Shown: piece by piece, positions 1 through 64,000 of the stretch
How positions within the stretch are numbered: position 1 is the first letter of the stretch
How the letters are laid out: each line of letters opens with the position of its first letter
Assembly (NCBI RefSeq): GCF_003268615.1
Contig: NZ_CP029844.1
Coordinates: 186,001 to 250,000 of the forward strand
DNA from: Blattabacterium clevelandi
GTDB taxonomy: Bacteria; Bacteroidota; Bacteroidia; Flavobacteriales; Blattabacteriaceae
DNA: 64,000 nt
Direction of reading: 5' to 3'
Position numbers and translations under genes: made by a program
The notes under the pieces: model-generated
The model's input: the letters and a program-made list of their open reading frames with translations, nothing else
What the model was told of the DNA's origin: nothing
Databases searched by the model: none

Positions 1-1133
1 AAAGTTATTTTAAAAGTATTCATGTAGGAGGAACAAATGGAAAAGGATCTACAGTACATATGTTATCTTCGATTTTTCAAGAAGAAAAATATAATATAGG
101 ATTATTCACTTCACCTCATTTAATAGATTTTAGAGAGAGAATATGCTATAATGGATATTATATAGAAAAAGATTTTATTATAGATTTTATTAAAAAAAAT
201 AAAAAAATTATTGAAAAAGAAAAAATATCCTTTTTTGAAATGAATACTGCTTTGGCTTTTCAATATTTTAAAGAAAAAAAAGTTTATATAGCTATAATTG
301 AAGTAGGAATGGGTGGGCGTTTAGATTCTACTAATATAATAGATCCTGAAATATCAGTGATTACTAATATTAGTGAAGATCATACAGAATCTCTTGGAGA
401 AAATAGATTGAAAATTGCTTTAGAAAAAGCAGGTATTATAAAAAAAAATAAATCAGTTGTAATTGGAAATAAAATATCTAATGATATACGATTTATTTTT
501 TTAAAAGAATCATTTAAAAAAAATTCTCCTATATATTTTTCAGAAAATATAAAAGACTATCCCAAATATAAAATTCCATTTGAAGCAAAATATCAAAATT
601 TAAATAAAATTATTGTATTAAAAACTATAGATATTTTAAATAAAAGAAAAAATATCATTATTTCGAATAAATCTATAGAAAATGGATTAAAAAATGTTAT
701 TAAAAATACTCATTTTAAAGGACGTTGGCAGATATTACAGTATAATCCAAAAATTATTTGTGATATTGCTCATAATGAAGGTGGTTTTATTATGATAAAG
801 AATCAATTGAAAAAAGAATCATACGAAAATTTACATTTAATATTAGGGTTTGTAAAAGAAAAAAAAGTAGAAAAATTATTAAAATATTTTTCTAATGAAG
901 ATTTTTATTATTTTTGTCAACCAAATATAGAAAGAAAATTTCCTATTGATAACTTAAAAAAATTGGTAAAAAAAAATTTTAAAAATTATAGAAAAATATA
1001 TTTTTTTTCTTCTGTAAAAAAAGCTTATTCATACGCTAAATTAAAATCAAAAAAAAAAGATTTGATTTTAATAAGTGGAAGTACTTTTATTGTTTCTGAA
1101 GCTCTAATTCTAAATTTTTCCTTAAATTTGTAA
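1..1133 (+). CDS. folC: Dihydrofolate/folylpolyglutamate synthase, 5' truncated by window edge
   Basis: The reading frame is open from base 3, so the start lies outside the window. FolC adds glutamate to dihydropteroate and to folates, the last steps of making usable folate in the cytoplasm. Visible in order: the P-loop GTNGKGS (codons at about 33-53), FTSPHL, the EVGMGGRLDSTN motif, a DH pair in ISEDHTESLG, KAGIIK, and in the C-terminal ligase domain FKGRW and DIAHN. About 377 residues are visible, so only a short N-terminal piece (roughly 40 residues) is missing. The stop is 26 nt before tRNA-Val. The family is clear; which of the two activities is kept cannot be read from the sequence. Confidence 0.93.
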   Translation, partial: SYFKSIHVGGTNGKGSTVHMLSSIFQEEKYNIGLFTSPHLIDFRERICYNGYYIEKDFIIDFIKKNKKIIEKEKISFFEMNTALAFQYFKEKKVYIAIIEVGMGGRLDSTNIIDPEISVITNISEDHTESLGENRLKIALEKAGIIKKNKSVVIGNKISNDIRFIFLKESFKKNSPIYFSENIKDYPKYKIPFEAKYQNLNKIIVLKTIDILNKRKNIIISNKSIENGLKNVIKNTHFKGRWQILQYNPKIICDIAHNEGGFIMIKNQLKKESYENLHLILGFVKEKKVEKLLKYFSNEDFYYFCQPNIERKFPIDNLKKLVKKNFKNYRKIYFFSSVKKAYSYAKLKSKKKDLILISGSTFIVSEALILNFSLNL

Positions 1134-1159
1134 AAAATAGTATTGTATTATAATATAAA

Positions 1160-1235
1160 GGGCAATTAGCTCAGTTTGGTTTAGAGCATCTGTTTTACAA
1201 GCAGGGGGTCACTGGTTCAAATCCAGTATTGCCCA
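1160..1235 (+). tRNA. tRNA-Val (anticodon UAC)
   Basis: A complete cloverleaf can be folded. The acceptor arm pairs GGGCAAT (1160-1166) with ATTGCCC (1228-1234), followed by discriminator A. The D stem is GCTC/GAGC, the anticodon loop TTTACAA (1194-1200) holds TAC at 1196-1198, and the T arm is ACTGG-TTCAAAT-CCAGT. CCA is not encoded, so it must be added after transcription. The 3' half (1195-1235) is overlapped on the other strand by the end of miaA. Confidence 0.97.
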
Positions 1236-2130
1236 CTTTATTTAAAATAAAAGATAATATTTTATCTTTTTCTTTGGGATTAAACCATGTAATGGAAGTG
1301 TCTTTTCTATACCATGTTAATTGTCTCTTTGCATATTTTCTGGTATTTTTTTTTATTTCTTCTGAAATTTCTGAAATAGAATATTTTTTTTTAGAAAAAA
1401 AACTAAAAATTTCTTTATATCCTATAGTATTTAGACTATTTAGATATCTATAAGGATAATATTTTTTTGCTTCTTCTAATAATCCATTTTGGATCATTTT
1501 TTCTACTCTATTATTTATTCGAAAATAAATTTCATCTCTTGATAAAATTAATCCTATTTTTATAACCGTAAAATTGTTTAAATATTTTTTTTTAAAGAAA
1601 AAAATAGGAGGGTAACCTGTAGATTGAAATATTTCTAAATATCGTATCAAACGTCTTGGATTATTAATATCTAAATAATTAGGTATTTTTCCATATTTTT
1701 GAACTTTTTTTTGTAAAAAAAGGATTCCTTTTTTTTTGAAATTAAAAATTAAATTATTTCTAATATTTAAATCGATATTTGGAATATTAGATAATCCATT
1801 TATTACCGCTTTTTCATATAAACCGGATCCTCCTACCATGATTAAAATAGTATATTTATGAAATAATTTTTTTATTTTTTCACGAGATTCTATCTCAAAA
1901 TATTTTGCATTGTAAATTTGATGAATAGTTAAATGCCCTATAAAATGATGAGGAATTAATTTAAGGTCTTCCATAGTTGGCATAGAAGTACCTATTTTTA
2001 GTTCTTTATAAAATTGTCTAGAATCACAAGATAAAATTTCCGTTTTCAATTTTTTTGCTAAAAAAATTGAAATAGATGTTTTTCCGATACTTGTTGGACC
2101 TAAAATAAAAATGAGAAAACGATTTTTCAA
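1195..2130 (-). CDS. miaA: tRNA dimethylallyltransferase
   Basis: MiaA puts a dimethylallyl group on N6 of A37 in tRNAs reading U-initial codons; MiaB (21362-22741) then thiomethylates it, so both steps are present in this window. The P-loop GPTSIGKT is at residues 11-18, DSRQ at 36-39 and GTSMPT at 47-52, all family motifs. The only start that keeps the P-loop is TTG at 2130, which overlaps the aroC stop as TTGA and suggests translational coupling. The C-terminus (last 13 residues, ending GFEPVTPCL) is read from the antisense of tRNA-Val and the TAA stop lies in its anticodon loop. This looks like a lost original stop. Length is 311 aa against about 300 usual. Confidence 0.93.
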
Positions 2131-3212
2131 TTTTTAATTTCAGAATATTTAGATAATTTTTTAAACATCCAATAATCTACTATAACTAAAGCTGTCATAG
2201 ATTCTACAATAGGAATTGCACGAGGTAGAACACATGGATCATGTCTTCCTTTCCCTTCTATAATTGAAATATTTCCATATTTATCTATAGTTTTTTGTTT
2301 TTTCATAATAGTTGCTACAGGTTTAAAAGCTATTTTAAAATAAATATCCATTCCATTTGATATTCCACCTTGAATTCCTCCAGATAAATTAGTTTTAGTA
2401 GTCCCGTCAACATTAAATAAATCATTATGTTTAGATCCGGTTAATTTAGAACCAAAAAAACCACTACCATATTCAAATCCTTTTACAGCATTAATTGAAA
2501 GCATTGCTTTTGCTAATTCAGCATGTAATTTATCAAAAATAGGTTCTCCAATTCCTGATGAAACATTTTTTATTACACAAGTAATAGTTCCTCCTATAGT
2601 ATCCCCCATTTTTTTAGTTTTATGAATTAATGATAACATTTTTTTTTCTGTATATGAATCTGGACATCTAATAGGTGAATTTTCTATATTTTTTTCAGAT
2701 AAATCAAGATCTTGATAAGATTTATTTATTTCAATATTTCCTACAGAAGAAACATAAGATATTATCTGAATATCTTTTATTAATTGTTTAGCAATAGATC
2801 CAGCTACAACTCTGCATATTGTTTCACGAGCAGAAGATCTACCACCTCCTCTATAATCTCTTATTCCATACTTTTTTTCATATGTAAAATCTGAATGAGA
2901 AGGACGATATATATTTTTGATATGTTTATAATCTTCAGATTTATGATCTTTATTATCAATGATAAAACCGATAGGAGTCCCTGTCGTTATTCCATCTAAA
3001 ATACCTGAAAGAAAATTGACTTGATCAGGTTCATTTCTTTGAGTTACAATAGATGATTGACCAGGTCTTCTACGATTTAATTCTTTTTGAATTTTTTCAA
3101 AATTTAATTTTAATCCTGCTGGACATCCATCAATAATTCCTCCTAAAGAAATTCCATGACTTTCTCCAAAAGTAGTAATTCGAAATAAATTTCCAAAAAT
3201 ATTACCAGCCAT
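2127..3212 (-). CDS. aroC: Chorismate synthase
   Basis: AroC converts EPSP to chorismate using reduced FMN, the last shikimate-pathway step before aromatic amino acids, menaquinone and folate (menF and folC are also in this window). Family signatures: the GESHG motif with His19 near the N-terminus, RRPGQS, RPSHSD and the [11 protein letters not shown] block. Length of 361 aa is normal. The ATG at 3212 is 20 nt downstream of the helicase stop, and the stop overlaps the TTG start of miaA. Keeping this gene fits a symbiont that supplies aromatic precursors. Confidence 0.97.
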
Positions 3213-3232
3213 AAATTAATATATAAAAAATT

Positions 3233-4885
3233 TTAATTTTTTATTTCTATAGAAAGAGGTCTTCCAAAATGATTGATTCTACTCATTCCTGTTAATATTT
3301 TATTTTGATAACGTTTTTCTACTTCAAATAAAGAAAAATTTGATAAAATTTCTATATGTCCAATATTAATACGTGAATTATTATTAACTATTTGGTTAAT
3401 TAAGTTAATTAATCTTAATTTTGTTAAATTATCTTTGGATCCTATATTTAAAAAAAGTTTTGAAAAAGATTCTTTTTTTAATTTTTTGGATTTAAAAAAA
3501 GATCCTTTTTTTAATTTTTTTGTATAGAAAAAAGAGGAATTAGATTTAGATGAAAAAATGATATTAAGATCTTTAGAATTTTTATAGGAAGAAATAAAAC
3601 GATTAAATTCTATCCAAGAAAAACGTTTTATTAATTCTTCTTTATCAAAAGATTCTAATTTTTTTTTTATTTTAGGAAAAAATGGAATCATTGATTGTTC
3701 ATCAACTACTACTTTTTTTACTTTTTCTATAAAATAGAGGAATTGTTTTTCACAAATTTCTTTTCCAGAAGGGATCATAGTTCGTTCAAAAGTTTTTCCA
3801 ATTTTTTTTTCGAATTCTCGTAAATTTTTAGTTTCATTAGAATGAATAATACAAACGGAAATACCTGTATTTCCAGCTCTTCCCGTTCGACCACTTCTAT
3901 GCACATAAATTTCATTTTCATCTGGAAGATTATAGTTTATAACATGAGTAATATCATTTACGTCTATTCCTCTAGCAGCAACATCTGTTGCTACAAGTAA
4001 TTGTAAATTTTTTTTTCTAAATCTATTCATAACAGATTCACGTTGTGCTTGTGATAAATCTCCATAAATAGCATCTGCATTATAACCATCTTGTATTAAA
4101 GATTCTGCTATTTCTTTAGTATTTTTTCTAGTTCTACAAAATATAATTCCATAAATTTCTGGATGGATATCTACGATACGTTTTAATGCTAAATATTTAT
4201 TTGAATTACTTACTATGTAGTAAATATGTTTGACATCATCAGAACAAATATTTCTTTTTCCTGTAATAATTTCTTTAGGTTCTATTAAATAAGAATGTGC
4301 TATTACATTCATATATTTAGACATTGTAGCTGAAAATAATAAACTTTGTCTTTTTTTTGGTAATTTTAAAATAATAGAATCTAATTCTTCTTTAAATCCC
4401 ATATTCAACATTTCATCTGCTTCATCAAGTATTAAATATTTAATATGAGATAAATATAATTGATTTCTTCGAATTAAATCAATAATTCTACCTGGTGTAC
4501 CTACAATTATATGATTACTTTTTTTTAATGATTTTATTTGATTATCTATGCTAACTCCACCATATAATGAAATAATTTTTATTAGTGAAATATATTTTGA
4601 AAAACTTAAAAGATCACGTGTAATCTGAATACATAATTCTCTTGTTGGACATAATATCAATGCTTGTGGGTAACGAATCTCTAAATTTATTTTTTGTATA
4701 ATAGGTAATCCAAAAGCTGCAGTTTTTCCAGTTCCTGTTTGAGCTAATGCTATTATATCTTTTTCAGATTCTAATAAAAATGGAATTACTTTTTTTTGTA
4801 TAGGAGTAGGAGATTTGAATCCAATATCTTCTATAGCTTGAATAATTTTATCGTTTAAAAAATTGTATTCTTTAAAGGTTTTCAT
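3233..4885 (-). CDS. deaD: DEAD-box RNA helicase (DeaD/CsdA type)
   Basis: ATP-dependent RNA helicase, probably acting in ribosome assembly and RNA turnover. Motifs in order: Q motif (SPTPIQ), Walker A AQTGTGKT (about residues 48-55), PTREL, TPGR, DEAD, SAT, then the second RecA domain with ARGID and HRSGRTGRAG. After a Lys/Ser-rich linker, the last 50 or so residues (INIGHIEIL...) resemble the DbpA-type RNA-binding domain. The ATG at 4885 is preferred to an in-frame TTG one codon earlier. The exact subfamily (DeaD, CsdA or RhlE) is less certain than the fold. Confidence 0.93.
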   Translation of the reverse strand: MKTFKEYNFLNDKIIQAIEDIGFKSPTPIQKKVIPFLLESEKDIIALAQTGTGKTAAFGLPIIQKINLEIRYPQALILCPTRELCIQITRDLLSFSKYISLIKIISLYGGVSIDNQIKSLKKSNHIIVGTPGRIIDLIRRNQLYLSHIKYLILDEADEMLNMGFKEELDSIILKLPKKRQSLLFSATMSKYMNVIAHSYLIEPKEIITGKRNICSDDVKHIYYIVSNSNKYLALKRIVDIHPEIYGIIFCRTRKNTKEIAESLIQDGYNADAIYGDLSQAQRESVMNRFRKKNLQLLVATDVAARGIDVNDITHVINYNLPDENEIYVHRSGRTGRAGNTGISVCIIHSNETKNLREFEKKIGKTFERTMIPSGKEICEKQFLYFIEKVKKVVVDEQSMIPFFPKIKKKLESFDKEELIKRFSWIEFNRFISSYKNSKDLNIIFSSKSNSSFFYTKKLKKGSFFKSKKLKKESFSKLFLNIGSKDNLTKLRLINLINQIVNNNSRINIGHIEILSNFSLFEVEKRYQNKILTGMSRINHFGRPLSIEIKN

Positions 4886-4936
4886 CAACGAAATAAATTA
4901 ATAAAAATAAATACATTATTATTACTTTTTATATCA

Positions 4937-4944
4937 CAAATATA
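4937..4944 (-). promoter_or_regulatory. Possible Bacteroidota -7 element upstream of the DEAD-box helicase
   Basis: On the minus strand the sequence is TATATTTG, an exact match to the Bacteroidota -7 consensus TAnnTTTG, about 50 nt before the helicase ATG. No clear -33 TTTG was found at the usual distance. Such octamers can occur by chance in DNA this AT-rich. Confidence 0.4.
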
Positions 4945-4979
4945 GATATTTAATTGTTAATGATTACTTAATGAGTTTA

Positions 4980-6368
4980 TTATTTAAAATCTAGATTAGA
5001 AGTTTTATATTTTTCTTGTTTTTTTATAAGTCTTTTAGTTATAGTCTCATATCTTATTATCAAAAGCATAGATGATAAAGTAATCCCTATTCCTAATCCT
5101 ATCCATACACCTTGACCACCCATTTTAAAATATATGGAAAATAACCATTCTATAGGCAATGCAATAATCCAATAAGAAAAAAAACTTATCCACATAGGAA
5201 CATTAACATCTTGTATCCCTCTTAATGCTCCAATAATTATTCCTTGTATTCCATCAGATATTTGAAAAACACTAGCAATTATAATCATTTTTTTTGCTAG
5301 ATAAATGACTTCATAATCATTTTTAATATATAAATAAGGAATATAATTTCGAAAAAAGAAAAATATAAGACTACATATTAACATAAATATTATTCCCATA
5401 ATTATAACCGACCATCCTATTTTTCTTAATTCATAATAATTTTTTAAAGCTAATTGATTCCCTATTCTAATTGTTGCAGATACGGAAAATCCTGTACTAA
5501 GAAGAAAAGTTGAGGAGACAAGATTAAGAACTATTTGATGTGCAGCTAATTCTTTTATTCCACATTTTCCAGATATAAAAGAAGAGATAGAAAAAGCACT
5601 TATTTCAAATAACATATGTAATCCAGAAGGAATACCTATTTTTAGAATTTTTTTCAAATATTTTTTTTTTAAAAAAAAATATTTGAAATGATTATAATAA
5701 TTACGAACTTTTTTATATTTATATAATAAACAATAAATACCTATTAACATTATTATTCTAGAAATTAAAGTAGCATAAGCTACTCCAGAAATTCCTAATT
5801 TTGGGATTCCATATAAACCATGAATAAATAAATAATTCAAAATAATATTAACAAAAGCAGATATCCAAGTAATGATTAAACTGGGAATAATTAAAGATAA
5901 TCCTTCTGAAAATTTTCGAAAAATTTCAAAAATCATCCATGGAATAAAAGAAAAAGCTGTAATCCTTAAAAATGATATTGTATCATTTAAAATTTCTTTA
6001 GGTTGACCTAAATATGGAAGAATATAGAAAAAAATATGTATAAAAATATACATGAATATTGATAAAAAAAAATTAAGTATCAATCCATGATAGAAAATAA
6101 TAGCCCCTTTTTTATACTCATTTTTTGCATCTACTAATGCTATTAATGGAGATATAGCAGTAGATATTCCAAATCCAAAAATAACGAGAACAAAAAATAT
6201 AGAATTAGCTAATGAAACTGATGCCAAAGCATTTTTACCCAAAAATCCTACCATCATATTATCAGATAATCCAACGATTATAACTCCTAATTGAGTGAAA
6301 GATACAGGGATTGCTAATAAAAGGTTTTTTTTAAAATACTGTAAATATGTGGTATATTTTCTTCTTAT
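4980..6368 (-). CDS. MATE-family multidrug/Na+ exporter
   Basis: Polytopic inner-membrane transporter of the MATE family (NorM-like), which exports organic cations or drugs using Na+ or H+. About 12 hydrophobic segments are visible, with the family-type N-terminus ending SDNMMVGFLG and an internal repeat. The first ATG is at 6257 (425 aa), but the frame stays open upstream and encodes a good first-helix region (LLLAIPVSFTQLGVIIVGLS). This extension has no ATG, GTG or TTG. The most plausible start is ATA at 6368, forming a 4-nt ATAA overlap with the gcvT stop and giving 462 aa, a normal length. Alternatives are an upstream ATT at 6380 or a shortened protein from 6257. Substrate unknown. Confidence 0.82.
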   Translation of the reverse strand: MRRKYTTYLQYFKKNLLLAIPVSFTQLGVIIVGLSDNMMVGFLGKNALASVSLANSIFFVLVIFGFGISTAISPLIALVDAKNEYKKGAIIFYHGLILNFFLSIFMYIFIHIFFYILPYLGQPKEILNDTISFLRITAFSFIPWMIFEIFRKFSEGLSLIIPSLIITWISAFVNIILNYLFIHGLYGIPKLGISGVAYATLISRIIMLIGIYCLLYKYKKVRNYYNHFKYFFLKKKYLKKILKIGIPSGLHMLFEISAFSISSFISGKCGIKELAAHQIVLNLVSSTFLLSTGFSVSATIRIGNQLALKNYYELRKIGWSVIIMGIIFMLICSLIFFFFRNYIPYLYIKNDYEVIYLAKKMIIIASVFQISDGIQGIIIGALRGIQDVNVPMWISFFSYWIIALPIEWLFSIYFKMGGQGVWIGLGIGITLSSMLLIIRYETITKRLIKKQEKYKTSNLDFK

Positions 6369-7465
6369 ATTTTTATAAATGGAAATTTTACGATATTAAC
6401 AGGTATTTTTTTTTTTCTTATTGAAATAAAAATAGATTTTTTATCTAATTTTTTTTCTGTAATAAAACCTAATCCTATCCCTTTTTTTAAAACTGGAGAA
6501 AAACAACCAGAAGTCACTTCTCCAATAATAGAATTTTTTTTATTTCTCAATAAATATCCTTGTCTAGGTATTTTCCCTTTTTCTATAAAAAAAGAAAAAA
6601 ATTTTTTGTATGTACCTTCTATTTTTTGTTTTTTCAATATTTTTTTTGCAATAAATTTTTTATCAAATTTTGTAATCCAAGATAATCCAGCTTCTATAGG
6701 AGTTATTTTTTCAGTTATATCTTGACCATATAAACGATACCCCATTTCCATTCTCAATGAATTTCTACTTGCTATTCCACAAGGTATCATATTTGAAATA
6801 GTACCTATATTTAGGATATTATTCCATATATATTCCGTATATTTATTATGAATATAAATTTCTACCCCTTTAGATCCAGTATATCCTGTTCTTGATATCA
6901 AAACTTTATCTATATCCAAAAATTTTCCTATTTCAAAATGATAAAATGGAATTTTAGATAATGGAATATTTGTTAATTTTTGAATAGAAGATATAGATTT
7001 TGGTCCTTGTATGGATAAAATAGAATATTTTTGGGAAATATCTAAAAACTTTAATTTTTTATTTTTTATATAATTATTTATCCATTTTTTATTTTTTTCA
7101 ATATTTATTGCATTAACTATAAGTAAAAATTCTTTTTCTGAAATTTTATAAATAATTAAATCATCGATAATACCTCCTAAAGTATTAACTAAACAAGTAT
7201 ATTGAGCTTGTCCTGATTTTATATTAGATAAATTATTTATGGTTAAATATTGAAGTAGATTATGGGAATCTTTTCCTTTTAAAATAAATTTTCCCATATG
7301 ACTAATATCAAATAAACCTACAGATTTTCTTACAGCCATATGTTCTTTTAATGAAGAAATATATTGAAGAGGCATAGAAAAACCAGAATAAGGGATCATT
7401 TTAGCTCCTAATTGTATATGATTATTATATAATATTGTTTTTTTTAATATATTAAGATCCATCAT
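6365..7465 (-). CDS. gcvT: Aminomethyltransferase (glycine cleavage T protein)
   Basis: The T protein transfers the aminomethyl carbon from lipoyl-H protein to tetrahydrofolate, releasing ammonia; it works with P, H and L proteins. The L protein, dihydrolipoamide dehydrogenase, is at 27726-29111. Family features: GLFDISHMGK near the N-terminus, the central IQGPKS motif, SRTGYTG and the C-terminal OB-like part with GEVTSG. The ATG at 7465 (366 aa) is preferred to an in-frame TTG at 7474; a second ATG follows at 7462. The start overlaps the end of the QueD-family gene by 14 nt, so the two are probably translated together. Confidence 0.95.
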   Translation of the reverse strand: MMDLNILKKTILYNNHIQLGAKMIPYSGFSMPLQYISSLKEHMAVRKSVGLFDISHMGKFILKGKDSHNLLQYLTINNLSNIKSGQAQYTCLVNTLGGIIDDLIIYKISEKEFLLIVNAINIEKNKKWINNYIKNKKLKFLDISQKYSILSIQGPKSISSIQKLTNIPLSKIPFYHFEIGKFLDIDKVLISRTGYTGSKGVEIYIHNKYTEYIWNNILNIGTISNMIPCGIASRNSLRMEMGYRLYGQDITEKITPIEAGLSWITKFDKKFIAKKILKKQKIEGTYKKFFSFFIEKGKIPRQGYLLRNKKNSIIGEVTSGCFSPVLKKGIGLGFITEKKLDKKSIFISIRKKKIPVNIVKFPFIKI

Positions 7466-7862
7466 ATTCTGCAAAATTATTTTTAGTTTCGTACAAAGTT
7501 ATTTTTAAATTTAAATCAGAAGATATTTTTTTTTTGATTTTATTCCAAATAAAAATAACAATGTTTTCCGTTGTAGGATTAATATCATAAAATTCTTCAA
7601 TATCTACATTAATATTTTTATGATCAAAAAGAACATCTATTTCTTCACGAATAAGGTTTTTCAATTTTTGTATACTAAAAACAAATCCAGTTTTTGAATT
7701 TATTTCTCCTGTAATACTAACAATATATTCATAATTATGTCCATGATAATTGATATATGCACATTTCCCAAATTCTTTAATGTTTTTATTACGATCCCAA
7801 TGAGGATTATAAAGTCTATGTGCAGCACTAAAATGCCCTTTTCTACTTATAGTTGCTTTCAT
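7452..7862 (-). CDS. queD: 6-pyruvoyl-tetrahydropterin synthase / QueD family protein
   Basis: Short T-fold enzyme acting on dihydroneopterin triphosphate. Zinc ligands His15, His40 and His42 and the catalytic Cys34 are visible. The spacing FGKC-x5-HGHNY matches the eukaryote-like PTPS type better than the C-x3-HGH of E. coli QueD. Length is 136 aa. It may serve queuosine synthesis (6-carboxy-tetrahydropterin) or a pterin/folate step; the window has no other queuosine gene, and FolC and GcvT point to active folate chemistry. Placed between idi and gcvT on the same strand. Family sure, product uncertain. Confidence 0.85.
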   Translation of the reverse strand: MKATISRKGHFSAAHRLYNPHWDRNKNIKEFGKCAYINYHGHNYEYIVSITGEINSKTGFVFSIQKLKNLIREEIDVLFDHKNINVDIEEFYDINPTTENIVIFIWNKIKKKISSDLNLKITLYETKNNFAEYDGS

Positions 7863-7874
7863 AAAAATAATTAT

Positions 7875-8417
7875 TTATTTAAAATTTAATTTTTTCAAAT
7901 ATTTATTTATAATAATTTTAAACCATATAGTATAAGAATTTGGATAAAAATGCATATCTATAATCAGTTTTTTTAATGTAATCCATTTCCATTGATCAAC
8001 TTCTTGATAATTAATAATAGGTGGATAAGCGTAATATCCTATAAAAACATGGTCTAATTCATTTTCTATCAATCCATTATTTAATAATTCATAATAAGTA
8101 AAACAAAATTTTTTTTCTAAAAAACAATCAAATCCCATTTCTTCTATTAAACATCGATGTGCAGCTTTTAAAATAGACTCATTTTTTTTAGGATGACTAC
8201 AACAGGTATTGGTCCAAAGTAGTGAAGAATGATATTTTTTTGAAGATCTTTTTTGTAACATTAATAACTTATTATTATCCTTTGGATTATATTTAAATAT
8301 AAATACTGATACTGCACTATGTAATAATCCTTTTATATGAATTTTTTCTTTTTTTTCAAAACCAATAATTTCATTTTTTTTTCCTATTAAAGGAATAAAA
8401 ATATTTTTTTTTGTCAT
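7875..8417 (-). CDS. idi: Isopentenyl-diphosphate delta-isomerase, type 1
   Basis: Converts IPP to DMAPP with a Nudix-fold, metal-dependent enzyme. The active-site motif TNTCCSHP is at residues 69-76 (catalytic Cys probably 73) and the Nudix-like helix contains IEEMGF. Length of 180 aa is normal. DMAPP is also the substrate of MiaA, and isoprenoids are needed for menaquinone, whose synthesis is indicated by menF. The ATG at 8417 has no Shine-Dalgarno sequence. The stop is 12 nt before the next gene, so idi, queD and gcvT likely form one unit. Confidence 0.95.
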   Translation of the reverse strand: MTKKNIFIPLIGKKNEIIGFEKKEKIHIKGLLHSAVSVFIFKYNPKDNNKLLMLQKRSSKKYHSSLLWTNTCCSHPKKNESILKAAHRCLIEEMGFDCFLEKKFCFTYYELLNNGLIENELDHVFIGYYAYPPIINYQEVDQWKWITLKKLIIDMHFYPNSYTIWFKIIINKYLKKLNFK

Positions 8418-8728
8418 TATGATTTATTTTTTTAAATTTTTAATTTATAATACTTCCTATTTGATATAAAAAATTTTTTATGAAAAATAGTTGATTAATT
8501 TTATTTGATAAAAATTATAATTTTAATTTTTGAAAAATTTTTTAAAAAATACTTTTTTTTAAAATTTCTATTAAAAATTAATTTTTTCTATTAAAATAAA
8601 AATTGTATTTATTGATTTTTAAATATTATAATTATAATAGAATGAATAAAAATTTATTTCAAAAAATTTAAAAAAATGAAAAAAAAAAATTATTAAATGA
8701 ATTAAATAATTTAAGAAAAAATACTTTA
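8418..8728. other. Divergent intergenic region idi / thioesterase
   Basis: About 310 nt of almost pure A/T between the divergent idi and thioesterase genes. I see no RNA gene and no convincing terminator. The right end (8676-8728) is not spacer: it holds the likely true 5' end of the thioesterase, with ATG at 8676 followed by A11. Promoters for both directions must lie here, but no clear TTTG / TAnnTTTG pair was found. Confidence 0.6.
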
Positions 8729-9103
8729 ATGTATACTTTGGATATAAAATATATTGATATAGGAATAAATACTTTAGTAGCAAAAATGTCAGTAAATAAA
8801 AAATTACTTCAACCTATGGGATATCTCCATGGTGGAGCAACAATTGCTTTAGCAGAAAGTGTTGGAAGTGCTTTATCTATAATAAATTTAAATCAAAATA
8901 ATTCAAATATTTTTAATATAGAAATTTCTGCAAATCATATACGAAATGTTAAAAATGGAATTATTTTTGCTAAGTCAAAAATAATTCATAAAGGGAAAAA
9001 AATTCATTTTATAAAAATAAATATTTATAATGAACATAAAAATATTATTAGTTTTTGTAAAATGACCAATATAATAATTCCTAAAAAAATATGCGATTTA
9101 TAG
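8729..9103 (+). CDS. Hotdog-fold thioesterase (PaaI/MenI-like), 5' end broken by a poly(A) frameshift
   Basis: Acyl-CoA thioesterase of the PaaI/EntH group. The core motif LHGGATIALAESVGS with its catalytic acidic residue is intact. Its stop overlaps the start of menF, so it probably works in menaquinone synthesis, perhaps as the 1,4-dihydroxy-2-naphthoyl-CoA hydrolase; this is inference from context. The in-frame ATG at 8729 gives 124 aa. The same frame upstream encodes family-like residues (LLNELNNLRKNTL) but no start codon. ATG at 8676 is out of frame because of A11 at 8679-8689; one added A would give an intact protein of about 142 aa. Confidence 0.85.
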   Translation: MYTLDIKYIDIGINTLVAKMSVNKKLLQPMGYLHGGATIALAESVGSALSIINLNQNNSNIFNIEISANHIRNVKNGIIFAKSKIIHKGKKIHFIKINIYNEHKNIISFCKMTNIIIPKKICDL

Positions 9104-10176
9104 AAATAAATATCATTAATCTATATAAAAAAGTAATAAAAAAATATTATAATAATGAAAGTTTTGTTTTATTTAAAAAACCTTATGAAAACAAAATTTA
9201 TCTTTATTCTTGTGATAATAATAGAAAAATTAAAATAAAAGAAAATTTTTTTTTAATTGGAAGTTTTAATCATAAAAATATCGTAAAAATTTATACTAAT
9301 GAAATTTATTTTTTAGATATAAAAAAATTTATATCTAAAAAATTAATTAATATCCCTTCTTCTTTTATAGATATAGATATAAATTCCTCTCTTTTAATTT
9401 ATTCATATGAATATAAAAATTTACTTAAAAAAGCTATTAAATTTATAAAAAATAATTATTTAAAAAAAGTAGTTTTATCTAGATTAATAAAAATACCATT
9501 TCATAATTTTTATTTAAAAAAAACTTTTCAAAAATTAATTTTTTCTTATCCTAATTCTTTTATAAGTTTATGGTATGATTTTTTTTATGGTTTTTGGTTA
9601 GGAGCTTCTCCAGAATTATTAATGAAATGTAACGATAAAAAATTACAAACTGTAGCATTAGCTGGTACTATTTCTATTTTAGAAAATAACAATAAATGGA
9701 CACAAAAAGAAATAGAAGAACATAAAATAGTAATAGAATATATTACTAATTTTTTAAAAAAATATTATTCAGGAATTTTATCTATAGGAAAAACAACAAC
9801 TATAAATTTAGGAACTATACAACATTTAAAAACTCCAATTAATTTTTCTTTTTTTAAAAAACCAAATTTTTTCGAAATTTTAAAAAATATGTATCCAACT
9901 CCTTCTATATGTGGTTATCCTAAAAAAAAATCTTTAGATTTTATTCAAAAATATGAAGGTTATCATCGAAATTTTTATACAGGATATTTTGGCCCTGTTG
10001 ATAAAATAAATATGGAATTATATCTTAATTTAAGATGTGCAAAAATAAAAATGGATAGAAAAGAAATCAATTTATATGCAGGAAGTGGAATTACTATGCA
10101 TAGTAATGCTGAACAAGAATATTTAGAAACAGAAAATAAAATAAAAAATATTTTTTCCAAATTTATTTTTAATTAA
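9091..10176 (+). CDS. menF: Isochorismate synthase
   Basis: Isomerises chorismate (the AroC product) to isochorismate, the entry step to menaquinone or siderophores. The chorismate-binding domain shows GASPELL, ALAGTI, an EEHKIVIEY helix, TPSICGYPK, YTGYFGP, LRCAKI and YAGSGI. Length of 361 aa fits bacterial isochorismate synthases and is too short for a two-domain TrpE. The thioesterase just upstream overlaps its start by 13 nt, which favours the menaquinone role. The 3' end overlaps convergent ndh by 8 nt. Confidence 0.92.
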   Translation: MRFIEINIINLYKKVIKKYYNNESFVLFKKPYENKIYLYSCDNNRKIKIKENFFLIGSFNHKNIVKIYTNEIYFLDIKKFISKKLINIPSSFIDIDINSSLLIYSYEYKNLLKKAIKFIKNNYLKKVVLSRLIKIPFHNFYLKKTFQKLIFSYPNSFISLWYDFFYGFWLGASPELLMKCNDKKLQTVALAGTISILENNNKWTQKEIEEHKIVIEYITNFLKKYYSGILSIGKTTTINLGTIQHLKTPINFSFFKKPNFFEILKNMYPTPSICGYPKKKSLDFIQKYEGYHRNFYTGYFGPVDKINMELYLNLRCAKIKMDRKEINLYAGSGITMHSNAEQEYLETENKIKNIFSKFIFN

Positions 10177-11461
10177 TTTTTTTTTTCCTATGAAATGGTT
10201 TTATAATTATACGTACACTTTTATTATAATGAAAATATTGAATAATCCAATTTGTTAAAGTTATTACTCTATTTCTAAATCCAACTAGACCAATTAAATG
10301 AACAAACATCCAAATAATCCATGCTAAAAATCCTTTTAATCTAAAATAAGGAAAATCACAAACTGCTTTATTTCTTCCAATAGTTGCCATAGTACCTAGA
10401 TTTTTATATTTAAAAGGGGGTCCTAATTTATTATCTAATAAAAAATAATTAAAATTTTTAACAAGATAATTTCCTTGTTGAATAGCAGGTTGAGCTGTCA
10501 TAGGATGACCATTTGGATAATATTTATTTTTAATTATATAAGCTATATCTCCAATAGCAAAAATATTTGGATATCTTAAGGTTTTAAGATAATTATCTAC
10601 TAAAATTTTTTGTCCATTCATCATATCTTCTTTTATAAATCCTTTTATCATAGCACCTTTTACTCCTGCTGCCCATATAACATTAGAAGATTCTATTTTT
10701 ATATTATTATTTATCAAAACAATTTTACCATCGTAATCTTTTACCAAACAATTTAACCAAATATTTACTCCTAATTCTTCTAAATTTTTAAAAGCTTGTT
10801 TTGAAGATTTTTCTGACATTCCATCTAATAATCTAGAAGATGCCTGTAATAAATAAATCTTCATACGTTGAATATTTAAATCTGGATAATCGTTTTGTAA
10901 TACATATTTTTTCATTTCTGCTAAAGCACCAGCTAGTTCTACCCCAGTGGGTCCTCCTCCAACAATAACAAAAGTCATCAGTCTTTCTCTTTCTTTAAAA
11001 TTTTTTGTAAGTAATGCATATTCAAGATTTTGTAGTATAAGACTTCTTAAATTTAATGCTTCTGGAATTGATTTCATTGGTAATGAAAAAAATTCTATAT
11101 TTTTATTTCCAAAATAATTAGTTACAGATCCTGTAGCTATAATTAAATAATCATAAAATAAAATTCCTACATTTGTATGTATTTTTTTTTCTTTTATATT
11201 GATAAAATTAACGTTAGCTAATCTAAAAAAAAAGTTTTTTGTTTTTTTTATAATTGTTCTAATAGCATGTGCAATAGAATCTGGTTCTAATCCTGCTGTT
11301 GCTACTTGATATAATAAAGGTTGAAAAGTATGATAATTTTTTTTATCAATAAGGACTATTTGAAATTTATCTCTTCTTAATTTTTTAGCAACTTGTAAAC
11401 CGGCAAACCCAGCTCCAATTATTACGACTCTTTTTAGATTATTTTGTGTTGGAATATTCAT
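10169..11461 (-). CDS. ndh: Type II NADH dehydrogenase (NDH-2)
   Basis: Single-subunit, non-proton-pumping NADH:quinone oxidoreductase. The FAD-binding Rossmann motif GAGFAGLQVAKKL is near the N-terminus, and a second nucleotide-binding motif GGGPTGVELAG lies mid-protein for NADH. The C-terminus is hydrophobic/amphipathic (ILAWIIWMF-like), consistent with membrane anchoring. The ATG at 11461 (430 aa) is preferred to a TTG two codons earlier. With menF it suggests a menaquinone-based respiratory chain. The terminus converges on menF. Confidence 0.92.
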   Translation of the reverse strand: MNIPTQNNLKRVVIIGAGFAGLQVAKKLRRDKFQIVLIDKKNYHTFQPLLYQVATAGLEPDSIAHAIRTIIKKTKNFFFRLANVNFINIKEKKIHTNVGILFYDYLIIATGSVTNYFGNKNIEFFSLPMKSIPEALNLRSLILQNLEYALLTKNFKERERLMTFVIVGGGPTGVELAGALAEMKKYVLQNDYPDLNIQRMKIYLLQASSRLLDGMSEKSSKQAFKNLEELGVNIWLNCLVKDYDGKIVLINNNIKIESSNVIWAAGVKGAMIKGFIKEDMMNGQKILVDNYLKTLRYPNIFAIGDIAYIIKNKYYPNGHPMTAQPAIQQGNYLVKNFNYFLLDNKLGPPFKYKNLGTMATIGRNKAVCDFPYFRLKGFLAWIIWMFVHLIGLVGFRNRVITLTNWIIQYFHYNKSVRIIIKPFHRKKKIN

Positions 11462-11556
11462 AGTCAAAAGTTTGACGTATAAATTTATTATAAAAATTAT
11501 ATTTTCATTTTAATTGATAAATTAATAATTTTGTTAATAAAAATTATATAATTTTT

Positions 11557-12252
11557 ATGATTTATTATTTTATTATAGGAATAACATTTTTTATTAGTGT
11601 TATAGTCAGTAAAATTTTGAAAGATAAAATTCAGACTTATTCTAAATTTTATTTACAAAATCATATGAGTGGAAAAGAAATAGCAGAAAAAATGTTAACG
11701 GATAATGGTATTTATGACGTAAATATTATATCTGTAGAAGGAGAATTAACTGATCATTATAATCCATTAAATAAAACAGTTAATTTAAGTGAAAAAGTTT
11801 ATTATGAAAATTCCGCTGCTTCTGCTGCTATCGCTGCTCATGAATGTGGTCATGTTTTACAACATAAATGGGGTTATAATTTATTAAAATTTCGAAATGG
11901 ATTAATTCCTATTTTGAACTTTAGTTCTAAATTTACACATTTAGCTATAATGATTGGACTTACAATATTTTATAGTTCAGAAGGAAAAAATTCTTTTATT
12001 CTTAAATTAGGTATAGGATTATTTTCTTTAGCTGTTTTTTTTTCTTTTATTACTCTTCCAATAGAATTTGATGCTAGTAAAAGAGCTTTAACTTGGTTAA
12101 AAAATAAAAATATGGTAACATTTCAGGAATATGAAAAGGCAAAAGATTCTTTAAAATGGGCAGCAATGACTTATGTTGTTTCAGCTTTAGGTAGTTTAGC
12201 TCAATTAATGTATTTTTTATCTATTTTTAGTTTTAATAAAAAAAATGAATAA
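11557..12252 (+). CDS. Membrane zinc metallopeptidase (YugP family)
   Basis: Integral membrane peptidase with an HExxH motif (HECGH at residues 95-99) after an N-terminal membrane segment (residues about 1-20), and more hydrophobic segments after residue 120. The small-residue run SAASAAIAAHECGH is typical of the neutral zinc metallopeptidase family 2 (YugP). Length of 231 aa is normal. The role is probably membrane-protein quality control; the substrate is unknown. Convergent with the bTHX gene 6 nt away. Confidence 0.9.
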   Translation: MIYYFIIGITFFISVIVSKILKDKIQTYSKFYLQNHMSGKEIAEKMLTDNGIYDVNIISVEGELTDHYNPLNKTVNLSEKVYYENSAASAAIAAHECGHVLQHKWGYNLLKFRNGLIPILNFSSKFTHLAIMIGLTIFYSSEGKNSFILKLGIGLFSLAVFFSFITLPIEFDASKRALTWLKNKNMVTFQEYEKAKDSLKWAAMTYVVSALGSLAQLMYFLSIFSFNKKNE

Positions 12253-12258
12253 TTTTGA

Positions 12259-12363
12259 TTATTTTTTATTCTTTTTTTTAGAATTTCTTGGATTTTTACG
12301 AAGATTTCCATATGTTTTATTTTTTATTTTTCCTTTTTTAGTTTTTTTATCTCCTTTTCCCAT
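12259..12363 (-). CDS. 30S ribosomal protein bTHX
   Basis: A 34-residue, Lys-rich reading frame starting MGKGDKKTKKGKI and ending in a Lys/Asn-rich tail. The start matches the small bTHX protein found in the 30S head of Bacteroidota and Thermus. The ATG at 12363 lies inside the end of coaE, overlapping it by 17 nt on the same strand. It is too short for most gene finders. The C-terminal extension NLRKNPRNSKKKNKK is longer than in many relatives. Confidence 0.88.
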   Translation of the reverse strand: MGKGDKKTKKGKIKNKTYGNLRKNPRNSKKKNKK

Positions 12364-12961
12364 TTTTTAAAATTTTTTGGATAATTTTATTATGGATTTC
12401 TTTTGTTTTTTTTTTTAAAAAAGAAATGTCCTGAGTATTTTCAATAATTATATTAGAATTTTTTATTTTTTCCTTATCAGAAATTTGAAATTTAATACGA
12501 TTCATAATTTTTTTTTCACTTAGATGATCTCTTTTAATGATTCGTTCAATCATTTTCTCTATAGGAGAAATAATAGTAACAATTAAATCACAATTTTTAT
12601 AAGATCCACTTTCAAATAAAATAGCAGATTCTTTTATAGAATACAAAGTATTTTGTGAAAAAATCCAATTTTTAAAATCTAAAAAAATCCAAGGATGAAC
12701 AATAGAACATAATAATTTTAAATAAATAGAATTTTTAAATACTATTTTAGATAAAAATTTTGTATTAATTTTATTTTTTTTATATGATTTTTTTCCAAAA
12801 TATTTTATAATATTATTTTTTAATAATTTTTTTTGATTCATTAAAATTTTACTTTTTTGATCTGATGAATATACAGGAATTCCATTTTTTTTAAAAAAAG
12901 AGGAAAATAAACTTTTTCCAGATCCCATATTTCCAGTAATTCCTATCAAAAATGATCTCAT
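12347..12961 (-). CDS. coaE: Dephospho-CoA kinase
   Basis: Last step of coenzyme A synthesis, phosphorylating dephospho-CoA at the ribose 3'-OH. The P-loop GITGNMGSGKS covers residues 7-17 and a conserved HPW occurs mid-protein (IVHPWI). Length of 204 aa is normal. The ATG at 12961 overlaps the yajC stop as ATGA, and the end overlaps bTHX, so nusB-yajC-coaE-bTHX is probably one transcript. Confidence 0.95.
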   Translation of the reverse strand: MRSFLIGITGNMGSGKSLFSSFFKKNGIPVYSSDQKSKILMNQKKLLKNNIIKYFGKKSYKKNKINTKFLSKIVFKNSIYLKLLCSIVHPWIFLDFKNWIFSQNTLYSIKESAILFESGSYKNCDLIVTIISPIEKMIERIIKRDHLSEKKIMNRIKFQISDKEKIKNSNIIIENTQDISFLKKKTKEIHNKIIQKILKNGKRR

Positions 12962-13332
12962 TTTTTTTCAATATTTTTTTTAAATTCTATTTCTTTTTTT
13001 TTATTATTATTTTTGTTTATTTTCAATAAATTTTCATAACGTAATTGAGTTAATTCTTTAGATATAGCGTTTTTTTCAAATTTTATTTTTCCTGTAATAG
13101 TTTCTAATATACAAAAATGATTTGTAATTTCTATTACCTTTCCATGTAATCCAGAATTTGTTACTATATAAATTCCTTTTCTTAAATTTTCTTGAAATTT
13201 TTTTTCTATTTTTTGTTTTCGTATTTGAGGACGTATCATAAAAAAATAAAATACAATAAATATTAATACAAACATCCAAATAGTGTTTGTTATAGAATTT
13301 TGTTGTAATATAGGAAACATAAATTTTAACAT
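12958..13332 (-). CDS. yajC: Sec translocon accessory subunit YajC
   Basis: Small inner-membrane protein associated with SecDF. A single hydrophobic segment (about residues 17-35, ending FFMIRPQIRKQ) is followed by the family core with GIYIVTNSGLHGKV. The RPQ(x)K motif directly after the membrane helix is the best family mark. Length is 124 aa, with a Lys-rich tail. Lies between nusB and coaE, a usual order in Bacteroidota. Confidence 0.93.
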   Translation of the reverse strand: MLKFMFPILQQNSITNTIWMFVLIFIVFYFFMIRPQIRKQKIEKKFQENLRKGIYIVTNSGLHGKVIEITNHFCILETITGKIKFEKNAISKELTQLRYENLLKINKNNNKKKEIEFKKNIEKK

Positions 13333-13382
13333 TTTTTTTTTGGGAATATATAATAAGTAAAATGAGTAAAGTAAAAAAATAA

Positions 13383-14321
13383 TTATATTAACTCTTTTTC
13401 AGTTTTTAATATTTTATTTTGTTTGTATAGTAATTTGAATACTTTATCTAAAATACCATTAATGAAGATTTTACTTTTTTCCATACAAAATATTTTTGTA
13501 ATTTCTATATATTCATTTATAGTTGCTTTTGGAGGAATATTTGGAAAGTATAAAAATTCACAAATAGCCATTTGTAATATAATTAAATCTACAGTAGCTA
13601 TTCTCTTTATAGTCCAATTTTTGGATATATATTCAATGAGTTTATTAAATTCATCTTTATGATAAATTGTATTTCTATATAAATCAATAATAAATTTTTT
13701 ATTTTCATTATTTTTATAAATATTATATAATTTAAAATTTTGTGGGGTAGATAATTTTATAGATTTTAAAGTTTTACAAACTATCTTGTGTGCAAGATAT
13801 AGATTTTCTGAACCATTTATTACATATCTATCTTCAATATAATCTATTAATTTTTTATTGGGAATTATATTATTTTTATAATATTTTATAATAAAGTTTT
13901 TTTCTTCTTCAAAAGAGGAATTAAATTTTTGGATGGAATTTTTAACAATTTGTGATGTTTGCATTTCTTTTATTAATAAAAAAAGAATAGATTCATCTTG
14001 TTTTATCCATAATTTTTTTTCATAATATTTTAAATATTTATACTTTAATAAATATTTATTATTAGATAATATTTTAATTATGGAATTATATGCTATTTTC
14101 TGTACAGAATTGATTTTATTTTTAGTTGAAATTTCATTTATATTTTTTATAGCTTTATCTCTAATTTTTAATATTAAATAAAGTAAAAAAATATATAATT
14201 CATGTAGTTCTTCAATATTTTGAAGCATGTTTTTTTCTACTTTTTTAAAATTTATTTTAGATAAATGTTGGGCATATAAAAATTGAAAACTTCTTATTCT
14301 GAAGTATCGCCTCATTAACAT
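13383..14321 (-). CDS. nusB: Transcription antitermination factor NusB (long form)
   Basis: RNA-binding component of rRNA antitermination complexes. At 312 aa it is about twice the E. coli size, as is common in Bacteroidota: the N-terminus (MRRYFRIRSFQFLYAQ) and the C-terminal NusB fold (TIKRIATVDLIILQMAICEF, then PPKATINEYIEI) are separated by an inserted helical region. The start may be ATG 14321 or ATG 14315. It leads the leftward group nusB-yajC-coaE-bTHX. Confidence 0.92.
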   Translation of the reverse strand: MLMRRYFRIRSFQFLYAQHLSKINFKKVEKNMLQNIEELHELYIFLLYLILKIRDKAIKNINEISTKNKINSVQKIAYNSIIKILSNNKYLLKYKYLKYYEKKLWIKQDESILFLLIKEMQTSQIVKNSIQKFNSSFEEEKNFIIKYYKNNIIPNKKLIDYIEDRYVINGSENLYLAHKIVCKTLKSIKLSTPQNFKLYNIYKNNENKKFIIDLYRNTIYHKDEFNKLIEYISKNWTIKRIATVDLIILQMAICEFLYFPNIPPKATINEYIEITKIFCMEKSKIFINGILDKVFKLLYKQNKILKTEKELI

Positions 14322-14403
14322 TTTTTTATGGTATTAATTTTTTATAGTTTACAATTATATAAATAAAATTTTAAATTAAAAAGTTTGTATTTTTATATTC
14401 GGG

Positions 14404-16152
14404 ATGAGGGGTTTATTTACTTTTAGTAAAAAATATTTTTTTAAATATAAATTTCGTTTATGTATAGGTTTTTTATTAATTTTAATATCAAATATTTTAA
14501 CTATACTTCCTATTCCTTATATAGGAAAATCTATTAATACGATAAAAAATATTTTTATATTTTTTTCAAAATATAATTCCTATAATTATTTTAATAATTT
14601 AAAAATAAAAATATTAATTTATACAAGTATAATATTATTAGTACCAATTATAGGAGGAATTGTTAAATATTATATGAGACAATGTATTATTACAACGTCA
14701 AGAATGATAGAATTTGATATAAAAAATGAAATTTTTTTACATTATCAAAAATTGAGTTTATCTTTTTATCAAAAAAATTCAACTGGAGATTTGATGAATC
14801 GTCTTACAGAAGACGTTTCTTTTATTCGACAATATATAGGACCAGGAGTAATGTATTTTGTTAATCTTATAGTTTTATTTTTAATGGTTTTTATACAAAT
14901 GTTCCGATTAGATAAAATATTAACTTTTTATGTAGTAATACCTATTCCTATACTTTTTATTTTTATTTATCATATTGGTATTTTTATTACAAAAAAAAGT
15001 AAAAATGTACAAAGTTATCAATCTTTTATTTCTTCTTTTATACAAGAAACTTTTTCTGGAATTAATGTTATTAAATCATTTGTATCTGAAATTTTTTTTC
15101 AAGAAAAACATAAGAGAATTATATTAGAATATCAGAAAAAAAATATAGAATTAGCTAAAATGGATACTATTTTATCTTCTATTATTATTTTTTTTATTGG
15201 AATGATTCATTTATTAATTATTTTTTTTGGAGGTAAAAAATATTTTAAAGGAGAAATAAGAGAAATAGGAATTCTTGCAGAATTTTTTACGTATATCAAT
15301 GTATTAGTTTTTCCTTTTATTATTTTAGGTTGGGTTATTTCTATAGTAGAAAAAGCAAAAGTATCACAAAATCGTATAAATAAATTTTTAAAAGAAATAC
15401 CTGAAATTTTTAATAAAAATTTGGGGAAAACAGAAGTTATTGGAAAAATTAAATTTAAAAATGTTAGTTTTATTTATAATTCTAATTTAAAAAATCAATC
15501 TAATACTATAGATAAAGTATCTTTTACTATTAAAAAAGGAAAAACTTTGATTTTAACTGGTGAAACAGGATCTGGAAAAACAACGATTGGAAGATTAATT
15601 TCTCGACTTTATGATCCAAATAAAGGAAAAATATTTATAGATAATATTTCTTTAAAAAATCATAATCTTTTTAATTTTAGAAGTAAAATTGGTTATGTGC
15701 CTCAGGAATCTTTTCTTTTTTCAGATTCTATTTATAATAATATAGCTTTAGGAAGTATTAAAAAAGAAAATTCATATAAAGTCTATGAAGCTGCAAGAAA
15801 AGTAATGATAGAAGAGGAAATTCTTAATTTTAAAAATGGATATGAAACGATTATAGGAGAAAGAGGGGTTACATTATCTGGAGGGCAAAAACAAAGAATA
15901 TGTATTGCTAGAGCTATTATAAGAAAGCCAAGAATACTTATATTTGATGATAGTTTTTCTTCTATAGATCAAAAGACTAGAAAATTAATAATTCTTTCTA
16001 TAAAAAAAGAATTGAAAAATAGTACTATTATTATTATTACTCATGATATATCTTATCTATCTGATTTTGATCTTATTATTGTATTAAAAAATGGAAAAAT
16101 ATTTCAAATAGGTAATAAAAATTTCTATTTTTATAAAAAAAATATTGAATAA
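14404..16152 (+). CDS. ABC exporter, fused permease/ATPase (MsbA/MdlB-like)
   Basis: Half-transporter with an N-terminal six-helix membrane domain (about residues 15-310) and a C-terminal ATPase. Walker A GETGSGKT starts at residue 386, signature LSGGQ at 491-495, Walker B ILIFDD about 511-516, H-loop in ITHD. The residue after Walker B is Asp where catalytic Glu is usual, as in the degenerate site of some heterodimeric exporters; no partner gene is adjacent. Length of 582 aa is normal. The substrate (lipid, drug or peptide) is unknown. Confidence 0.92.
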   Translation: MRGLFTFSKKYFFKYKFRLCIGFLLILISNILTILPIPYIGKSINTIKNIFIFFSKYNSYNYFNNLKIKILIYTSIILLVPIIGGIVKYYMRQCIITTSRMIEFDIKNEIFLHYQKLSLSFYQKNSTGDLMNRLTEDVSFIRQYIGPGVMYFVNLIVLFLMVFIQMFRLDKILTFYVVIPIPILFIFIYHIGIFITKKSKNVQSYQSFISSFIQETFSGINVIKSFVSEIFFQEKHKRIILEYQKKNIELAKMDTILSSIIIFFIGMIHLLIIFFGGKKYFKGEIREIGILAEFFTYINVLVFPFIILGWVISIVEKAKVSQNRINKFLKEIPEIFNKNLGKTEVIGKIKFKNVSFIYNSNLKNQSNTIDKVSFTIKKGKTLILTGETGSGKTTIGRLISRLYDPNKGKIFIDNISLKNHNLFNFRSKIGYVPQESFLFSDSIYNNIALGSIKKENSYKVYEAARKVMIEEEILNFKNGYETIIGERGVTLSGGQKQRICIARAIIRKPRILIFDDSFSSIDQKTRKLIILSIKKELKNSTIIIITHDISYLSDFDLIIVLKNGKIFQIGNKNFYFYKKNIE

Positions 16153-16224
16153 TTTTTGGAAAAGTAGGATGGACCATTTTTTTTATTTAGATTTGCTTAA
16201 TTAGGATTTATAATTTTGTTTGAA

Positions 16225-16614
16225 ATGGACGAAAAAGAAAATATTAAAGAAAGAAATGAAATTTGTTCACGTACTTTAAAAACAGGAAGTCGTACTTATT
16301 TTTTTGATGCTAGGGAAACAAGAGCAGGGGATTATTATTTAACTATTACTGAAAGTAAAAAAATTTTTTCTGAAAGTGGAGAAATTACTTATAAAAAACA
16401 TAAAATTTATTTGTATAAAGAAGATTTTTCTAAATTTCAGAGTATACTTGATGATATGATTCGATTTATTATAAATGAAAAAGGGAGAGAAGTAATTTCA
16501 GAACGTCATCAAAAAGATTTTAAAAATAATACATTTAATCAAGAAGTTAAAGAAATCCATAAAAAAACATTGGAAAAAAAAGACCTTACAAATATGAATT
16601 TTGAGGATATATAA
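16225..16614 (+). CDS. PUR-family DNA/RNA-binding protein (DUF3276)
   Basis: A 129-residue protein of the Bacteroidota PUR-domain family, judged by SRTLKTGSRTYFFDARETRAGDYYLTITESKK followed by a KHKIYLYKEDFSKF strand pair (shown here only as family landmarks within residues about 12-75). Members bind single-stranded nucleic acid; the cellular role is not known. The ATG at 16225 is preferred to TTG at 16216. The C-terminal 40 residues are polar and probably disordered. It follows the ABC exporter by about 70 nt. Confidence 0.85.
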   Translation: MDEKENIKERNEICSRTLKTGSRTYFFDARETRAGDYYLTITESKKIFSESGEITYKKHKIYLYKEDFSKFQSILDDMIRFIINEKGREVISERHQKDFKNNTFNQEVKEIHKKTLEKKDLTNMNFEDI

Positions 16615-16682
16615 AAATAAGTATTGTTAAGTAACATATTATATTTTTTTAGTATTTTTTTCATTGATAATATTTTTATGTT

Positions 16683-17183
16683 ATGGAAAACTATAGAAAT
16701 ATAATGAAGAATATTAATACTTTTATTTTTGATGTTGATGGGGTATTAACTAATTGTACTTTAAATTTATTCCCTGATGGGAATATGGTCCGTCAAATGT
16801 TTGCTAAAGATGGATTTGCTATACAATTAGCAAAAAATAGAGGATATAATCTATGTATTATTACAAGAGGTTCAGATTTAATGGTTTTTCGTCGTTTAAG
16901 AGATTTTAATATTCAATATATTTATCAAGGTGTTGATAATAAAAAAAAATATTTGGATGAATATTGTAATATTTTAAATATTACTAAAAAAAAAATATTA
17001 TATATGGGGGATGATATTCCTGATATTGAAATTATGAAATCTGTAGCTCTCCCTTGTTCTCCAATAGATGCGGTACCAGAAGTAAAAGAGGTCTCTAAAT
17101 ATATCTCTCCGAAAAAAGGAGGGAGGGGATGTGTAAGAGATGTAATAGAACAAACTTTAAAAATTCAAAAAAATTGGTTATAA
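16683..17183 (+). CDS. kdsC: HAD phosphatase, KdsC-like (KDO-8-phosphate phosphatase family)
   Basis: Subclass C0 HAD hydrolase. The nucleophile motif FDVDG has Asp17 and Asp19, followed by FAKDGFAIQLAKNRG, a Thr/Arg motif ITRG, and GDDIPDIEIM as motif III. Length of 166 aa matches KdsC, which dephosphorylates KDO-8-phosphate for LPS. In a reduced symbiont the substrate may differ; no other KDO gene is in the window, although LptE and BamD hint at a retained outer membrane. Followed by a strong hairpin terminator shared with groL. Confidence 0.8.
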   Translation: MENYRNIMKNINTFIFDVDGVLTNCTLNLFPDGNMVRQMFAKDGFAIQLAKNRGYNLCIITRGSDLMVFRRLRDFNIQYIYQGVDNKKKYLDEYCNILNITKKKILYMGDDIPDIEIMKSVALPCSPIDAVPEVKEVSKYISPKKGGRGCVRDVIEQTLKIQKNWL

Positions 17184-17189
17184 ATATAA

Positions 17190-17220
17190 AAAAAATAGTG
17201 TCTAATGACACTATTTTTTT
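17190..17220. terminator. Bidirectional intrinsic terminator between kdsC and groL
   Basis: The inverted repeat AATAGTGTC - TAAT - GACACTATT is flanked by A-run on the left and T-run on the right, so it works as a rho-independent terminator in both directions. It lies 7-40 nt after the kdsC stop and about 27 nt after the groL stop. Confidence 0.9.
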
Positions 17221-17246
17221 TATTATATCTTCTACCACTACTACAT

Positions 17247-18920
<1,674 letters not shown>

Positions 18921-18959
18921 TTATTCATAATTATTTATGATTTCTATCATAATTAATTA

Positions 18960-19238
18960 TTATATAACTGCTATTACATCAGATTCCCGCATAACAAGAT
19001 ATTCTTCCCCTTCCCATTTTAATTCAGTTCCAGAATATTTTCCGTATAAAATTCTATCACCTTTTTTTAAAATCATAGGTTCATTTTTTTTCCCGTTTCC
19101 AACAGATATCACAGTTCCTTTTTGTGGTTTTTCCTTTGCAGTATCAGGTATAATAATACCTGATGCTGTTTTTGTCTCAGCAGGATCAGGTTGTACTAGT
19201 ACTCGATCTGCTAAAGGTTTAATCTTTACTTCCATCAT
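18960..19238 (-). CDS. groS: 10 kDa co-chaperonin GroES
   Basis: Forms the lid of the GroEL chamber. [11 protein letters not shown] at the start, the mobile loop ([20 protein letters not shown] region) and [12 protein letters not shown] are standard. 92 aa. Two consecutive ATG codons (19238, 19235) are possible starts. A sigma54-like promoter is placed 42 nt upstream (19279-19297). Confidence 0.98.
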
Positions 19239-19278
19239 ATTTAAAATAATTTTTAAAGTTAATGATACTAACCGTTCA

Positions 19279-19297
19279 AAGCCAAAAACATGCCAAA
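19279..19297 (-). promoter_or_regulatory. Putative sigma54 (-24/-12) promoter of groSL
   Basis: Minus-strand sequence TTTGGCATGTTTTTGGCTTTG contains the invariant GG-N10-GC of sigma54 promoters (consensus TGGCACG-N4-TTGCW). The mismatches are T for C after GGCA, and TGGC for TTGC. The predicted transcript start is about 30 nt before the groS ATG. The activator gene of the required class is 0.8 kb upstream (20074-21348). Confidence 0.65.
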
Positions 19298-19337
19298 TAA
19301 AAAATATTTGAATTTTTTGTATTTAACTAATATTATA

Positions 19338-19350
19338 TGCCATAATGACA
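19338..19350. promoter_or_regulatory. TGCCATAATGACA motif upstream of groS
   Basis: Lies about 45 nt upstream of the groS sigma54-like promoter. It differs by one or two bases from the element before miaB (22796-22808). A possible activator site; half-sites are TGAC/GTCA. It partly resembles a second -24 box (TGGCAT on the minus strand) without a matching -12. Confidence 0.4.
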
Positions 19351-19355
19351 TATTT

Positions 19356-19598
19356 TTATGAATTATGTTTTAATATATAATTAAAAAATAAAGTCAAAAA
19401 AAATATAAAAATAGATAATATCCAAGTTATTTTTTCCAAAAGATTATTTGTTCTTTTAATTCCAAAAAGTCTAAAATTTTTATCCATAAAAGATTGATAA
19501 AAAAGTCCTTTTTTAGGATTTTGGATCAAAATTATTATGATAAGAAGAAAACATATTAAAATAATAAATAATCCTATAAATAATATAGTTGAATACAT
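19356..19598 (-). CDS. secG: Protein translocase subunit SecG
   Basis: 80-residue membrane protein with a first hydrophobic helix (residues 4-25), the conserved LIQNPKKGLF turn, and a second helix (about 57-75). It associates with SecY (59373-60791). The gene sits 7 nt after the lptE stop in the order lptE-secG-groS conserved in Bacteroidota. Confidence 0.9.
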   Translation of the reverse strand: MYSTILFIGLFIILICFLLIIIILIQNPKKGLFYQSFMDKNFRLFGIKRTNNLLEKITWILSIFIFFLTLFFNYILKHNS

Positions 19599-19604
19599 AA
19601 TTAA

Positions 19605-20084
19605 TTACCAATTATTAAATATTTTATTATATAGTTGAAAAACCAAATTATTAATAATTTTTTCTACTATAAGATAATTTTCTAATGGAAAATTATCTTT
19701 TTCAGAAAAAGATTCTATAATATCAAAATATTTTTCCCAATTTTTTTCTGGATTTAAATTATCTTTACAGTAAATTTTTACTGTCATTTTAATAAATTTT
19801 AATTTTGGATTTCTTCTCTTAATTATTTTATAATCTATAAAATCTCCATATAAATAAATATTTCCTCCCTTTGTTACAAAATTCCAAGGAGTATGTTTTA
19901 AAATAAAATTTTCAAATTTTTTTTTAAATTCAAAAGAAATAGATTTTCCTGAAATATTTATATTATCTGAAAAATTTCCAATTTCTATTGTTTTTTTATC
20001 CAATAAAGAAGGAGCATAATGACAATGACTATTATTAAAAAAAATGGGAACAAGAAATATAATAAGAATATTTTTATAAACCAT
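19605..20084 (-). CDS. lptE: LptE-like outer-membrane lipoprotein
   Basis: 159 aa with an N-terminal hydrophobic segment (residues 3-16) and a Cys at position 21. The body shows the LptE pattern of Bacteroidota: LxFxxxG(D/E)xxDY, a KMTVKIYCKD strand, FSEKDNF, and a C-terminal amphipathic end closing with NKIFNNW. LptE pairs with LptD to place LPS in the outer membrane. The lipobox is poor (NSHC instead of LxGC), so lipidation is doubtful. Overlaps the end of the sigma54 activator by 11 nt; position before secG supports the call. Confidence 0.72.
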   Translation of the reverse strand: MVYKNILIIFLVPIFFNNSHCHYAPSLLDKKTIEIGNFSDNINISGKSISFEFKKKFENFILKHTPWNFVTKGGNIYLYGDFIDYKIIKRRNPKLKFIKMTVKIYCKDNLNPEKNWEKYFDIIESFSEKDNFPLENYLIVEKIINNLVFQLYNKIFNNW

Positions 20085-21348
20085 ATTGTTTAATTTTTCT
20101 ATATAATGTTCTTTCTGAAATACCTAATTCTATTGCAGTTTTCTTTCTTTTTCCATTATTTTTTTTTAAAGCCTTTTGAATAAATTCTATTTCTTTTTTT
20201 TGTAATGAAAAAGAATCTGATTTTTCTTTTGAAAAATCTTCTTCTATTTCTTCATAATCAAGATCATATCTTGATAAAGGTTTTGAAGAATCTTTTAATT
20301 GAAATATTGAATCTTTCACTATAGATTTAATAGAATTATTGGAAGGATTAATTATTTTTCCAAATACTTTTTCCATAAGTTCTTGATTTTTTTTTATAAA
20401 TTTATTATCATTGTTATTTTTTATTAATTGTAATGTTAAATTTTTTAAATGATTTAAACTTTTCTTCATATCAAATAAAATTTTATATAGAAAATCTCTT
20501 TCGTTAGAAAAATTTTGAAAAAAATATTCGTTATTTCTCGAATGAGAAAATGATAAAGATGGAATATTTTCTGGAATATATTCTTTTAATTTTTCTGAAG
20601 AAATTTCACGTTTTTTTTCTATTATTGACATTTGTTCTATAAGATTTTTTAATTGTCTTATATTTCCGGGCCAAGGATATTTTTCTAAATATATTATAGC
20701 ATCTTCAGTCAATTTTACTGAAGGCATATGATATTTATCTGAAAAATCATTAGAAAATTTTTTAAATAATAATTGAATATCATTTTTACGAAAACGTAAA
20801 GGAGGAAGATTAATTTGAACTGTATTAAGACGATAATATAAATCTTCTCTAAATTTTCCTTTTTGAATAGATTCTAAAAGATTTAAATTAGTTGCAGCTA
20901 CAATCCGTATATTAGTTTTTTGTATTTTAGAAGAACCAACTTTTATAAATTCCCCTGTTTCTAAAATTCGAAGTAGACGAACTTGTGTAGTTAAAGGAAG
21001 TTCACCAACTTCATCCAAAAATATAGTTCCTCCATTTGCACCTTCAAAATAGCCTTTTCGCATACTTATAGCACCTGTAAAAGATCCTTTTTCATGTCCA
21101 AATAATTCACTATCAATAGTCCCTTCTGGAATGGCCCCACAATTTACAGCAATATAAGAATGATGTTTCCTATAGGAAAATTGATGAATTATTTTTGGTA
21201 TAAATTCTTTTCCTACTCCACTTTCTCCAAGAACTAGAACGGAAATATCTGTTGGTGCAACTTGAATAGTTTTTTCTAAAGCTCTATGCAAAGCATAATC
21301 ATTTCCAATAATGGAAAATTTTTTTTTTATGTTATGGATAGATTCCAT
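20074..21348 (-). CDS. Sigma54-dependent transcriptional activator (enhancer-binding protein)
   Basis: AAA+ activator that remodels sigma54-RNA polymerase. There is no N-terminal receiver domain; the AAA+ domain begins almost at once. Walker A GESGVGKE is at residues 41-48, the sigma54-contacting loop GSFTGA at 88-93 (Ser for the usual Ala), Walker B GGTIFLDE at 106-113. A Fis-type helix-turn-helix ends the protein (about 385-424, KTAIELGISERTLYRKIKQ). Length is 424 aa. The lack of an input domain suggests it is always on or is controlled by its amount. Lies between miaB and lptE; likely targets are the sigma54-like promoters of groS and dnaK. Confidence 0.93.
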   Translation of the reverse strand: MESIHNIKKKFSIIGNDYALHRALEKTIQVAPTDISVLVLGESGVGKEFIPKIIHQFSYRKHHSYIAVNCGAIPEGTIDSELFGHEKGSFTGAISMRKGYFEGANGGTIFLDEVGELPLTTQVRLLRILETGEFIKVGSSKIQKTNIRIVAATNLNLLESIQKGKFREDLYYRLNTVQINLPPLRFRKNDIQLLFKKFSNDFSDKYHMPSVKLTEDAIIYLEKYPWPGNIRQLKNLIEQMSIIEKKREISSEKLKEYIPENIPSLSFSHSRNNEYFFQNFSNERDFLYKILFDMKKSLNHLKNLTLQLIKNNNDNKFIKKNQELMEKVFGKIINPSNNSIKSIVKDSIFQLKDSSKPLSRYDLDYEEIEEDFSKEKSDSFSLQKKEIEFIQKALKKNNGKRKKTAIELGISERTLYRKIKQYGL

Positions 21349-21361
21349 ATATAGATTTTAC

Positions 21362-22741
21362 TTATTTATTTTTTTCTATTCCTATTCCCATTAATGTAGC
21401 AGATGTGTAATCCATTATTTTTATAAAAACGGTTTCTCCTATTTTATAAGTTTTTTTTGGAAAAACTATTACAATATTTTGTGTATTTTTTCCATACCAA
21501 TATTGATTATTTTTTTTAGATTCTCCTTCTATTAAAACTTCTTGAATTTTACCTATATATTTTTTCATTTGAAAAAGAGAATGATCTTTTTGTAAGTCAA
21601 TAATTTCTTTTAATCTTTTTTTTTTTATAATTTCTGGAACATTATCTTCTAATTTATTATAAGAATAAGTTCCAGGTCTAGGAGAATATGAAAACATATA
21701 ACCATAATTATACTTTACTTCATTCATTAAACTAAGTGTTTCTTGATGATCTTTTTCCTCTTCATTACAAAATCCAGTCATAATATCATGAGAAATAGAA
21801 CATTCAGGAATTATAGATCTAATTTTTTTAATTAAAAAAAGATATTTTTTACGAGTATATTTTCTATTCATTAATTTTAATATTTTATCGCTACCAGATT
21901 GAACTGGTAAATGAATATGTTTACATATATTGGAATGTTTTGATATTACTTCTATTACTTGATTGGACATATCATGTGGATTAGAAGTAGAAAAACGAAT
22001 TCTCATAAAAGGTATTTCTATAGCTAATACATCTAAAAGTTTAGAAAAATCTATTATTTTATTATTTTCAGTATATATTTTTTTATAATTTCTTTTTTTA
22101 AATCCATCGCTACCAAACCATACGTAAGAATCTACATTTTGACCTAAAAGAGTGACTTCTTTAAATCCTTTTTTATATAAAATTTTACATTCTTTAATTA
22201 TAGAATAAGGGTCACGGCTTTTTTCTCTTCCTCTTGTAAAAGGGACTATGCAAAAAGTACACATGTTATCACATCCTCTTGTGATACTCAAAAATGCTGT
22301 TATTTTATTTTTTTTTCTAAATGGGTTTATATTATCATAGGTTTCTTTTTTATATGAAAAAATATGAGAAATTTTTTCTCCTTTCATAGATAAACGAATT
22401 ATACTAGGTATTTTTTTATAAAAATCTGGTCCAATTGTAAAATTGATCAAATTATTATCTAAAAAATTTTTTTTCATTGAATTTGATAAACAACCCAAAA
22501 TACCAAATAATATAGGTTTTTCTTTTTTTAAATACTGTAATCTTTGTAATCTATTTTTTATAGTTAATTCTACTTTAGTCCTTATAGAACAAGAATTTAA
22601 TAAAATTATATTTGCTATTTTTAAATTTTCTGTTAAAAAAAATCCATTATTTAATAATATAGAAATAACTATTTCATTATCAGAAATATTCATTTGACAT
22701 CCATAACTTTCTATATAAAAAAAATTTTTTTTTCCATTCAT
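21362..22741 (-). CDS. miaB: tRNA-2-methylthio-N6-dimethylallyladenosine synthase
   Basis: Radical-SAM methylthiotransferase acting after MiaA on A37. The N-terminal UPF0004 domain has its three cluster Cys (YGCQMN, LNSCSIR, LGCLSN), the radical-SAM motif is CDNMCTFC within a TRGCDN block, and a TRAM domain closes the protein (GKIQEVLIEG onward). 459 aa, normal. The stop is 13 nt before the sigma54 activator start, so they are probably co-transcribed. A TGTCATTATGTCA motif lies upstream. Confidence 0.95.
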   Translation of the reverse strand: MNGKKNFFYIESYGCQMNISDNEIVISILLNNGFFLTENLKIANIILLNSCSIRTKVELTIKNRLQRLQYLKKEKPILFGILGCLSNSMKKNFLDNNLINFTIGPDFYKKIPSIIRLSMKGEKISHIFSYKKETYDNINPFRKKNKITAFLSITRGCDNMCTFCIVPFTRGREKSRDPYSIIKECKILYKKGFKEVTLLGQNVDSYVWFGSDGFKKRNYKKIYTENNKIIDFSKLLDVLAIEIPFMRIRFSTSNPHDMSNQVIEVISKHSNICKHIHLPVQSGSDKILKLMNRKYTRKKYLFLIKKIRSIIPECSISHDIMTGFCNEEEKDHQETLSLMNEVKYNYGYMFSYSPRPGTYSYNKLEDNVPEIIKKKRLKEIIDLQKDHSLFQMKKYIGKIQEVLIEGESKKNNQYWYGKNTQNIVIVFPKKTYKIGETVFIKIMDYTSATLMGIGIEKNK

Positions 22742-22795
22742 TTTTTTATTTATGTTATTTTATATTTAATAATTTTTTTTTAAAGATAAGAAAAA

Positions 22796-22808
22796 TGTCA
22801 TTATGTCA
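22796..22808. promoter_or_regulatory. TGTCATTATGTCA motif upstream of miaB / activator operon
   Basis: A 13-nt TGAC-type repeat in the 92-nt gap between pncB and miaB. On the minus strand it reads TGACATAATGACA, nearly identical to the reverse of the motif upstream of groS (19338-19350). It may be a regulator site, but no good -24/-12 promoter was found beside it. Confidence 0.4.
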
Positions 22809-22833
22809 TAAAATGAAAAATTAAATGATTATA

Positions 22834-24009
22834 TTATGGAATTTTAAGTATTTTTTTAGCGTAAAAAATCATTTTTTTATTTCCTGTAGATTTTTCTTTT
22901 ACATTGGAAAGTTTAATAACAGGTATCCATTTTTTTTTTGGAATAGCTTTTACCATTTTAATCACTATATTCATTGATGGAGGTCCAAAATCATTAGTAA
23001 AATTAGTACCTATACAAAAAAATGGAGTAATTTTATTTTTACAAAAAGAGGAAATATAAGCTATTTTATATGGATTAAGATTATCGGAAAATATAATTTT
23101 TTTTTGTAATGGATTTATTTTAAATTTTTGATAGTGTTTTATAGTTTCCTTAGTAAAGAAAATTGGATCTCCACTATCATGTCTAATACCTTCAAAAATA
23201 TTTGCTAATTTTTGATTAAAATTTTTTAAAAAAATAGGGGTAGTATATGTATCAGATAAGGCAATACCTAAATTTTTTCCATATATATTTAACCAATTTT
23301 TCATAGCGATTTTATCTGCTATATTAAATCCATATTTAGCTGCATGAAACATAATCCATTCATGTCCATGAGTCCCAATAGGTTTTATTGATAAAATATG
23401 GGATAAATGTACGTTACTGCTACCTATAAAAAAAGAAGATGCTTCTTTTTTGACTAATTTTAAAACTAATTTATGTATTTGATATGAAAACCTCCTTCTA
23501 GTACCGTATTCTCCAATTTTGATATTTAATTTTTTATATTGATTTAATTTTTTTTTAGTTAAAAAAATAATTTTTTGATCTGAAATTCTTTTTGCACCTG
23601 TTAATTGATAATATAATTCAGATATGATTGCCATTAAAGGGACTTCCCATAAAATAGTTCTATACCATAATCCCTCTATATGCATTTGTATATTTTTTCC
23701 TTTTTGAGATATATTAACTTCTTTTGGATTATATTGATATTTATTTAAAAAATCAAGATAAGTAGAATCTAAATAAGGACAATTTTTTTCTAAAAAAATC
23801 CTTTCTTCATTGGATAGTTTAAGATATGACATTTTATCAAGATTTTCTTTTAAAAGATTGGCAAAATTTTTGGGAAAAGAATGTTTTCCACGATTTATAA
23901 ATTCATATTTAGTTTTTACTAAAGGAAATAATTTGATTACAGCATTTTGCATAGTAAATTTATAAAAATCATTATCTAATAAAGACGATACAATAGAAAA
24001 TTCATTCAT
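22834..24009 (-). CDS. pncB: Nicotinate phosphoribosyltransferase
   Basis: Makes nicotinate mononucleotide from nicotinate and PRPP, the entry to NAD by salvage. The N-terminal SLLDNDFYKFTMQ signature, GTRRRFSYQ, the GTHGHEW active-site region, and GIRHDSGDP (phosphate binding) are intact. 391 aa, normal. This suggests dependence on imported or host nicotinate unless a de novo pathway exists elsewhere. Confidence 0.96.
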   Translation of the reverse strand: MNEFSIVSSLLDNDFYKFTMQNAVIKLFPLVKTKYEFINRGKHSFPKNFANLLKENLDKMSYLKLSNEERIFLEKNCPYLDSTYLDFLNKYQYNPKEVNISQKGKNIQMHIEGLWYRTILWEVPLMAIISELYYQLTGAKRISDQKIIFLTKKKLNQYKKLNIKIGEYGTRRRFSYQIHKLVLKLVKKEASSFFIGSSNVHLSHILSIKPIGTHGHEWIMFHAAKYGFNIADKIAMKNWLNIYGKNLGIALSDTYTTPIFLKNFNQKLANIFEGIRHDSGDPIFFTKETIKHYQKFKINPLQKKIIFSDNLNPYKIAYISSFCKNKITPFFCIGTNFTNDFGPPSMNIVIKMVKAIPKKKWIPVIKLSNVKEKSTGNKKMIFYAKKILKIP

Positions 24010-24174
24010 TAATTCATTAAATATATTTTTCGATAATTATCAAAAAAGTATTATTTGGAATACTTGAAAATAAAAAATTTTTTATAAAATAATTGAAAAA
24101 ATCTTGTTTTTTTATATATGAAGTTAAAAAACTTCTTCAAGAAGAATATTTTTCTTTTAGAAAGAATATTTCTC

Positions 24175-24182
24175 TAAATTTG
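24175..24182 (+). promoter_or_regulatory. Possible Bacteroidota -7 element upstream of the RRM gene
   Basis: TAAATTTG matches the -7 consensus TAnnTTTG and ends 25 nt before the RRM-protein ATG. No clear -33 TTTG was seen. Upstream are small hairpins made of GAAGTT/AACTTC and CTTCTT/AAGAAG (24120-24144). Confidence 0.4.
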
Positions 24183-24207
24183 CTTTTAAAACAATTTATT
24201 TTTTAAT

Positions 24208-24477
24208 ATGGATTATACGAAATTATACGTTGGCAATTTATCTTATGATATGACAGAACAAGAATTAAAAGAATATTTTGAATCTATAGGAGAAGTTATT
24301 AACGCAAAAATTATTTTTGACGAATCTACTTCTAATAAAAGAAGTAAAGGATTTGGATTTATAGAGATGTCTAATGAAGAAAATGCAAAACAAGCTATAG
24401 AAAAATTAAATGGAACAGAATTTATGGGAAGAAATATTATTGTTTCTGTAGCTAGACCAAGGATAAAAAGGGATTAA
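24208..24477 (+). CDS. RNA-binding protein, single RRM domain
   Basis: 89-residue RNA-recognition-motif protein. RNP2 is LYVGNL (residues 6-11) and RNP1 is KGFGFIEM (47-54); the fold occupies nearly the whole protein, ending with a basic tail (ARPRIKRD). Such glycine-poor single-RRM proteins are common in Bacteroidota and cyanobacteria and bind single-stranded RNA, perhaps at low temperature. Targets unknown. Confidence 0.93.
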   Translation: MDYTKLYVGNLSYDMTEQELKEYFESIGEVINAKIIFDESTSNKRSKGFGFIEMSNEENAKQAIEKLNGTEFMGRNIIVSVARPRIKRD

Positions 24478-24595
24478 TTTTTTTTCCTTTTTCTATACGT
24501 CTACATCTGTTTATTATACAAATGAAAATGAATAAATACTGAAATATTAATAAATAATTAATTAATCATGTTAGTGTATTAATTATATGGATTTT

Positions 24596-25468
24596 ATGAA
24601 AGAATTATATGGAACAGGTGTAGCGTTAGTTACTCCTTTTAAAAAAAATAGAAAAATTGATTTTAATGGACTTGAAAAACTTCTAAAATATATAGAAGAT
24701 AAAGTGGATTATTTAATAATATTAGGTACTACAGCCGAAACTTCTACTTTAGAAGAAAATGAAAAAAAAGATATAATTGAATGTATTAAAAATTCTAATT
24801 ATAAAAAAATACCTTTAATATTAGGTATAGGAGGTAATAATACAGAAGATGTTATAAAAAAAATAAAAAATATTAATTTATCAGATTTTTTAGCAATTCT
24901 TTCTATTTCTCCTTATTATAATAATCCATCTCAAGAAGGAATATATCAACATTTTAAATCTATTATTAATAATACAGATGCAAATATAATCGTTTATAAT
25001 GTTCCTAAGAGAACAGGATCTAATGTTTTTCCTGAAACGATTATTCGTTTAGCTAATAATTTTAATAGAATTATAGGAATAAAAGAAGCATCTGGTAATA
25101 TTTTACAATCTTATAAAATTATTAAAAAAAAACCAAAGAATTTTAGTGTGATAGCAGGAGATGATTTTATTTCTTTGCCTTTAATATTAGGAGGAGGAAA
25201 TGGAATTATATCTGTAATAGCTCAAGGATTTCCAGATAAAATATCTAAAATGATTTCTTTAGCAAAAAAAAATAAAGTAAAAGAATCTTTTTCGATCTTT
25301 TATGAAATTTTTAATATGATTGATCTTCTTTATGAAGAAGGGAATCCTACTGGTATTAAAACTTTTTTAGATATTATAGGTATATGTAGTTCCTATGTAA
25401 GATTACCATTATTAAGTGGAACTTCTAATTTAAAAAAAAAAATGCAATGTTTATTAAAAAAACTATAA
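24596..25468 (+). CDS. dapA: 4-hydroxy-tetrahydrodipicolinate synthase
   Basis: Condenses pyruvate with aspartate semialdehyde, the first committed step to diaminopimelate (peptidoglycan) and lysine. GTGVALVTPF at the start, GTTAETSTL, the Tyr in VYNVPKRTGSN and the Schiff-base Lys in GIKEASGN are all present. The ATG at 24596 fits family N-termini; another in-frame ATG at 24587 adds three residues. 290 aa. A likely nutritional gene of the symbiosis. Confidence 0.96.
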   Translation: MKELYGTGVALVTPFKKNRKIDFNGLEKLLKYIEDKVDYLIILGTTAETSTLEENEKKDIIECIKNSNYKKIPLILGIGGNNTEDVIKKIKNINLSDFLAILSISPYYNNPSQEGIYQHFKSIINNTDANIIVYNVPKRTGSNVFPETIIRLANNFNRIIGIKEASGNILQSYKIIKKKPKNFSVIAGDDFISLPLILGGGNGIISVIAQGFPDKISKMISLAKKNKVKESFSIFYEIFNMIDLLYEEGNPTGIKTFLDIIGICSSYVRLPLLSGTSNLKKKMQCLLKKL

Positions 25469-25490
25469 ATAAATTAATTATTTAATTTTT

Positions 25491-26018
25491 ATGTTTAGTA
25501 AAAAAATACAAATAGAATTAAAAAAACAATTAAATAGAGAATTAGAATCTTCTCAATTATATTTATCTATGGCTTCTTGGGTTGAATATAAATATGGTAG
25601 TCTTGATGGGATATATAATTTTTTATATGATCATTCAGATGAAGAAAGAAGACATATGTTGAAATTAATCAAGTATATCAATAAAAGAGGAGGATATGTG
25701 GATAATTTTAATCAAAGTAAATATTATATTTTTGAAAAAATTTCATATAATTCTTTGATGGATTTATTTCATCAATTATTTGAACATGAAAGAAAAATTT
25801 CTTTAGAAATTAATTTTTTAGTTGAATTATCATTACAAGAAAAAGATTTTTTTACTTATAATTTTTTACAATGGTATGTTGAAGAACAAATAGAAGAAGA
25901 AGTTTTAATAAAAAAAATATTGGATAAAATTGAATTAATTGGAGAAGATAAAGGAGGCTTATATTTATTTAATCATGATATCAAAAATTTTTATCAAAAA
26001 AATGTGGAAAAAAATTAA
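25491..26018 (+). CDS. ftnA: Non-haem ferritin
   Basis: Iron-storage four-helix bundle forming 24-mers. The ferroxidase residues are visible in RELESSQLYL (Glu17) and EERRHMLKL (Glu51/52 and His55), with further acidic residues in FEHERKIS and EEQIEEE. 175 aa is normal. It follows dapA after 22 nt. The gene probably stores iron and limits Fenton damage. Confidence 0.93.
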   Translation: MFSKKIQIELKKQLNRELESSQLYLSMASWVEYKYGSLDGIYNFLYDHSDEERRHMLKLIKYINKRGGYVDNFNQSKYYIFEKISYNSLMDLFHQLFEHERKISLEINFLVELSLQEKDFFTYNFLQWYVEEQIEEEVLIKKILDKIELIGEDKGGLYLFNHDIKNFYQKNVEKN

Positions 26019-26024
26019 ATAATT

Positions 26025-26672
26025 ATGAACTATACAAAAATTATCTTTTTATGGTTATTTTTAATAACTGGATGTTATAATGGAAAACATTTATCAAATT
26101 GGGATCCTACTTTTTATAATAAAAAAAATGAAATTTCTATATTGGAAAATATTTTTCGAAAATTGAATCTTTTTTCAAAAAAAAAATATTTAGGAAATAA
26201 TTATGAGGAAAATGAATCATTTAAACGTGGATTGAATTATTATTTTAAATCTTTAAATTTTGATTTAGATCAAAAGACAACTAGAGAGGCAATTGAAAAT
26301 TTAAATAAATTCATTAAAGAATATCCAAATAGTTCAAAAATAGAAGAAATTAATGAAATTTTAAATAAATTATCAAAAAAACTTGAAAAAAAAGATTATT
26401 ATATTGCTAATACATATTTTTTTATGAAAAAATATCAGTCTTCTTTAATTTATTTTCAAGATTTTTTAAATAATTTTCCGAAAAGTAATTTTAAAGAAGA
26501 TGTTTTATACAAAATTTGTTTAATTACATATAAACTTTCTATTAATAATAATAAAAATAAAAAAAATCAAATTTTAAATTTTCTTAAGGCATATTATAGA
26601 TATGTTAAATCATATCCAAATTCTCCTAATATAAAAAAATTAAAAATATTTTATGAAAAATTATTAAAATAA
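26025..26672 (+). CDS. bamD: Outer-membrane assembly lipoprotein BamD
   Basis: Lipoprotein with a signal peptide and lipobox LITGC (Cys17), followed by TPR-like repeats (FKRGLNYYFKSL, then repeated NxFPKSxxxEE-type and PNSPN-type motifs). BamD docks with BamA to fold outer-membrane proteins. 215 aa, slightly short of the usual 240-270. Its stop overlaps the omega-like gene start (TAATG); this bamD-omega order is usual in Bacteroidota. Confidence 0.88.
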   Translation: MNYTKIIFLWLFLITGCYNGKHLSNWDPTFYNKKNEISILENIFRKLNLFSKKKYLGNNYEENESFKRGLNYYFKSLNFDLDQKTTREAIENLNKFIKEYPNSSKIEEINEILNKLSKKLEKKDYYIANTYFFMKKYQSSLIYFQDFLNNFPKSNFKEDVLYKICLITYKLSINNNKNKKNQILNFLKAYYRYVKSYPNSPNIKKLKIFYEKLLK

Positions 26673-26983
26673 TGAATTTTAAAAAAATTAAAGCTCCAAT
26701 AAATACAGAAACAATAGATCGTGAAGAATTGGAAAAAAAATCTGGGAAAAATATCTATGGAACTATTTGTATTCTAGAAAGAATTAGTCAAAAAATTAGT
26801 CAAAAAATTAAAGAAGATTTGGACAAAAAATTGGAAGAATTCAATTTTATCAATAAAAATAATTTAGAAGAAATTTTTGAAAATAAAGAACAAATAGATT
26901 TATCTAAATTTTATGAAAAACTTCCAAAATCTACATCTATTTCTATTCAATATTTATTAGATAATAAAATAAAAATTAATTAA
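26672..26983 (+). CDS. rpoZ: DNA-directed RNA polymerase omega-like subunit (RpoZ, Bacteroidota type)
   Basis: 103-residue protein with the Bacteroidota omega-type pattern: KAPINTETIDREELEK, then a helix with IERISQKIS-like residues, then LEEIFENKEQIDLSKFYEKLPKSTSISIQYL. Omega stabilises the RNAP beta' subunit. In free-living relatives coaBC follows directly; here it is missing and transaldolase converges instead (8-nt overlap). Confidence 0.85.
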   Translation: MNFKKIKAPINTETIDREELEKKSGKNIYGTICILERISQKISQKIKEDLDKKLEEFNFINKNNLEEIFENKEQIDLSKFYEKLPKSTSISIQYLLDNKIKIN

Positions 26984-27638
26984 TAATATTTTCGTAATCT
27001 TCTAAAAATTTTTTCAATCCTATTTTTGTTAATGGATGATTAAATAAAGATAAAATTATTTTTAATGGAGATGTTACTGCATATATTCCTATTTTAGAAC
27101 ATTCTATAATTTGTAATGGATTACGTATGGAAGCTGCTAGAATTTTTGTATCAAAGTGATAATTATCATAAATATTTTTAATCTCTTTTATTAAATTTAA
27201 TCCATTATATGATAAATCTTCTAATCTTCCTAAAAATGGAGAAATATAATTAGATCCTGATTTTGCTGCTAAAATAGCTTGACCAGATGAAAATACCAAA
27301 GTACAATTAGTTTTAATATTTTTTTTTGATAAATATTTTATTGCTTTAATTCCATCTTTAATCATCGGAATTTTTACTACAATTTTTGGATGTAAAAGTG
27401 AAAGCTTTTCGCCTTCTTGAATCATATCCATATAATTTGTACTTATTAATTCTGCACTTACATCTCCTTCCTCATCATCTAAAAGATGACAAATAGATAT
27501 ATAATGATTATAAATATCTTTTTTTTGGATAGATTCTCTTGATATTAAAGAAGGATTTGTAGTCACTCCATTTAATACTCCTAATTTTTTTGCTTTTTTT
27601 ATTTCTTTTAAATTAGCTGTATCTATAAAAAATTTCAT
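26976..27638 (-). CDS. tal: Transaldolase, TalC/Fsa family
   Basis: Small-type transaldolase of 220 aa. FIDTAN at the start, GVTTNPSLI, and the Schiff-base Lys89 in IVVKIPM are the family marks. It moves dihydroxyacetone units in the non-oxidative pentose phosphate pathway, or acts as fructose-6-phosphate aldolase; sequence alone does not decide. Its end overlaps the rpoZ-like gene convergently. Confidence 0.92.
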   Translation of the reverse strand: MKFFIDTANLKEIKKAKKLGVLNGVTTNPSLISRESIQKKDIYNHYISICHLLDDEEGDVSAELISTNYMDMIQEGEKLSLLHPKIVVKIPMIKDGIKAIKYLSKKNIKTNCTLVFSSGQAILAAKSGSNYISPFLGRLEDLSYNGLNLIKEIKNIYDNYHFDTKILAASIRNPLQIIECSKIGIYAVTSPLKIILSLFNHPLTKIGLKKFLEDYENIIN

Positions 27639-27725
27639 ATATTTTTTTTCTAATTAAGAAAAACAAATTTATAAAAAAATTGAGAATAAAAATTTGTAAA
27701 TTTATATCTATCAAAAATTATAGTT

Positions 27726-29111
27726 ATGAATTTTGATGTTATTGTCTTAGGTAGTGGTCCAGGTGGTTATATTGCATCTATACGATCTGCACAACTTGGA
27801 ATGAAAACAGCTGTAATAGAAAAAGATTATTTGGGTGGAGTATGTTTAAATTGGGGATGTATACCAACAAAATCTATTTTAAATAGTGCAAAAATTTTAC
27901 AAGAAATAAAAAAAAATAAAAAATTATTTGGTATACATCAAATAAAAGTTGACTTTTCTCAAATAATTTCTAAAAGTAGAAATATAGTGGATAAAATGAG
28001 AAAAAGAGTTTCATTTTTAATGAAAAAAAATGGAATACATGTTATTAATGGAGAAGCAAAATTAAAAAAAGGAAAAAAAATTGAAATTTTTCGAGATAAA
28101 AAAAAAATTGAGGAATATTATGCTACGCATATTATTATAGCTACAGGTGGAAAACCTAAAATTGAAAAAAAATTTCAACAAAATAAAAAAAGAATAATAG
28201 GATATCAAGAAGCATTATCTCTTTCTAGATTACCTAAAAAAATGATTATTATTGGGTCTGGTTCTATTGGATTGGAATTTTCGTATTTTTATCATTCTAT
28301 GGGAACTAAAGTTATCCTTATAGAACATTTTCCTAAACTTTTTCCAAGTGGAGATGAAGAAATATCTGATCAATTAAAATTAATTTTTGATAAAACAGGA
28401 ATTAAAAGTTATGTTTCATCTTTTATAAAAAAAATAAATTATACTGATAAAGGAATTATAGTTGATATTAAAAATCCTAAAAAAGATATTACTATAGAAG
28501 CAGACATAGCACTTTCTGCAATTGGAACTATTCCAAATATTAATAATATAGGATTAGAAGAAATAGGGATTAAAACTAAAGAAGGGTTCATAGTAGTAGA
28601 TGAAAAATATAGAACAAATATAGAAGGTTATTATGCTATTGGAGATGTAATAGAAGGCCCATCATTAGCACATGTTGCTTCGCATGAAGCAATTTCATGT
28701 ATTGAAAATATAAAAGAATTAAATCCTCAAAAAATAGATTATGGAAATATTCCAAAATGCGTTTACTGTTATCCAGAAATTGCATCAGTAGGTTATACTG
28801 AAAAACAAGCTAAAGAAAAAGGATATAAAATTAAAGTTGGAAAATTCCCTTTTCATTCTATTGGAAAATCTATTTGTGATGAAAATATTGAAGGGTTTGT
28901 TAAAGTTATTTTTGACGAAAAATATGATGAATGGTTAGGTTGTCATATGATTGGAAATAACGTTTCAGATCTTATTTCTGAAGTTGTAGTTGCTAGAAAA
29001 TTAGAGGCAACTAATTATGAAATAATGGGAAGTATTCATCCACATCCTTCATTAAGTGAATCAATTTTTGAATCTATTTTTCATGCTTATGGAAAATCAA
29101 TTCATTTGTAG
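27726..29111 (+). CDS. lpdA: Dihydrolipoamide dehydrogenase
   Basis: FAD enzyme that reoxidises dihydrolipoyl groups (E3 of pyruvate/2-oxoacid dehydrogenases and L protein of glycine cleavage; gcvT is also here). FAD-binding GSGPGGY at residues 9-15, redox disulfide in GGVCLNWGCIPTK (Cys40/Cys45), NAD-binding GSGSIGLEF, and the C-terminal His-Pro in SIHPHPSLSE. 461 aa, normal. Confidence 0.97.
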   Translation: MNFDVIVLGSGPGGYIASIRSAQLGMKTAVIEKDYLGGVCLNWGCIPTKSILNSAKILQEIKKNKKLFGIHQIKVDFSQIISKSRNIVDKMRKRVSFLMKKNGIHVINGEAKLKKGKKIEIFRDKKKIEEYYATHIIIATGGKPKIEKKFQQNKKRIIGYQEALSLSRLPKKMIIIGSGSIGLEFSYFYHSMGTKVILIEHFPKLFPSGDEEISDQLKLIFDKTGIKSYVSSFIKKINYTDKGIIVDIKNPKKDITIEADIALSAIGTIPNINNIGLEEIGIKTKEGFIVVDEKYRTNIEGYYAIGDVIEGPSLAHVASHEAISCIENIKELNPQKIDYGNIPKCVYCYPEIASVGYTEKQAKEKGYKIKVGKFPFHSIGKSICDENIEGFVKVIFDEKYDEWLGCHMIGNNVSDLISEVVVARKLEATNYEIMGSIHPHPSLSESIFESIFHAYGKSIHL

Positions 29112-29136
29112 TTATTTTTTTTATAAAAAAAAATAA
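29112..29136 (+). repeat. A/T-only inverted repeat after lpdA
   Basis: An 11-bp perfect repeat (TTATTTTTTTT / AAAAAAAATAA) starts right after the lpdA stop codon. It has no G-C pairs, so it is weak as a terminator. May be composition rather than function. Confidence 0.3.
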
Positions 29137-29256
29137 ATTATAATTATTATTGTATTTACAATATTATTAGATTAGTATAAAAAGTACTGATCGGAATTCT
29201 TTATTACCTTTTATCATAATAATAATATTTTTTATGTTATTTATCATTATTTTTTT

Positions 29257-29838
29257 ATGATACACATTATATTATTTGGACCACCAGGATGTGGAAAGGG
29301 GACTCAAGCAAAAATTTTAAAAAAAAAATTAGGATTAGTTCACTTGTCTACTGGAATGATATTTAGACATCATATAAAAAATAAAACAAGTTTAGGTAAA
29401 CTTTCTCATTATTATATTAATCAAGGTGTATTAGTTCCTGATCAAATTACAACAAATATGTTAAATATAGAAATTAAAGAACATATTCAATCTAAAGGAA
29501 TTATTTACGATGGATATCCTAGAACAAGAAATCAAGTTTTTTCTTTAGAAAAAATATTAGAATCTTTATCATTAGGTAGGATAAATATAATTTTTTTTTT
29601 TAAAATAAATAAAAAATTATTAATCAATAGATTATTAAAAAGAGGAAAAATTAGTCATCGTGATGATGATTCGGATATTATTACAGTTCAAAGAAGAATA
29701 GAAGAATATAATAAAGAAACTTCTTTTATTTGGAATGAAAAAAAATGGAAAGATCATTTCATAGAAATTAATGCATCTTCTTCTATAAGTGAAATCTCTT
29801 TTTTTATAGAAAAAAAAATTTTGAATTTAAATATTTAA
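29257..29838 (+). CDS. adk: Adenylate kinase
   Basis: Interconverts AMP + ATP and 2 ADP. P-loop GPPGCGKGTQ at residues 8-17, HLSTGM, IYDGYPRTRNQ with the AMP-binding Arg, and RDDD in the lid. 193 aa matches the short-lid Bacteroidota form. It is followed after 15 nt by obg. In the 145 nt upstream, ATTGTA-TT-TACAAT (about 29151-29164) is a small inverted repeat. Confidence 0.96.
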   Translation: MIHIILFGPPGCGKGTQAKILKKKLGLVHLSTGMIFRHHIKNKTSLGKLSHYYINQGVLVPDQITTNMLNIEIKEHIQSKGIIYDGYPRTRNQVFSLEKILESLSLGRINIIFFFKINKKLLINRLLKRGKISHRDDDSDIITVQRRIEEYNKETSFIWNEKKWKDHFIEINASSSISEISFFIEKKILNLNI

Positions 29839-29853
29839 ATAATAATTATTTTT

Positions 29854-30852
29854 ATGAAAAATAATTTTATAGATTTTATAAAAATTTATTGTAAAAGTGG
29901 TGATGGAGGAAAAGGATGTATTCATTTTCATAAAAAAAAATATATAAAAAAGGGGATTCCTGATGGTGGATCAGGTGGTAAAGGAGGTAATATTATTATA
30001 CAAGGAAATTCCAATCTTCATACTTTTATTCATTTAAAATATAATAAACATTGGATTGCTGGATCTGGAAATCCAGGTAAAAAAAATAATATTACCGGAA
30101 AAAATGGTAAAAATTTATTTATAGAAGTTCCTATAGGGACTATAATTAAAGATATCAATAAAAATATTTTAGTAGAAATAACTAAAAATAATCAAAAAAT
30201 AATTTTATTTAAAGGAGGAAAAGGAGGAAAAGGAAATATTTTTTTTAAAAATTTGAAATATCGATTTCCATTTTATGCCCAATCAGGAATAAAAACTATA
30301 GGAAATTGGATTTTTTTAGAATTAAAAATTTTAGCAGATGTTGGTTTAATTGGATTTCCAAATTCTGGAAAATCAACTTTACTTTCTATAATTACAAAAG
30401 CAAAACCAAAAATAGGAAATTTTCCTTTTACAACTAAAATACCTAATTTAGGAATAGTTAAAATGAATTATGATACTTTTTTAGTAGCCGATATTCCTGG
30501 TATTATAGAAAAAGCTTCACAAGGTAAAGGATTAGGGTATACTTTTCTAAGACATATAGAACGTAATCTTGTTCTATTATTTTTAATTTCTGCAGAAACA
30601 AAAAATAATAAAATGGAATATTTCATATTATTGAATGAATTAAAAAAATTTAATCGAAAATTGTTAAATAAAAAACGTTTATTAGTTATTTCTAAATCAG
30701 ATTTAATTGATAATGAAATAAAAAAAAGTATAAAAAATATTTTTATAAAATTAGGAGAAAATATTATTTTTATTTCTTCTTTTACAAAAGAAGGAATAAT
30801 TCAATTAAAAAATAAATTATGGAATTTAATTCAAGAATTAAGAGTAAAATAA
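29854..30852 (+). CDS. obg: Obg GTPase, 50S assembly factor
   Basis: N-terminal glycine-rich Obg fold (GDGGKGCIHFHKK, GGSGGKGGN, GNPGKKNN, KGGKGGKGN) followed by a G domain: G1 GFPNSGKST, G2 PFTT, G3 DIPGI, G4 SKSD. 332 aa, without the C-terminal OCT domain, as in many Bacteroidota. Acts in late 50S subunit assembly and stringent-response links. The stop overlaps the clpX 3' end by 15 nt. Confidence 0.96.
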   Translation: MKNNFIDFIKIYCKSGDGGKGCIHFHKKKYIKKGIPDGGSGGKGGNIIIQGNSNLHTFIHLKYNKHWIAGSGNPGKKNNITGKNGKNLFIEVPIGTIIKDINKNILVEITKNNQKIILFKGGKGGKGNIFFKNLKYRFPFYAQSGIKTIGNWIFLELKILADVGLIGFPNSGKSTLLSIITKAKPKIGNFPFTTKIPNLGIVKMNYDTFLVADIPGIIEKASQGKGLGYTFLRHIERNLVLLFLISAETKNNKMEYFILLNELKKFNRKLLNKKRLLVISKSDLIDNEIKKSIKNIFIKLGENIIFISSFTKEGIIQLKNKLWNLIQELRVK

Positions 30853-32070
30853 TTTTTTTATAACCATATTTTTATCTATATTCAAATTTTTTTTAGATTC
30901 TTTCATTTCAAATATATAATCTACAAAAATTTTTTCACAAAAAGTACGTAATCCTCTAGCTCCTAATCCTAATTGAATTGTTTTATCTACAATAATATCC
31001 AAAGCATCATCCGTAATATTCATGGATATTTCATCCATATTAAATAGTTTTTTATATTGTTTTATTAAAGCATTTTTTGGTTCAATTAAAATTTTTTTTA
31101 ATGTAACTTTATTTAATGGATCTAAATAGGTGATAATAGGAAATCTACCAATAAGTTCTGGAATTAATCCGAATTTTCTAAGATCATTAGCTATAATATT
31201 TTGCAAATAATTTTTATTTTTTTTTTCTTTTTTTTTGTTTTTTGTAATAAATCCAATAGAAAATTGATTAATTCTATCGGATATAATTTTTTCTATACTA
31301 TCAAATGTACCTCCAGCAATAAACAATATATTATCGGTATTAATTTGAATCATTTTTTGATCTGGATGTTTACGACCTCCTTGTGGGGGAACATTAATAA
31401 TGGAACCTTCTAATAACTTTAGCAAAGCTTGTTGAACACCTTCTCCGGATACATCTCTAGTAATAGATGGATTATTTGTTTTTCTAGAAATTTTATCAAT
31501 TTCATCTATAAAAACAATTCCTTTTTCAGCATGATTGATATCGTAATTTACAGATTGTAATAATCTCGTTAATATAGACTCTACATCTTCTCCAACATAT
31601 CCTGCTTCAGTTAAAGTAGTTGCATCAGCTATAGTAAAAGGAACTTTTAATAGTTTTGAAATACTTTTAGCGAGTAAAGTTTTTCCAGTTCCAGTATTCC
31701 CTATCAATAAAATATTAGATTTTTCTATTTCTATATCATCTTTATTTTTATTTTGATCGTATTGGATACGTTTATAATGATTATATACGGCAACGGAAAT
31801 AATTTTTTTTGCTTCATTTTGTCCTATAATATATTTATCTAAAAAATCTTTTATTTCTTTAGGTTTTTTTATTTGTATTTTTTGATTTTTTATATTATAT
31901 CCTTTTTCTTTTTCTTCAAAATTTTTTTTTTCCGTAGAAAATTTTCTATGAATTATAGAATATGTTTTTTCTATACAAAAATTACAAATATGACCATTAA
32001 TACCTGATATTAGAAATGTTATTTCATCTTTTTTCCTACCACAAAAATTACATTTTAAAAAATTTTCCAT
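30838..32070 (-). CDS. clpX: ATP-dependent Clp protease ATP-binding subunit ClpX
   Basis: Unfoldase of ClpXP. N-terminal zinc-binding domain with Cys7, Cys10, Cys29 and Cys32; Walker A GNTGTGKT at residues 124-131; Walker B IVFIDEID; RKTNNPSITRDVSGEGVQQ block; sensor-type SELIGRFP-like region. 410 aa, normal. The SRP RNA gene lies immediately upstream on the same strand, about 25 nt away. Confidence 0.97.
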   Translation of the reverse strand: MENFLKCNFCGRKKDEITFLISGINGHICNFCIEKTYSIIHRKFSTEKKNFEEKEKGYNIKNQKIQIKKPKEIKDFLDKYIIGQNEAKKIISVAVYNHYKRIQYDQNKNKDDIEIEKSNILLIGNTGTGKTLLAKSISKLLKVPFTIADATTLTEAGYVGEDVESILTRLLQSVNYDINHAEKGIVFIDEIDKISRKTNNPSITRDVSGEGVQQALLKLLEGSIINVPPQGGRKHPDQKMIQINTDNILFIAGGTFDSIEKIISDRINQFSIGFITKNKKKEKKNKNYLQNIIANDLRKFGLIPELIGRFPIITYLDPLNKVTLKKILIEPKNALIKQYKKLFNMDEISMNITDDALDIIVDKTIQLGLGARGLRTFCEKIFVDYIFEMKESKKNLNIDKNMVIKKLFYS

Positions 32071-32094
32071 AAAAATATTAAGGATAGAGAATAC

Positions 32095-32200
32095 ATGGAG
32101 TAAGCAAACCTATATCACATCGCTACAACCTTAATTACCTTTGCTGTGTTCCCACCCTGGAGGATTCATAGGGAGCTGATTGTATAGAGCTTACTCCAAG
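32095..32200 (-). ncRNA. ffs: Signal recognition particle RNA (small bacterial type)
   Basis: On the minus strand, the ends pair as GGAGTAAGC (at 32197-32189) with GCTTACTCC (at 32105-32097), giving a hairpin-like RNA of about 105 nt. The apical domain IV is CAGG-GTG-GGAA-CAC-AGCA: a GGAA tetraloop (32149-32152) closed by GTG/CAC and flanked by the CAGG and AGCA halves of the symmetric loop that Ffh binds. The ends are inferred from pairing. Confidence 0.87.
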
Positions 32201-32205
32201 TTTGG

Positions 32206-32213
32206 CAAATATA
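32206..32213 (-). promoter_or_regulatory. -7 promoter element of the SRP RNA gene
   Basis: TATATTTG on the minus strand matches TAnnTTTG and sits 7 nt before the predicted 5' end of the SRP RNA, where a -7 box should be. No -33 TTTG is visible. The position makes this the best of the three -7 candidates in the window. Confidence 0.6.
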
Positions 32214-32326
32214 AAAAAAAATTATAAATTCTTTTTTTTAAAAATATATATTTTTTGTTTTTTTAATAGTTAATAATCAGATAATCAAGTAATAAAAAAA
32301 TAAAAAAAATAATAAAAAATTATTTC

Positions 32327-33970
32327 ATGGGGATTAAGTATGTTTTTGTTACTGGTGGTGTAACTTCTTCATTGGGTAAAGGAATTATTTCGGCTTCTTT
32401 AGGAATGTTATTGAAAAGTAGAGGATATAAAATTACAATTCAAAAATTAGATCCTTATTTTAATGTAGATCCAGGTACATTAAATCCTTATGAACATGGA
32501 GAATGTTTCGTAACTCAAGATGGAGCTGAAACGGATTTAGATTTAGGTCATTATGAGCGTTTTTTAGATCAACCTACTACTAAAGATAATAATGTTACTT
32601 CAGGTCTTATATATAAAACTGTCATTGATAATGAACGAAAAGGTTTTTATTTGGGAAAAACCGTACAAATTATTCCTCATATTACAAATGAAATTAAAAG
32701 ACGTATTAAAATGTTGGGATCATCTAATAATTATGATATTATTATTACTGAAATAGGAGGGACTGTTGGAGATATAGAATGTCTACCTTATATTGAATCT
32801 GTTCGTCAATTAAAATGGGAATTAGGAGAATTAAATAGTTTGGTAATTCATTTAACTTTATTACCATATATATCAGCTACTGGAGAAATAAAAACAAAAC
32901 CAACACAACATTCTGTTCGAAATTTAATGGAAAATGGGATTCAAGCAGATATTCTAGTTTGTAGAACAGAAAAACACATATCTAAAAATATTCGAAATAA
33001 ATTAGCATTATTTTGTAATGTCAAACCAAAACATGTCATTGAATCTATTAATACAAAAGTTATATATGATCTTCCATATTTATTACATTTACAAAATTTT
33101 GATAAATCTGTTTTAGATCATTTAAATTTATCTACTTTTATATCTCCAAATTTGCATAAGTGGAAAATTTTTATAAAAAAATATAAAAATCCTAAATATG
33201 AAATTAAAATAGCATTGGTTGGAAAATATGTTTCTTTACATGATTCTTATAAATCAATCACTGAAGCATTAATTCATGCAGGTACAGAGAATGAAATTTA
33301 TGTTAACATAAAATGGATTTATTCAGAACAAATAAAAGAAAATAATATAGAAGAATATTTTAATGGAATTTCTGGAATTTTAATTGCTCCTGGATTTGGC
33401 ATTAGAGGGGTAGAGGGAAAAATACTTGCAGCAAAATATGCAAGAGAAAAAAAAATACCTTTTTTAGGGATATGTTTAGGTATGCAAATAGCGATAATAG
33501 AATTTGCTAGAAATGTATTAGAAATACGAAATGCGGAAAGTAATGAAACTAATCCATATACTTCTTATCCAGTTATTAGTTTAATGAAAGAACAAAAAAA
33601 TATTACAAAAAAAGGTGGAACTATGCGCTTAGGAAATTGGAAATGTTCCTTAATAAAAGGATCTAAAATTTTTTCTATTTATGGAGGAAAAAAAGAAATT
33701 ATTGAAAGACATCGTCATAGGTATGAATTTAATAATGAATATTTAGAAAATTTTTCTAATGCCGGAATGAAAATTGTAGGAATAAATCCTGATACAGGAT
33801 TGGTAGAAGCTATAGAATTAGATAATCATATTTTTTTTTTAGGCGTTCAGTTTCATCCTGAATATAAAAGTACAGTTTCTAATCCTCATCCTTTGTTTAA
33901 TTATTTTGTAAAAATTTCTAAAAATTATAAATCATTTGTTTATCATAGACAGAACTCTTCTTATGTATGA
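32327..33970 (+). CDS. pyrG: CTP synthase
   Basis: Makes CTP from UTP with glutamine nitrogen. The N-terminal synthetase domain begins KYVFVTGGVTSSLGKG; the C-terminal glutamine amidotransferase has the GICLGMQ nucleophile Cys and the His/Glu pair in VQFHPEY. 547 aa, normal. Its stop overlaps the yidC start as ATGA. Confidence 0.98.
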   Translation: MGIKYVFVTGGVTSSLGKGIISASLGMLLKSRGYKITIQKLDPYFNVDPGTLNPYEHGECFVTQDGAETDLDLGHYERFLDQPTTKDNNVTSGLIYKTVIDNERKGFYLGKTVQIIPHITNEIKRRIKMLGSSNNYDIIITEIGGTVGDIECLPYIESVRQLKWELGELNSLVIHLTLLPYISATGEIKTKPTQHSVRNLMENGIQADILVCRTEKHISKNIRNKLALFCNVKPKHVIESINTKVIYDLPYLLHLQNFDKSVLDHLNLSTFISPNLHKWKIFIKKYKNPKYEIKIALVGKYVSLHDSYKSITEALIHAGTENEIYVNIKWIYSEQIKENNIEEYFNGISGILIAPGFGIRGVEGKILAAKYAREKKIPFLGICLGMQIAIIEFARNVLEIRNAESNETNPYTSYPVISLMKEQKNITKKGGTMRLGNWKCSLIKGSKIFSIYGGKKEIIERHRHRYEFNNEYLENFSNAGMKIVGINPDTGLVEAIELDNHIFFLGVQFHPEYKSTVSNPHPLFNYFVKISKNYKSFVYHRQNSSYV

Positions 33971-35757
33971 AGGATAAAAAATTAGACTATCAATCTACTA
34001 TTGGTCTATTACTTATATTATTTATTTTAACAATTTTTACATATTTTAATGTATCTGAGGATAAAAAATATTTTTCAGAAAAAATTATTAGAAGGGACCC
34101 TATTTTTTTAAAAAAATCATTTTCTAAAACAAAAAAAAAAATAAATAATGATTTTCATTTAGAAAATGATGTTTTTAAACTTAAAATTTCTAGTTTAGGA
34201 GGATCAATTAACGAAGTTTTTTTAAAAAAATATAAAGCTTATGATCCTATTTATTTATCACATAATAAAAATCTTTATTTAATAAAAGATTCTAGTTTTT
34301 TATATAAGATGATTTTTTTTAAAAAAAAAGATTTCAAAAATAACCATAAGATTATAGATACCAGTTCACTATATTTTTATCCTTTTTTTTTAAAACAAAA
34401 AGGAAATAATAATAGAGTTCTTATAATAAGAGCTAAAAATCCTTATGGAAAAGGGTTTATAGAATATATATATACTATAAAGAAAAAAGATCAATATAAT
34501 ATTGATTTTTTTATTCGTACAGTAGGTTTTTCTTCTTATTTAATCGATAAGACTATTTTTATTGATTTAGAACAAAATATTTTTTCTTTAGAAAAAGATA
34601 GAAATTGGGAAAATACTTATACTCAAGTATACTACTCTTATAATAAAAATTATAAATCTAAAATAGATTATTTATCAGAAAAAAATTCAGAAGAAAAAAA
34701 TATAAATAATTTGAATTGGCTTGCTCATAAACAACAATTTTTTACTTCTATTTTTTTGTCCAAAAATCCTTTGAAAAATATTTTTATTCGTTCTGAAAAT
34801 TTTTCTTCTGGAAATTTTTTAAAAAAAATTCAATCAAGATTTTTTTTAAAAATAAAAAATAATGAAAATTTAAATCTTTCTTTTCAGTTATATTTTGGTC
34901 CATTAGATTTTTCTTTATTAAAAAAATATGAAAAAGAAATTGAAAATATTATTCCATTTGGTTGGGGTTTTTTAAAATGGATCAATAAATATTTTTTTTT
35001 AATTATTTTTCAATTTTTGGAAAAAACAAATTTAAATTATGGAGTTATTATTATTCTAATGACTATTGTTGTAAAGTTAATACTATCTCCAATAACTTAT
35101 AAACAATATAAATTAAGTGCTATGATGAAATTAATTCGTCCCGAAATAGACGAATTAAATAATAAATTTAAAAATTCAGATCCATTAAAAAAACAAAGAG
35201 CAACGATGGAATTATATCGAAAAGCAGGAATAAATCCTATGTCTGGTTGTATTTCTACTTTATTTCAAATTCCTATTTTTTATTCATTATTCAAATTTTT
35301 TCCTACTCTCATTAATCTTAGAGGAAAATCTTTTTTTTGGGTAGAAGATCTTACCTCATATGATTCTATTTTTGAATTACCATTTTCTATTCCATTTTAT
35401 GGGAATCATATAAGTTTACTTACTTTATTGTATTCATTAGCTCTTTTAATTTATACAAAATTAAGTAGTGATGGAAGAAATGATTATTCTAATAAAAATA
35501 GCATTCCAAATATGCATTTTATGTTATATTTGATGCCTATAATTATGTTATTTTTCATAAATAGTTATGCTTCTGGTCTTTCTCTTTATTATTTTACTTC
35601 CAATGTAATCAATATTGGTTTTATTTTTTTTATTAAAAAATTTATGTTAAATGAAGATAAAATTCATCAAAAAATTCAAGAAAATAAAAAAAAACCAATA
35701 AAACATAATTATTGGAATCGTAAAATAAAAGAAATGATTGAGAAAAATAAAATATAA
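33967..35757 (+). CDS. yidC: Membrane protein insertase YidC
   Basis: An N-terminal membrane helix (residues 8-28) precedes a large periplasmic domain (to about residue 340) and the conserved 5-helix insertase core, with MTIVVKLILSPITYKQYKLSAMM and a hydrophilic loop before the later helices. The tail is basic. 596 aa, normal for the Gram-negative type. It works with SecY or alone. Confidence 0.95.
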   Translation: MKDKKLDYQSTIGLLLILFILTIFTYFNVSEDKKYFSEKIIRRDPIFLKKSFSKTKKKINNDFHLENDVFKLKISSLGGSINEVFLKKYKAYDPIYLSHNKNLYLIKDSSFLYKMIFFKKKDFKNNHKIIDTSSLYFYPFFLKQKGNNNRVLIIRAKNPYGKGFIEYIYTIKKKDQYNIDFFIRTVGFSSYLIDKTIFIDLEQNIFSLEKDRNWENTYTQVYYSYNKNYKSKIDYLSEKNSEEKNINNLNWLAHKQQFFTSIFLSKNPLKNIFIRSENFSSGNFLKKIQSRFFLKIKNNENLNLSFQLYFGPLDFSLLKKYEKEIENIIPFGWGFLKWINKYFFLIIFQFLEKTNLNYGVIIILMTIVVKLILSPITYKQYKLSAMMKLIRPEIDELNNKFKNSDPLKKQRATMELYRKAGINPMSGCISTLFQIPIFYSLFKFFPTLINLRGKSFFWVEDLTSYDSIFELPFSIPFYGNHISLLTLLYSLALLIYTKLSSDGRNDYSNKNSIPNMHFMLYLMPIIMLFFINSYASGLSLYYFTSNVINIGFIFFIKKFMLNEDKIHQKIQENKKKPIKHNYWNRKIKEMIEKNKI

Positions 35758-35770
35758 ATAATAATTTTAA

Positions 35771-36535
35771 TTAAAAGATAAGTTTTATTTTTTTTTGAGA
35801 AAAAGAATATAATTTATTATTTTTTTTAAATTCTATAATCAAATTTCCTTTTTTAGTTATATTTCGTATAATTCCTTGAGTAATTTTTTTATGTTTATGA
35901 TTATTATTAATAATATCAAAAAAAGATATCTTATCTTTCATATAAAGGTAATTTATGTAATAATTTCTTATAAATTTTTCTCCATAAGTCATAAAAAAAA
36001 GCCATTCTTTTTGAATAGAATAAATTAATTCATAAAAAAGTTGTTCTAATTGAAAATTTTTTTTAAGAATTTTTTTTAAAGAAGAAGCTTGAAATTTTTC
36101 ATCAAATTTTATTTGATTTACATTCAATCCTATTCCAATAATAATTGTATATATTTTTTTATATAAAACATTATTTTCAATTAAAATACCTCCTATTTTT
36201 TTATTCAATAAAATGATATCATTAGGCCATTTAATCCAGATATTTTTATTATAAACAAATAATGTTTTATGAATAGCATTACTTATAATCAAATTTATAA
36301 TATATCCTTTATCAATAGGAAAAATTATTGATTTTAAAAAAATACTAAAAGTCAAATTTTTTCCTTTTTCTGTATTCCAATGATTTTTACCTACTCCTTT
36401 TCCATTAATTTGATTAATAGACCAAACAATAGTCCAATTTTTAATATATTTTAATATATTTCTTTTTATATACTGATTAGTAGAATCTACTTTTTGTAAA
36501 AAAATTAAATATATTGGCCAAATAATTTTTTTCAA
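35771..36535 (-). CDS. birA: Biotin--[acetyl-CoA-carboxylase] ligase
   Basis: Attaches biotin to the carboxylase carrier protein. KVDSTNQY, NGKGVGKNHW (the biotinyl-AMP loop; GRGRxxxxW in others), KWPNDI and GGILIE are the family motifs. There is no N-terminal HTH, so it does not repress transcription. No ATG is available: TTG at 36535 is the best start, followed by KKIIWPIY. 254 aa. Convergent with yidC. Confidence 0.9.
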   Translation of the reverse strand: MKKIIWPIYLIFLQKVDSTNQYIKRNILKYIKNWTIVWSINQINGKGVGKNHWNTEKGKNLTFSIFLKSIIFPIDKGYIINLIISNAIHKTLFVYNKNIWIKWPNDIILLNKKIGGILIENNVLYKKIYTIIIGIGLNVNQIKFDEKFQASSLKKILKKNFQLEQLFYELIYSIQKEWLFFMTYGEKFIRNYYINYLYMKDKISFFDIINNNHKHKKITQGIIRNITKKGNLIIEFKKNNKLYSFSQKKIKLIF

Positions 36536-36634
36536 AATATTTTATATTGAAAAATTTAACTTCTTTAAAGTGAAAACCTTATTTTTGTTTTTTGAAATTA
36601 ATTTAAAAAAAAATAATATAATAAAAATTCCGTT

Positions 36635-36955
36635 TTGTTATTAAATAAAATTATAGAAGGGATTAAAATGGTAAAAGGAAAAGATATTTCTATTTTAAAC
36701 TTTAAAAATAGAAAAAATTTTGTTTGTGATTATTTTGTTATTTGTGATGGAAAATCTAAAAGTCAAGTTTATGCTATTTCTAGATCTATAGAAAAAATGA
36801 CAATTGAAAAGTTGAAAGAAAAACCTTGGCATATAGAAGGATCAGAAAATGGAGAGTGGATATTAATAGATTATGTTTCTATTGTTGTACATATTTTTCA
36901 AAAAAAACTAAGATTATATTATAATTTAGAAAATATTTGGAATGAAAAATTATAA
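36635..36955 (+). CDS. rsfS: Ribosome silencing factor RsfS
   Basis: Binds ribosomal protein L14 and blocks subunit joining under starvation. LLNKIIEGIKMVKGKDISIL, NFVCDYFVICDGKS, KPWHIEGSENGEWILIDY and VVHIFQ fit the family. TTG at 36635 is chosen because the first ATG (36668) would remove the conserved first helix; an in-frame stop is at 36614. 106 aa. It precedes ftsH by 38 nt. Confidence 0.92.
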   Translation: MLLNKIIEGIKMVKGKDISILNFKNRKNFVCDYFVICDGKSKSQVYAISRSIEKMTIEKLKEKPWHIEGSENGEWILIDYVSIVVHIFQKKLRLYYNLENIWNEKL

Positions 36956-36993
36956 TCATGCTTGATTTATATTTAGATAAATGAAGAAAATTT

Positions 36994-38943
36994 ATGATAG
37001 ATAAAAAAGTGAAAAGAAAAAATAACTTTTTTTGGATATATGCAGTTATATTAATTATATTTCTGGGAATATTTTTTTTTAAATCTTCTTTTTCTAATCC
37101 TAAAAAAATAGATCAAGATACCTTTTTTGAAATTCTCATGAAGGGGGAAATACAAAAAATTATAATTAAACATAGAGAAATTGTACATGTTTATTTAAAG
37201 AAAAAGTATTTATCTTCTAATAATCATAATATCAATCAATATGATATAAAAAATCAAAATAATCAAAAATTTATTATACACCCTTTACAATATGAATTTG
37301 AAATAGGAGATTTACAATTTTTTCAAAAAAAATTTGAAGAATACAAAAATAAATATAATCTAGATACAATTATTGATTTTAAAAATCAACAGGAATATAC
37401 TATAACAAAATTTTTTTTTGATTATGGTATATTTCTGATATTGTTAATTATTTTTTGGATTTTTGTATTTAGAAAAATTGGTTCTTCTGGAGGTGGGCCA
37501 GGAAGTCAAATATTTAACATTGGAAAATCTAGAGCTAAATTGTTTGATGAAAATGATAATGTTAAAATAACATTTAAGGAAGTTGCTGGTTTAGAAGAAG
37601 CTAAGGAAGAAGTTCAAGAAATTGTAGAATTTTTAAAAAGTCCTCATAAATATACTAAACTAGGAGGAAAAATACCTAAAGGGGTACTATTAATAGGTCC
37701 ACCTGGTACTGGAAAAACTTTATTAGCAAAAGCTGTAGCTGGTGAAGCAAAAGTTCCTTTTTTTTCCATTTCTGGTTCTGATTTTGTAGAAATGTTTGTT
37801 GGTGTAGGAGCTTCTAGAGTAAGAGATTTATTTGAAAAAGCAAAAGAAAAATCTCCTTGTATAATATTTATTGATGAAATTGATGCTATAGGAAGAGCAA
37901 GAGGAAAAAGTAATATAGCTGGATCTAATGATGAAAGAGAAAATACATTAAATCAATTGCTTACAGAAATGGATGGATTTGGAACACATACAAATGTCAT
38001 TGTATTAGCTGCTACTAATAGATCTGATATTTTAGATAAAGCATTGCTTCGTCCTGGTCGTTTTGATAGAACTATATTAGTAGATCCTCCTGAATTAAAT
38101 GAAAGAAAAGAAATATTTCGTGTACATCTTCAAAAACTTATATTATCTGATAAAGTAGACATCAATTTTTTAGCTAGGCAAACTCCAGGTTTTAGTGGAG
38201 CTGATATAGCAAATATTTGTAATGAATCTGCACTTATTGCAGCAAGAAAAAATAGATCTAAAATAGAAAATCAAGATTTTTTAGATGCTATAGATCGTAT
38301 TATAGGTGGATTAGAAAAAAGAAATAAGATTATTAAACCTAATGAAAAAAAAAGAATTGCTTATCATGAAGCGGGCCATGCTGCAATAAGTTGGTTATTA
38401 GAACATGCTTCTCCATTAGTTAAAGTAACAATTGTTCCAAGAGGAAAATCTTTAGGATCTGCATGGTATCTTCCAGAGGAAAGACAATTAACAACTCCAG
38501 AACAAATGAAAGATGAAATATGTGCTTTACTTGCAGGTAGATCTGCAGAGGAAATTATTTTTAGTAATATTTCAACAGGTGCTTTAAATGATTTGGAAAA
38601 AGTCACTAAACAAGCTCAATCTATGGTAGCCATTTTTGGATTGAATGATAAAATTGGAAATATTTCTTATTATGATTCTACAGGACAAAATGAATTTTCT
38701 TTTTCTAAACCTTATAGTGAAAAAACTGCTCAAATTATAGATGAAGAAATATCAAAAATTATTACAGAACAATATAAAAGAGCAAAAAATATATTAAAAA
38801 ATAATGAAAAAAAATTATCTATCCTTGCTAATGAATTATTAGAAAAAGAAGTGATTTTTAGAGAAGATTTAAAAAAAATATTTGGAGAAAGACCTTTTTC
38901 TGATGATATCGGAGATATGTTAACTACGGTTAGTCATTTTTAA
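36994..38943 (+). CDS. ftsH: ATP-dependent zinc metalloprotease FtsH
   Basis: Membrane-anchored AAA+ protease that removes damaged membrane proteins. Two membrane helices (about residues 13-30 and 137-157) flank a periplasmic part; Walker A GPPGTGKT begins at residue 235, Walker B FIDEID, the SRH region follows, and the zinc site HEAGH starts at residue 458. 649 aa, normal. The stop overlaps the cdsA start (TAATG). Confidence 0.98.
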
Positions 38944-39764
38944 TGAAAATGAAACTAATGAAAAAAAAAAATGATTTTTTGATAAGATTTTTTACTGGAT
39001 TTATTTATGTTTTTATGATTATTTTTTCAATTGAAAAAGGAGAAAAAATTTTTAGAATGGTAATGATGATATTATCTTTTTTTTGTTTATTTGAATTTTT
39101 AGTTATTTTAAAAACAAATACAACTTTAATAAAAATAAATTCATTCTTTTTTTTATTTTCAATATTTTTAGATTTTATTGTAGAAAAGGATATATTTTTA
39201 TATATTATATGTTTTATTCCATATTCTATAATATTTTTTATTATTCAATTATTTTCTAAAGGGGATTCTCATAAAGAAAAAATAAAACAAATAAGTCATT
39301 TAACTTTTGGATTAGTATATGTTTTAATTCCATTTTTTTTAGCATCTTATATATATTCTAAATATGGAAAAGAATTGATTTTAGGTACATTTTTTCTTAT
39401 ATGGACAAATGATACTTTATCCTATTTGATAGGAATAAAATGGGGAAAAAGAAAAATAAATATATCTATATCTCCTAAAAAATCTATAGAAGGATTTATT
39501 GGAGGTTTATTTTTTTGTTTAATATTGGGAATATTATTATACAATATTTGGGAAAAAAAATATTGGTTTATTCTTTCTTTTATCATTCCTATTTTTTCTA
39601 CTATTGGAGATCTTGTAGAATCTACTATTAAAAGATCTTACAATGTAAAAAATTCAGGTGTATATTTCCCTGGACATGGTGGTTTTTTAGATAGATTAGA
39701 TAGTTTTATATTTGTCATACCAATTATAGCTACTATTGTTACTGGAATAGTATATTTTTTTTAA
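38943..39764 (+). CDS. cdsA: Phosphatidate cytidylyltransferase
   Basis: Makes CDP-diacylglycerol from phosphatidate and CTP (PyrG product). Several hydrophobic helices and the C-terminal family signature S-T-I-K-R-x4-K-N-S-G, then PGHGG-x2-DRLD. The usual Asp after the second Lys is Asn here (KNSG instead of KDSG). 273 aa. It is co-directional with psd, giving two phospholipid steps in one operon. Confidence 0.92.
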   Translation: MKMKLMKKKNDFLIRFFTGFIYVFMIIFSIEKGEKIFRMVMMILSFFCLFEFLVILKTNTTLIKINSFFFLFSIFLDFIVEKDIFLYIICFIPYSIIFFIIQLFSKGDSHKEKIKQISHLTFGLVYVLIPFFLASYIYSKYGKELILGTFFLIWTNDTLSYLIGIKWGKRKINISISPKKSIEGFIGGLFFCLILGILLYNIWEKKYWFILSFIIPIFSTIGDLVESTIKRSYNVKNSGVYFPGHGGFLDRLDSFIFVIPIIATIVTGIVYFF

Positions 39765-39773
39765 ATAAAATAG

Positions 39774-40439
39774 ATGATCCATAAAGAAGGATTTCCATTT
39801 TTAATATATTTATTAATATTAATATTGATAGGGTTTTTTATTTCTATTTTTATATTTTCTAGAGTTTTTAACTTATTTTTAATATTTTTTTTAATTATAT
39901 TTTATACATTTTTCCTTTTCTTTTTCAGAAATCCAAAAAAAAAATTATCTAAAAAAAATTCTAAAAATGACAAAGAAGTCGTTTCTCCTTCTGATGGAAA
40001 AATATTAGAAATAAAAAAAATTTTTGAAAGTGAATTTTTACAAAAAAATTGTATATGTATATCTATATTTATGTCTCCATTTGATGTACATGTTAATAGA
40101 TTTCCAGTATCTGGAAAAATAATCTATGTTAGATATCATCCAGGTAAATATTTTTTAGCATGGAATAAAAAATCATCGTTAAATAACGAACGAACAACTA
40201 CGGTTATAGAAACGATCAATAAAAAACAAAAAATACTATTTAGACAAATAGCTGGATTTTTAGCTCGCCGTATTATTCTTTATGCTAAAGAAAATTCTTT
40301 AGCTAAAAAAGGAGAAGAATTTGGATTTATTAAATTTGGATCTAGAATAGATATTTATTTACCATTAGATTCTATTATTGTTATAAAAAAGGGGGAAAAA
40401 GTTATTGGTGGAGAAACTATAATTTCTATGATTCAATAA
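39774..40439 (+). CDS. psd: Phosphatidylserine decarboxylase (short form)
   Basis: Converts phosphatidylserine to phosphatidylethanolamine with a pyruvoyl cofactor. Two N-terminal hydrophobic helices are followed by SPSDGKI, SPFDVHVNRFPVSG, and the self-cleavage Gly-Ser in KFGSRIDIYLP. 221 aa, the short Bacteroidota/archaeal type. A hairpin terminator follows. Confidence 0.93.
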   Translation: MIHKEGFPFLIYLLILILIGFFISIFIFSRVFNLFLIFFLIIFYTFFLFFFRNPKKKLSKKNSKNDKEVVSPSDGKILEIKKIFESEFLQKNCICISIFMSPFDVHVNRFPVSGKIIYVRYHPGKYFLAWNKKSSLNNERTTTVIETINKKQKILFRQIAGFLARRIILYAKENSLAKKGEEFGFIKFGSRIDIYLPLDSIIVIKKGEKVIGGETIISMIQ

Positions 40440-40454
40440 AAAAAAACAATAAGT

Positions 40455-40485
40455 AACTAATCCCACTAAGGGGATTAGTTTTTTT
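40455..40485. terminator. Bidirectional intrinsic terminator between psd and dnaK
   Basis: Inverted repeat AACTAATCCC / GGGGATTAGTT with loop ACTAA, then T7 on the + strand and A-rich DNA on the other side. It serves psd and convergent dnaK; the dnaK stop is at its edge. Confidence 0.9.
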
Positions 40486-42391
40486 ATTTGACTTCTTCAT
40501 AATCTACATCTTGGACATTTTCATTTCCTTTATTATTATTTTTTTCTTCATTATTTTTTTTATTAGAATCATTTGAATGATTATTTTTTTTATTAGAAGA
40601 ATAAAGTTCTTGTGAAGCATTAGTCCAAACTTCGTTTAATTTTTTCATACAAATATCAATAGATGAAAAATCTTTTTTACTGTGAGCCTGTCTTAATTTT
40701 TCTAAATAATTTTCTATATTTTTTTTATTATTTTCAGATAATTTATCTCCATAATCTTTTAACTGTTTTTCAGATTGAAAAATCTGATTATCTGCGGCAT
40801 TTAATTTATCTATTTCTCCTTTTATTTTTTCGTCTTTTTTTGCATTTTCTTCCGCTTCTCTTTTCATTTTTTCAATTTCCTCTTGATTTAATCCTGAAGA
40901 AGTTTCAATTCGTATAGATTGTTCTTTTCCAGTCCCTTTATCTTTTGCAGAAACATTAAGTATTCCATTAGCATCAATATCAAAACTAACCTCAATTTGA
41001 GGAATTCCTCTAGGTGAAGGTGGAATATCAATGAGATCAAATCTTCCTATTTCTTTATTATCATTGAACATTGGTCTTTCTCCTTGTCCTACTCTTATAG
41101 TTACTGCAGATTGATTATCTGATGCTGTAGAAAAAATTTCTGATTTTTTAGTAGGAATAGTAGTATTAGATTCTATAAGTTTTGTAAAAACACCCCCCAA
41201 AGTTTCTATTCCTAAAGATAAAGGAGTTACATCAAGTAATAAAACATCTTGTACATCTCCTGTTAAAACTCCTCCTTGTATAGCAGCACCAATAGCTACA
41301 ACTTCATCTGGATTTACTCCTTTAGATGGTGTTTTTTTAAAAAAATCTTCAACTTTTTCTTGTACTTTTGGAATTCGCGTAGAACCTCCTACTAAAATAA
41401 CTTCGTCAATATCTTTAGTAGATAATCCTGCGGATTCTAATGCTTTGGAACATGGATTAATAGATCTAAATATTAAATTTTCACATAATTGTTCAAATTT
41501 AGATCGAGTTAATGTAAGAACCATATGTTTTGGACCTGATTCTGTAGCAGTTATATATGGTAAATTAATTTCCGTTTTAGTAGAAGAAGATAATTCTATT
41601 TTAGCTTTTTCAGAAGCTTCTTTTAAACGTTGTAAAGCCATAGGATCTTTTCTAAGATCTATTCCTTCTTTATATTTAAATTCATTGGATAAATAATCAA
41701 TTAGAACTTGATCAAAATTATCTCCTCCTAAATGTGTATCTCCATTAGTAGAAAGAACTTCGAAAACTCCATCTCCTAATTCCAAAATGGAAACATCGAA
41801 TGTTCCTCCACCTAAATCATATACTACTATTTTTTTATTTTGATTTTTTTTATCTAAACCATAAGCTAATGCTGCAGCTGTAGGCTCATTAATGATTCTT
41901 TCTACTTTCAATCCGGCTATTTCTCCTGCTTCTTTAGTAGCTTGTCTTTGTGCATCATTAAAATATGCTGGGACAGTAATAACTGCTCTATTTACTTTTT
42001 TTCCTAAATAATCTTCAGCAGTTTTTTTCATTTTTTGAAGAATCATAGCAGATATTTCTTGAGGTGCATATAGTCTATTTTCTATATCAACACGTGGTGT
42101 ATTATTTCCACCTTTGACAATTTTATAAGGAATATGTTTTGATTCTTCTGTTACTTCAGAAAACATTCTACCCATAAAACGTTTAATTGAAAAAATAGTT
42201 TTTTGTGGATTTGTAACTGCTTGTCTTTTTGCAGGATCCCCAATTTTTCTTTCTCCATCTTCTATAAAAGCTACTATAGATGGAGTAGTTCTTTTACCTT
42301 CTGAATTAGGTATGACAACAGGATCATTTATTTCCATTACTGCAACACAAGAATTTGTTGTCCCTAAATCTATTCCTATAATTTTACTCAT
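40484..42391 (-). CDS. dnaK: Chaperone protein DnaK (Hsp70)
   Basis: The ATPase domain starts [16 protein letters not shown] and includes [13 protein letters not shown] and [10 protein letters not shown]; the substrate domain ([16 protein letters not shown] onward) and the Asn/Lys-rich C-terminal lid ending VDYEEVK are complete. 635 aa. No dnaJ or grpE is adjacent. A sigma54-like promoter is 39-57 nt upstream. Confidence 0.99.
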
Positions 42392-42429
42392 TTTTATTAC
42401 TTTTTTTCATCCAGTCATTCAATAAACAG

Positions 42430-42448
42430 TTCAATCATTATGCCATAA
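42430..42448 (-). promoter_or_regulatory. Putative sigma54 (-24/-12) promoter of dnaK
   Basis: Minus-strand TTATGGCATAATGATTGAA has the sigma54 layout TGGCA(T)-A-N4-TTG(A): GG-N10-GA where the invariant is GG-N10-GC. Spacing matches that at groS. It is flanked by GTCATTC (42414-42420) and GAATGAC (42464-42470), an inverted pair 43 nt apart, and by the TGACAAAAAGTCA palindrome (42513-42525) about 65 nt upstream. Confidence 0.55.
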
Positions 42449-42512
42449 TAAAGTTCATAGAATGAATGACCATAATATCCTTTCAATATAAAAAAAAATA
42501 GAAATATTAGAA

Positions 42513-42525
42513 TGACAAAAAGTCA
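42513..42525. promoter_or_regulatory. TGACAAAAAGTCA palindrome upstream of dnaK
   Basis: A palindrome of TGAC/GTCA half-sites with 5-nt spacer, about 65-80 nt upstream of the dnaK -24/-12 element, where enhancer sites often lie. It could also serve rplM, which diverges here. Confidence 0.4.
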
Positions 42526-42588
42526 TTTATATTCAAATTTTATTTTAAAATATCTTATATTTCTTAATTAATTTAATTTTACTTAATT

Positions 42589-43023
42589 ATGGATTTTTTA
42601 AGTTTTAAAACTATTAATAAAAATGATTCAAAAAATTGGATTATCATGGATGCAAAAGATCAATATTTAGGTAGATTTTCTACTCAGGTTGCTTTAAAAA
42701 TAAGAGGGAAACATAAAACTAATTTTTCTCCAAATTTAGATTGTGGAGATTATGTGATTGTGATAAATTCTAAAAAAATTAAACTTACAGGAAAAAAATG
42801 GATTAATAAAAAATATATTCGTTATACTGGATATCCAGGAGGAAAAAAAATAATCATTGCTAAAGATCTTTTTATTAAAGATTCAAAAAAAATAATATAT
42901 AAAGCTGTTAAAGGAATGCTTCCTAAAAATCGTTTAGGGAATAAAATTATCAAAAATCTTCATATTTATCCAGGTTCTGAACATAAACATCAAGCACAAA
43001 AACCAATTCAATTAAAAAATTAA
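42589..43023 (+). CDS. rplM: 50S ribosomal protein L13
   Basis: 144 aa; WIIMDAKDQYLGRFSTQVA at the start, LDCGDYVIVINSKKIKLTGKKW and AVKGMLPKNRLG later. First gene of the rightward translation cluster and 6 nt before rpsI, the usual pair. The promoter must lie in the 197-nt gap shared with dnaK. Confidence 0.97.
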   Translation: MDFLSFKTINKNDSKNWIIMDAKDQYLGRFSTQVALKIRGKHKTNFSPNLDCGDYVIVINSKKIKLTGKKWINKKYIRYTGYPGGKKIIIAKDLFIKDSKKIIYKAVKGMLPKNRLGNKIIKNLHIYPGSEHKHQAQKPIQLKN

Positions 43024-43029
43024 CAAAAA

Positions 43030-43404
43030 ATGATCCATTCTATAGGAAGAAGAAAATGTTCTCTTGCACGTATTTATTTAAAACCTGGAAATAAAATTAT
43101 TACGATTAATTCTAAAAAATTAGAAAAATATTTTCCAAAGAATATCCATGGAAAAATTTTATATCCTTTTCAGTTAATCAATAATAATAAATTTGATATA
43201 CAAATAAAAGTTTGTGGAGGAGGATTTAATGGTCAAGCAGAAGCTATTTGTTTAGCTATATCTAGAGCTCTTTGTAAATTGGACCAAAAAAATAGAAAAA
43301 TATTGAAATTTAATGGATTGTTAACTAGGGATTCTAGAAAAGTAGAAAGAAAAAAATTTGGTCAAAAAAAAGCAAGAAAGAAGTTTCAATTTTCAAAACG
43401 TTAG
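43030..43404 (+). CDS. rpsI: 30S ribosomal protein S9
   Basis: 124 aa. IGRRKCSLARIYLKPG at the start, GGGFNGQAEAICLAISRAL mid, and the basic tail DSRKVERKKFGQKKARKKFQFSKR with the family C-terminal KR that reaches the P site. Linked to rplM. Confidence 0.97.
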   Translation: MIHSIGRRKCSLARIYLKPGNKIITINSKKLEKYFPKNIHGKILYPFQLINNNKFDIQIKVCGGGFNGQAEAICLAISRALCKLDQKNRKILKFNGLLTRDSRKVERKKFGQKKARKKFQFSKR

Positions 43405-43432
43405 ATAATTGATTCAAAATAAAATACAAAAA

Positions 43433-44161
43433 ATGAAAGCTAATACTCAAGATTTATTAAAAGCAGGTGTACATTTTGGGCATATTTCTCGTAAATGGAA
43501 TCCAAAAATGCGTCCTTATATTTTCATGAAAAAAGGAGGATTTCATATTATAGATTTATCAAAAACGGTAATTAAACTAGATCAAGCCTGTCAAGAATTA
43601 AAAAAAATTGTAACCTTGGGTAAAAAAATTTTATTAGTAGGAACAAAAGCTCAGGCTAAAGAAAAGGTTTTTTTTTATGCAAAAAGTGTAAATATGCCTT
43701 GTGTAACGGAAAGATGGTTAGGTGGATTTTTAACAAATTTTACTACTATTCGAAAATCAGTAAAAAAAATGAATAGTATAGAAAAAATGAAAAAAAATGG
43801 AACTTTCGATACTTTATCTAAAAAAGAACGATTATTAATAAATAGATTATATGCAAAATTATACAGAAATTTAGGAAGTATTTCTTTTATGAATCATCTT
43901 CCAGGTGGTATTTTTTTAATAGATCCATTGAAAGAAAAAATAGCTTTATCAGAATCTATAAAATTAAATATTCCTATTTTTGCTATGGTAGATACAAATA
44001 CAGATCCAAATGGGATAGATTATCCTATACCATCCAATGATGATTCTTCTAAATCTATTGATATGATTTTACAATTTATTACAAAATCAATTCAACAAGG
44101 TCTTTTATTATTAAAAAACAATGAACGTGAAGAAAAAGAATTTATAAACGAAAAATTATGA
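43433..44161 (+). CDS. rpsB: 30S ribosomal protein S2
   Basis: The ATG at 43433 (MKANTQDLLKAGVHFGH) is preferred to TTG at 43409, which would add eight non-conserved residues. KWNPKMRPYIF, GTKAQAKE, RWLGGFLTNF and AMVDTNTDPNGIDYPIPSNDD are typical. 242 aa. Stop overlaps tsf as ATGA. Confidence 0.96.
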   Translation: MKANTQDLLKAGVHFGHISRKWNPKMRPYIFMKKGGFHIIDLSKTVIKLDQACQELKKIVTLGKKILLVGTKAQAKEKVFFYAKSVNMPCVTERWLGGFLTNFTTIRKSVKKMNSIEKMKKNGTFDTLSKKERLLINRLYAKLYRNLGSISFMNHLPGGIFLIDPLKEKIALSESIKLNIPIFAMVDTNTDPNGIDYPIPSNDDSSKSIDMILQFITKSIQQGLLLLKNNEREEKEFINEKL

Positions 44162-44973
44162 AAATTTCAATTTTTCAAATTTATAAATTAAGAAAAATTA
44201 CTGGTATTGGAATAATGGATTGCAAGATTGCTTTAACCAAAACAAATGGAAATTTTGAAAAAGCTATCGATTTTTTAAGAAAAAAAGGAGAAAAAATAGC
44301 TATAAATCGTTCTTCTTTGAAAGTTAAAGAAGGTGCAGTTATATCTTTTATAAATGTAGATCAAACATCTGGTACTATTATTGGTTTAAGTTGTGAAACC
44401 GATTTTCTTTCCAGAAGTTCGGATTTTTTAAATTTTTTATCCAAATTATCTGAAAAATCATTTTTATACAATACAAAAGAAGATTTTTTATCTAGTTTAG
44501 ATCATGGACAAAGTATTCGAGAAATGATTTTTGAAAAAATCAGTGTTTTTAATGAAAAATTAGAATTAAAGATATTTGAAAAAATAAATTCCCCATTTGT
44601 GATAAATTATACGCATAATAATAAAATAGCGTCTTTAGTTGGATTTTCTTCTGAAATTCAAAAATCAATTGCAAAAAATATTGCTATGCATATTACAGCT
44701 ATGAATCCAATAGCTATAGATAAAAAAGAAATCCCAGAAAATTTAATGCAAAAAGAATTAGAAATTATTCGATTTCAGATAGAAAAAGAAAAACAACCAG
44801 ATCAAATAAAGAAAAAAATAATTTTGGGAAAAATAAAAAAATTTATAATGGATAATACTTTATTGAATCAAAGATATATAAAAGATAACAAGATAACTAT
44901 TCAAGAATATATGAATAGATCATTTTCGAAAAATATAAAAATAAATTCTTATAAAAGAATAAGTATTTCCTAA
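44158..44973 (+). CDS. tsf: Elongation factor Ts
   Basis: Nucleotide exchange factor of EF-Tu. N-terminal UBA-like domain (LRKITGIGIMDCKIALTKTNG and DFLRKKGEK) and the core with SCETDFLSRS, then the Ile/Lys-rich dimer part. 271 aa. gpmI starts directly after its stop (TAAATG). Confidence 0.96.
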   Translation: MKISIFQIYKLRKITGIGIMDCKIALTKTNGNFEKAIDFLRKKGEKIAINRSSLKVKEGAVISFINVDQTSGTIIGLSCETDFLSRSSDFLNFLSKLSEKSFLYNTKEDFLSSLDHGQSIREMIFEKISVFNEKLELKIFEKINSPFVINYTHNNKIASLVGFSSEIQKSIAKNIAMHITAMNPIAIDKKEIPENLMQKELEIIRFQIEKEKQPDQIKKKIILGKIKKFIMDNTLLNQRYIKDNKITIQEYMNRSFSKNIKINSYKRISIS

Positions 44974-46545
44974 ATGAAAAAATTGATATTGATAATTTTA
45001 GATGGATGGGGGTTAGCTTCTTCTGAAAAATATTATCGATCTGCTATTCATATGGCTAAAACCCCATTTATAGATTATTGTTATAAACATTATCCATTTA
45101 GTCAATTACAAGCATCTGGTTTATCTGTAGGATTACCAGAAGGACAAATGGGAAATTCAGAAGTAGGTCATATAAATTTAGGATCTGGTAGAAAAGTAAT
45201 TCAAAGTTTAGAAGAAATAAATAATTCTATTCAAAATAAACTTTTTCAAAAAAAAGTAAATTCTATTTTTGATTATGTTTTGGATACTAAAAAAAGAATT
45301 CATTTTATTGGTTTATTATCAGATGGAGGAGTACATTCGCATATAAATCATCTTTTTTATTTGCTTAAAATAGTTCATCAAAAAAGGATCAAGAATGTTT
45401 TTGTACATGCATTTACAGATGGACGTGATACTTCTCCTAAAAAAGGAATTTTTTATTTAAAAAATCTTTTATCTTTTATGAAAAAAAATATTGGAAAATT
45501 ATCTTCTGTTATTGGAAGATATTATTCAATGGATCGAGATAAAAGATGGGAAAGGACTAAAATAGCATATGATGCTATCGTTCATTCAAAAGGATATTAT
45601 TGTAAATACGATAATATATTGAGATATATAGAAGATTCTTATAATAAAGGAATTACTGATGAATTTTTAAAACCTATAATAAGTATTGATAATTTTGGAA
45701 ATCCTATTTCTAAAATAAAAAAAGAAGATGTAGTTTTTTGTTTTAATTTCCGTTCAGATCGATCAAGGCAATTAACAGAATTTTTAACAAATAATCTTGA
45801 AAAAAATTCGAAGAGTAATTCTCTATTTAAAATAGATGAATTAAATTTATATTATATAACTATGACTTGTTATAATCCTGAATATAAAAATGTTTATGTT
45901 CTTTTCAAGAAAAAAAATTTATCAAATACTTTAGGAGAAATATTAGAAAAAGAAGGGAAGAAACAAATTCGTATATCTGAAACCGAAAAATATCCACATG
46001 TTACTTTTTTTTTCTCAGGAGGACGTGAAATTCCATTTTTTGGAGAAACTCGTATTTTATGTAAATCTCCTAAAGTTAGTACTTATGACTTAAAACCTGA
46101 AATGAATGCAAAACAAATTGTAAATAAAATTATTCCTGAATTAAAAAGAAAAGAGGTTGATTTTATTTGTTTAAACTTTGCAAATCCAGATATGGTAGGT
46201 CATACTGGAAAAATGAAAGAAACAATAAAAGCATGTGAATTTGTTGATTATTGTACAAAAATTTGTTCCGAAGAAGCTATCAAAAATTCATATACAGTTA
46301 TTATAGTTGGAGATCATGGAAATGCAGATTATATGATTAATTCTGATGGAAGTCCAAATACTTCTCATTCTAATTCTTTTGTTCCTTTTATTCTTTTAGA
46401 TCAAATGTTTAAAAATAATAAAAATATTCTTTTAAAAAAAATTGCATCTTTATCAGATGTTACTCCTACTATTCTTCAATTAATGAATTTACCGAAACCT
46501 AATATGATGAACGGAATATCTATAATAAAAAAGATAATTAAATAG
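44974..46545 (+). CDS. gpmI: 2,3-bisphosphoglycerate-independent phosphoglycerate mutase
   Basis: Mn-dependent glycolytic mutase of the alkaline-phosphatase fold. ILDGWG, the catalytic Ser in GNSEVGH, HAFTDGRDTSP, and late metal ligands in NFANPDMVGHTG and GDHGNADYM. 523 aa. Being squeezed between tsf and map inside the translation cluster, it is likely co-transcribed with them. Confidence 0.97.
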   Translation: MKKLILIILDGWGLASSEKYYRSAIHMAKTPFIDYCYKHYPFSQLQASGLSVGLPEGQMGNSEVGHINLGSGRKVIQSLEEINNSIQNKLFQKKVNSIFDYVLDTKKRIHFIGLLSDGGVHSHINHLFYLLKIVHQKRIKNVFVHAFTDGRDTSPKKGIFYLKNLLSFMKKNIGKLSSVIGRYYSMDRDKRWERTKIAYDAIVHSKGYYCKYDNILRYIEDSYNKGITDEFLKPIISIDNFGNPISKIKKEDVVFCFNFRSDRSRQLTEFLTNNLEKNSKSNSLFKIDELNLYYITMTCYNPEYKNVYVLFKKKNLSNTLGEILEKEGKKQIRISETEKYPHVTFFFSGGREIPFFGETRILCKSPKVSTYDLKPEMNAKQIVNKIIPELKRKEVDFICLNFANPDMVGHTGKMKETIKACEFVDYCTKICSEEAIKNSYTVIIVGDHGNADYMINSDGSPNTSHSNSFVPFILLDQMFKNNKNILLKKIASLSDVTPTILQLMNLPKPNMMNGISIIKKIIK

Positions 46546-46557
46546 ATAGATATATAT

Positions 46558-47379
46558 ATGGTTAAAACAATTGAAGAAATCATTCTTATAAAGAAAAGTG
46601 CTTTTTTAGCATCAAAAACATTAGGAATGTTGACAAAAAAAGTAAAACCAGGTATAAATACTCTTTATTTAGATAAACTTGCTGAAACTTTTATTCGTGA
46701 TCATGGAGGGACTCCTGCTTTTTTAGGATTATATGATTTTCCAAATACTTTATGTGTTTCTCCAAATTACCAAGTTGTACATGGAGTTCCTAATCAAAAT
46801 CCTTTATATGAAGGAGACATTTTATCTATAGATTGTGGTGTATATATGAATGGATTTTATGGCGAACATGCTTATACTTTTGAAGTTGGAAATGTTTCAA
46901 ATAATATAAAAAAATTTCTTAATTGTTCCAAAAAATCTCTTTATATTGGATTATCTAAATGTAAAAAAGGGAATTATGTTGGAGATATAGGATATTCTAT
47001 ACAATCTTGTATTGAAAATGATGGATATAGTGTAGTAAAAAATCTTGTAGGTCATGGATTAGGAAAAAAAATGCATGAAAATCCTCAAATACCTAATTTT
47101 GGAAAAAAAGGGAAAGGTTTAAAATTAAAGGAAGGTTTTGTTCTTTCTATAGAACCAATGGTTAATAAAGGAAATCCTGAAATTATTTTTCATAAAGATG
47201 GTTGGACTATTACAACTTTAGATAGAGATCTTTCTGCTCATTTTGAACATAATGTAGCTATTGTTGATGGACTGCCTTGTTTACTTTCTACTTACCGTTA
47301 TATTTATAATGAACTTAATATTCATTCTTTAGAAGAAGTACCCTTTCAAAATGAAAAAATTTATATTGATAATTTTTAA
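46558..47379 (+). CDS. map: Methionine aminopeptidase, type I
   Basis: Removes initiator Met. Metal ligands are visible in SIDCGVYMNGFYGEHAYTF (Asp, Asp), GHGLGKKMHE (His), SIEPM (Glu) and HFEHNVAI (Glu). 273 aa with a short C-terminal extension. Followed by an 86-nt gap before rpsL. Confidence 0.96.
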   Translation: MVKTIEEIILIKKSAFLASKTLGMLTKKVKPGINTLYLDKLAETFIRDHGGTPAFLGLYDFPNTLCVSPNYQVVHGVPNQNPLYEGDILSIDCGVYMNGFYGEHAYTFEVGNVSNNIKKFLNCSKKSLYIGLSKCKKGNYVGDIGYSIQSCIENDGYSVVKNLVGHGLGKKMHENPQIPNFGKKGKGLKLKEGFVLSIEPMVNKGNPEIIFHKDGWTITTLDRDLSAHFEHNVAIVDGLPCLLSTYRYIYNELNIHSLEEVPFQNEKIYIDNF

Positions 47380-47465
47380 TTAAATTTTTGAATTTTAATT
47401 GTAATTTGTTATTAATTAATATAATTTGTTTCCTTTGTATATTCTCAAAAAAATTGAAATAAAAC

Positions 47466-47846
47466 ATGCCTACTATACAACAATTAATTAGAAAGGGAAG
47501 ATCATCTATTTTAAAAAAAAGAAAATCTGTTGCATTAGGATTTTGTCCTCAAAAAAGAGGTGTTTGTACACGTGTTTATACAACTACTCCAAAAAAACCT
47601 AATTCTGCTATGCGAAAAGTTGCTCGTGTTCGTTTTACAAATGGTAAAGAAGTTATTTGTTACATAACTGGAGAAGGTCATAATCTTCAAGAACATTCTA
47701 TAGTATTAGTCAAAGGAGGTAGAGTAAAGGATTTACCAGGAGTAAAATATAAAATAGTCCGAGGAGCTCGTGATACAGCTGGTGTAAATGGAAGAAAAAA
47801 GAGCAGAAGTAAGTATGGAGCTAAAATTTCTAAAAAAGAAAAATAA
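47466..47846 (+). CDS. rpsL: 30S ribosomal protein S12
   Basis: 126 aa, begins [35 protein letters not shown] and the decoding-site loop [19 protein letters not shown] are intact, with Lys at the usual streptomycin-sensitive position (TPKKPNS). Heads the str operon rpsL-rpsG-fusA. Confidence 0.98.
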
Positions 47847-47858
47847 TTTCTATCTAAA

Positions 47859-48335
47859 ATGAGAAAAATAAAGAAAAAAAGAAAAATATATTTTCCTGAT
47901 CCAAAATTTAATGATCCTCTAGTATCTCGTTTTATTAATCATTTAATGAAAAATGGAAAAAAAAATCTAGCATATAAAATATTTTATGATGCTATGAAAA
48001 AAATAGAAAAAGTTAAAGAAAAAGAAGAAAAATCAGCATTAGAAATATGGAAAAATGGATTAAAAAATGTAATGCCTCATGTAGAGGTAAAAAGTCGTCG
48101 TATGGGAGGATCTAATATTCAAATTCCTATTCCTATTTCTTCCAATAGTAAAATAACAAAAGCTATGAAATTACTTATATCTTGTGCATCTATTAGAAAT
48201 GAAAAAAAAATGTCAAGTAAGTTAGCTTTTGAAATATTAGATGCACATAAAGAACAAGGAGAAGCCGTGAAAAGAAAAGAAAATATCCATAAAATGGCCG
48301 AAGCTAATAAAGCTTTTTCTCATTTTAGATTTTAG
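47859..48335 (+). CDS. rpsG: 30S ribosomal protein S7
   Basis: 158 aa. [35 protein letters not shown] type start (only the residue pattern is quoted in part), [16 protein letters not shown] and the C-terminal [15 protein letters not shown] are family landmarks. Five nt before fusA. Confidence 0.97.
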
Positions 48336-48339
48336 AAAA

Positions 48340-50454
48340 ATGGAAAGGAACTTAAAATATACAAGGAATATAGGAATTGCGGCACATATTGACGCAGGTA
48401 AAACTACAACTACAGAAAGAATTTTATTTTATACTGGAATAAATCATAAAATTGGTGAGGTCCATGATGGTGCTGCAACAATGGATTGGATGTTACAAGA
48501 ACAAGAACGTGGAATTACTATTACTTCTGCAGCTACATTTTGTGAATGGATATACAAAAATAAAAAATATCAAATTAATATTATTGATACTCCTGGTCAT
48601 GTTGATTTCACTGTAGAAGTAGAAAGGTCATTGAGAATATTAGATGGAATGGTGGTTTTATTTAGTGCAGTAGATGGTGTAGAGCCTCAATCAGAAACAA
48701 TATGGAGGCAAGCAGATAAATACAATATTCCTAGAATAGCTTTTGTAAATAAAATGGATCGTCAAGGATCAGATTTTTTTAATGTTTGTTTACAAATGAA
48801 AAAAATGTTGGGAGCTAATTCTATTCCATTACAAATTCCTATTGGAGATGGAGATAATTTTATTGGAGTTGTAGATTTAATATCTAATAAAGCTATTATA
48901 TGGGATGAAAATAATTATGGTATTACCTATCAAGAAGGGCCTATTCCATTTAAAATGAAGAATATTGTAAAAAAATATCAAAATAAGATTATTGAATCTT
49001 TATCGGAGTATGATGATGTGATTATGGAAAAATTTTTGTATAATTCTTCTTCTATTTCTGAAGAAGAAATTATAACTTCTTTGCAAAAGAATACAATAAA
49101 TATGAGGATAATTCCTGTATTTTGCGGTTCTTCTTTTAAGAATAAAGGAGTACAAGCAATGTTAGATGGAGTATGTCGTTACCTTCCTTCTCCTCTTGAA
49201 GTTAAAGATATTGTAGGAGTTAATCCTATTAATCAAAAAATAGAAACGAGAAAAGCTAGTGAAAAAGAACCTTTTTCAGCTTTAGCGTTTAAAATATCTA
49301 GTGATCCATTTGTAGGGCGTTTAGCTTTTTTTAGAGTATATTCTGGGAGAGTTCATGCTGGATCATATAGTTTGAATACAAGATCTGGAAATAAAGAGCG
49401 TATTTCTAGAATATATCAAATGCATGCTAATAAACAAAATCCTATTTGTAGGATTGGCGCAGGAGATATTGCTGCTATAGTAGGATTTAAAGATATTAAA
49501 ACAGGGGATACTTTATGTGATGAAAAATTTCCAATTCTTTTAGAGAGTATATCTTTTCCAGATCCAGTTATTGGTATAGCTATTGAACCTAAACTTAAGT
49601 CAGATATAGATAAAATGAGTTTAGCACTATCTAAATTAATGGAAGAAGATCCGACTTTTCAAGTACGTACGGATAATTATACTGGACAAACTATTATTTC
49701 TGGGATGGGGGAATTACATTTAGAAATTCTTGTAGACCGTATGAAAAGAGAATTTAAAGTAGAAGTTAATCAGGGAAAACCACAAGTAGAATATAAGGAA
49801 GCTTTAACAGATTTAGTAGAACATAGAGAAATTTATAAAAAACAAACAGGAGGTAGAGGAAAATATGCAGATATATTATTTCGAGTAGAGCCAGGACCCT
49901 TAGGTACATCTGGATTAGAATTTATTAATAAAATAAAAGGTGGAAATATACCTAAAGAATATATTCCTTCTATAGAAAAAGGATGTAAAGAAATGATGAA
50001 AAATGGTCCTTTATCAGGATATGAAATTGACAGTGCAAAAGTTACAGTATTAGATGGATCTTATCATTCTGTAGATTCGGATCAGTTATCTTTTGAAATA
50101 GCGGGAAAACTTGGTTTTAAAGAAGCCGTAAAAAAATCTAATCCTGTTTTATTAGAACCGATTATGAAGTTAGAAGTAATAATTCCAGAAGAAAATATGG
50201 GGGATATTATAGGAGATTTAAATCGAAGAAGAGGAATGATTCGAAATATGGATAATCGAAAAAATATAAAAGTGATTCAAGCATTAGTCCCTTTATCTGA
50301 AATGTTTGGATATGTTACTATATTACGTACGCTTTCTTCTGGAAGGGGAAATTCAGTTATGGAATTTTCTCATTATGATATAGTGCCAAAAAATATTATG
50401 GATAACATTATTATGGGAAATTATTATGTAACTAATCAAGAAAAAAAACAATAA
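48340..50454 (+). CDS. fusA: Elongation factor G
   Basis: Ribosomal translocase GTPase. G1 [12 protein letters not shown], the effector [10 protein letters not shown]3 DTPGHVDF, G4 NKMD, then domains II-V with GGRGKYAD and YDIVP near the end. 704 aa, normal. No tuf gene follows; the next gene is rpsJ, as in Bacteroidota. Confidence 0.98.
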
Positions 50455-50475
50455 AAAATAAATAATATTGATAAT

Positions 50476-50781
50476 ATGGGTCATAATATAAAAATTAAAT
50501 TAAAGTCTTACGATTATAATTTATTAGATAAGTCTGCTGAAAGAATTGTAAGCTCTGTACTACCAACAGGAGTTGTTTTGAATGGGCCAGTCCCATTACC
50601 TACTGAAAAAAAAATATTTACAGTTTTACGTTCTCCCCATGTAAATAAAAAGTCTAGAGAACAATTTCTTCTTCCAACTCATAAAAGACTTTTACAAATT
50701 CATAATGCATCGTCTAAAACAGTAGATGCTTTGATGAAATTAGAATTACCAAGTGGAGTTGAAGCTGAAATTAAAGTATAA
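50476..50781 (+). CDS. rpsJ: 30S ribosomal protein S10
   Basis: 101 aa. [49 protein letters not shown] and [10 protein letters not shown] match the family (the NusE of antitermination, a partner of NusB at 13383-14321). Starts the S10 block. Confidence 0.97.
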
Positions 50782-50790
50782 ATATATAAA

Positions 50791-51432
50791 ATGAATGGGT
50801 TAATAGGGATCCATCTTGGTATGAGTAGTTTTTTTTCCCGAGATGGAAAAAATATTCCATGTACTATTATAAAAATTGGTCCATGTTATATAGTACAGAT
50901 AAAAACTATAAAACAAGATGGTTATTCATCTATTCAATTAGGAATAGAAGATAAAAAGAAAAAACATACGACTAATTCTTTAAAAGGACATTTTAAAAAA
51001 GCGGGACTTACTCCAAAAAAAAAACTTATAGAAATTAGAGATATTTCTTTGATAGATAAAAAATCTTTTAAATTAGGTAGTAAAATAAATCCAGATTTCC
51101 TTATAGAAGGAGAATTAGTAGACGTAAAAGGAATTTCTAAAGGTAAAGGATTTCAAGGTGTAGTAAAAAGACATAAATTTTCAGGAGTTGGAGAAAGAAC
51201 TCATGGTCAACATAATCGTTTAAGATCACCTGGATCTGTTGGAGCAGGATCTGATCCATCACGTATTTTTAAAGGAAAAAAAATGGCTGGAAGAATGGGG
51301 GGTGAAAATGTAACTATTCAAAATTTGAAAATATTAAAAATAGATATATCTCAAAATATTTTAATATTAAAGGGGGCTGTTCCAGGAAATAAAAATTCAT
51401 ATTTAATGATTAAGAAAAAAAAATGGAATTAA
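50791..51432 (+). CDS. rplC: 50S ribosomal protein L3
   Basis: 213 aa. [18 protein letters not shown] at the start, [23 protein letters not shown] and the [13 protein letters not shown] loop. Its last 10 nt overlap the rplD start. Confidence 0.96.
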
Positions 51433-52052
51433 AAATTTTGGATATTCAAGGAAATTATACAGATCGAAAAATTGAATTTAATGAAAATTTTTTTGGTAAA
51501 AAATCTTATGATCATTCTATTTATTTGGAAATAAAAAGATATTTATCTGCACAGCGTCAAGGAACACATAAATCTAAAGAAAGAGGAGATTTATCTGGAA
51601 GTACTAGAAAATTACATAGGCAAAAAGGAACTGGTGGATCTAGAAAAGGTGATATTAAAAATCCTTTATTTAGAGGAGGTGGAAGAATTTTTGGACCACG
51701 TCCTAGACATTATTTTGAAAAAATAAATAAATTAACAAAGAATTTAGTAAAAAAAACAATTATAGGATATAAACTAAAGGAAAATAAAGTAAAAATTATA
51801 GAAGATTTTCAATTAAAAATTCCAAAAACTAAATTTATATTGAAAATATTGAAATTTTTAAAATTAGAAGATAAAAACTCATTAATGATAATTGGAAAAC
51901 CAAATAAAAATTTATATTTATCATCTAGAAATTTAAAAAATTTTAAATTATTAAATATCAATGAATTAAATAGTTATTCTTTATTAAATTCTTTATATAT
52001 TATTTTGTCCGAAAATTCAATGGAAAAAATTTATGAAATATTGAATAATTAG
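51423..52052 (+). CDS. rplD: 50S ribosomal protein L4
   Basis: 209 aa. The long basic loop [19 protein letters not shown] and [30 protein letters not shown] reaching the exit tunnel is intact. The ATG is inside the end of rplC. Confidence 0.96.
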
Positions 52053-52058
52053 TTATAT

Positions 52059-52349
52059 ATGATTTTAATAAAACCTGTTATTACGGATAAATCTTCTATG
52101 AATGAAGAACAAATTTGTTATACTTTTTTTGTATGTATAAAAAGTAATAAAAATCAAATTAAAAAAGAAATAAATAAAGTATTTGGTGTTACTACAAAAA
52201 AAATTCGAACTATAATTTATCCTAGAAAAGATAAATCTAAATATACTAAAAAAGGATTTCTATATGGAAAAACAATTAGATTTAAAAAAGCTATTATTCA
52301 ATTAAAAGAAAATCAAAAAATTGATTTTATTAATCAAAAAAAAATCTAA
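52059..52349 (+). CDS. rplW: 50S ribosomal protein L23
   Basis: 96 aa. KPVITDKSSMN at the start and FGVTTKKIRTIIYPRKDK..KGFLYGKTIRFKKAII. Forms the SRP and trigger-factor docking site at the tunnel exit. Joined directly to rplB. Confidence 0.94.
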   Translation: MILIKPVITDKSSMNEEQICYTFFVCIKSNKNQIKKEINKVFGVTTKKIRTIIYPRKDKSKYTKKGFLYGKTIRFKKAIIQLKENQKIDFINQKKI

Positions 52350-53174
52350 ATGTCAGTTAAAAAAATAAAACCTACAACACCTAGTCAACGGTTTAAAATT
52401 ATCAATAATTTTGATGAAATTACAAATTTTAATCCAGAAAAGTCTTTGACGAAAGGAAAATGTAAATCTGGAGGTAGAAATAATTTTGGAAGAATGACTA
52501 TGCGTTATGTTGGAGGGGGACATAAAAAAAAATATAGAATTATTGATTTTAAAAGAAGAAAATTTGGAATATCTGCTATTATAAAATCTATAGAATATGA
52601 CCCAAATCGATCTTCTTTTATTTCTCTTTTACATTATAAAGATGGAGAAAAAAGTTATATTATAGCTATAAATGGATTTAAAATAGGACAACAAGTGATA
52701 TCTGGAAAAGAAGTTCCTTTTAATATAGGTAATTCTACTTTTTTAAGTGAAATTCCATTAGGAACAAATATTTCTTGTATAGAATTAATTCCTGGACAAG
52801 GTGCTAAAATAGCTAGAAGTGCAGGATCTTATGCTCAATTATTTGCAAAAGAAGGAAAGTATGCAACTATAAAATTTCCTTCTGGAGAATTAAGAATCGT
52901 CATGGTTTCTTGTATGGCTACTATCGGTATAGTTTCCAATTTAGATCATCAGTTAGAAATATATGGAAAAGCTGGTAAAAAACGCCATCTTGGAAGAAGA
53001 CCTAGAACTAGAGGAGTAGCTATGAATCCAGTAGATCATCCAATGGGAGGAGGAGAAGGTAAAGCTTCTGGTGGAATACCTAGAAGTAGAAAAGGATTAC
53101 CTTCTAAAGGATTTAGAACACGTAATAAAAATAAATATTCAAATAAATATATTTTACAAAGAAGAAAAAAATAA
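52350..53174 (+). CDS. rplB: 50S ribosomal protein L2
   Basis: 274 aa. [11 protein letters not shown] start, [33 protein letters not shown] and the conserved C-terminal [14 protein letters not shown] with the essential His. No gap before it (stop-start adjacent to rplW). Confidence 0.98.
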
Positions 53175-53186
53175 ATTTTTTATATT

Positions 53187-53471
53187 ATGGCAAGATCATT
53201 AAAGAAAGGACCATTTGTTTCTCAACAATTGTATAAAAAAGTTTTGAAAAATATTAAACTTGAAAAAAAATCTATCATTAAAACATGGTCCAGACCATCT
53301 ACAATTCTTCCAGATTTTGTAGGACAAACTTTTGCGGTTCATAATGGAAGACAATTTATTAATGTGTATATTACAGAAAATATGATTGGTCATAAATTAG
53401 GTGAATTTTCTCCTACTCGTACTTTTAGAGGCCATTCCGGTTCTAAAAATAGATTAAAGGTAAAAAATTAG
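53187..53471 (+). CDS. rpsS: 30S ribosomal protein S19
   Basis: 94 aa. [36 protein letters not shown] and [15 protein letters not shown] are canonical. An antisense open frame over it is a shadow. Confidence 0.97.
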
Positions 53472-53487
53472 AATTTTCTTAAAAAAA

Positions 53488-53853
53488 ATGAATTTTAAAG
53501 AACAAACTATTGTTTCAGGATCTTTAAATAGAATTCGTAGTTCTCCAAGAAAAATAAGATTAGTAGTTGATATTATTCGAAATAAAGAAATTAAAAATGC
53601 TTTGGATATACTAAAATATAGTAAAAAACATAGAATTTCTATTTCATTAAGAAAATTGCTTATTTCTATATTATCCAATTATAAGAAAAAATATATGGAA
53701 GATGATATTGATGAAAAATCTTTATATATAAAGGAAATTAGAGTTGATCAAGGAAAAACTTTAAAAAGATTACGTCCTGTACCTCAAGGTAGAGGTCATA
53801 GAATTAGAAAAAGATCAAGTAATGTAGTAGTTACTTTAGGAAAAATAAAATAA
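53488..53853 (+). CDS. rplV: 50S ribosomal protein L22
   Basis: 121 aa. SLNRIRSSPRKIRLVVDIIRNKEIKNALDIL start region and the tunnel loop with PVPQGRGHRIRKRSSNVVV. Usual place before rpsC. Confidence 0.95.
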   Translation: MNFKEQTIVSGSLNRIRSSPRKIRLVVDIIRNKEIKNALDILKYSKKHRISISLRKLLISILSNYKKKYMEDDIDEKSLYIKEIRVDQGKTLKRLRPVPQGRGHRIRKRSSNVVVTLGKIK

Positions 53854-53871
53854 ATGTAATGTAAAATATAT

Positions 53872-54585
53872 ATGGGACAAAAAACAAATCCAATTGTTAA
53901 TCGATTGGGGATTGTTATGGGATGGCAATCTAGTTGGTGTAATAATTATAAGGATAGAATACAAGAGGATTTTAAAGTTAGAAGGTATATAGAAGCTCGT
54001 TTACTTAAAGGAATTGTTTCTCGAGTTTTTATAGATAGAACTTTGAAATTTATAACGATAACTATTAGAACTTCGAGACCAGCTCTTGTTATAGGAAAAA
54101 GAGGGGAAGAAGTGGATACTATTAGAAAAGAATTAAGAAAATTGACTAAAAAAGAAGTTCAAATTAATATATCTGAAGTAAGAAGACCAGAATTAGATGC
54201 ACCTCTAGTAGCTAAAGGATTAGTTAGACAATTGGAAAATAGAATATCTTATAAAAAAGTAATTAAATTATCTATTATCTCAGCTATGAGAATGAATGCT
54301 CAAGGTATAAAAATTCAGATTTCTGGAAGATTGAATGGATCTGATATGGCTAGACGAGAATCTTATAAAGAAGGGAGAATTTCTCTTGGAACTTTTCGGG
54401 CAGATGTAGATTATCATATGGCAGTAGCTCATACAGTTTATGGAAGCATCGGGGTAAAAGTTTGGATTATGAAAGGAGAAATATATGGAAAAAAAGAATT
54501 ATCTCCATTATTTGGATTACAACAAAAAAAATCACGTTTTTATAATAATAAATTTTCTTCTTTTAATAGAAATAAAAAAGTATAA
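53872..54585 (+). CDS. rpsC: 30S ribosomal protein S3
   Basis: 237 aa. [14 protein letters not shown] start, KH-type [27 protein letters not shown]-like helix, and the C-terminal S3 fold with [12 protein letters not shown] and GSIGVKVWI. Confidence 0.97.
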
Positions 54586-54638
54586 TTTTATGATTTTATT
54601 ATATAATTAATTTGATTATATAGTTATTATTTTTATTT

Positions 54639-55058
54639 ATGTTACAACCAAAAAAAACAAAATATAAAAAAAATCAAAAAGGAAGAATACGTGGTAATGC
54701 TTCAAAAGGGCTTATTCTTTCAAGAGGATTATATGGAATAAAAGCAATGGAAGGTGCGTGGATTACATCTAGACAATTAGAAGCTGCTCGTGTAGCGGCT
54801 ACTAGATATATGAAAAGAGAGGGAAGATTGTGGATAAATATTTTTCCAGATAAACCAATAACAAAAAAACCACAAGAAGTTCGTATGGGAAAAGGAAAAG
54901 GTCCTGTAGAATTTTGGGTATCTGTTGTTAAGCCTGGAAGAATATTATTTGAAATAGATGGTGTAGAAATGATAATTGCTAAGGAAGCATTAAGATTAGC
55001 TTCTCAAAAATTTCCTATAAAAATGAAATTTATTTTTTCAAAAGAATTTGTAGAATGA
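54639..55058 (+). CDS. rplP: 50S ribosomal protein L16
   Basis: 139 aa. [16 protein letters not shown] start, [26 protein letters not shown], and [24 protein letters not shown]. Four-nt overlap with rpmC (ATGA). Confidence 0.97.
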
Positions 55059-55264
55059 AAAAATATTCGGAAATTCAAATTTTATCTGTTAATGATATTC
55101 AAACGAATATAAAAATTCAAAAAAAAAATTATCAAAAAATGAAATTTGATCAAGTTTTAAATTTAAAAAAAAATTTTGTAAAAATTAGAATTTTGAGAAG
55201 ATATATTGCTAAATTAAAAACTGAATTAAATAAAAAAATAAATGATAATAAATCAGGAAAGTAA
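55055..55264 (+). CDS. rpmC: 50S ribosomal protein L29
   Basis: 69 aa, all helical, highly Lys-rich, with [13 protein letters not shown] (IARIxTxLxE pattern of L29). Its 3' end overlaps rpsQ by 23 nt. Called mainly from order and size. Confidence 0.88.
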
Positions 55265-55529
55265 GAATGTTTCTATTCTTAGAAATAACAGAAAAAAAAG
55301 AATGGGAATAGTAATTAGTAATAAAATGAATAAAACCATTATTGTTTCTGAAACCAAAAAAGTAAAACATAAATATTACGGAAAAAGTATTCTAAAAAAG
55401 AAAAAATATATGGTTCATGATGAAGAAAATATATCCAAAAGTGGAGATAAAGTAAAGATTATGGAAATAAGACCTATTAGTAAAAATAAATGTTGGAGAT
55501 TAATTTCAGTTTTAGGAAAAAACGGATAA
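55242..55529 (+). CDS. rpsQ: 30S ribosomal protein S17
   Basis: 95 aa. [29 protein letters not shown] and [24 protein letters not shown] (landmarks of the OB fold). The start at 55242 fits the family length; it lies inside rpmC. Confidence 0.94.
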
Positions 55530-55530
55530 T

Positions 55531-55902
55531 ATGTTACAACAAGAATCTAGATGTAGAGTTTCGGATAATTCAGGAGCAAAAGAAGCTTTAATTATTCGTG
55601 TTTTAGGAGGGTCTAAAAAAAAATATGCTTTTTTAGGTGATTCGATAGTTGTTACAATCAAATCTGCTATTTCTAGCGGAGGTATAATAAAAAAAGGACA
55701 AATTTCTAAAGCAATAATAATTAGAACAAAAAAAAGAACGAGAAGAAAAGATGGATCTTATATAAGTTTTGATGATAATGCTTGTGTTTTGATTAATCCT
55801 TCTGGAGAGATGATGGGAACTCGAGTTTTTGGACCAGTAGCAAGAGAGTTAAGAGATTTGGAATATATGAAAATTATTTCTTTAGCTCAAGAAGTTTTAT
55901 AA
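55531..55902 (+). CDS. rplN: 50S ribosomal protein L14
   Basis: 123 aa. [43 protein letters not shown] and [13 protein letters not shown] are typical. The RsfS docking partner. Confidence 0.97.
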
Positions 55903-55928
55903 AATTATAAAATTTTATTTATTTAAAT

Positions 55929-56174
55929 ATGATAAAAAAAGGAGATAAAATTTCTATTTTATCAGGAAATTATAAAGGATTGAAAGGAGTAATTTCAAAA
56001 GTTTTTCCTAAAAAGAAAAAAGTGATTGTATTTGGAATAAATATGATGAAAAAACATATTAAACCTAATGCAAAAAACCCTAAAGGAGGAATTATAAAAA
56101 AGGAAGCTCCTATACATATATCTAATTTAAAAAAAGAAGAAAAAAAGAAAATAGATGATACCTTATCAGTCTAG
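55929..56174 (+). CDS. rplX: 50S ribosomal protein L24
   Basis: 81 aa, about 20 residues shorter than the usual 100-105. The KOW motif KKGDKISILSGNYKGLKGVI and KHIKPNAKNPKGGIIKKEAPIHISNL are intact, so the loss is at the C-terminus. Its end overlaps the rplE start by 20 nt. Confidence 0.93.
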   Translation: MIKKGDKISILSGNYKGLKGVISKVFPKKKKVIVFGINMMKKHIKPNAKNPKGGIIKKEAPIHISNLKKEEKKKIDDTLSV

Positions 56175-56706
56175 ATTAAAAAAATTATATAAAGAAAAAA
56201 TAGTCCAAAATTTAATAAAAAAATTTGATTATAGTTCAATTATGGAAGTTCCTAGACTTAATAAAATAATTGTACATCAAGGGGTTGGGAAATCTACATT
56301 AGATAAAAAACTTATAGATTTTTCTATGAATGAAATAACATCTATTGTAGGACAAAAAGCTATTTTTTGTTATTCAAAACATGATGAATCTGGATTTAAG
56401 TTAAGAAAAGGAATGCCTATAGGAGTAAAAGTAACCTTACGAAGGATAAAAATGTATGAATTTTTGGAAAGACTGATTTCAGTTGCTTTACCTAGAGTAA
56501 GAGATTTTAATGGAGTAAAAAAAACTAGTTTTGATGGATTTGGAAATTATAATATGGGTATTACGGAACAAGTAATTTATCCAGAAATTAATATTGATAA
56601 AATTAAAAAAAATATGGGGATGAATATTACATTCGTGACTTCTGCAAAAAGTAATTTAGAAGCTAAATCCCTTTTATTTTATTTTGGAATACCATTTAAA
56701 AAATGA
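56155..56706 (+). CDS. rplE: 50S ribosomal protein L5
   Basis: 183 aa. PRLNKIIVHQGVG, RKGMPIGVKVTLRR and FDGFGNYNMGITEQVIYPEI are family marks. Contacts 5S rRNA. The ATG is inside rplX. Confidence 0.96.
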   Translation: MIPYQSRLKKLYKEKIVQNLIKKFDYSSIMEVPRLNKIIVHQGVGKSTLDKKLIDFSMNEITSIVGQKAIFCYSKHDESGFKLRKGMPIGVKVTLRRIKMYEFLERLISVALPRVRDFNGVKKTSFDGFGNYNMGITEQVIYPEINIDKIKKNMGMNITFVTSAKSNLEAKSLLFYFGIPFKK

Positions 56707-56713
56707 TAAATAA

Positions 56714-56983
56714 ATGGCTAAAGAATCTGTAAAAGCAAGACAAATAAAAAGAGAAAAAATCGTATTGAAATATGCAAAAAAAAGAGAAAGTTTGAAAAAA
56801 TCTAAAAGTTATGAATTATTGCAACAACTACCTAGAAATGCATCTCCAGTACGTTTACGGAATAGATGTACAATAAGTGGAAGAAGTAGAGGATATATGA
56901 GACTATTCGGTATATCTCGTATTGTTTTCAGAAATATGGTTTCTCAAGGTCTTATTCCTGGAGTGAAAAAAGCAAGTTGGTAA
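56714..56983 (+). CDS. rpsN: 30S ribosomal protein S14 (zinc-free form)
   Basis: 89 aa. [17 protein letters not shown] start, [25 protein letters not shown] and [18 protein letters not shown] end. It lacks the CxxC pairs of the zinc form. Confidence 0.96.
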
Positions 56984-57006
56984 TTGATATAATAAAAAAA
57001 TAAAAT

Positions 57007-57396
57007 ATGAATACCGATCCTATTGCAGATTTTTTAACGAGAATTAGAAATGCTTGTTTTGCAAAACATAAATTATTGAAAATTCCCTCTTCTAAATTAA
57101 AAAAAGAGCTTTCTAAAGTTTTATTAGAAAATGGTTATATTTTGGATTATAAATTGGAAAAAAATAATAAAGAAATAATTAAAATTGCTTTAAAATATTT
57201 TAAAAAAAATTCCGTAATTCAACGATTAATTAGAATAAGTAAACCAGGATTAAGGAAATATACTAAATATAAAAATATACCTCGTGTTTTAAATGGATTA
57301 GGAATTGCAATTATTTCTACTTCTTATGGTATAATAACAGATAAACAGGCAAGAAAAAAAAGATTAGGAGGTGAAATTTTGTGTTATGTTTATTAA
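57007..57396 (+). CDS. rpsH: 30S ribosomal protein S8
   Basis: 129 aa. [20 protein letters not shown] start; C-terminal [26 protein letters not shown]. Usual spc-operon position. Confidence 0.96.
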
Positions 57397-57410
57397 AAAT
57401 TTTTTTTATT

Positions 57411-57959
57411 ATGTCTAGAATTGGAAAAATTCCTATATCTATACCTAAGGATGTATCTGTAAATATTATTGATAATAAAATAATTATAAAAGGAAAATTA
57501 GGAATTTTAAGCCAAACATTTTCCGAAAAAATAAAAATTATTTTTAAAAATGATCAATTATTTTTAAGTAGAATACAAGAAGATAAAAAAACTAAATCTT
57601 TACATGGATTGTATCGTGTATTAATTGATAATATGGTAAAAGGAGTTACTAATGGATTTCAAAAGGAATTGGAACTAGTTGGAATTGGATATCGAGTATC
57701 TTATTATGAAGAAAAAATATTAGAATTTAATTTAGGTTTTTCTCATAAAATTATGATGAAAATTCCTAAAGAAATTTATGTAGAAATAAAAATAAAGAAA
57801 GGTAAAAATCCAATTCTTACATTAAAATCTTATGATAAACAACTTTTAGGTATGATAGCTTCTAAAATTCGTTCATTAAGAGTCCCAGAACCATATAAGG
57901 GAAAAGGAATAAAATATTTAAAGGAATTTATTCGTAAAAAAACTGGAAAATCTGCTTAA
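57411..57959 (+). CDS. rplF: 50S ribosomal protein L6
   Basis: The start MSRIGKIPISIP at 57411 is canonical; the open frame extends 10 codons upstream into rpsH but those residues are not L6-like. GVTNGFQKELELVGIGYRV and PEPYKGKGIKY mark the two domains. 182 aa. Confidence 0.96.
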   Translation: MSRIGKIPISIPKDVSVNIIDNKIIIKGKLGILSQTFSEKIKIIFKNDQLFLSRIQEDKKTKSLHGLYRVLIDNMVKGVTNGFQKELELVGIGYRVSYYEEKILEFNLGFSHKIMMKIPKEIYVEIKIKKGKNPILTLKSYDKQLLGMIASKIRSLRVPEPYKGKGIKYLKEFIRKKTGKSA

Positions 57960-57972
57960 ATATTATTATTTT

Positions 57973-58314
57973 ATGAAGAAAAATAAAAGAATATTAAAAA
58001 AAGTTTTAGGAACTAAAAAAAAACCTAGAATTACTGTTTTTAGAAGTAATCGAGCTATTTATGCACAAATAATTGATGATTTATCTGGTAAAACTTTAGT
58101 ATCTTCTTCTTCTAGAGAAAAAATATTTAGAAATAATAATATGAAAATAAAGAAAACAAAAATAAAATTATCTAATGAAGTTGGAAAATTATTAGGAGAA
58201 CGAGCAAGTTTATTAAAAATAAAAAAGGTTATTTTTGATAGAGGAAGGTATTTATATCATGGTAGGATAAAATCCTTAGCAGAAGGAGTAAGAGAAATGG
58301 GTTTAGATTTTTAA
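57973..58314 (+). CDS. rplR: 50S ribosomal protein L18
   Basis: 113 aa. RITVFRSNRAIYAQIIDDLSGKTL and FDRGRYLYHGRIKSLAEGVREMGLDF at the end. Binds 5S rRNA. Confidence 0.95.
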   Translation: MKKNKRILKKVLGTKKKPRITVFRSNRAIYAQIIDDLSGKTLVSSSSREKIFRNNNMKIKKTKIKLSNEVGKLLGERASLLKIKKVIFDRGRYLYHGRIKSLAEGVREMGLDF

Positions 58315-58321
58315 GTAAACT

Positions 58322-58858
58322 ATGGTAATTTTTTTAGAAAAAAAAGGAAAACATACAGGATTAGAACTAAAAGAAAGATTAGTTGGAGTTACAAGAGTAT
58401 GTAAAGTTACTAAAGGAAGGAGATATTTTAGTTTTAGTGCTATTGTTATTAAAGGAAATGAAAATGGAATGGTAGGATATGGATTTGGAAAATCTAAGGA
58501 AGCTTCTGATGCTATTCGTAAAGCTGGAGAACAGGCAAAACGTAATTTATGTAAAGTATGTATTTATAATGGAACTATACCACATGAACAAGAAGCTAGG
58601 TATGGTGGAGCTCATATCCTCATTAAGCCAGCATCTGAAGGAACTGGAATTATAGCAGGTGGACCTTTAAGAGCTGTACTTGAAACTGTAGGATTAAAAG
58701 ATGTTTTATCAAAATCTAAAGGATCATCCAACCCCCATAATATAATTAAAGCGACAATTAAAGCTTTAAAATATATGAGAGATGTTCAGATAATTTCTAG
58801 AGAAAGGGGAATTTCTATTGAAAGAGTATATAATGGAATGGAAGAGGTTTTAAAGTAA
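58322..58858 (+). CDS. rpsE: 30S ribosomal protein S5
   Basis: 178 aa. [50 protein letters not shown] and [15 protein letters not shown]. After its stop there are 30 nt, then rplO; rpmD, which usually comes between them, is absent. Confidence 0.97.
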
Positions 58859-58888
58859 AAAAGTAAATAAAAAATATAAATAAATTTT

Positions 58889-59353
58889 ATGATGGAGTTA
58901 AATTTTTTGATTCCAAGAAAAGGATCTAAAAAAAAAAAATTAAGATTAGGTAGAGGACAAGGTTCTGGAAAAGGGGGAACTTGTGGAAGAGGACATAAAG
59001 GATCAAAATCTCGTTCTGGATATTCTAAAAAATTGGGATTTGAAGGTGGACAAATGCCTATTCAAAGAAGAATTCCAAAATTTGGATTTAAAAATCATAA
59101 TAGAAAAAAATATTTTATAATTAATTTAGATACTTTACAAGAATTAGTAGATAAGGGAAAAATATCTAATATTATTAATCAACAAACGTTATTGAATAAT
59201 CGTTTAGTAAAGAAGAAAAATGGATTAATAAAAGTTTTAGCAGGAAGAAAAATATTAAAAATTCCGTTAAAAATTACTGCATCTAAATTTAGTAAAAAAG
59301 CTGTTTTTTATATAAAAAAAGCAGGTGGAGAGGCCTTTTCCGTTTCCGTATGA
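58889..59353 (+). CDS. rplO: 50S ribosomal protein L15
   Basis: 154 aa. [26 protein letters not shown] and [20 protein letters not shown] are canonical. Two start codons (58889 and 58892) are adjacent. Ends 20 nt before the secY start. Confidence 0.95.
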
Positions 59354-59372
59354 AATATATAGATTGGATTTC

Positions 59373-60791
59373 ATGAATAATTTTTTAATTACATTTTATA
59401 ATATTTGGAATGCAAAGGAATTACGGAAAAAAATAATAATAACTTTAAGTCTTTTATTAGTATATCGTTTTGGTGCATATATTCCTATTCCTGGAATTAA
59501 TCCTTTAGGGATTATTGATTTTATGAAACCAATGAATTCAGGATCTAAAGGATTAATGCAAATTCTTTCTTCTTTTACTGGAGGGGCTTTTAATCGTGCT
59601 TCTATTTTAGCTTTAGGAATCATGCCATATATATCTGCTTCTATTATAATACAATTAATGTGTATTATCATTCCTTATTTGCAAAAAATTCAGAGAGATG
59701 GAGAAAGTGGAAAAAAACAAATTAATTTGATAACAAGATGGTTAACTGTTGGAATATGTTTAATTCAAGCTCCTTTATATCTTATTTCTTTAACTAAACA
59801 ATTTAATCCTATTAATGATTCATCATCTTCTGATTTATATTTATCCAATACATATCTTTTGAATATAAATACTTTTTATGGAAAAACTTTATTTTGGACA
59901 ATTGGAATAATAATATTAACCTCAGGAACAATGTTTACTATGTGGTTAGGAGATAAAATAACGGATGAAGGGATAGGAAATGGAATTTCTTTAATTATTA
60001 TGTCTGGAATTATAGTTCGTTTTCCAGATTCTATTGTAAAAGAAATATATAATAAATTAAATATTGGAAATGGAGGAATGATTATTTTATTTCTTGAATT
60101 TTTATTATGGTTAATAGTAATTCTTTTTTGCATTGTAATTATTCAATCTATTAGAAAAATTCCTGTTCAATATGTTTCTCATTATAAATCTTTAGGATTA
60201 AGTTCTAAATTGATTCATAAAAAACATCAGTATATTCCATTAAAAATGACTTCTGCTGGAGTAATGCCTATTATTTTTTCTCAAGCAATTATGCTTTTTC
60301 CATTAACTTTTTTTAATTACGTAAATAATGAAAAAATTAAAAATTTTTTTTATTTATTTCAAGATGTTTATGGTTTATGGTATAATTTGGCTTTTTCTAT
60401 ATTGGTAATAATATTTACTTTTTTTTATACAGCAATTACTATTCCAGTAAATCAAATAGCTGATGATTTAAAAAGAAATGGAGGACATATACCGAAAGTA
60501 AAACCAGGGAAAGAAACTGTAGAATATATAGATTCCATCTTATCAAGAATTACACTTCCTGGTGCTATATTATTATCTATAATTGCAATACTTCCATCTA
60601 TAGTTTTTCGTATGGGGATCACTCAAAATTTTTCTTTATTTTATGGAGGAACTTCTTTATTAATAGTTGTAGGGGTAACATTAGATATTATACAACAAGT
60701 AGATATATATCTATTAAATTATTATTATGACGATTTAATGATGATAAAAAATCGTAACAATAGTAGATATATTTCTAGTAAAAAAATATAG
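59373..60791 (+). CDS. secY: Protein translocase subunit SecY
   Basis: Ten-helix channel subunit. MNNFLITFYNIWNAKELRKKI start at 59373, chosen because the upstream GTG at 59325 lies inside rplO. GAYIPIPGINP, the plug helix region, PYISASIIIQLM, TRWLTVGICLIQ and IPVNQIADDLKRNGGHIPKVKPG are typical. 472 aa. Partner SecG is at 19356-19598; secE is not in the window. Confidence 0.97.
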   Translation: MNNFLITFYNIWNAKELRKKIIITLSLLLVYRFGAYIPIPGINPLGIIDFMKPMNSGSKGLMQILSSFTGGAFNRASILALGIMPYISASIIIQLMCIIIPYLQKIQRDGESGKKQINLITRWLTVGICLIQAPLYLISLTKQFNPINDSSSSDLYLSNTYLLNINTFYGKTLFWTIGIIILTSGTMFTMWLGDKITDEGIGNGISLIIMSGIIVRFPDSIVKEIYNKLNIGNGGMIILFLEFLLWLIVILFCIVIIQSIRKIPVQYVSHYKSLGLSSKLIHKKHQYIPLKMTSAGVMPIIFSQAIMLFPLTFFNYVNNEKIKNFFYLFQDVYGLWYNLAFSILVIIFTFFYTAITIPVNQIADDLKRNGGHIPKVKPGKETVEYIDSILSRITLPGAILLSIIAILPSIVFRMGITQNFSLFYGGTSLLIVVGVTLDIIQQVDIYLLNYYYDDLMMIKNRNNSRYISSKKI

Positions 60792-60853
60792 TAATTTTAT
60801 GTTTATTTTTTTTATGTATATTATGAATATAATGTAATTAATTTTGTATTTTT

Positions 60854-61069
60854 ATGGCTAAACAAAAGCATATAGAAGTAGATGGAACAATTATAGAATC
60901 TTCCCCAAATGCTATGTTTCGTGTTGAATTGGAAAATGGTTGTATTGTTAAGGCTCATATTTCAGGAAAAATGAGAATGCATTATATAAAAATTTTACCT
61001 GGTGATAAGGTAAGATTAGAAATGTCTTCATATGATTTGAATAGAGGTAGAATCACTTATAGATATTAA
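60854..61069 (+). CDS. infA: Translation initiation factor IF-1
   Basis: 71 aa OB-fold protein. [62 protein letters not shown] are near invariant family landmarks. Confidence 0.98.
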
Positions 61070-61104
61070 AATATTAAAAAAAAGTTAGTTAATAAATTAT
61101 ATAT

Positions 61105-61221
61105 ATGAAAGTAAGGACTTCTTTAAAGAAAAGAACAGATAATTGTAAATTTATTAGAAGAAAAGGACGTTTACGTATTATTAATAAAAAAAATCCTAGA
61201 TTTAAACAAAGACAAGGTTAA
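61105..61221 (+). CDS. rpmJ: 50S ribosomal protein L36 (zinc-free form)
   Basis: A 38-residue gene starting [10 protein letters not shown] and ending NPRFKQRQG, in the usual place between infA and rpsM. Only one of the four zinc ligands (Cys14) remains, as in other Bacteroidota L36. Too short for standard ORF cut-offs. Confidence 0.95.
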
Positions 61222-61251
61222 TTTTAATATTAAAACAATATATATTATTCT

Positions 61252-61629
61252 ATGGCTAGAATTTCAGGAATAGATATTCCAAAATATAAAAGAGGGATTA
61301 TTGGTCTTATGTATTTGTATGGAATAAGTAAAAGTTTATCAAGTAAAATTTTATTCCATGTTGGAATTGATGAAAATGTAAAAGTAGAAAGTTGGTCTGA
61401 TGAAGATATAAGTAATATAAGAAAATATATATCAGATAATATAAAAATAGAAGGAGAATTAAGATCTGAAATTCAATTAAGTATTAAGAGATTAATGGAT
61501 ATTGGATGTTATAGAGGAACTAGACATAGAAAAGGTCTTCCTTTAAGAGGGCAAAAAACTAAAAATAATTGTAGAACTAGAAAAGGAAGAAAAAAAACTG
61601 TAGCAAATAAGAAAAAAATAACAAAATAG
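61252..61629 (+). CDS. rpsM: 30S ribosomal protein S13
   Basis: 125 aa. [15 protein letters not shown] start, [29 protein letters not shown]-type C-terminus that touches tRNA at the A/P sites. Confidence 0.97.
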
Positions 61630-61649
61630 AATTTTTTTATAGAAAAAAT

Positions 61650-62036
61650 ATGGCAAAGTTATCATCGGGTAAAAAAAAATCAGTTGTAGTTGATTCATTG
61701 GGAGAAGCTCACATTCAATCTACGTTTAATAATATTATTATTACATTAACGAATAAAAAAGGAGAGGTTATAGCATGGTCTTCTGCTGGAAAGATGAATT
61801 TTAAAGGTTCTAAAAAGAATACTCCTTATGCTGCTCAAATAACTGCAGAAAATGTAGCAAAAGAGGGATTAAATAAAGGGATAAAAAAAGTTGAAATAAA
61901 AGTAAAAGGACCTGGATCTGGTAGAGATGCAGCAATACGAGCTTTAAGCAATTCTGGAATTTTAGTAACTTTAATAAAAGATATTACTCCTTTACCTCAT
62001 AATGGTTGTCGACCACCAAAAAGAAGAAGAGTTTAA
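61650..62036 (+). CDS. rpsK: 30S ribosomal protein S11
   Basis: 128 aa. [42 protein letters not shown] and the C-terminal [18 protein letters not shown]. Confidence 0.98.
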
Positions 62037-62048
62037 TTTTTTTAAATT

Positions 62049-62657
62049 ATGGGAAGATATATAGGACCAAAAACGAAAATTTCTCGTAAATTTGGAGAAT
62101 GTATATATGGGGAAGATAAATATTTTGAAAGAAGAAAATATCCATCTGGAGAACATGGAAATAGTCGTCGTAGAGGTAAACGATCCGAATATTTTGTTCA
62201 ATTGATAGAAAAACAAAAAGCAAAATATACTTATGGTATATTAGAGCACCAATTTAAAAAACTATTTATCGAATCTTCAAGAAAAAAAGGAATTACTGGA
62301 GAATTATTATTACAATCATGTGAATCTCGTCTTGATAATATTGTTTTTAGATTAAAATTTGCTCCATCTAGGTCATCAGCACGTCAAATAATTTCTCATA
62401 AGCATATTGTTGTGAATAATTCTATTGTTAATATCCCTTCTTTTAGATTAAAACCTGGGGATAAAATTGGAATAAGAGAAAAATCAAAAAAACATCCAGT
62501 TATATTAGAATCTATCAATAAAAAAATAGGAATTATAGTAGAATGGTTAATTTTGGATGAAAAAAATATGTTTGGAATATTTAGAATTATGCCAAAAAGA
62601 ATCCAAATACCAGAAAATATTAAAGAACAATTAATTGTTGAATTTTATTCAAAATAA
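62049..62657 (+). CDS. rpsD: 30S ribosomal protein S4
   Basis: 202 aa. [17 protein letters not shown] start, S4 domain with [30 protein letters not shown]. No N-terminal zinc Cys set. Possible autoregulator as in other bacteria. Confidence 0.97.
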
Positions 62658-62668
62658 AAATCAATATT

Positions 62669-63673
62669 ATGAATATTCTAGATTTTGTTAAACCTAATAA
62701 AGTTACAGTATCTGAATTTTCAGATTATAAGGGTATTTTTCATTTAAAACCTTTAGAGCCTGGTTATGGAATTACATTAGGAAATTCTTTGAGGAGAGTA
62801 TTATTAAGTTCATTAAAAGGATTTGCGATAACTTCTATTAGAATTAAGGATGTTAAATATGAATTTTCTACTATAGAAGGAGTTATTGAAGATGTTACTG
62901 AGATTATTCTAAATCTAAAAAAAATTCGTTTTAAACAGAAAGTAGATGGAGTAACTAAAGAAGTAGTTAATGTTTTTTTGAATAAAGATGAAAAAATAAC
63001 CGGAAAAATTTTAAATAAATTTATTTCTAATTTTCAAATTCTAAATACAGATTTATTAATTTTTAATAAAAATAAGTCTATTCCATTAGAAATGAGTTTT
63101 ACTATTGAAGAAGGGAGAGGTTATGTTCCTGCAGAAGAAAATAAAAAAAATAATAATGATTTAATTGGAAATATTCCTATAGATTCTATTTATACTCCTA
63201 TTAAAAATGTGAAATATATAATAGAAAATTGTCGTGTTGGACAAAAAACAGATTTTGAAACCCTTTTATTAGAAATCAAAACGGATGGATCTATATGTCC
63301 TAAAATAGCTTTAATGGAAGCTTCTAATATTTTAATTCAATATTTTTCTATTTTTTCTCATGAAAAAATTGGAAAAGAAGAGCCTGAAAAAATTGGAAAA
63401 AAAAATAAATATGATGAAGATTTTTTACGTATGCGTACATTACTAAAATCTAAATTAAATGAAATGGATCTATCTGTACGTACAAAAAATTGTTTAAAAT
63501 ATGCTTCTATAGAAACTATAGCTGATTTAGTAATTCGTAATAAAACTAGTATGTTAAATATGAGAAATTTTGGAAAAAAATCATTGGAAGAATTGGAAAT
63601 TAAAATGAAAAATAAAGGTTTATATTTTGGAATGAATATATCTGAATATGAAATAAATAATAAAAATAAATAG
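62669..63673 (+). CDS. rpoA: DNA-directed RNA polymerase subunit alpha
   Basis: 334 aa. N-terminal assembly domain with [23 protein letters not shown] and VRRVPAEE-type end, acidic linker, then alpha-CTD with [24 protein letters not shown] and [15 protein letters not shown]. Partner of omega-like RpoZ at 26672-26983. Confidence 0.98.
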
Positions 63674-63690
63674 ATTTTTTATTTTGTTGT

Positions 63691-64000
63691 ATGAATCATA
63701 GAAAAAAAAATAATCATTTAGGTAGAAAATATGGGCATAGAAAATCTATTTTATCTAATATGTCTTCATCTTTGATTAAAAATAAAAAAATTTTTACTAC
63801 TCTTGCTAAAGCTAAAGCTTTAAAAAAATATGTAGAACCTATTATAACAAAATCTAAAATAAACACCACTCATTCTAAAAGAAATATTTTTTCTTTATTA
63901 AGAGATAAAATTGCTGTATCGGAACTTTTTAATGAATCTTTTAAAAAAGTTCGTGAACGTCCTGGTGGATATACAAGAATTATAAAAATGGGATTTCGTT
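63691..64000 (+). CDS. rplQ: 50S ribosomal protein L17, 3' truncated by window end
   Basis: Starts [20 protein letters not shown] 17 nt after rpoA, followed by a [18 protein letters not shown] helix and [16 protein letters not shown], the L17 core. About 103 residues are visible; the end is outside the window. Confidence 0.95.

Follow-up and report, generated by a model that had tools for sequence, protein, structure and literature searches.

The groSL operon of Blattabacterium clevelandi raises the question of which sigma factor transcribes chaperonin genes in a minimal symbiont genome. A sequence-only reading of the 64,000-nucleotide stretch analyzed here (the window) had proposed a sigma54-type promoter, based on GG-N10-GC in the minus strand 42 nt before groS, and had set this apart from the CIRCE/HrcA type of control. 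We therefore examined the site, its conservation, and the genes that such a promoter would require.

The -24/-12 element upstream of groSL

Direct reading showed that the position and sequence had been given correctly. The minus strand from 19297 to 19277 is TTTGGCATGTTTTTGGCTTTG, in which GG (19294-19293) and GC (19282-19281) are 10 bases apart, and 42 bases (19280-19239) separate the C of the promoter from the groS ATG at 19238. The site is intergenic, with secG on one side and groS on the other (Table 1), and the groSL transcript is predicted to start around 19269.

Table 1. Features of the chaperonin locus and of dnaK in the window (all coordinates are window positions)
Feature	Position	Strand	Basis
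Putative groSL sigma54 -24/-12 promoter, TGGCATGTTTTTGGCT	19280..19295	-	Direct reading; only exact match in genome; identical in 45/49 congeners
Palindrome TGTCATTATGGCA, proposed upstream activator site (UAS) of groSL	19338..19350	-	Conserved in congeners; one of three exact TGNCATWATGNCA sites in genome
groS (Cpn10)	18960..19238	-	Pfam Cpn10, E = 9.5e-34
groL (Cpn60)	17247..18887	-	Pfam Cpn60_TCP1, E = 2.4e-74
secG	19356..19598	-	Pfam SecG, E = 4.7e-14
ORF in lptE position	19605..20084	-	Named by position after F. psychrophilum THC0290_0732 LptE
sigma54 activator	20074..21348	-	Pfam Sigma54_activat, E = 2.6e-65; HTH_8, E = 1.2e-10
miaB-like gene, first in activator operon	21362..22741	-	ORF
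Second exact palindrome, TGACATAATGACA	22796..22808	-	Upstream of miaB-activator operon
dnaK (635 aa)	40484..42391	-
dnaK sigma54-type promoter, TGGCATAATGATTGAA, GA at -12	42430..42445	-	Conserved among 21 genomes
dnaK UAS-like palindrome, TGACTTTTTGTCA	42513..42525	-	Near match to exact form

The GG-N10-GC pattern, which had been taken as the core rule, is present but weak by itself, with 87 matches on both strands of the window compared with a single match for TGGCAY-N7-GC. Compared with the consensus TGGCAC-N5-TTGCW, TGGCATGTTTTTGGCT retains the GG-N10-GC core and deviates twice. In pattern searches of the genome (620,771 bases), on which all genome-wide statements here are based, TGGCAYNNNNNTKGCW had one exact match, the groS site. 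With one mismatch allowed it had 26 matches, compared with nine for the reversed control pattern; those other than groS were mostly intragenic, and a sensible position was combined with the motif only at groS, dnaK and grpE. Further, the CIRCE sequence (TTAGCACTC-N9-GAGTGCTAA) had no match within the window at up to three mismatches, in agreement with the proposed departure from CIRCE/HrcA control. Just after groL, at 17185-17215, a hairpin (AATAGTGTCATTAGACACTATT) is followed by a T run and is likely a terminator between groL and a convergent HAD-phosphatase-like ORF (16683-17183).

When the groS upstream regions of relatives were aligned, a check that the sequence-only reading had suggested, the element was kept far above background. 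Among 49 Blattabacterium genomes, which are related and so not independent, 45 carried the 16-mer unchanged and the remaining four a close variant. Pairwise identity averaged 0.98 within the 16-mer, 0.48 in the preceding 85 bases and 0.41 in the following 29, and TGGYA-N8-GC was found within 120 bp upstream of groS in 48 of the 49 (0.3 in shuffles). Such a sharp conserved block in drifting, AT-rich intergenic DNA indicates selection. Conservation is thus the real evidence for the putative groS promoter, whereas the bare GG-N10-GC rule proves little. A copy of TGGTATGTTTTTGGCT outside groS in two congeners was rejected as a second promoter, because it lies within a protein-coding gene.

The relatedness of these genomes is remedied, though only partly, by 63 groS loci from other genera of Flavobacteriales, in 60 of which a -24/-12-type element lies no more than 110 bases from groS. 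These elements hardly vary in TGGCA and in the G of -12, but the -12 pair is GA in 33, GC in 21 and GT in six. Strict GC at -12 is therefore not the rule elsewhere in the order, and programs that demand it will miss Flavobacteriales groS promoters with GA. In another class of the phylum (L146-L160), TGGTACGG-N3-TTGCA, a good sigma54 element, is found 70-85 bp before many groS genes; sigma54 control of groES may reach beyond Flavobacteriales.

RpoN, a linked activator gene and a candidate activator site

A search for rpoN had also been suggested, and the genome encodes it. The 496-aa product contains the activator-interacting (AID), core-binding (CBD) and DNA-binding (DBD; PF04552, E = 1.8e-49) domains and the RpoN box ARRTVAKYR, and rpoN was found in all 80 genomes tested. 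The presence of rpoN and the conserved element upstream of groS together support the sigma54-type promoter that had been proposed for groSL.

The genome's only full-length strong match to PF00158 is encoded three genes upstream of groS. Its AAA+ domain begins at residue 13 and has an intact Walker A motif (GESGVGKE), the loop GSFTGA (a variant of GAFTGA) and a lid, and the C terminus is a Fis-type HTH (HTH_8 at 387-422). A domain search of the protein found no receiver, N-terminal sensor or other domain. This architecture, an N-terminal AAA+ domain with Walker motifs and a GAFTGA-type loop followed by a lid and an HTH, with the regulatory domain absent, is that of PspF-type enhancer-binding proteins, which likewise control a stress operon. 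The present protein differs in its linker of about 120 aa, its GSFTGA loop and its target, protein folding, and its nearest solved structures are the AAA+ domains of NtrC, FleQ and NtrC1, with PspF lower in the list. Across other genera, the HTH is its best conserved part (76% identity compared with 30% for the linker). The gene order here is miaB-activator-lptE-secG-groSL, where the first gene is putatively miaB-like, and the ORF in the lptE position had no match in a Pfam search. The order activator-lptE-secG-groS is retained in many other genera of Flavobacteriales.

When the Blattabacterium sequences were lined up at the promoter, a palindrome (TGTCAT-A/T-ATGACA) became apparent, in most cases 55-59 bp upstream of the -24 box; B. 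clevelandi has it 55 bp upstream, between secG and the promoter. The exact form TGNCA-N3-TGNCA is present at groS in 45 of the 49 Blattabacterium genomes, compared with 0.07 expected in shuffles, and in 48 with at most one mismatch. In other genera, 54 of the 60 groS promoters have it with at most one mismatch (2.1 expected), at distances of 25-26, 35-36, 46-47, 55-58 and 75-78 bp. These distances have a period of 10.4 bp, one turn of DNA (R = 0.92; none of 5000 uniform trials was as high), and the phasing holds when one value per genus is used. In part of the order, some palindromes overlap the terminator-like hairpin of the preceding gene and may serve both roles.

Only three exact TGNCATWATGNCA palindromes occur in the B. 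clevelandi genome, all at groSL, grpE-dnaJ or the activator operon. We regard the conserved, helically phased palindrome at groSL as a candidate upstream activator site. Linkage, uniqueness, phasing and HTH conservation suggest that its binder is the linked activator.

Other chaperone operons and the proposed mechanism

Sigma54 control had been presented as a feature of groSL, but it is not peculiar to that operon; candidate sigma54 sites in this genome mark a chaperone regulon of groESL, dnaK and grpE-dnaJ. At dnaK, B. clevelandi shares the conserved TGGCATAAT-G/C-ATTG with the 20 other genomes that were compared. The palindrome TGACTTTTTGTCA lies 80 bp upstream of TGGCATAATGATTGAA, and the dnaK palindrome is exact in 19 of the 21 genomes, with TGACTTTTTGGCA and TGTCTTTTTGTCA in the other two. 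The distances between palindrome and promoter at dnaK are also periodic (R = 0.65, a value reached by 4 of 3000 random sets). At grpE-dnaJ, a palindrome at genome position 541,596 precedes TGGCAAAAAATTTGCT by 26 bp; of 30 Blattabacterium genomes that were compared, about 24 have this pair and five have lost it. This spacing of about 26 bp from the -24 box is closer than that of usual enhancers and qualifies the reading of the grpE palindrome as an activator site. Within the genus, the palindrome combined with strict GG-N10-GC was confined to groS except for one coding-like match in a single genome; grpE and dnaK are missed by this search because of spacing or GA at -12.

The palindrome upstream of miaB has no adjoining -24/-12 element and possibly reflects autorepression of the activator; of 19 congeners compared at this position, about 12 share it. 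It is followed by a TAtCTTTA stretch that resembles a sigmaA -7 box.

In other genera, composite palindrome and sigma54 sites precede grpE, dnaK, groS and lon, as named from reading the protein starts. One composite site with TTGGCA stands before a lon-like ORF (L304, G054), and another has no assigned target (L307, G082). In the smallest congener (G014, 511 kb), the palindrome is lost at groS and both elements are lost at grpE. The loss at groS is not loss of the whole system, because the dnaK pair is kept; the activator and rpoN are intact there as well.

Remodelling of a closed RpoN complex by a bound, ATP-using activator is the established mechanism of sigma54 transcription. On the sequence features established here (promoter, rpoN, activator, palindromes, conservation, phasing and the set of target genes), we consider it very probable that groSL has a functional sigma54 promoter with the activator at the palindrome, and that this activator also drives dnaK and grpE-dnaJ. 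RpoN holoenzyme would sit on the -24/-12 element as a closed complex, and the PspF-like activator would bind the palindrome TGTCATAATGACA through its predicted HTH. Held on a fixed face of the helix, the activator would open the closed complex with its ATPase, would act in the same way at dnaK and grpE-dnaJ, and probably occupies a site at its own operon too. Lacking a sensor domain, the activator may always be active, or it may be kept in check by a partner or through autoregulation at its own operon. We infer the binding, the activity and the conditions of expression from the arrangement of these elements.

One alternative is that the sigma54 promoter is real but the palindrome belongs to another regulator, for example a repressor, while the activator acts from solution or from other sites. 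Binding of the activator to the palindrome is a prediction, the miaB palindrome, which lacks a -24/-12 element, resembles an operator, and the grpE palindrome abuts its promoter. However, the palindrome is helically phased to the -24 box over several turns, it is located at the sigma54 promoters of several chaperone operons, and the HTH is the part of the activator that is best conserved. We therefore regard this alternative as unlikely.

Still less probable is a relic promoter, with groSL expressed mainly constitutively by read-through from the upstream operon or from another promoter, as in other insect symbionts. GroEL is generally abundant in symbionts, just 117 bp lie between the end of secG and groS, both on the same strand, and the activator lacks a sensor domain. 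In contrast, rpoN and the activator stay intact, and the near-invariance of promoter and palindrome in AT-rich, drifting genomes indicates purifying selection.

It is highly improbable that the motif is read by housekeeping sigmaA, which in Bacteroidota uses a TAnnTTTG -7 box and a TTG box some 20 bp further up, and that GG-N10-GC arises as a side effect of conserved T-rich DNA. There are TTTG copies at 19297-19294 and 19280-19277, but the copy that follows GC varies within the genus (sites immediately downstream are 28-62% identical), what is invariant coincides exactly with the 16 bp of the -24/-12 core, and in F. psychrophilum a sigma54-type start has been mapped at groESL (PMC9723704). An additional weak sigmaA promoter may act beside the sigma54 promoter of groSL.

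Relation to known systems and meaning for Flavobacteriales

In Bradyrhizobium, one groESL copy is under NifA/sigma54. That chaperonin operon is sigma54-dependent like the one proposed here, but it belongs to an alphaproteobacterium and is linked to NifA and nitrogen fixation.

The nearest parallel lies within the order. The 5'-end map of Flavobacterium psychrophilum places SM4 (sigma54) promoters at groESL, lon, dnaK, grpE-dnaJ and htpG, which form one co-expression cluster, B254 (PMC9723704); groES-groEL, dnaK and grpE-dnaJ are the targets common to both species. There, too, groES (0729) lies a few genes after an activator gene (THC0290_0733) and the lptE gene (0732) that follows it (PMC9723704). 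In F. psychrophilum, by contrast, sigma54 has further targets in lon, htpG, gliding motility and exported proteins. That species has three candidate sigma54 activators, and the relevant sections of the paper neither assign one to the chaperone cluster nor give an activator site (PMC9723704). A 2025 survey of sigma54 regulons predicts GroES, GroEL, GrpE, DnaJ and DnaK as targets enriched in Flavobacteriia (PMC12316311). It differs from the present analysis in that it relies on PSSM promoter prediction only and, in the portions dealing with the chaperones, names no cognate activator or enhancer for them; Blattabacterium appears there in the reference list only, and Sabree et al. 2009 is cited, apparently misnumbered, for B. 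thetaiotaomicron and F. psychrophilum (PMC12316311).

Because of the published F. psychrophilum mapping, the kind of promoter was already known. The apparently new elements are a site for the activator, a probable activator to go with it, and a sigma54 regulon that a minimal genome has pared down to chaperones; neither the assignment of the palindrome to the linked activator nor the reduced Blattabacterium regulon was found in the part of the literature covered. Our results name a candidate activator and a candidate site for the sigma54 chaperone cluster of F. psychrophilum (PMC9723704).

RpoN retention in flavobacterial insect symbionts, including Blattabacterium, has been called unusual and was tentatively tied to nitrogen (PMC3971599). 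Chaperone expression, which is important where a genome carries many slightly deleterious mutations, would be a simpler reason. Our analysis suggests that the symbiont retains its additional sigma factor, together with one activator, for the control of protein-folding genes. More broadly, it is likely that Flavobacteriales have a dedicated chaperone system, in which an orphan activator encoded beside lptE-secG-groSL recognizes TGNCA-N3-TGNCA on a fixed helical face and has groSL, dnaK and grpE-dnaJ transcribed by sigma54, where other bacteria use sigma32 or HrcA control, and that genome reduction in Blattabacterium has left rpoN and this activator with few tasks besides folding. Removal of a single gene would thereby test how a major bacterial order controls its protein-folding genes.
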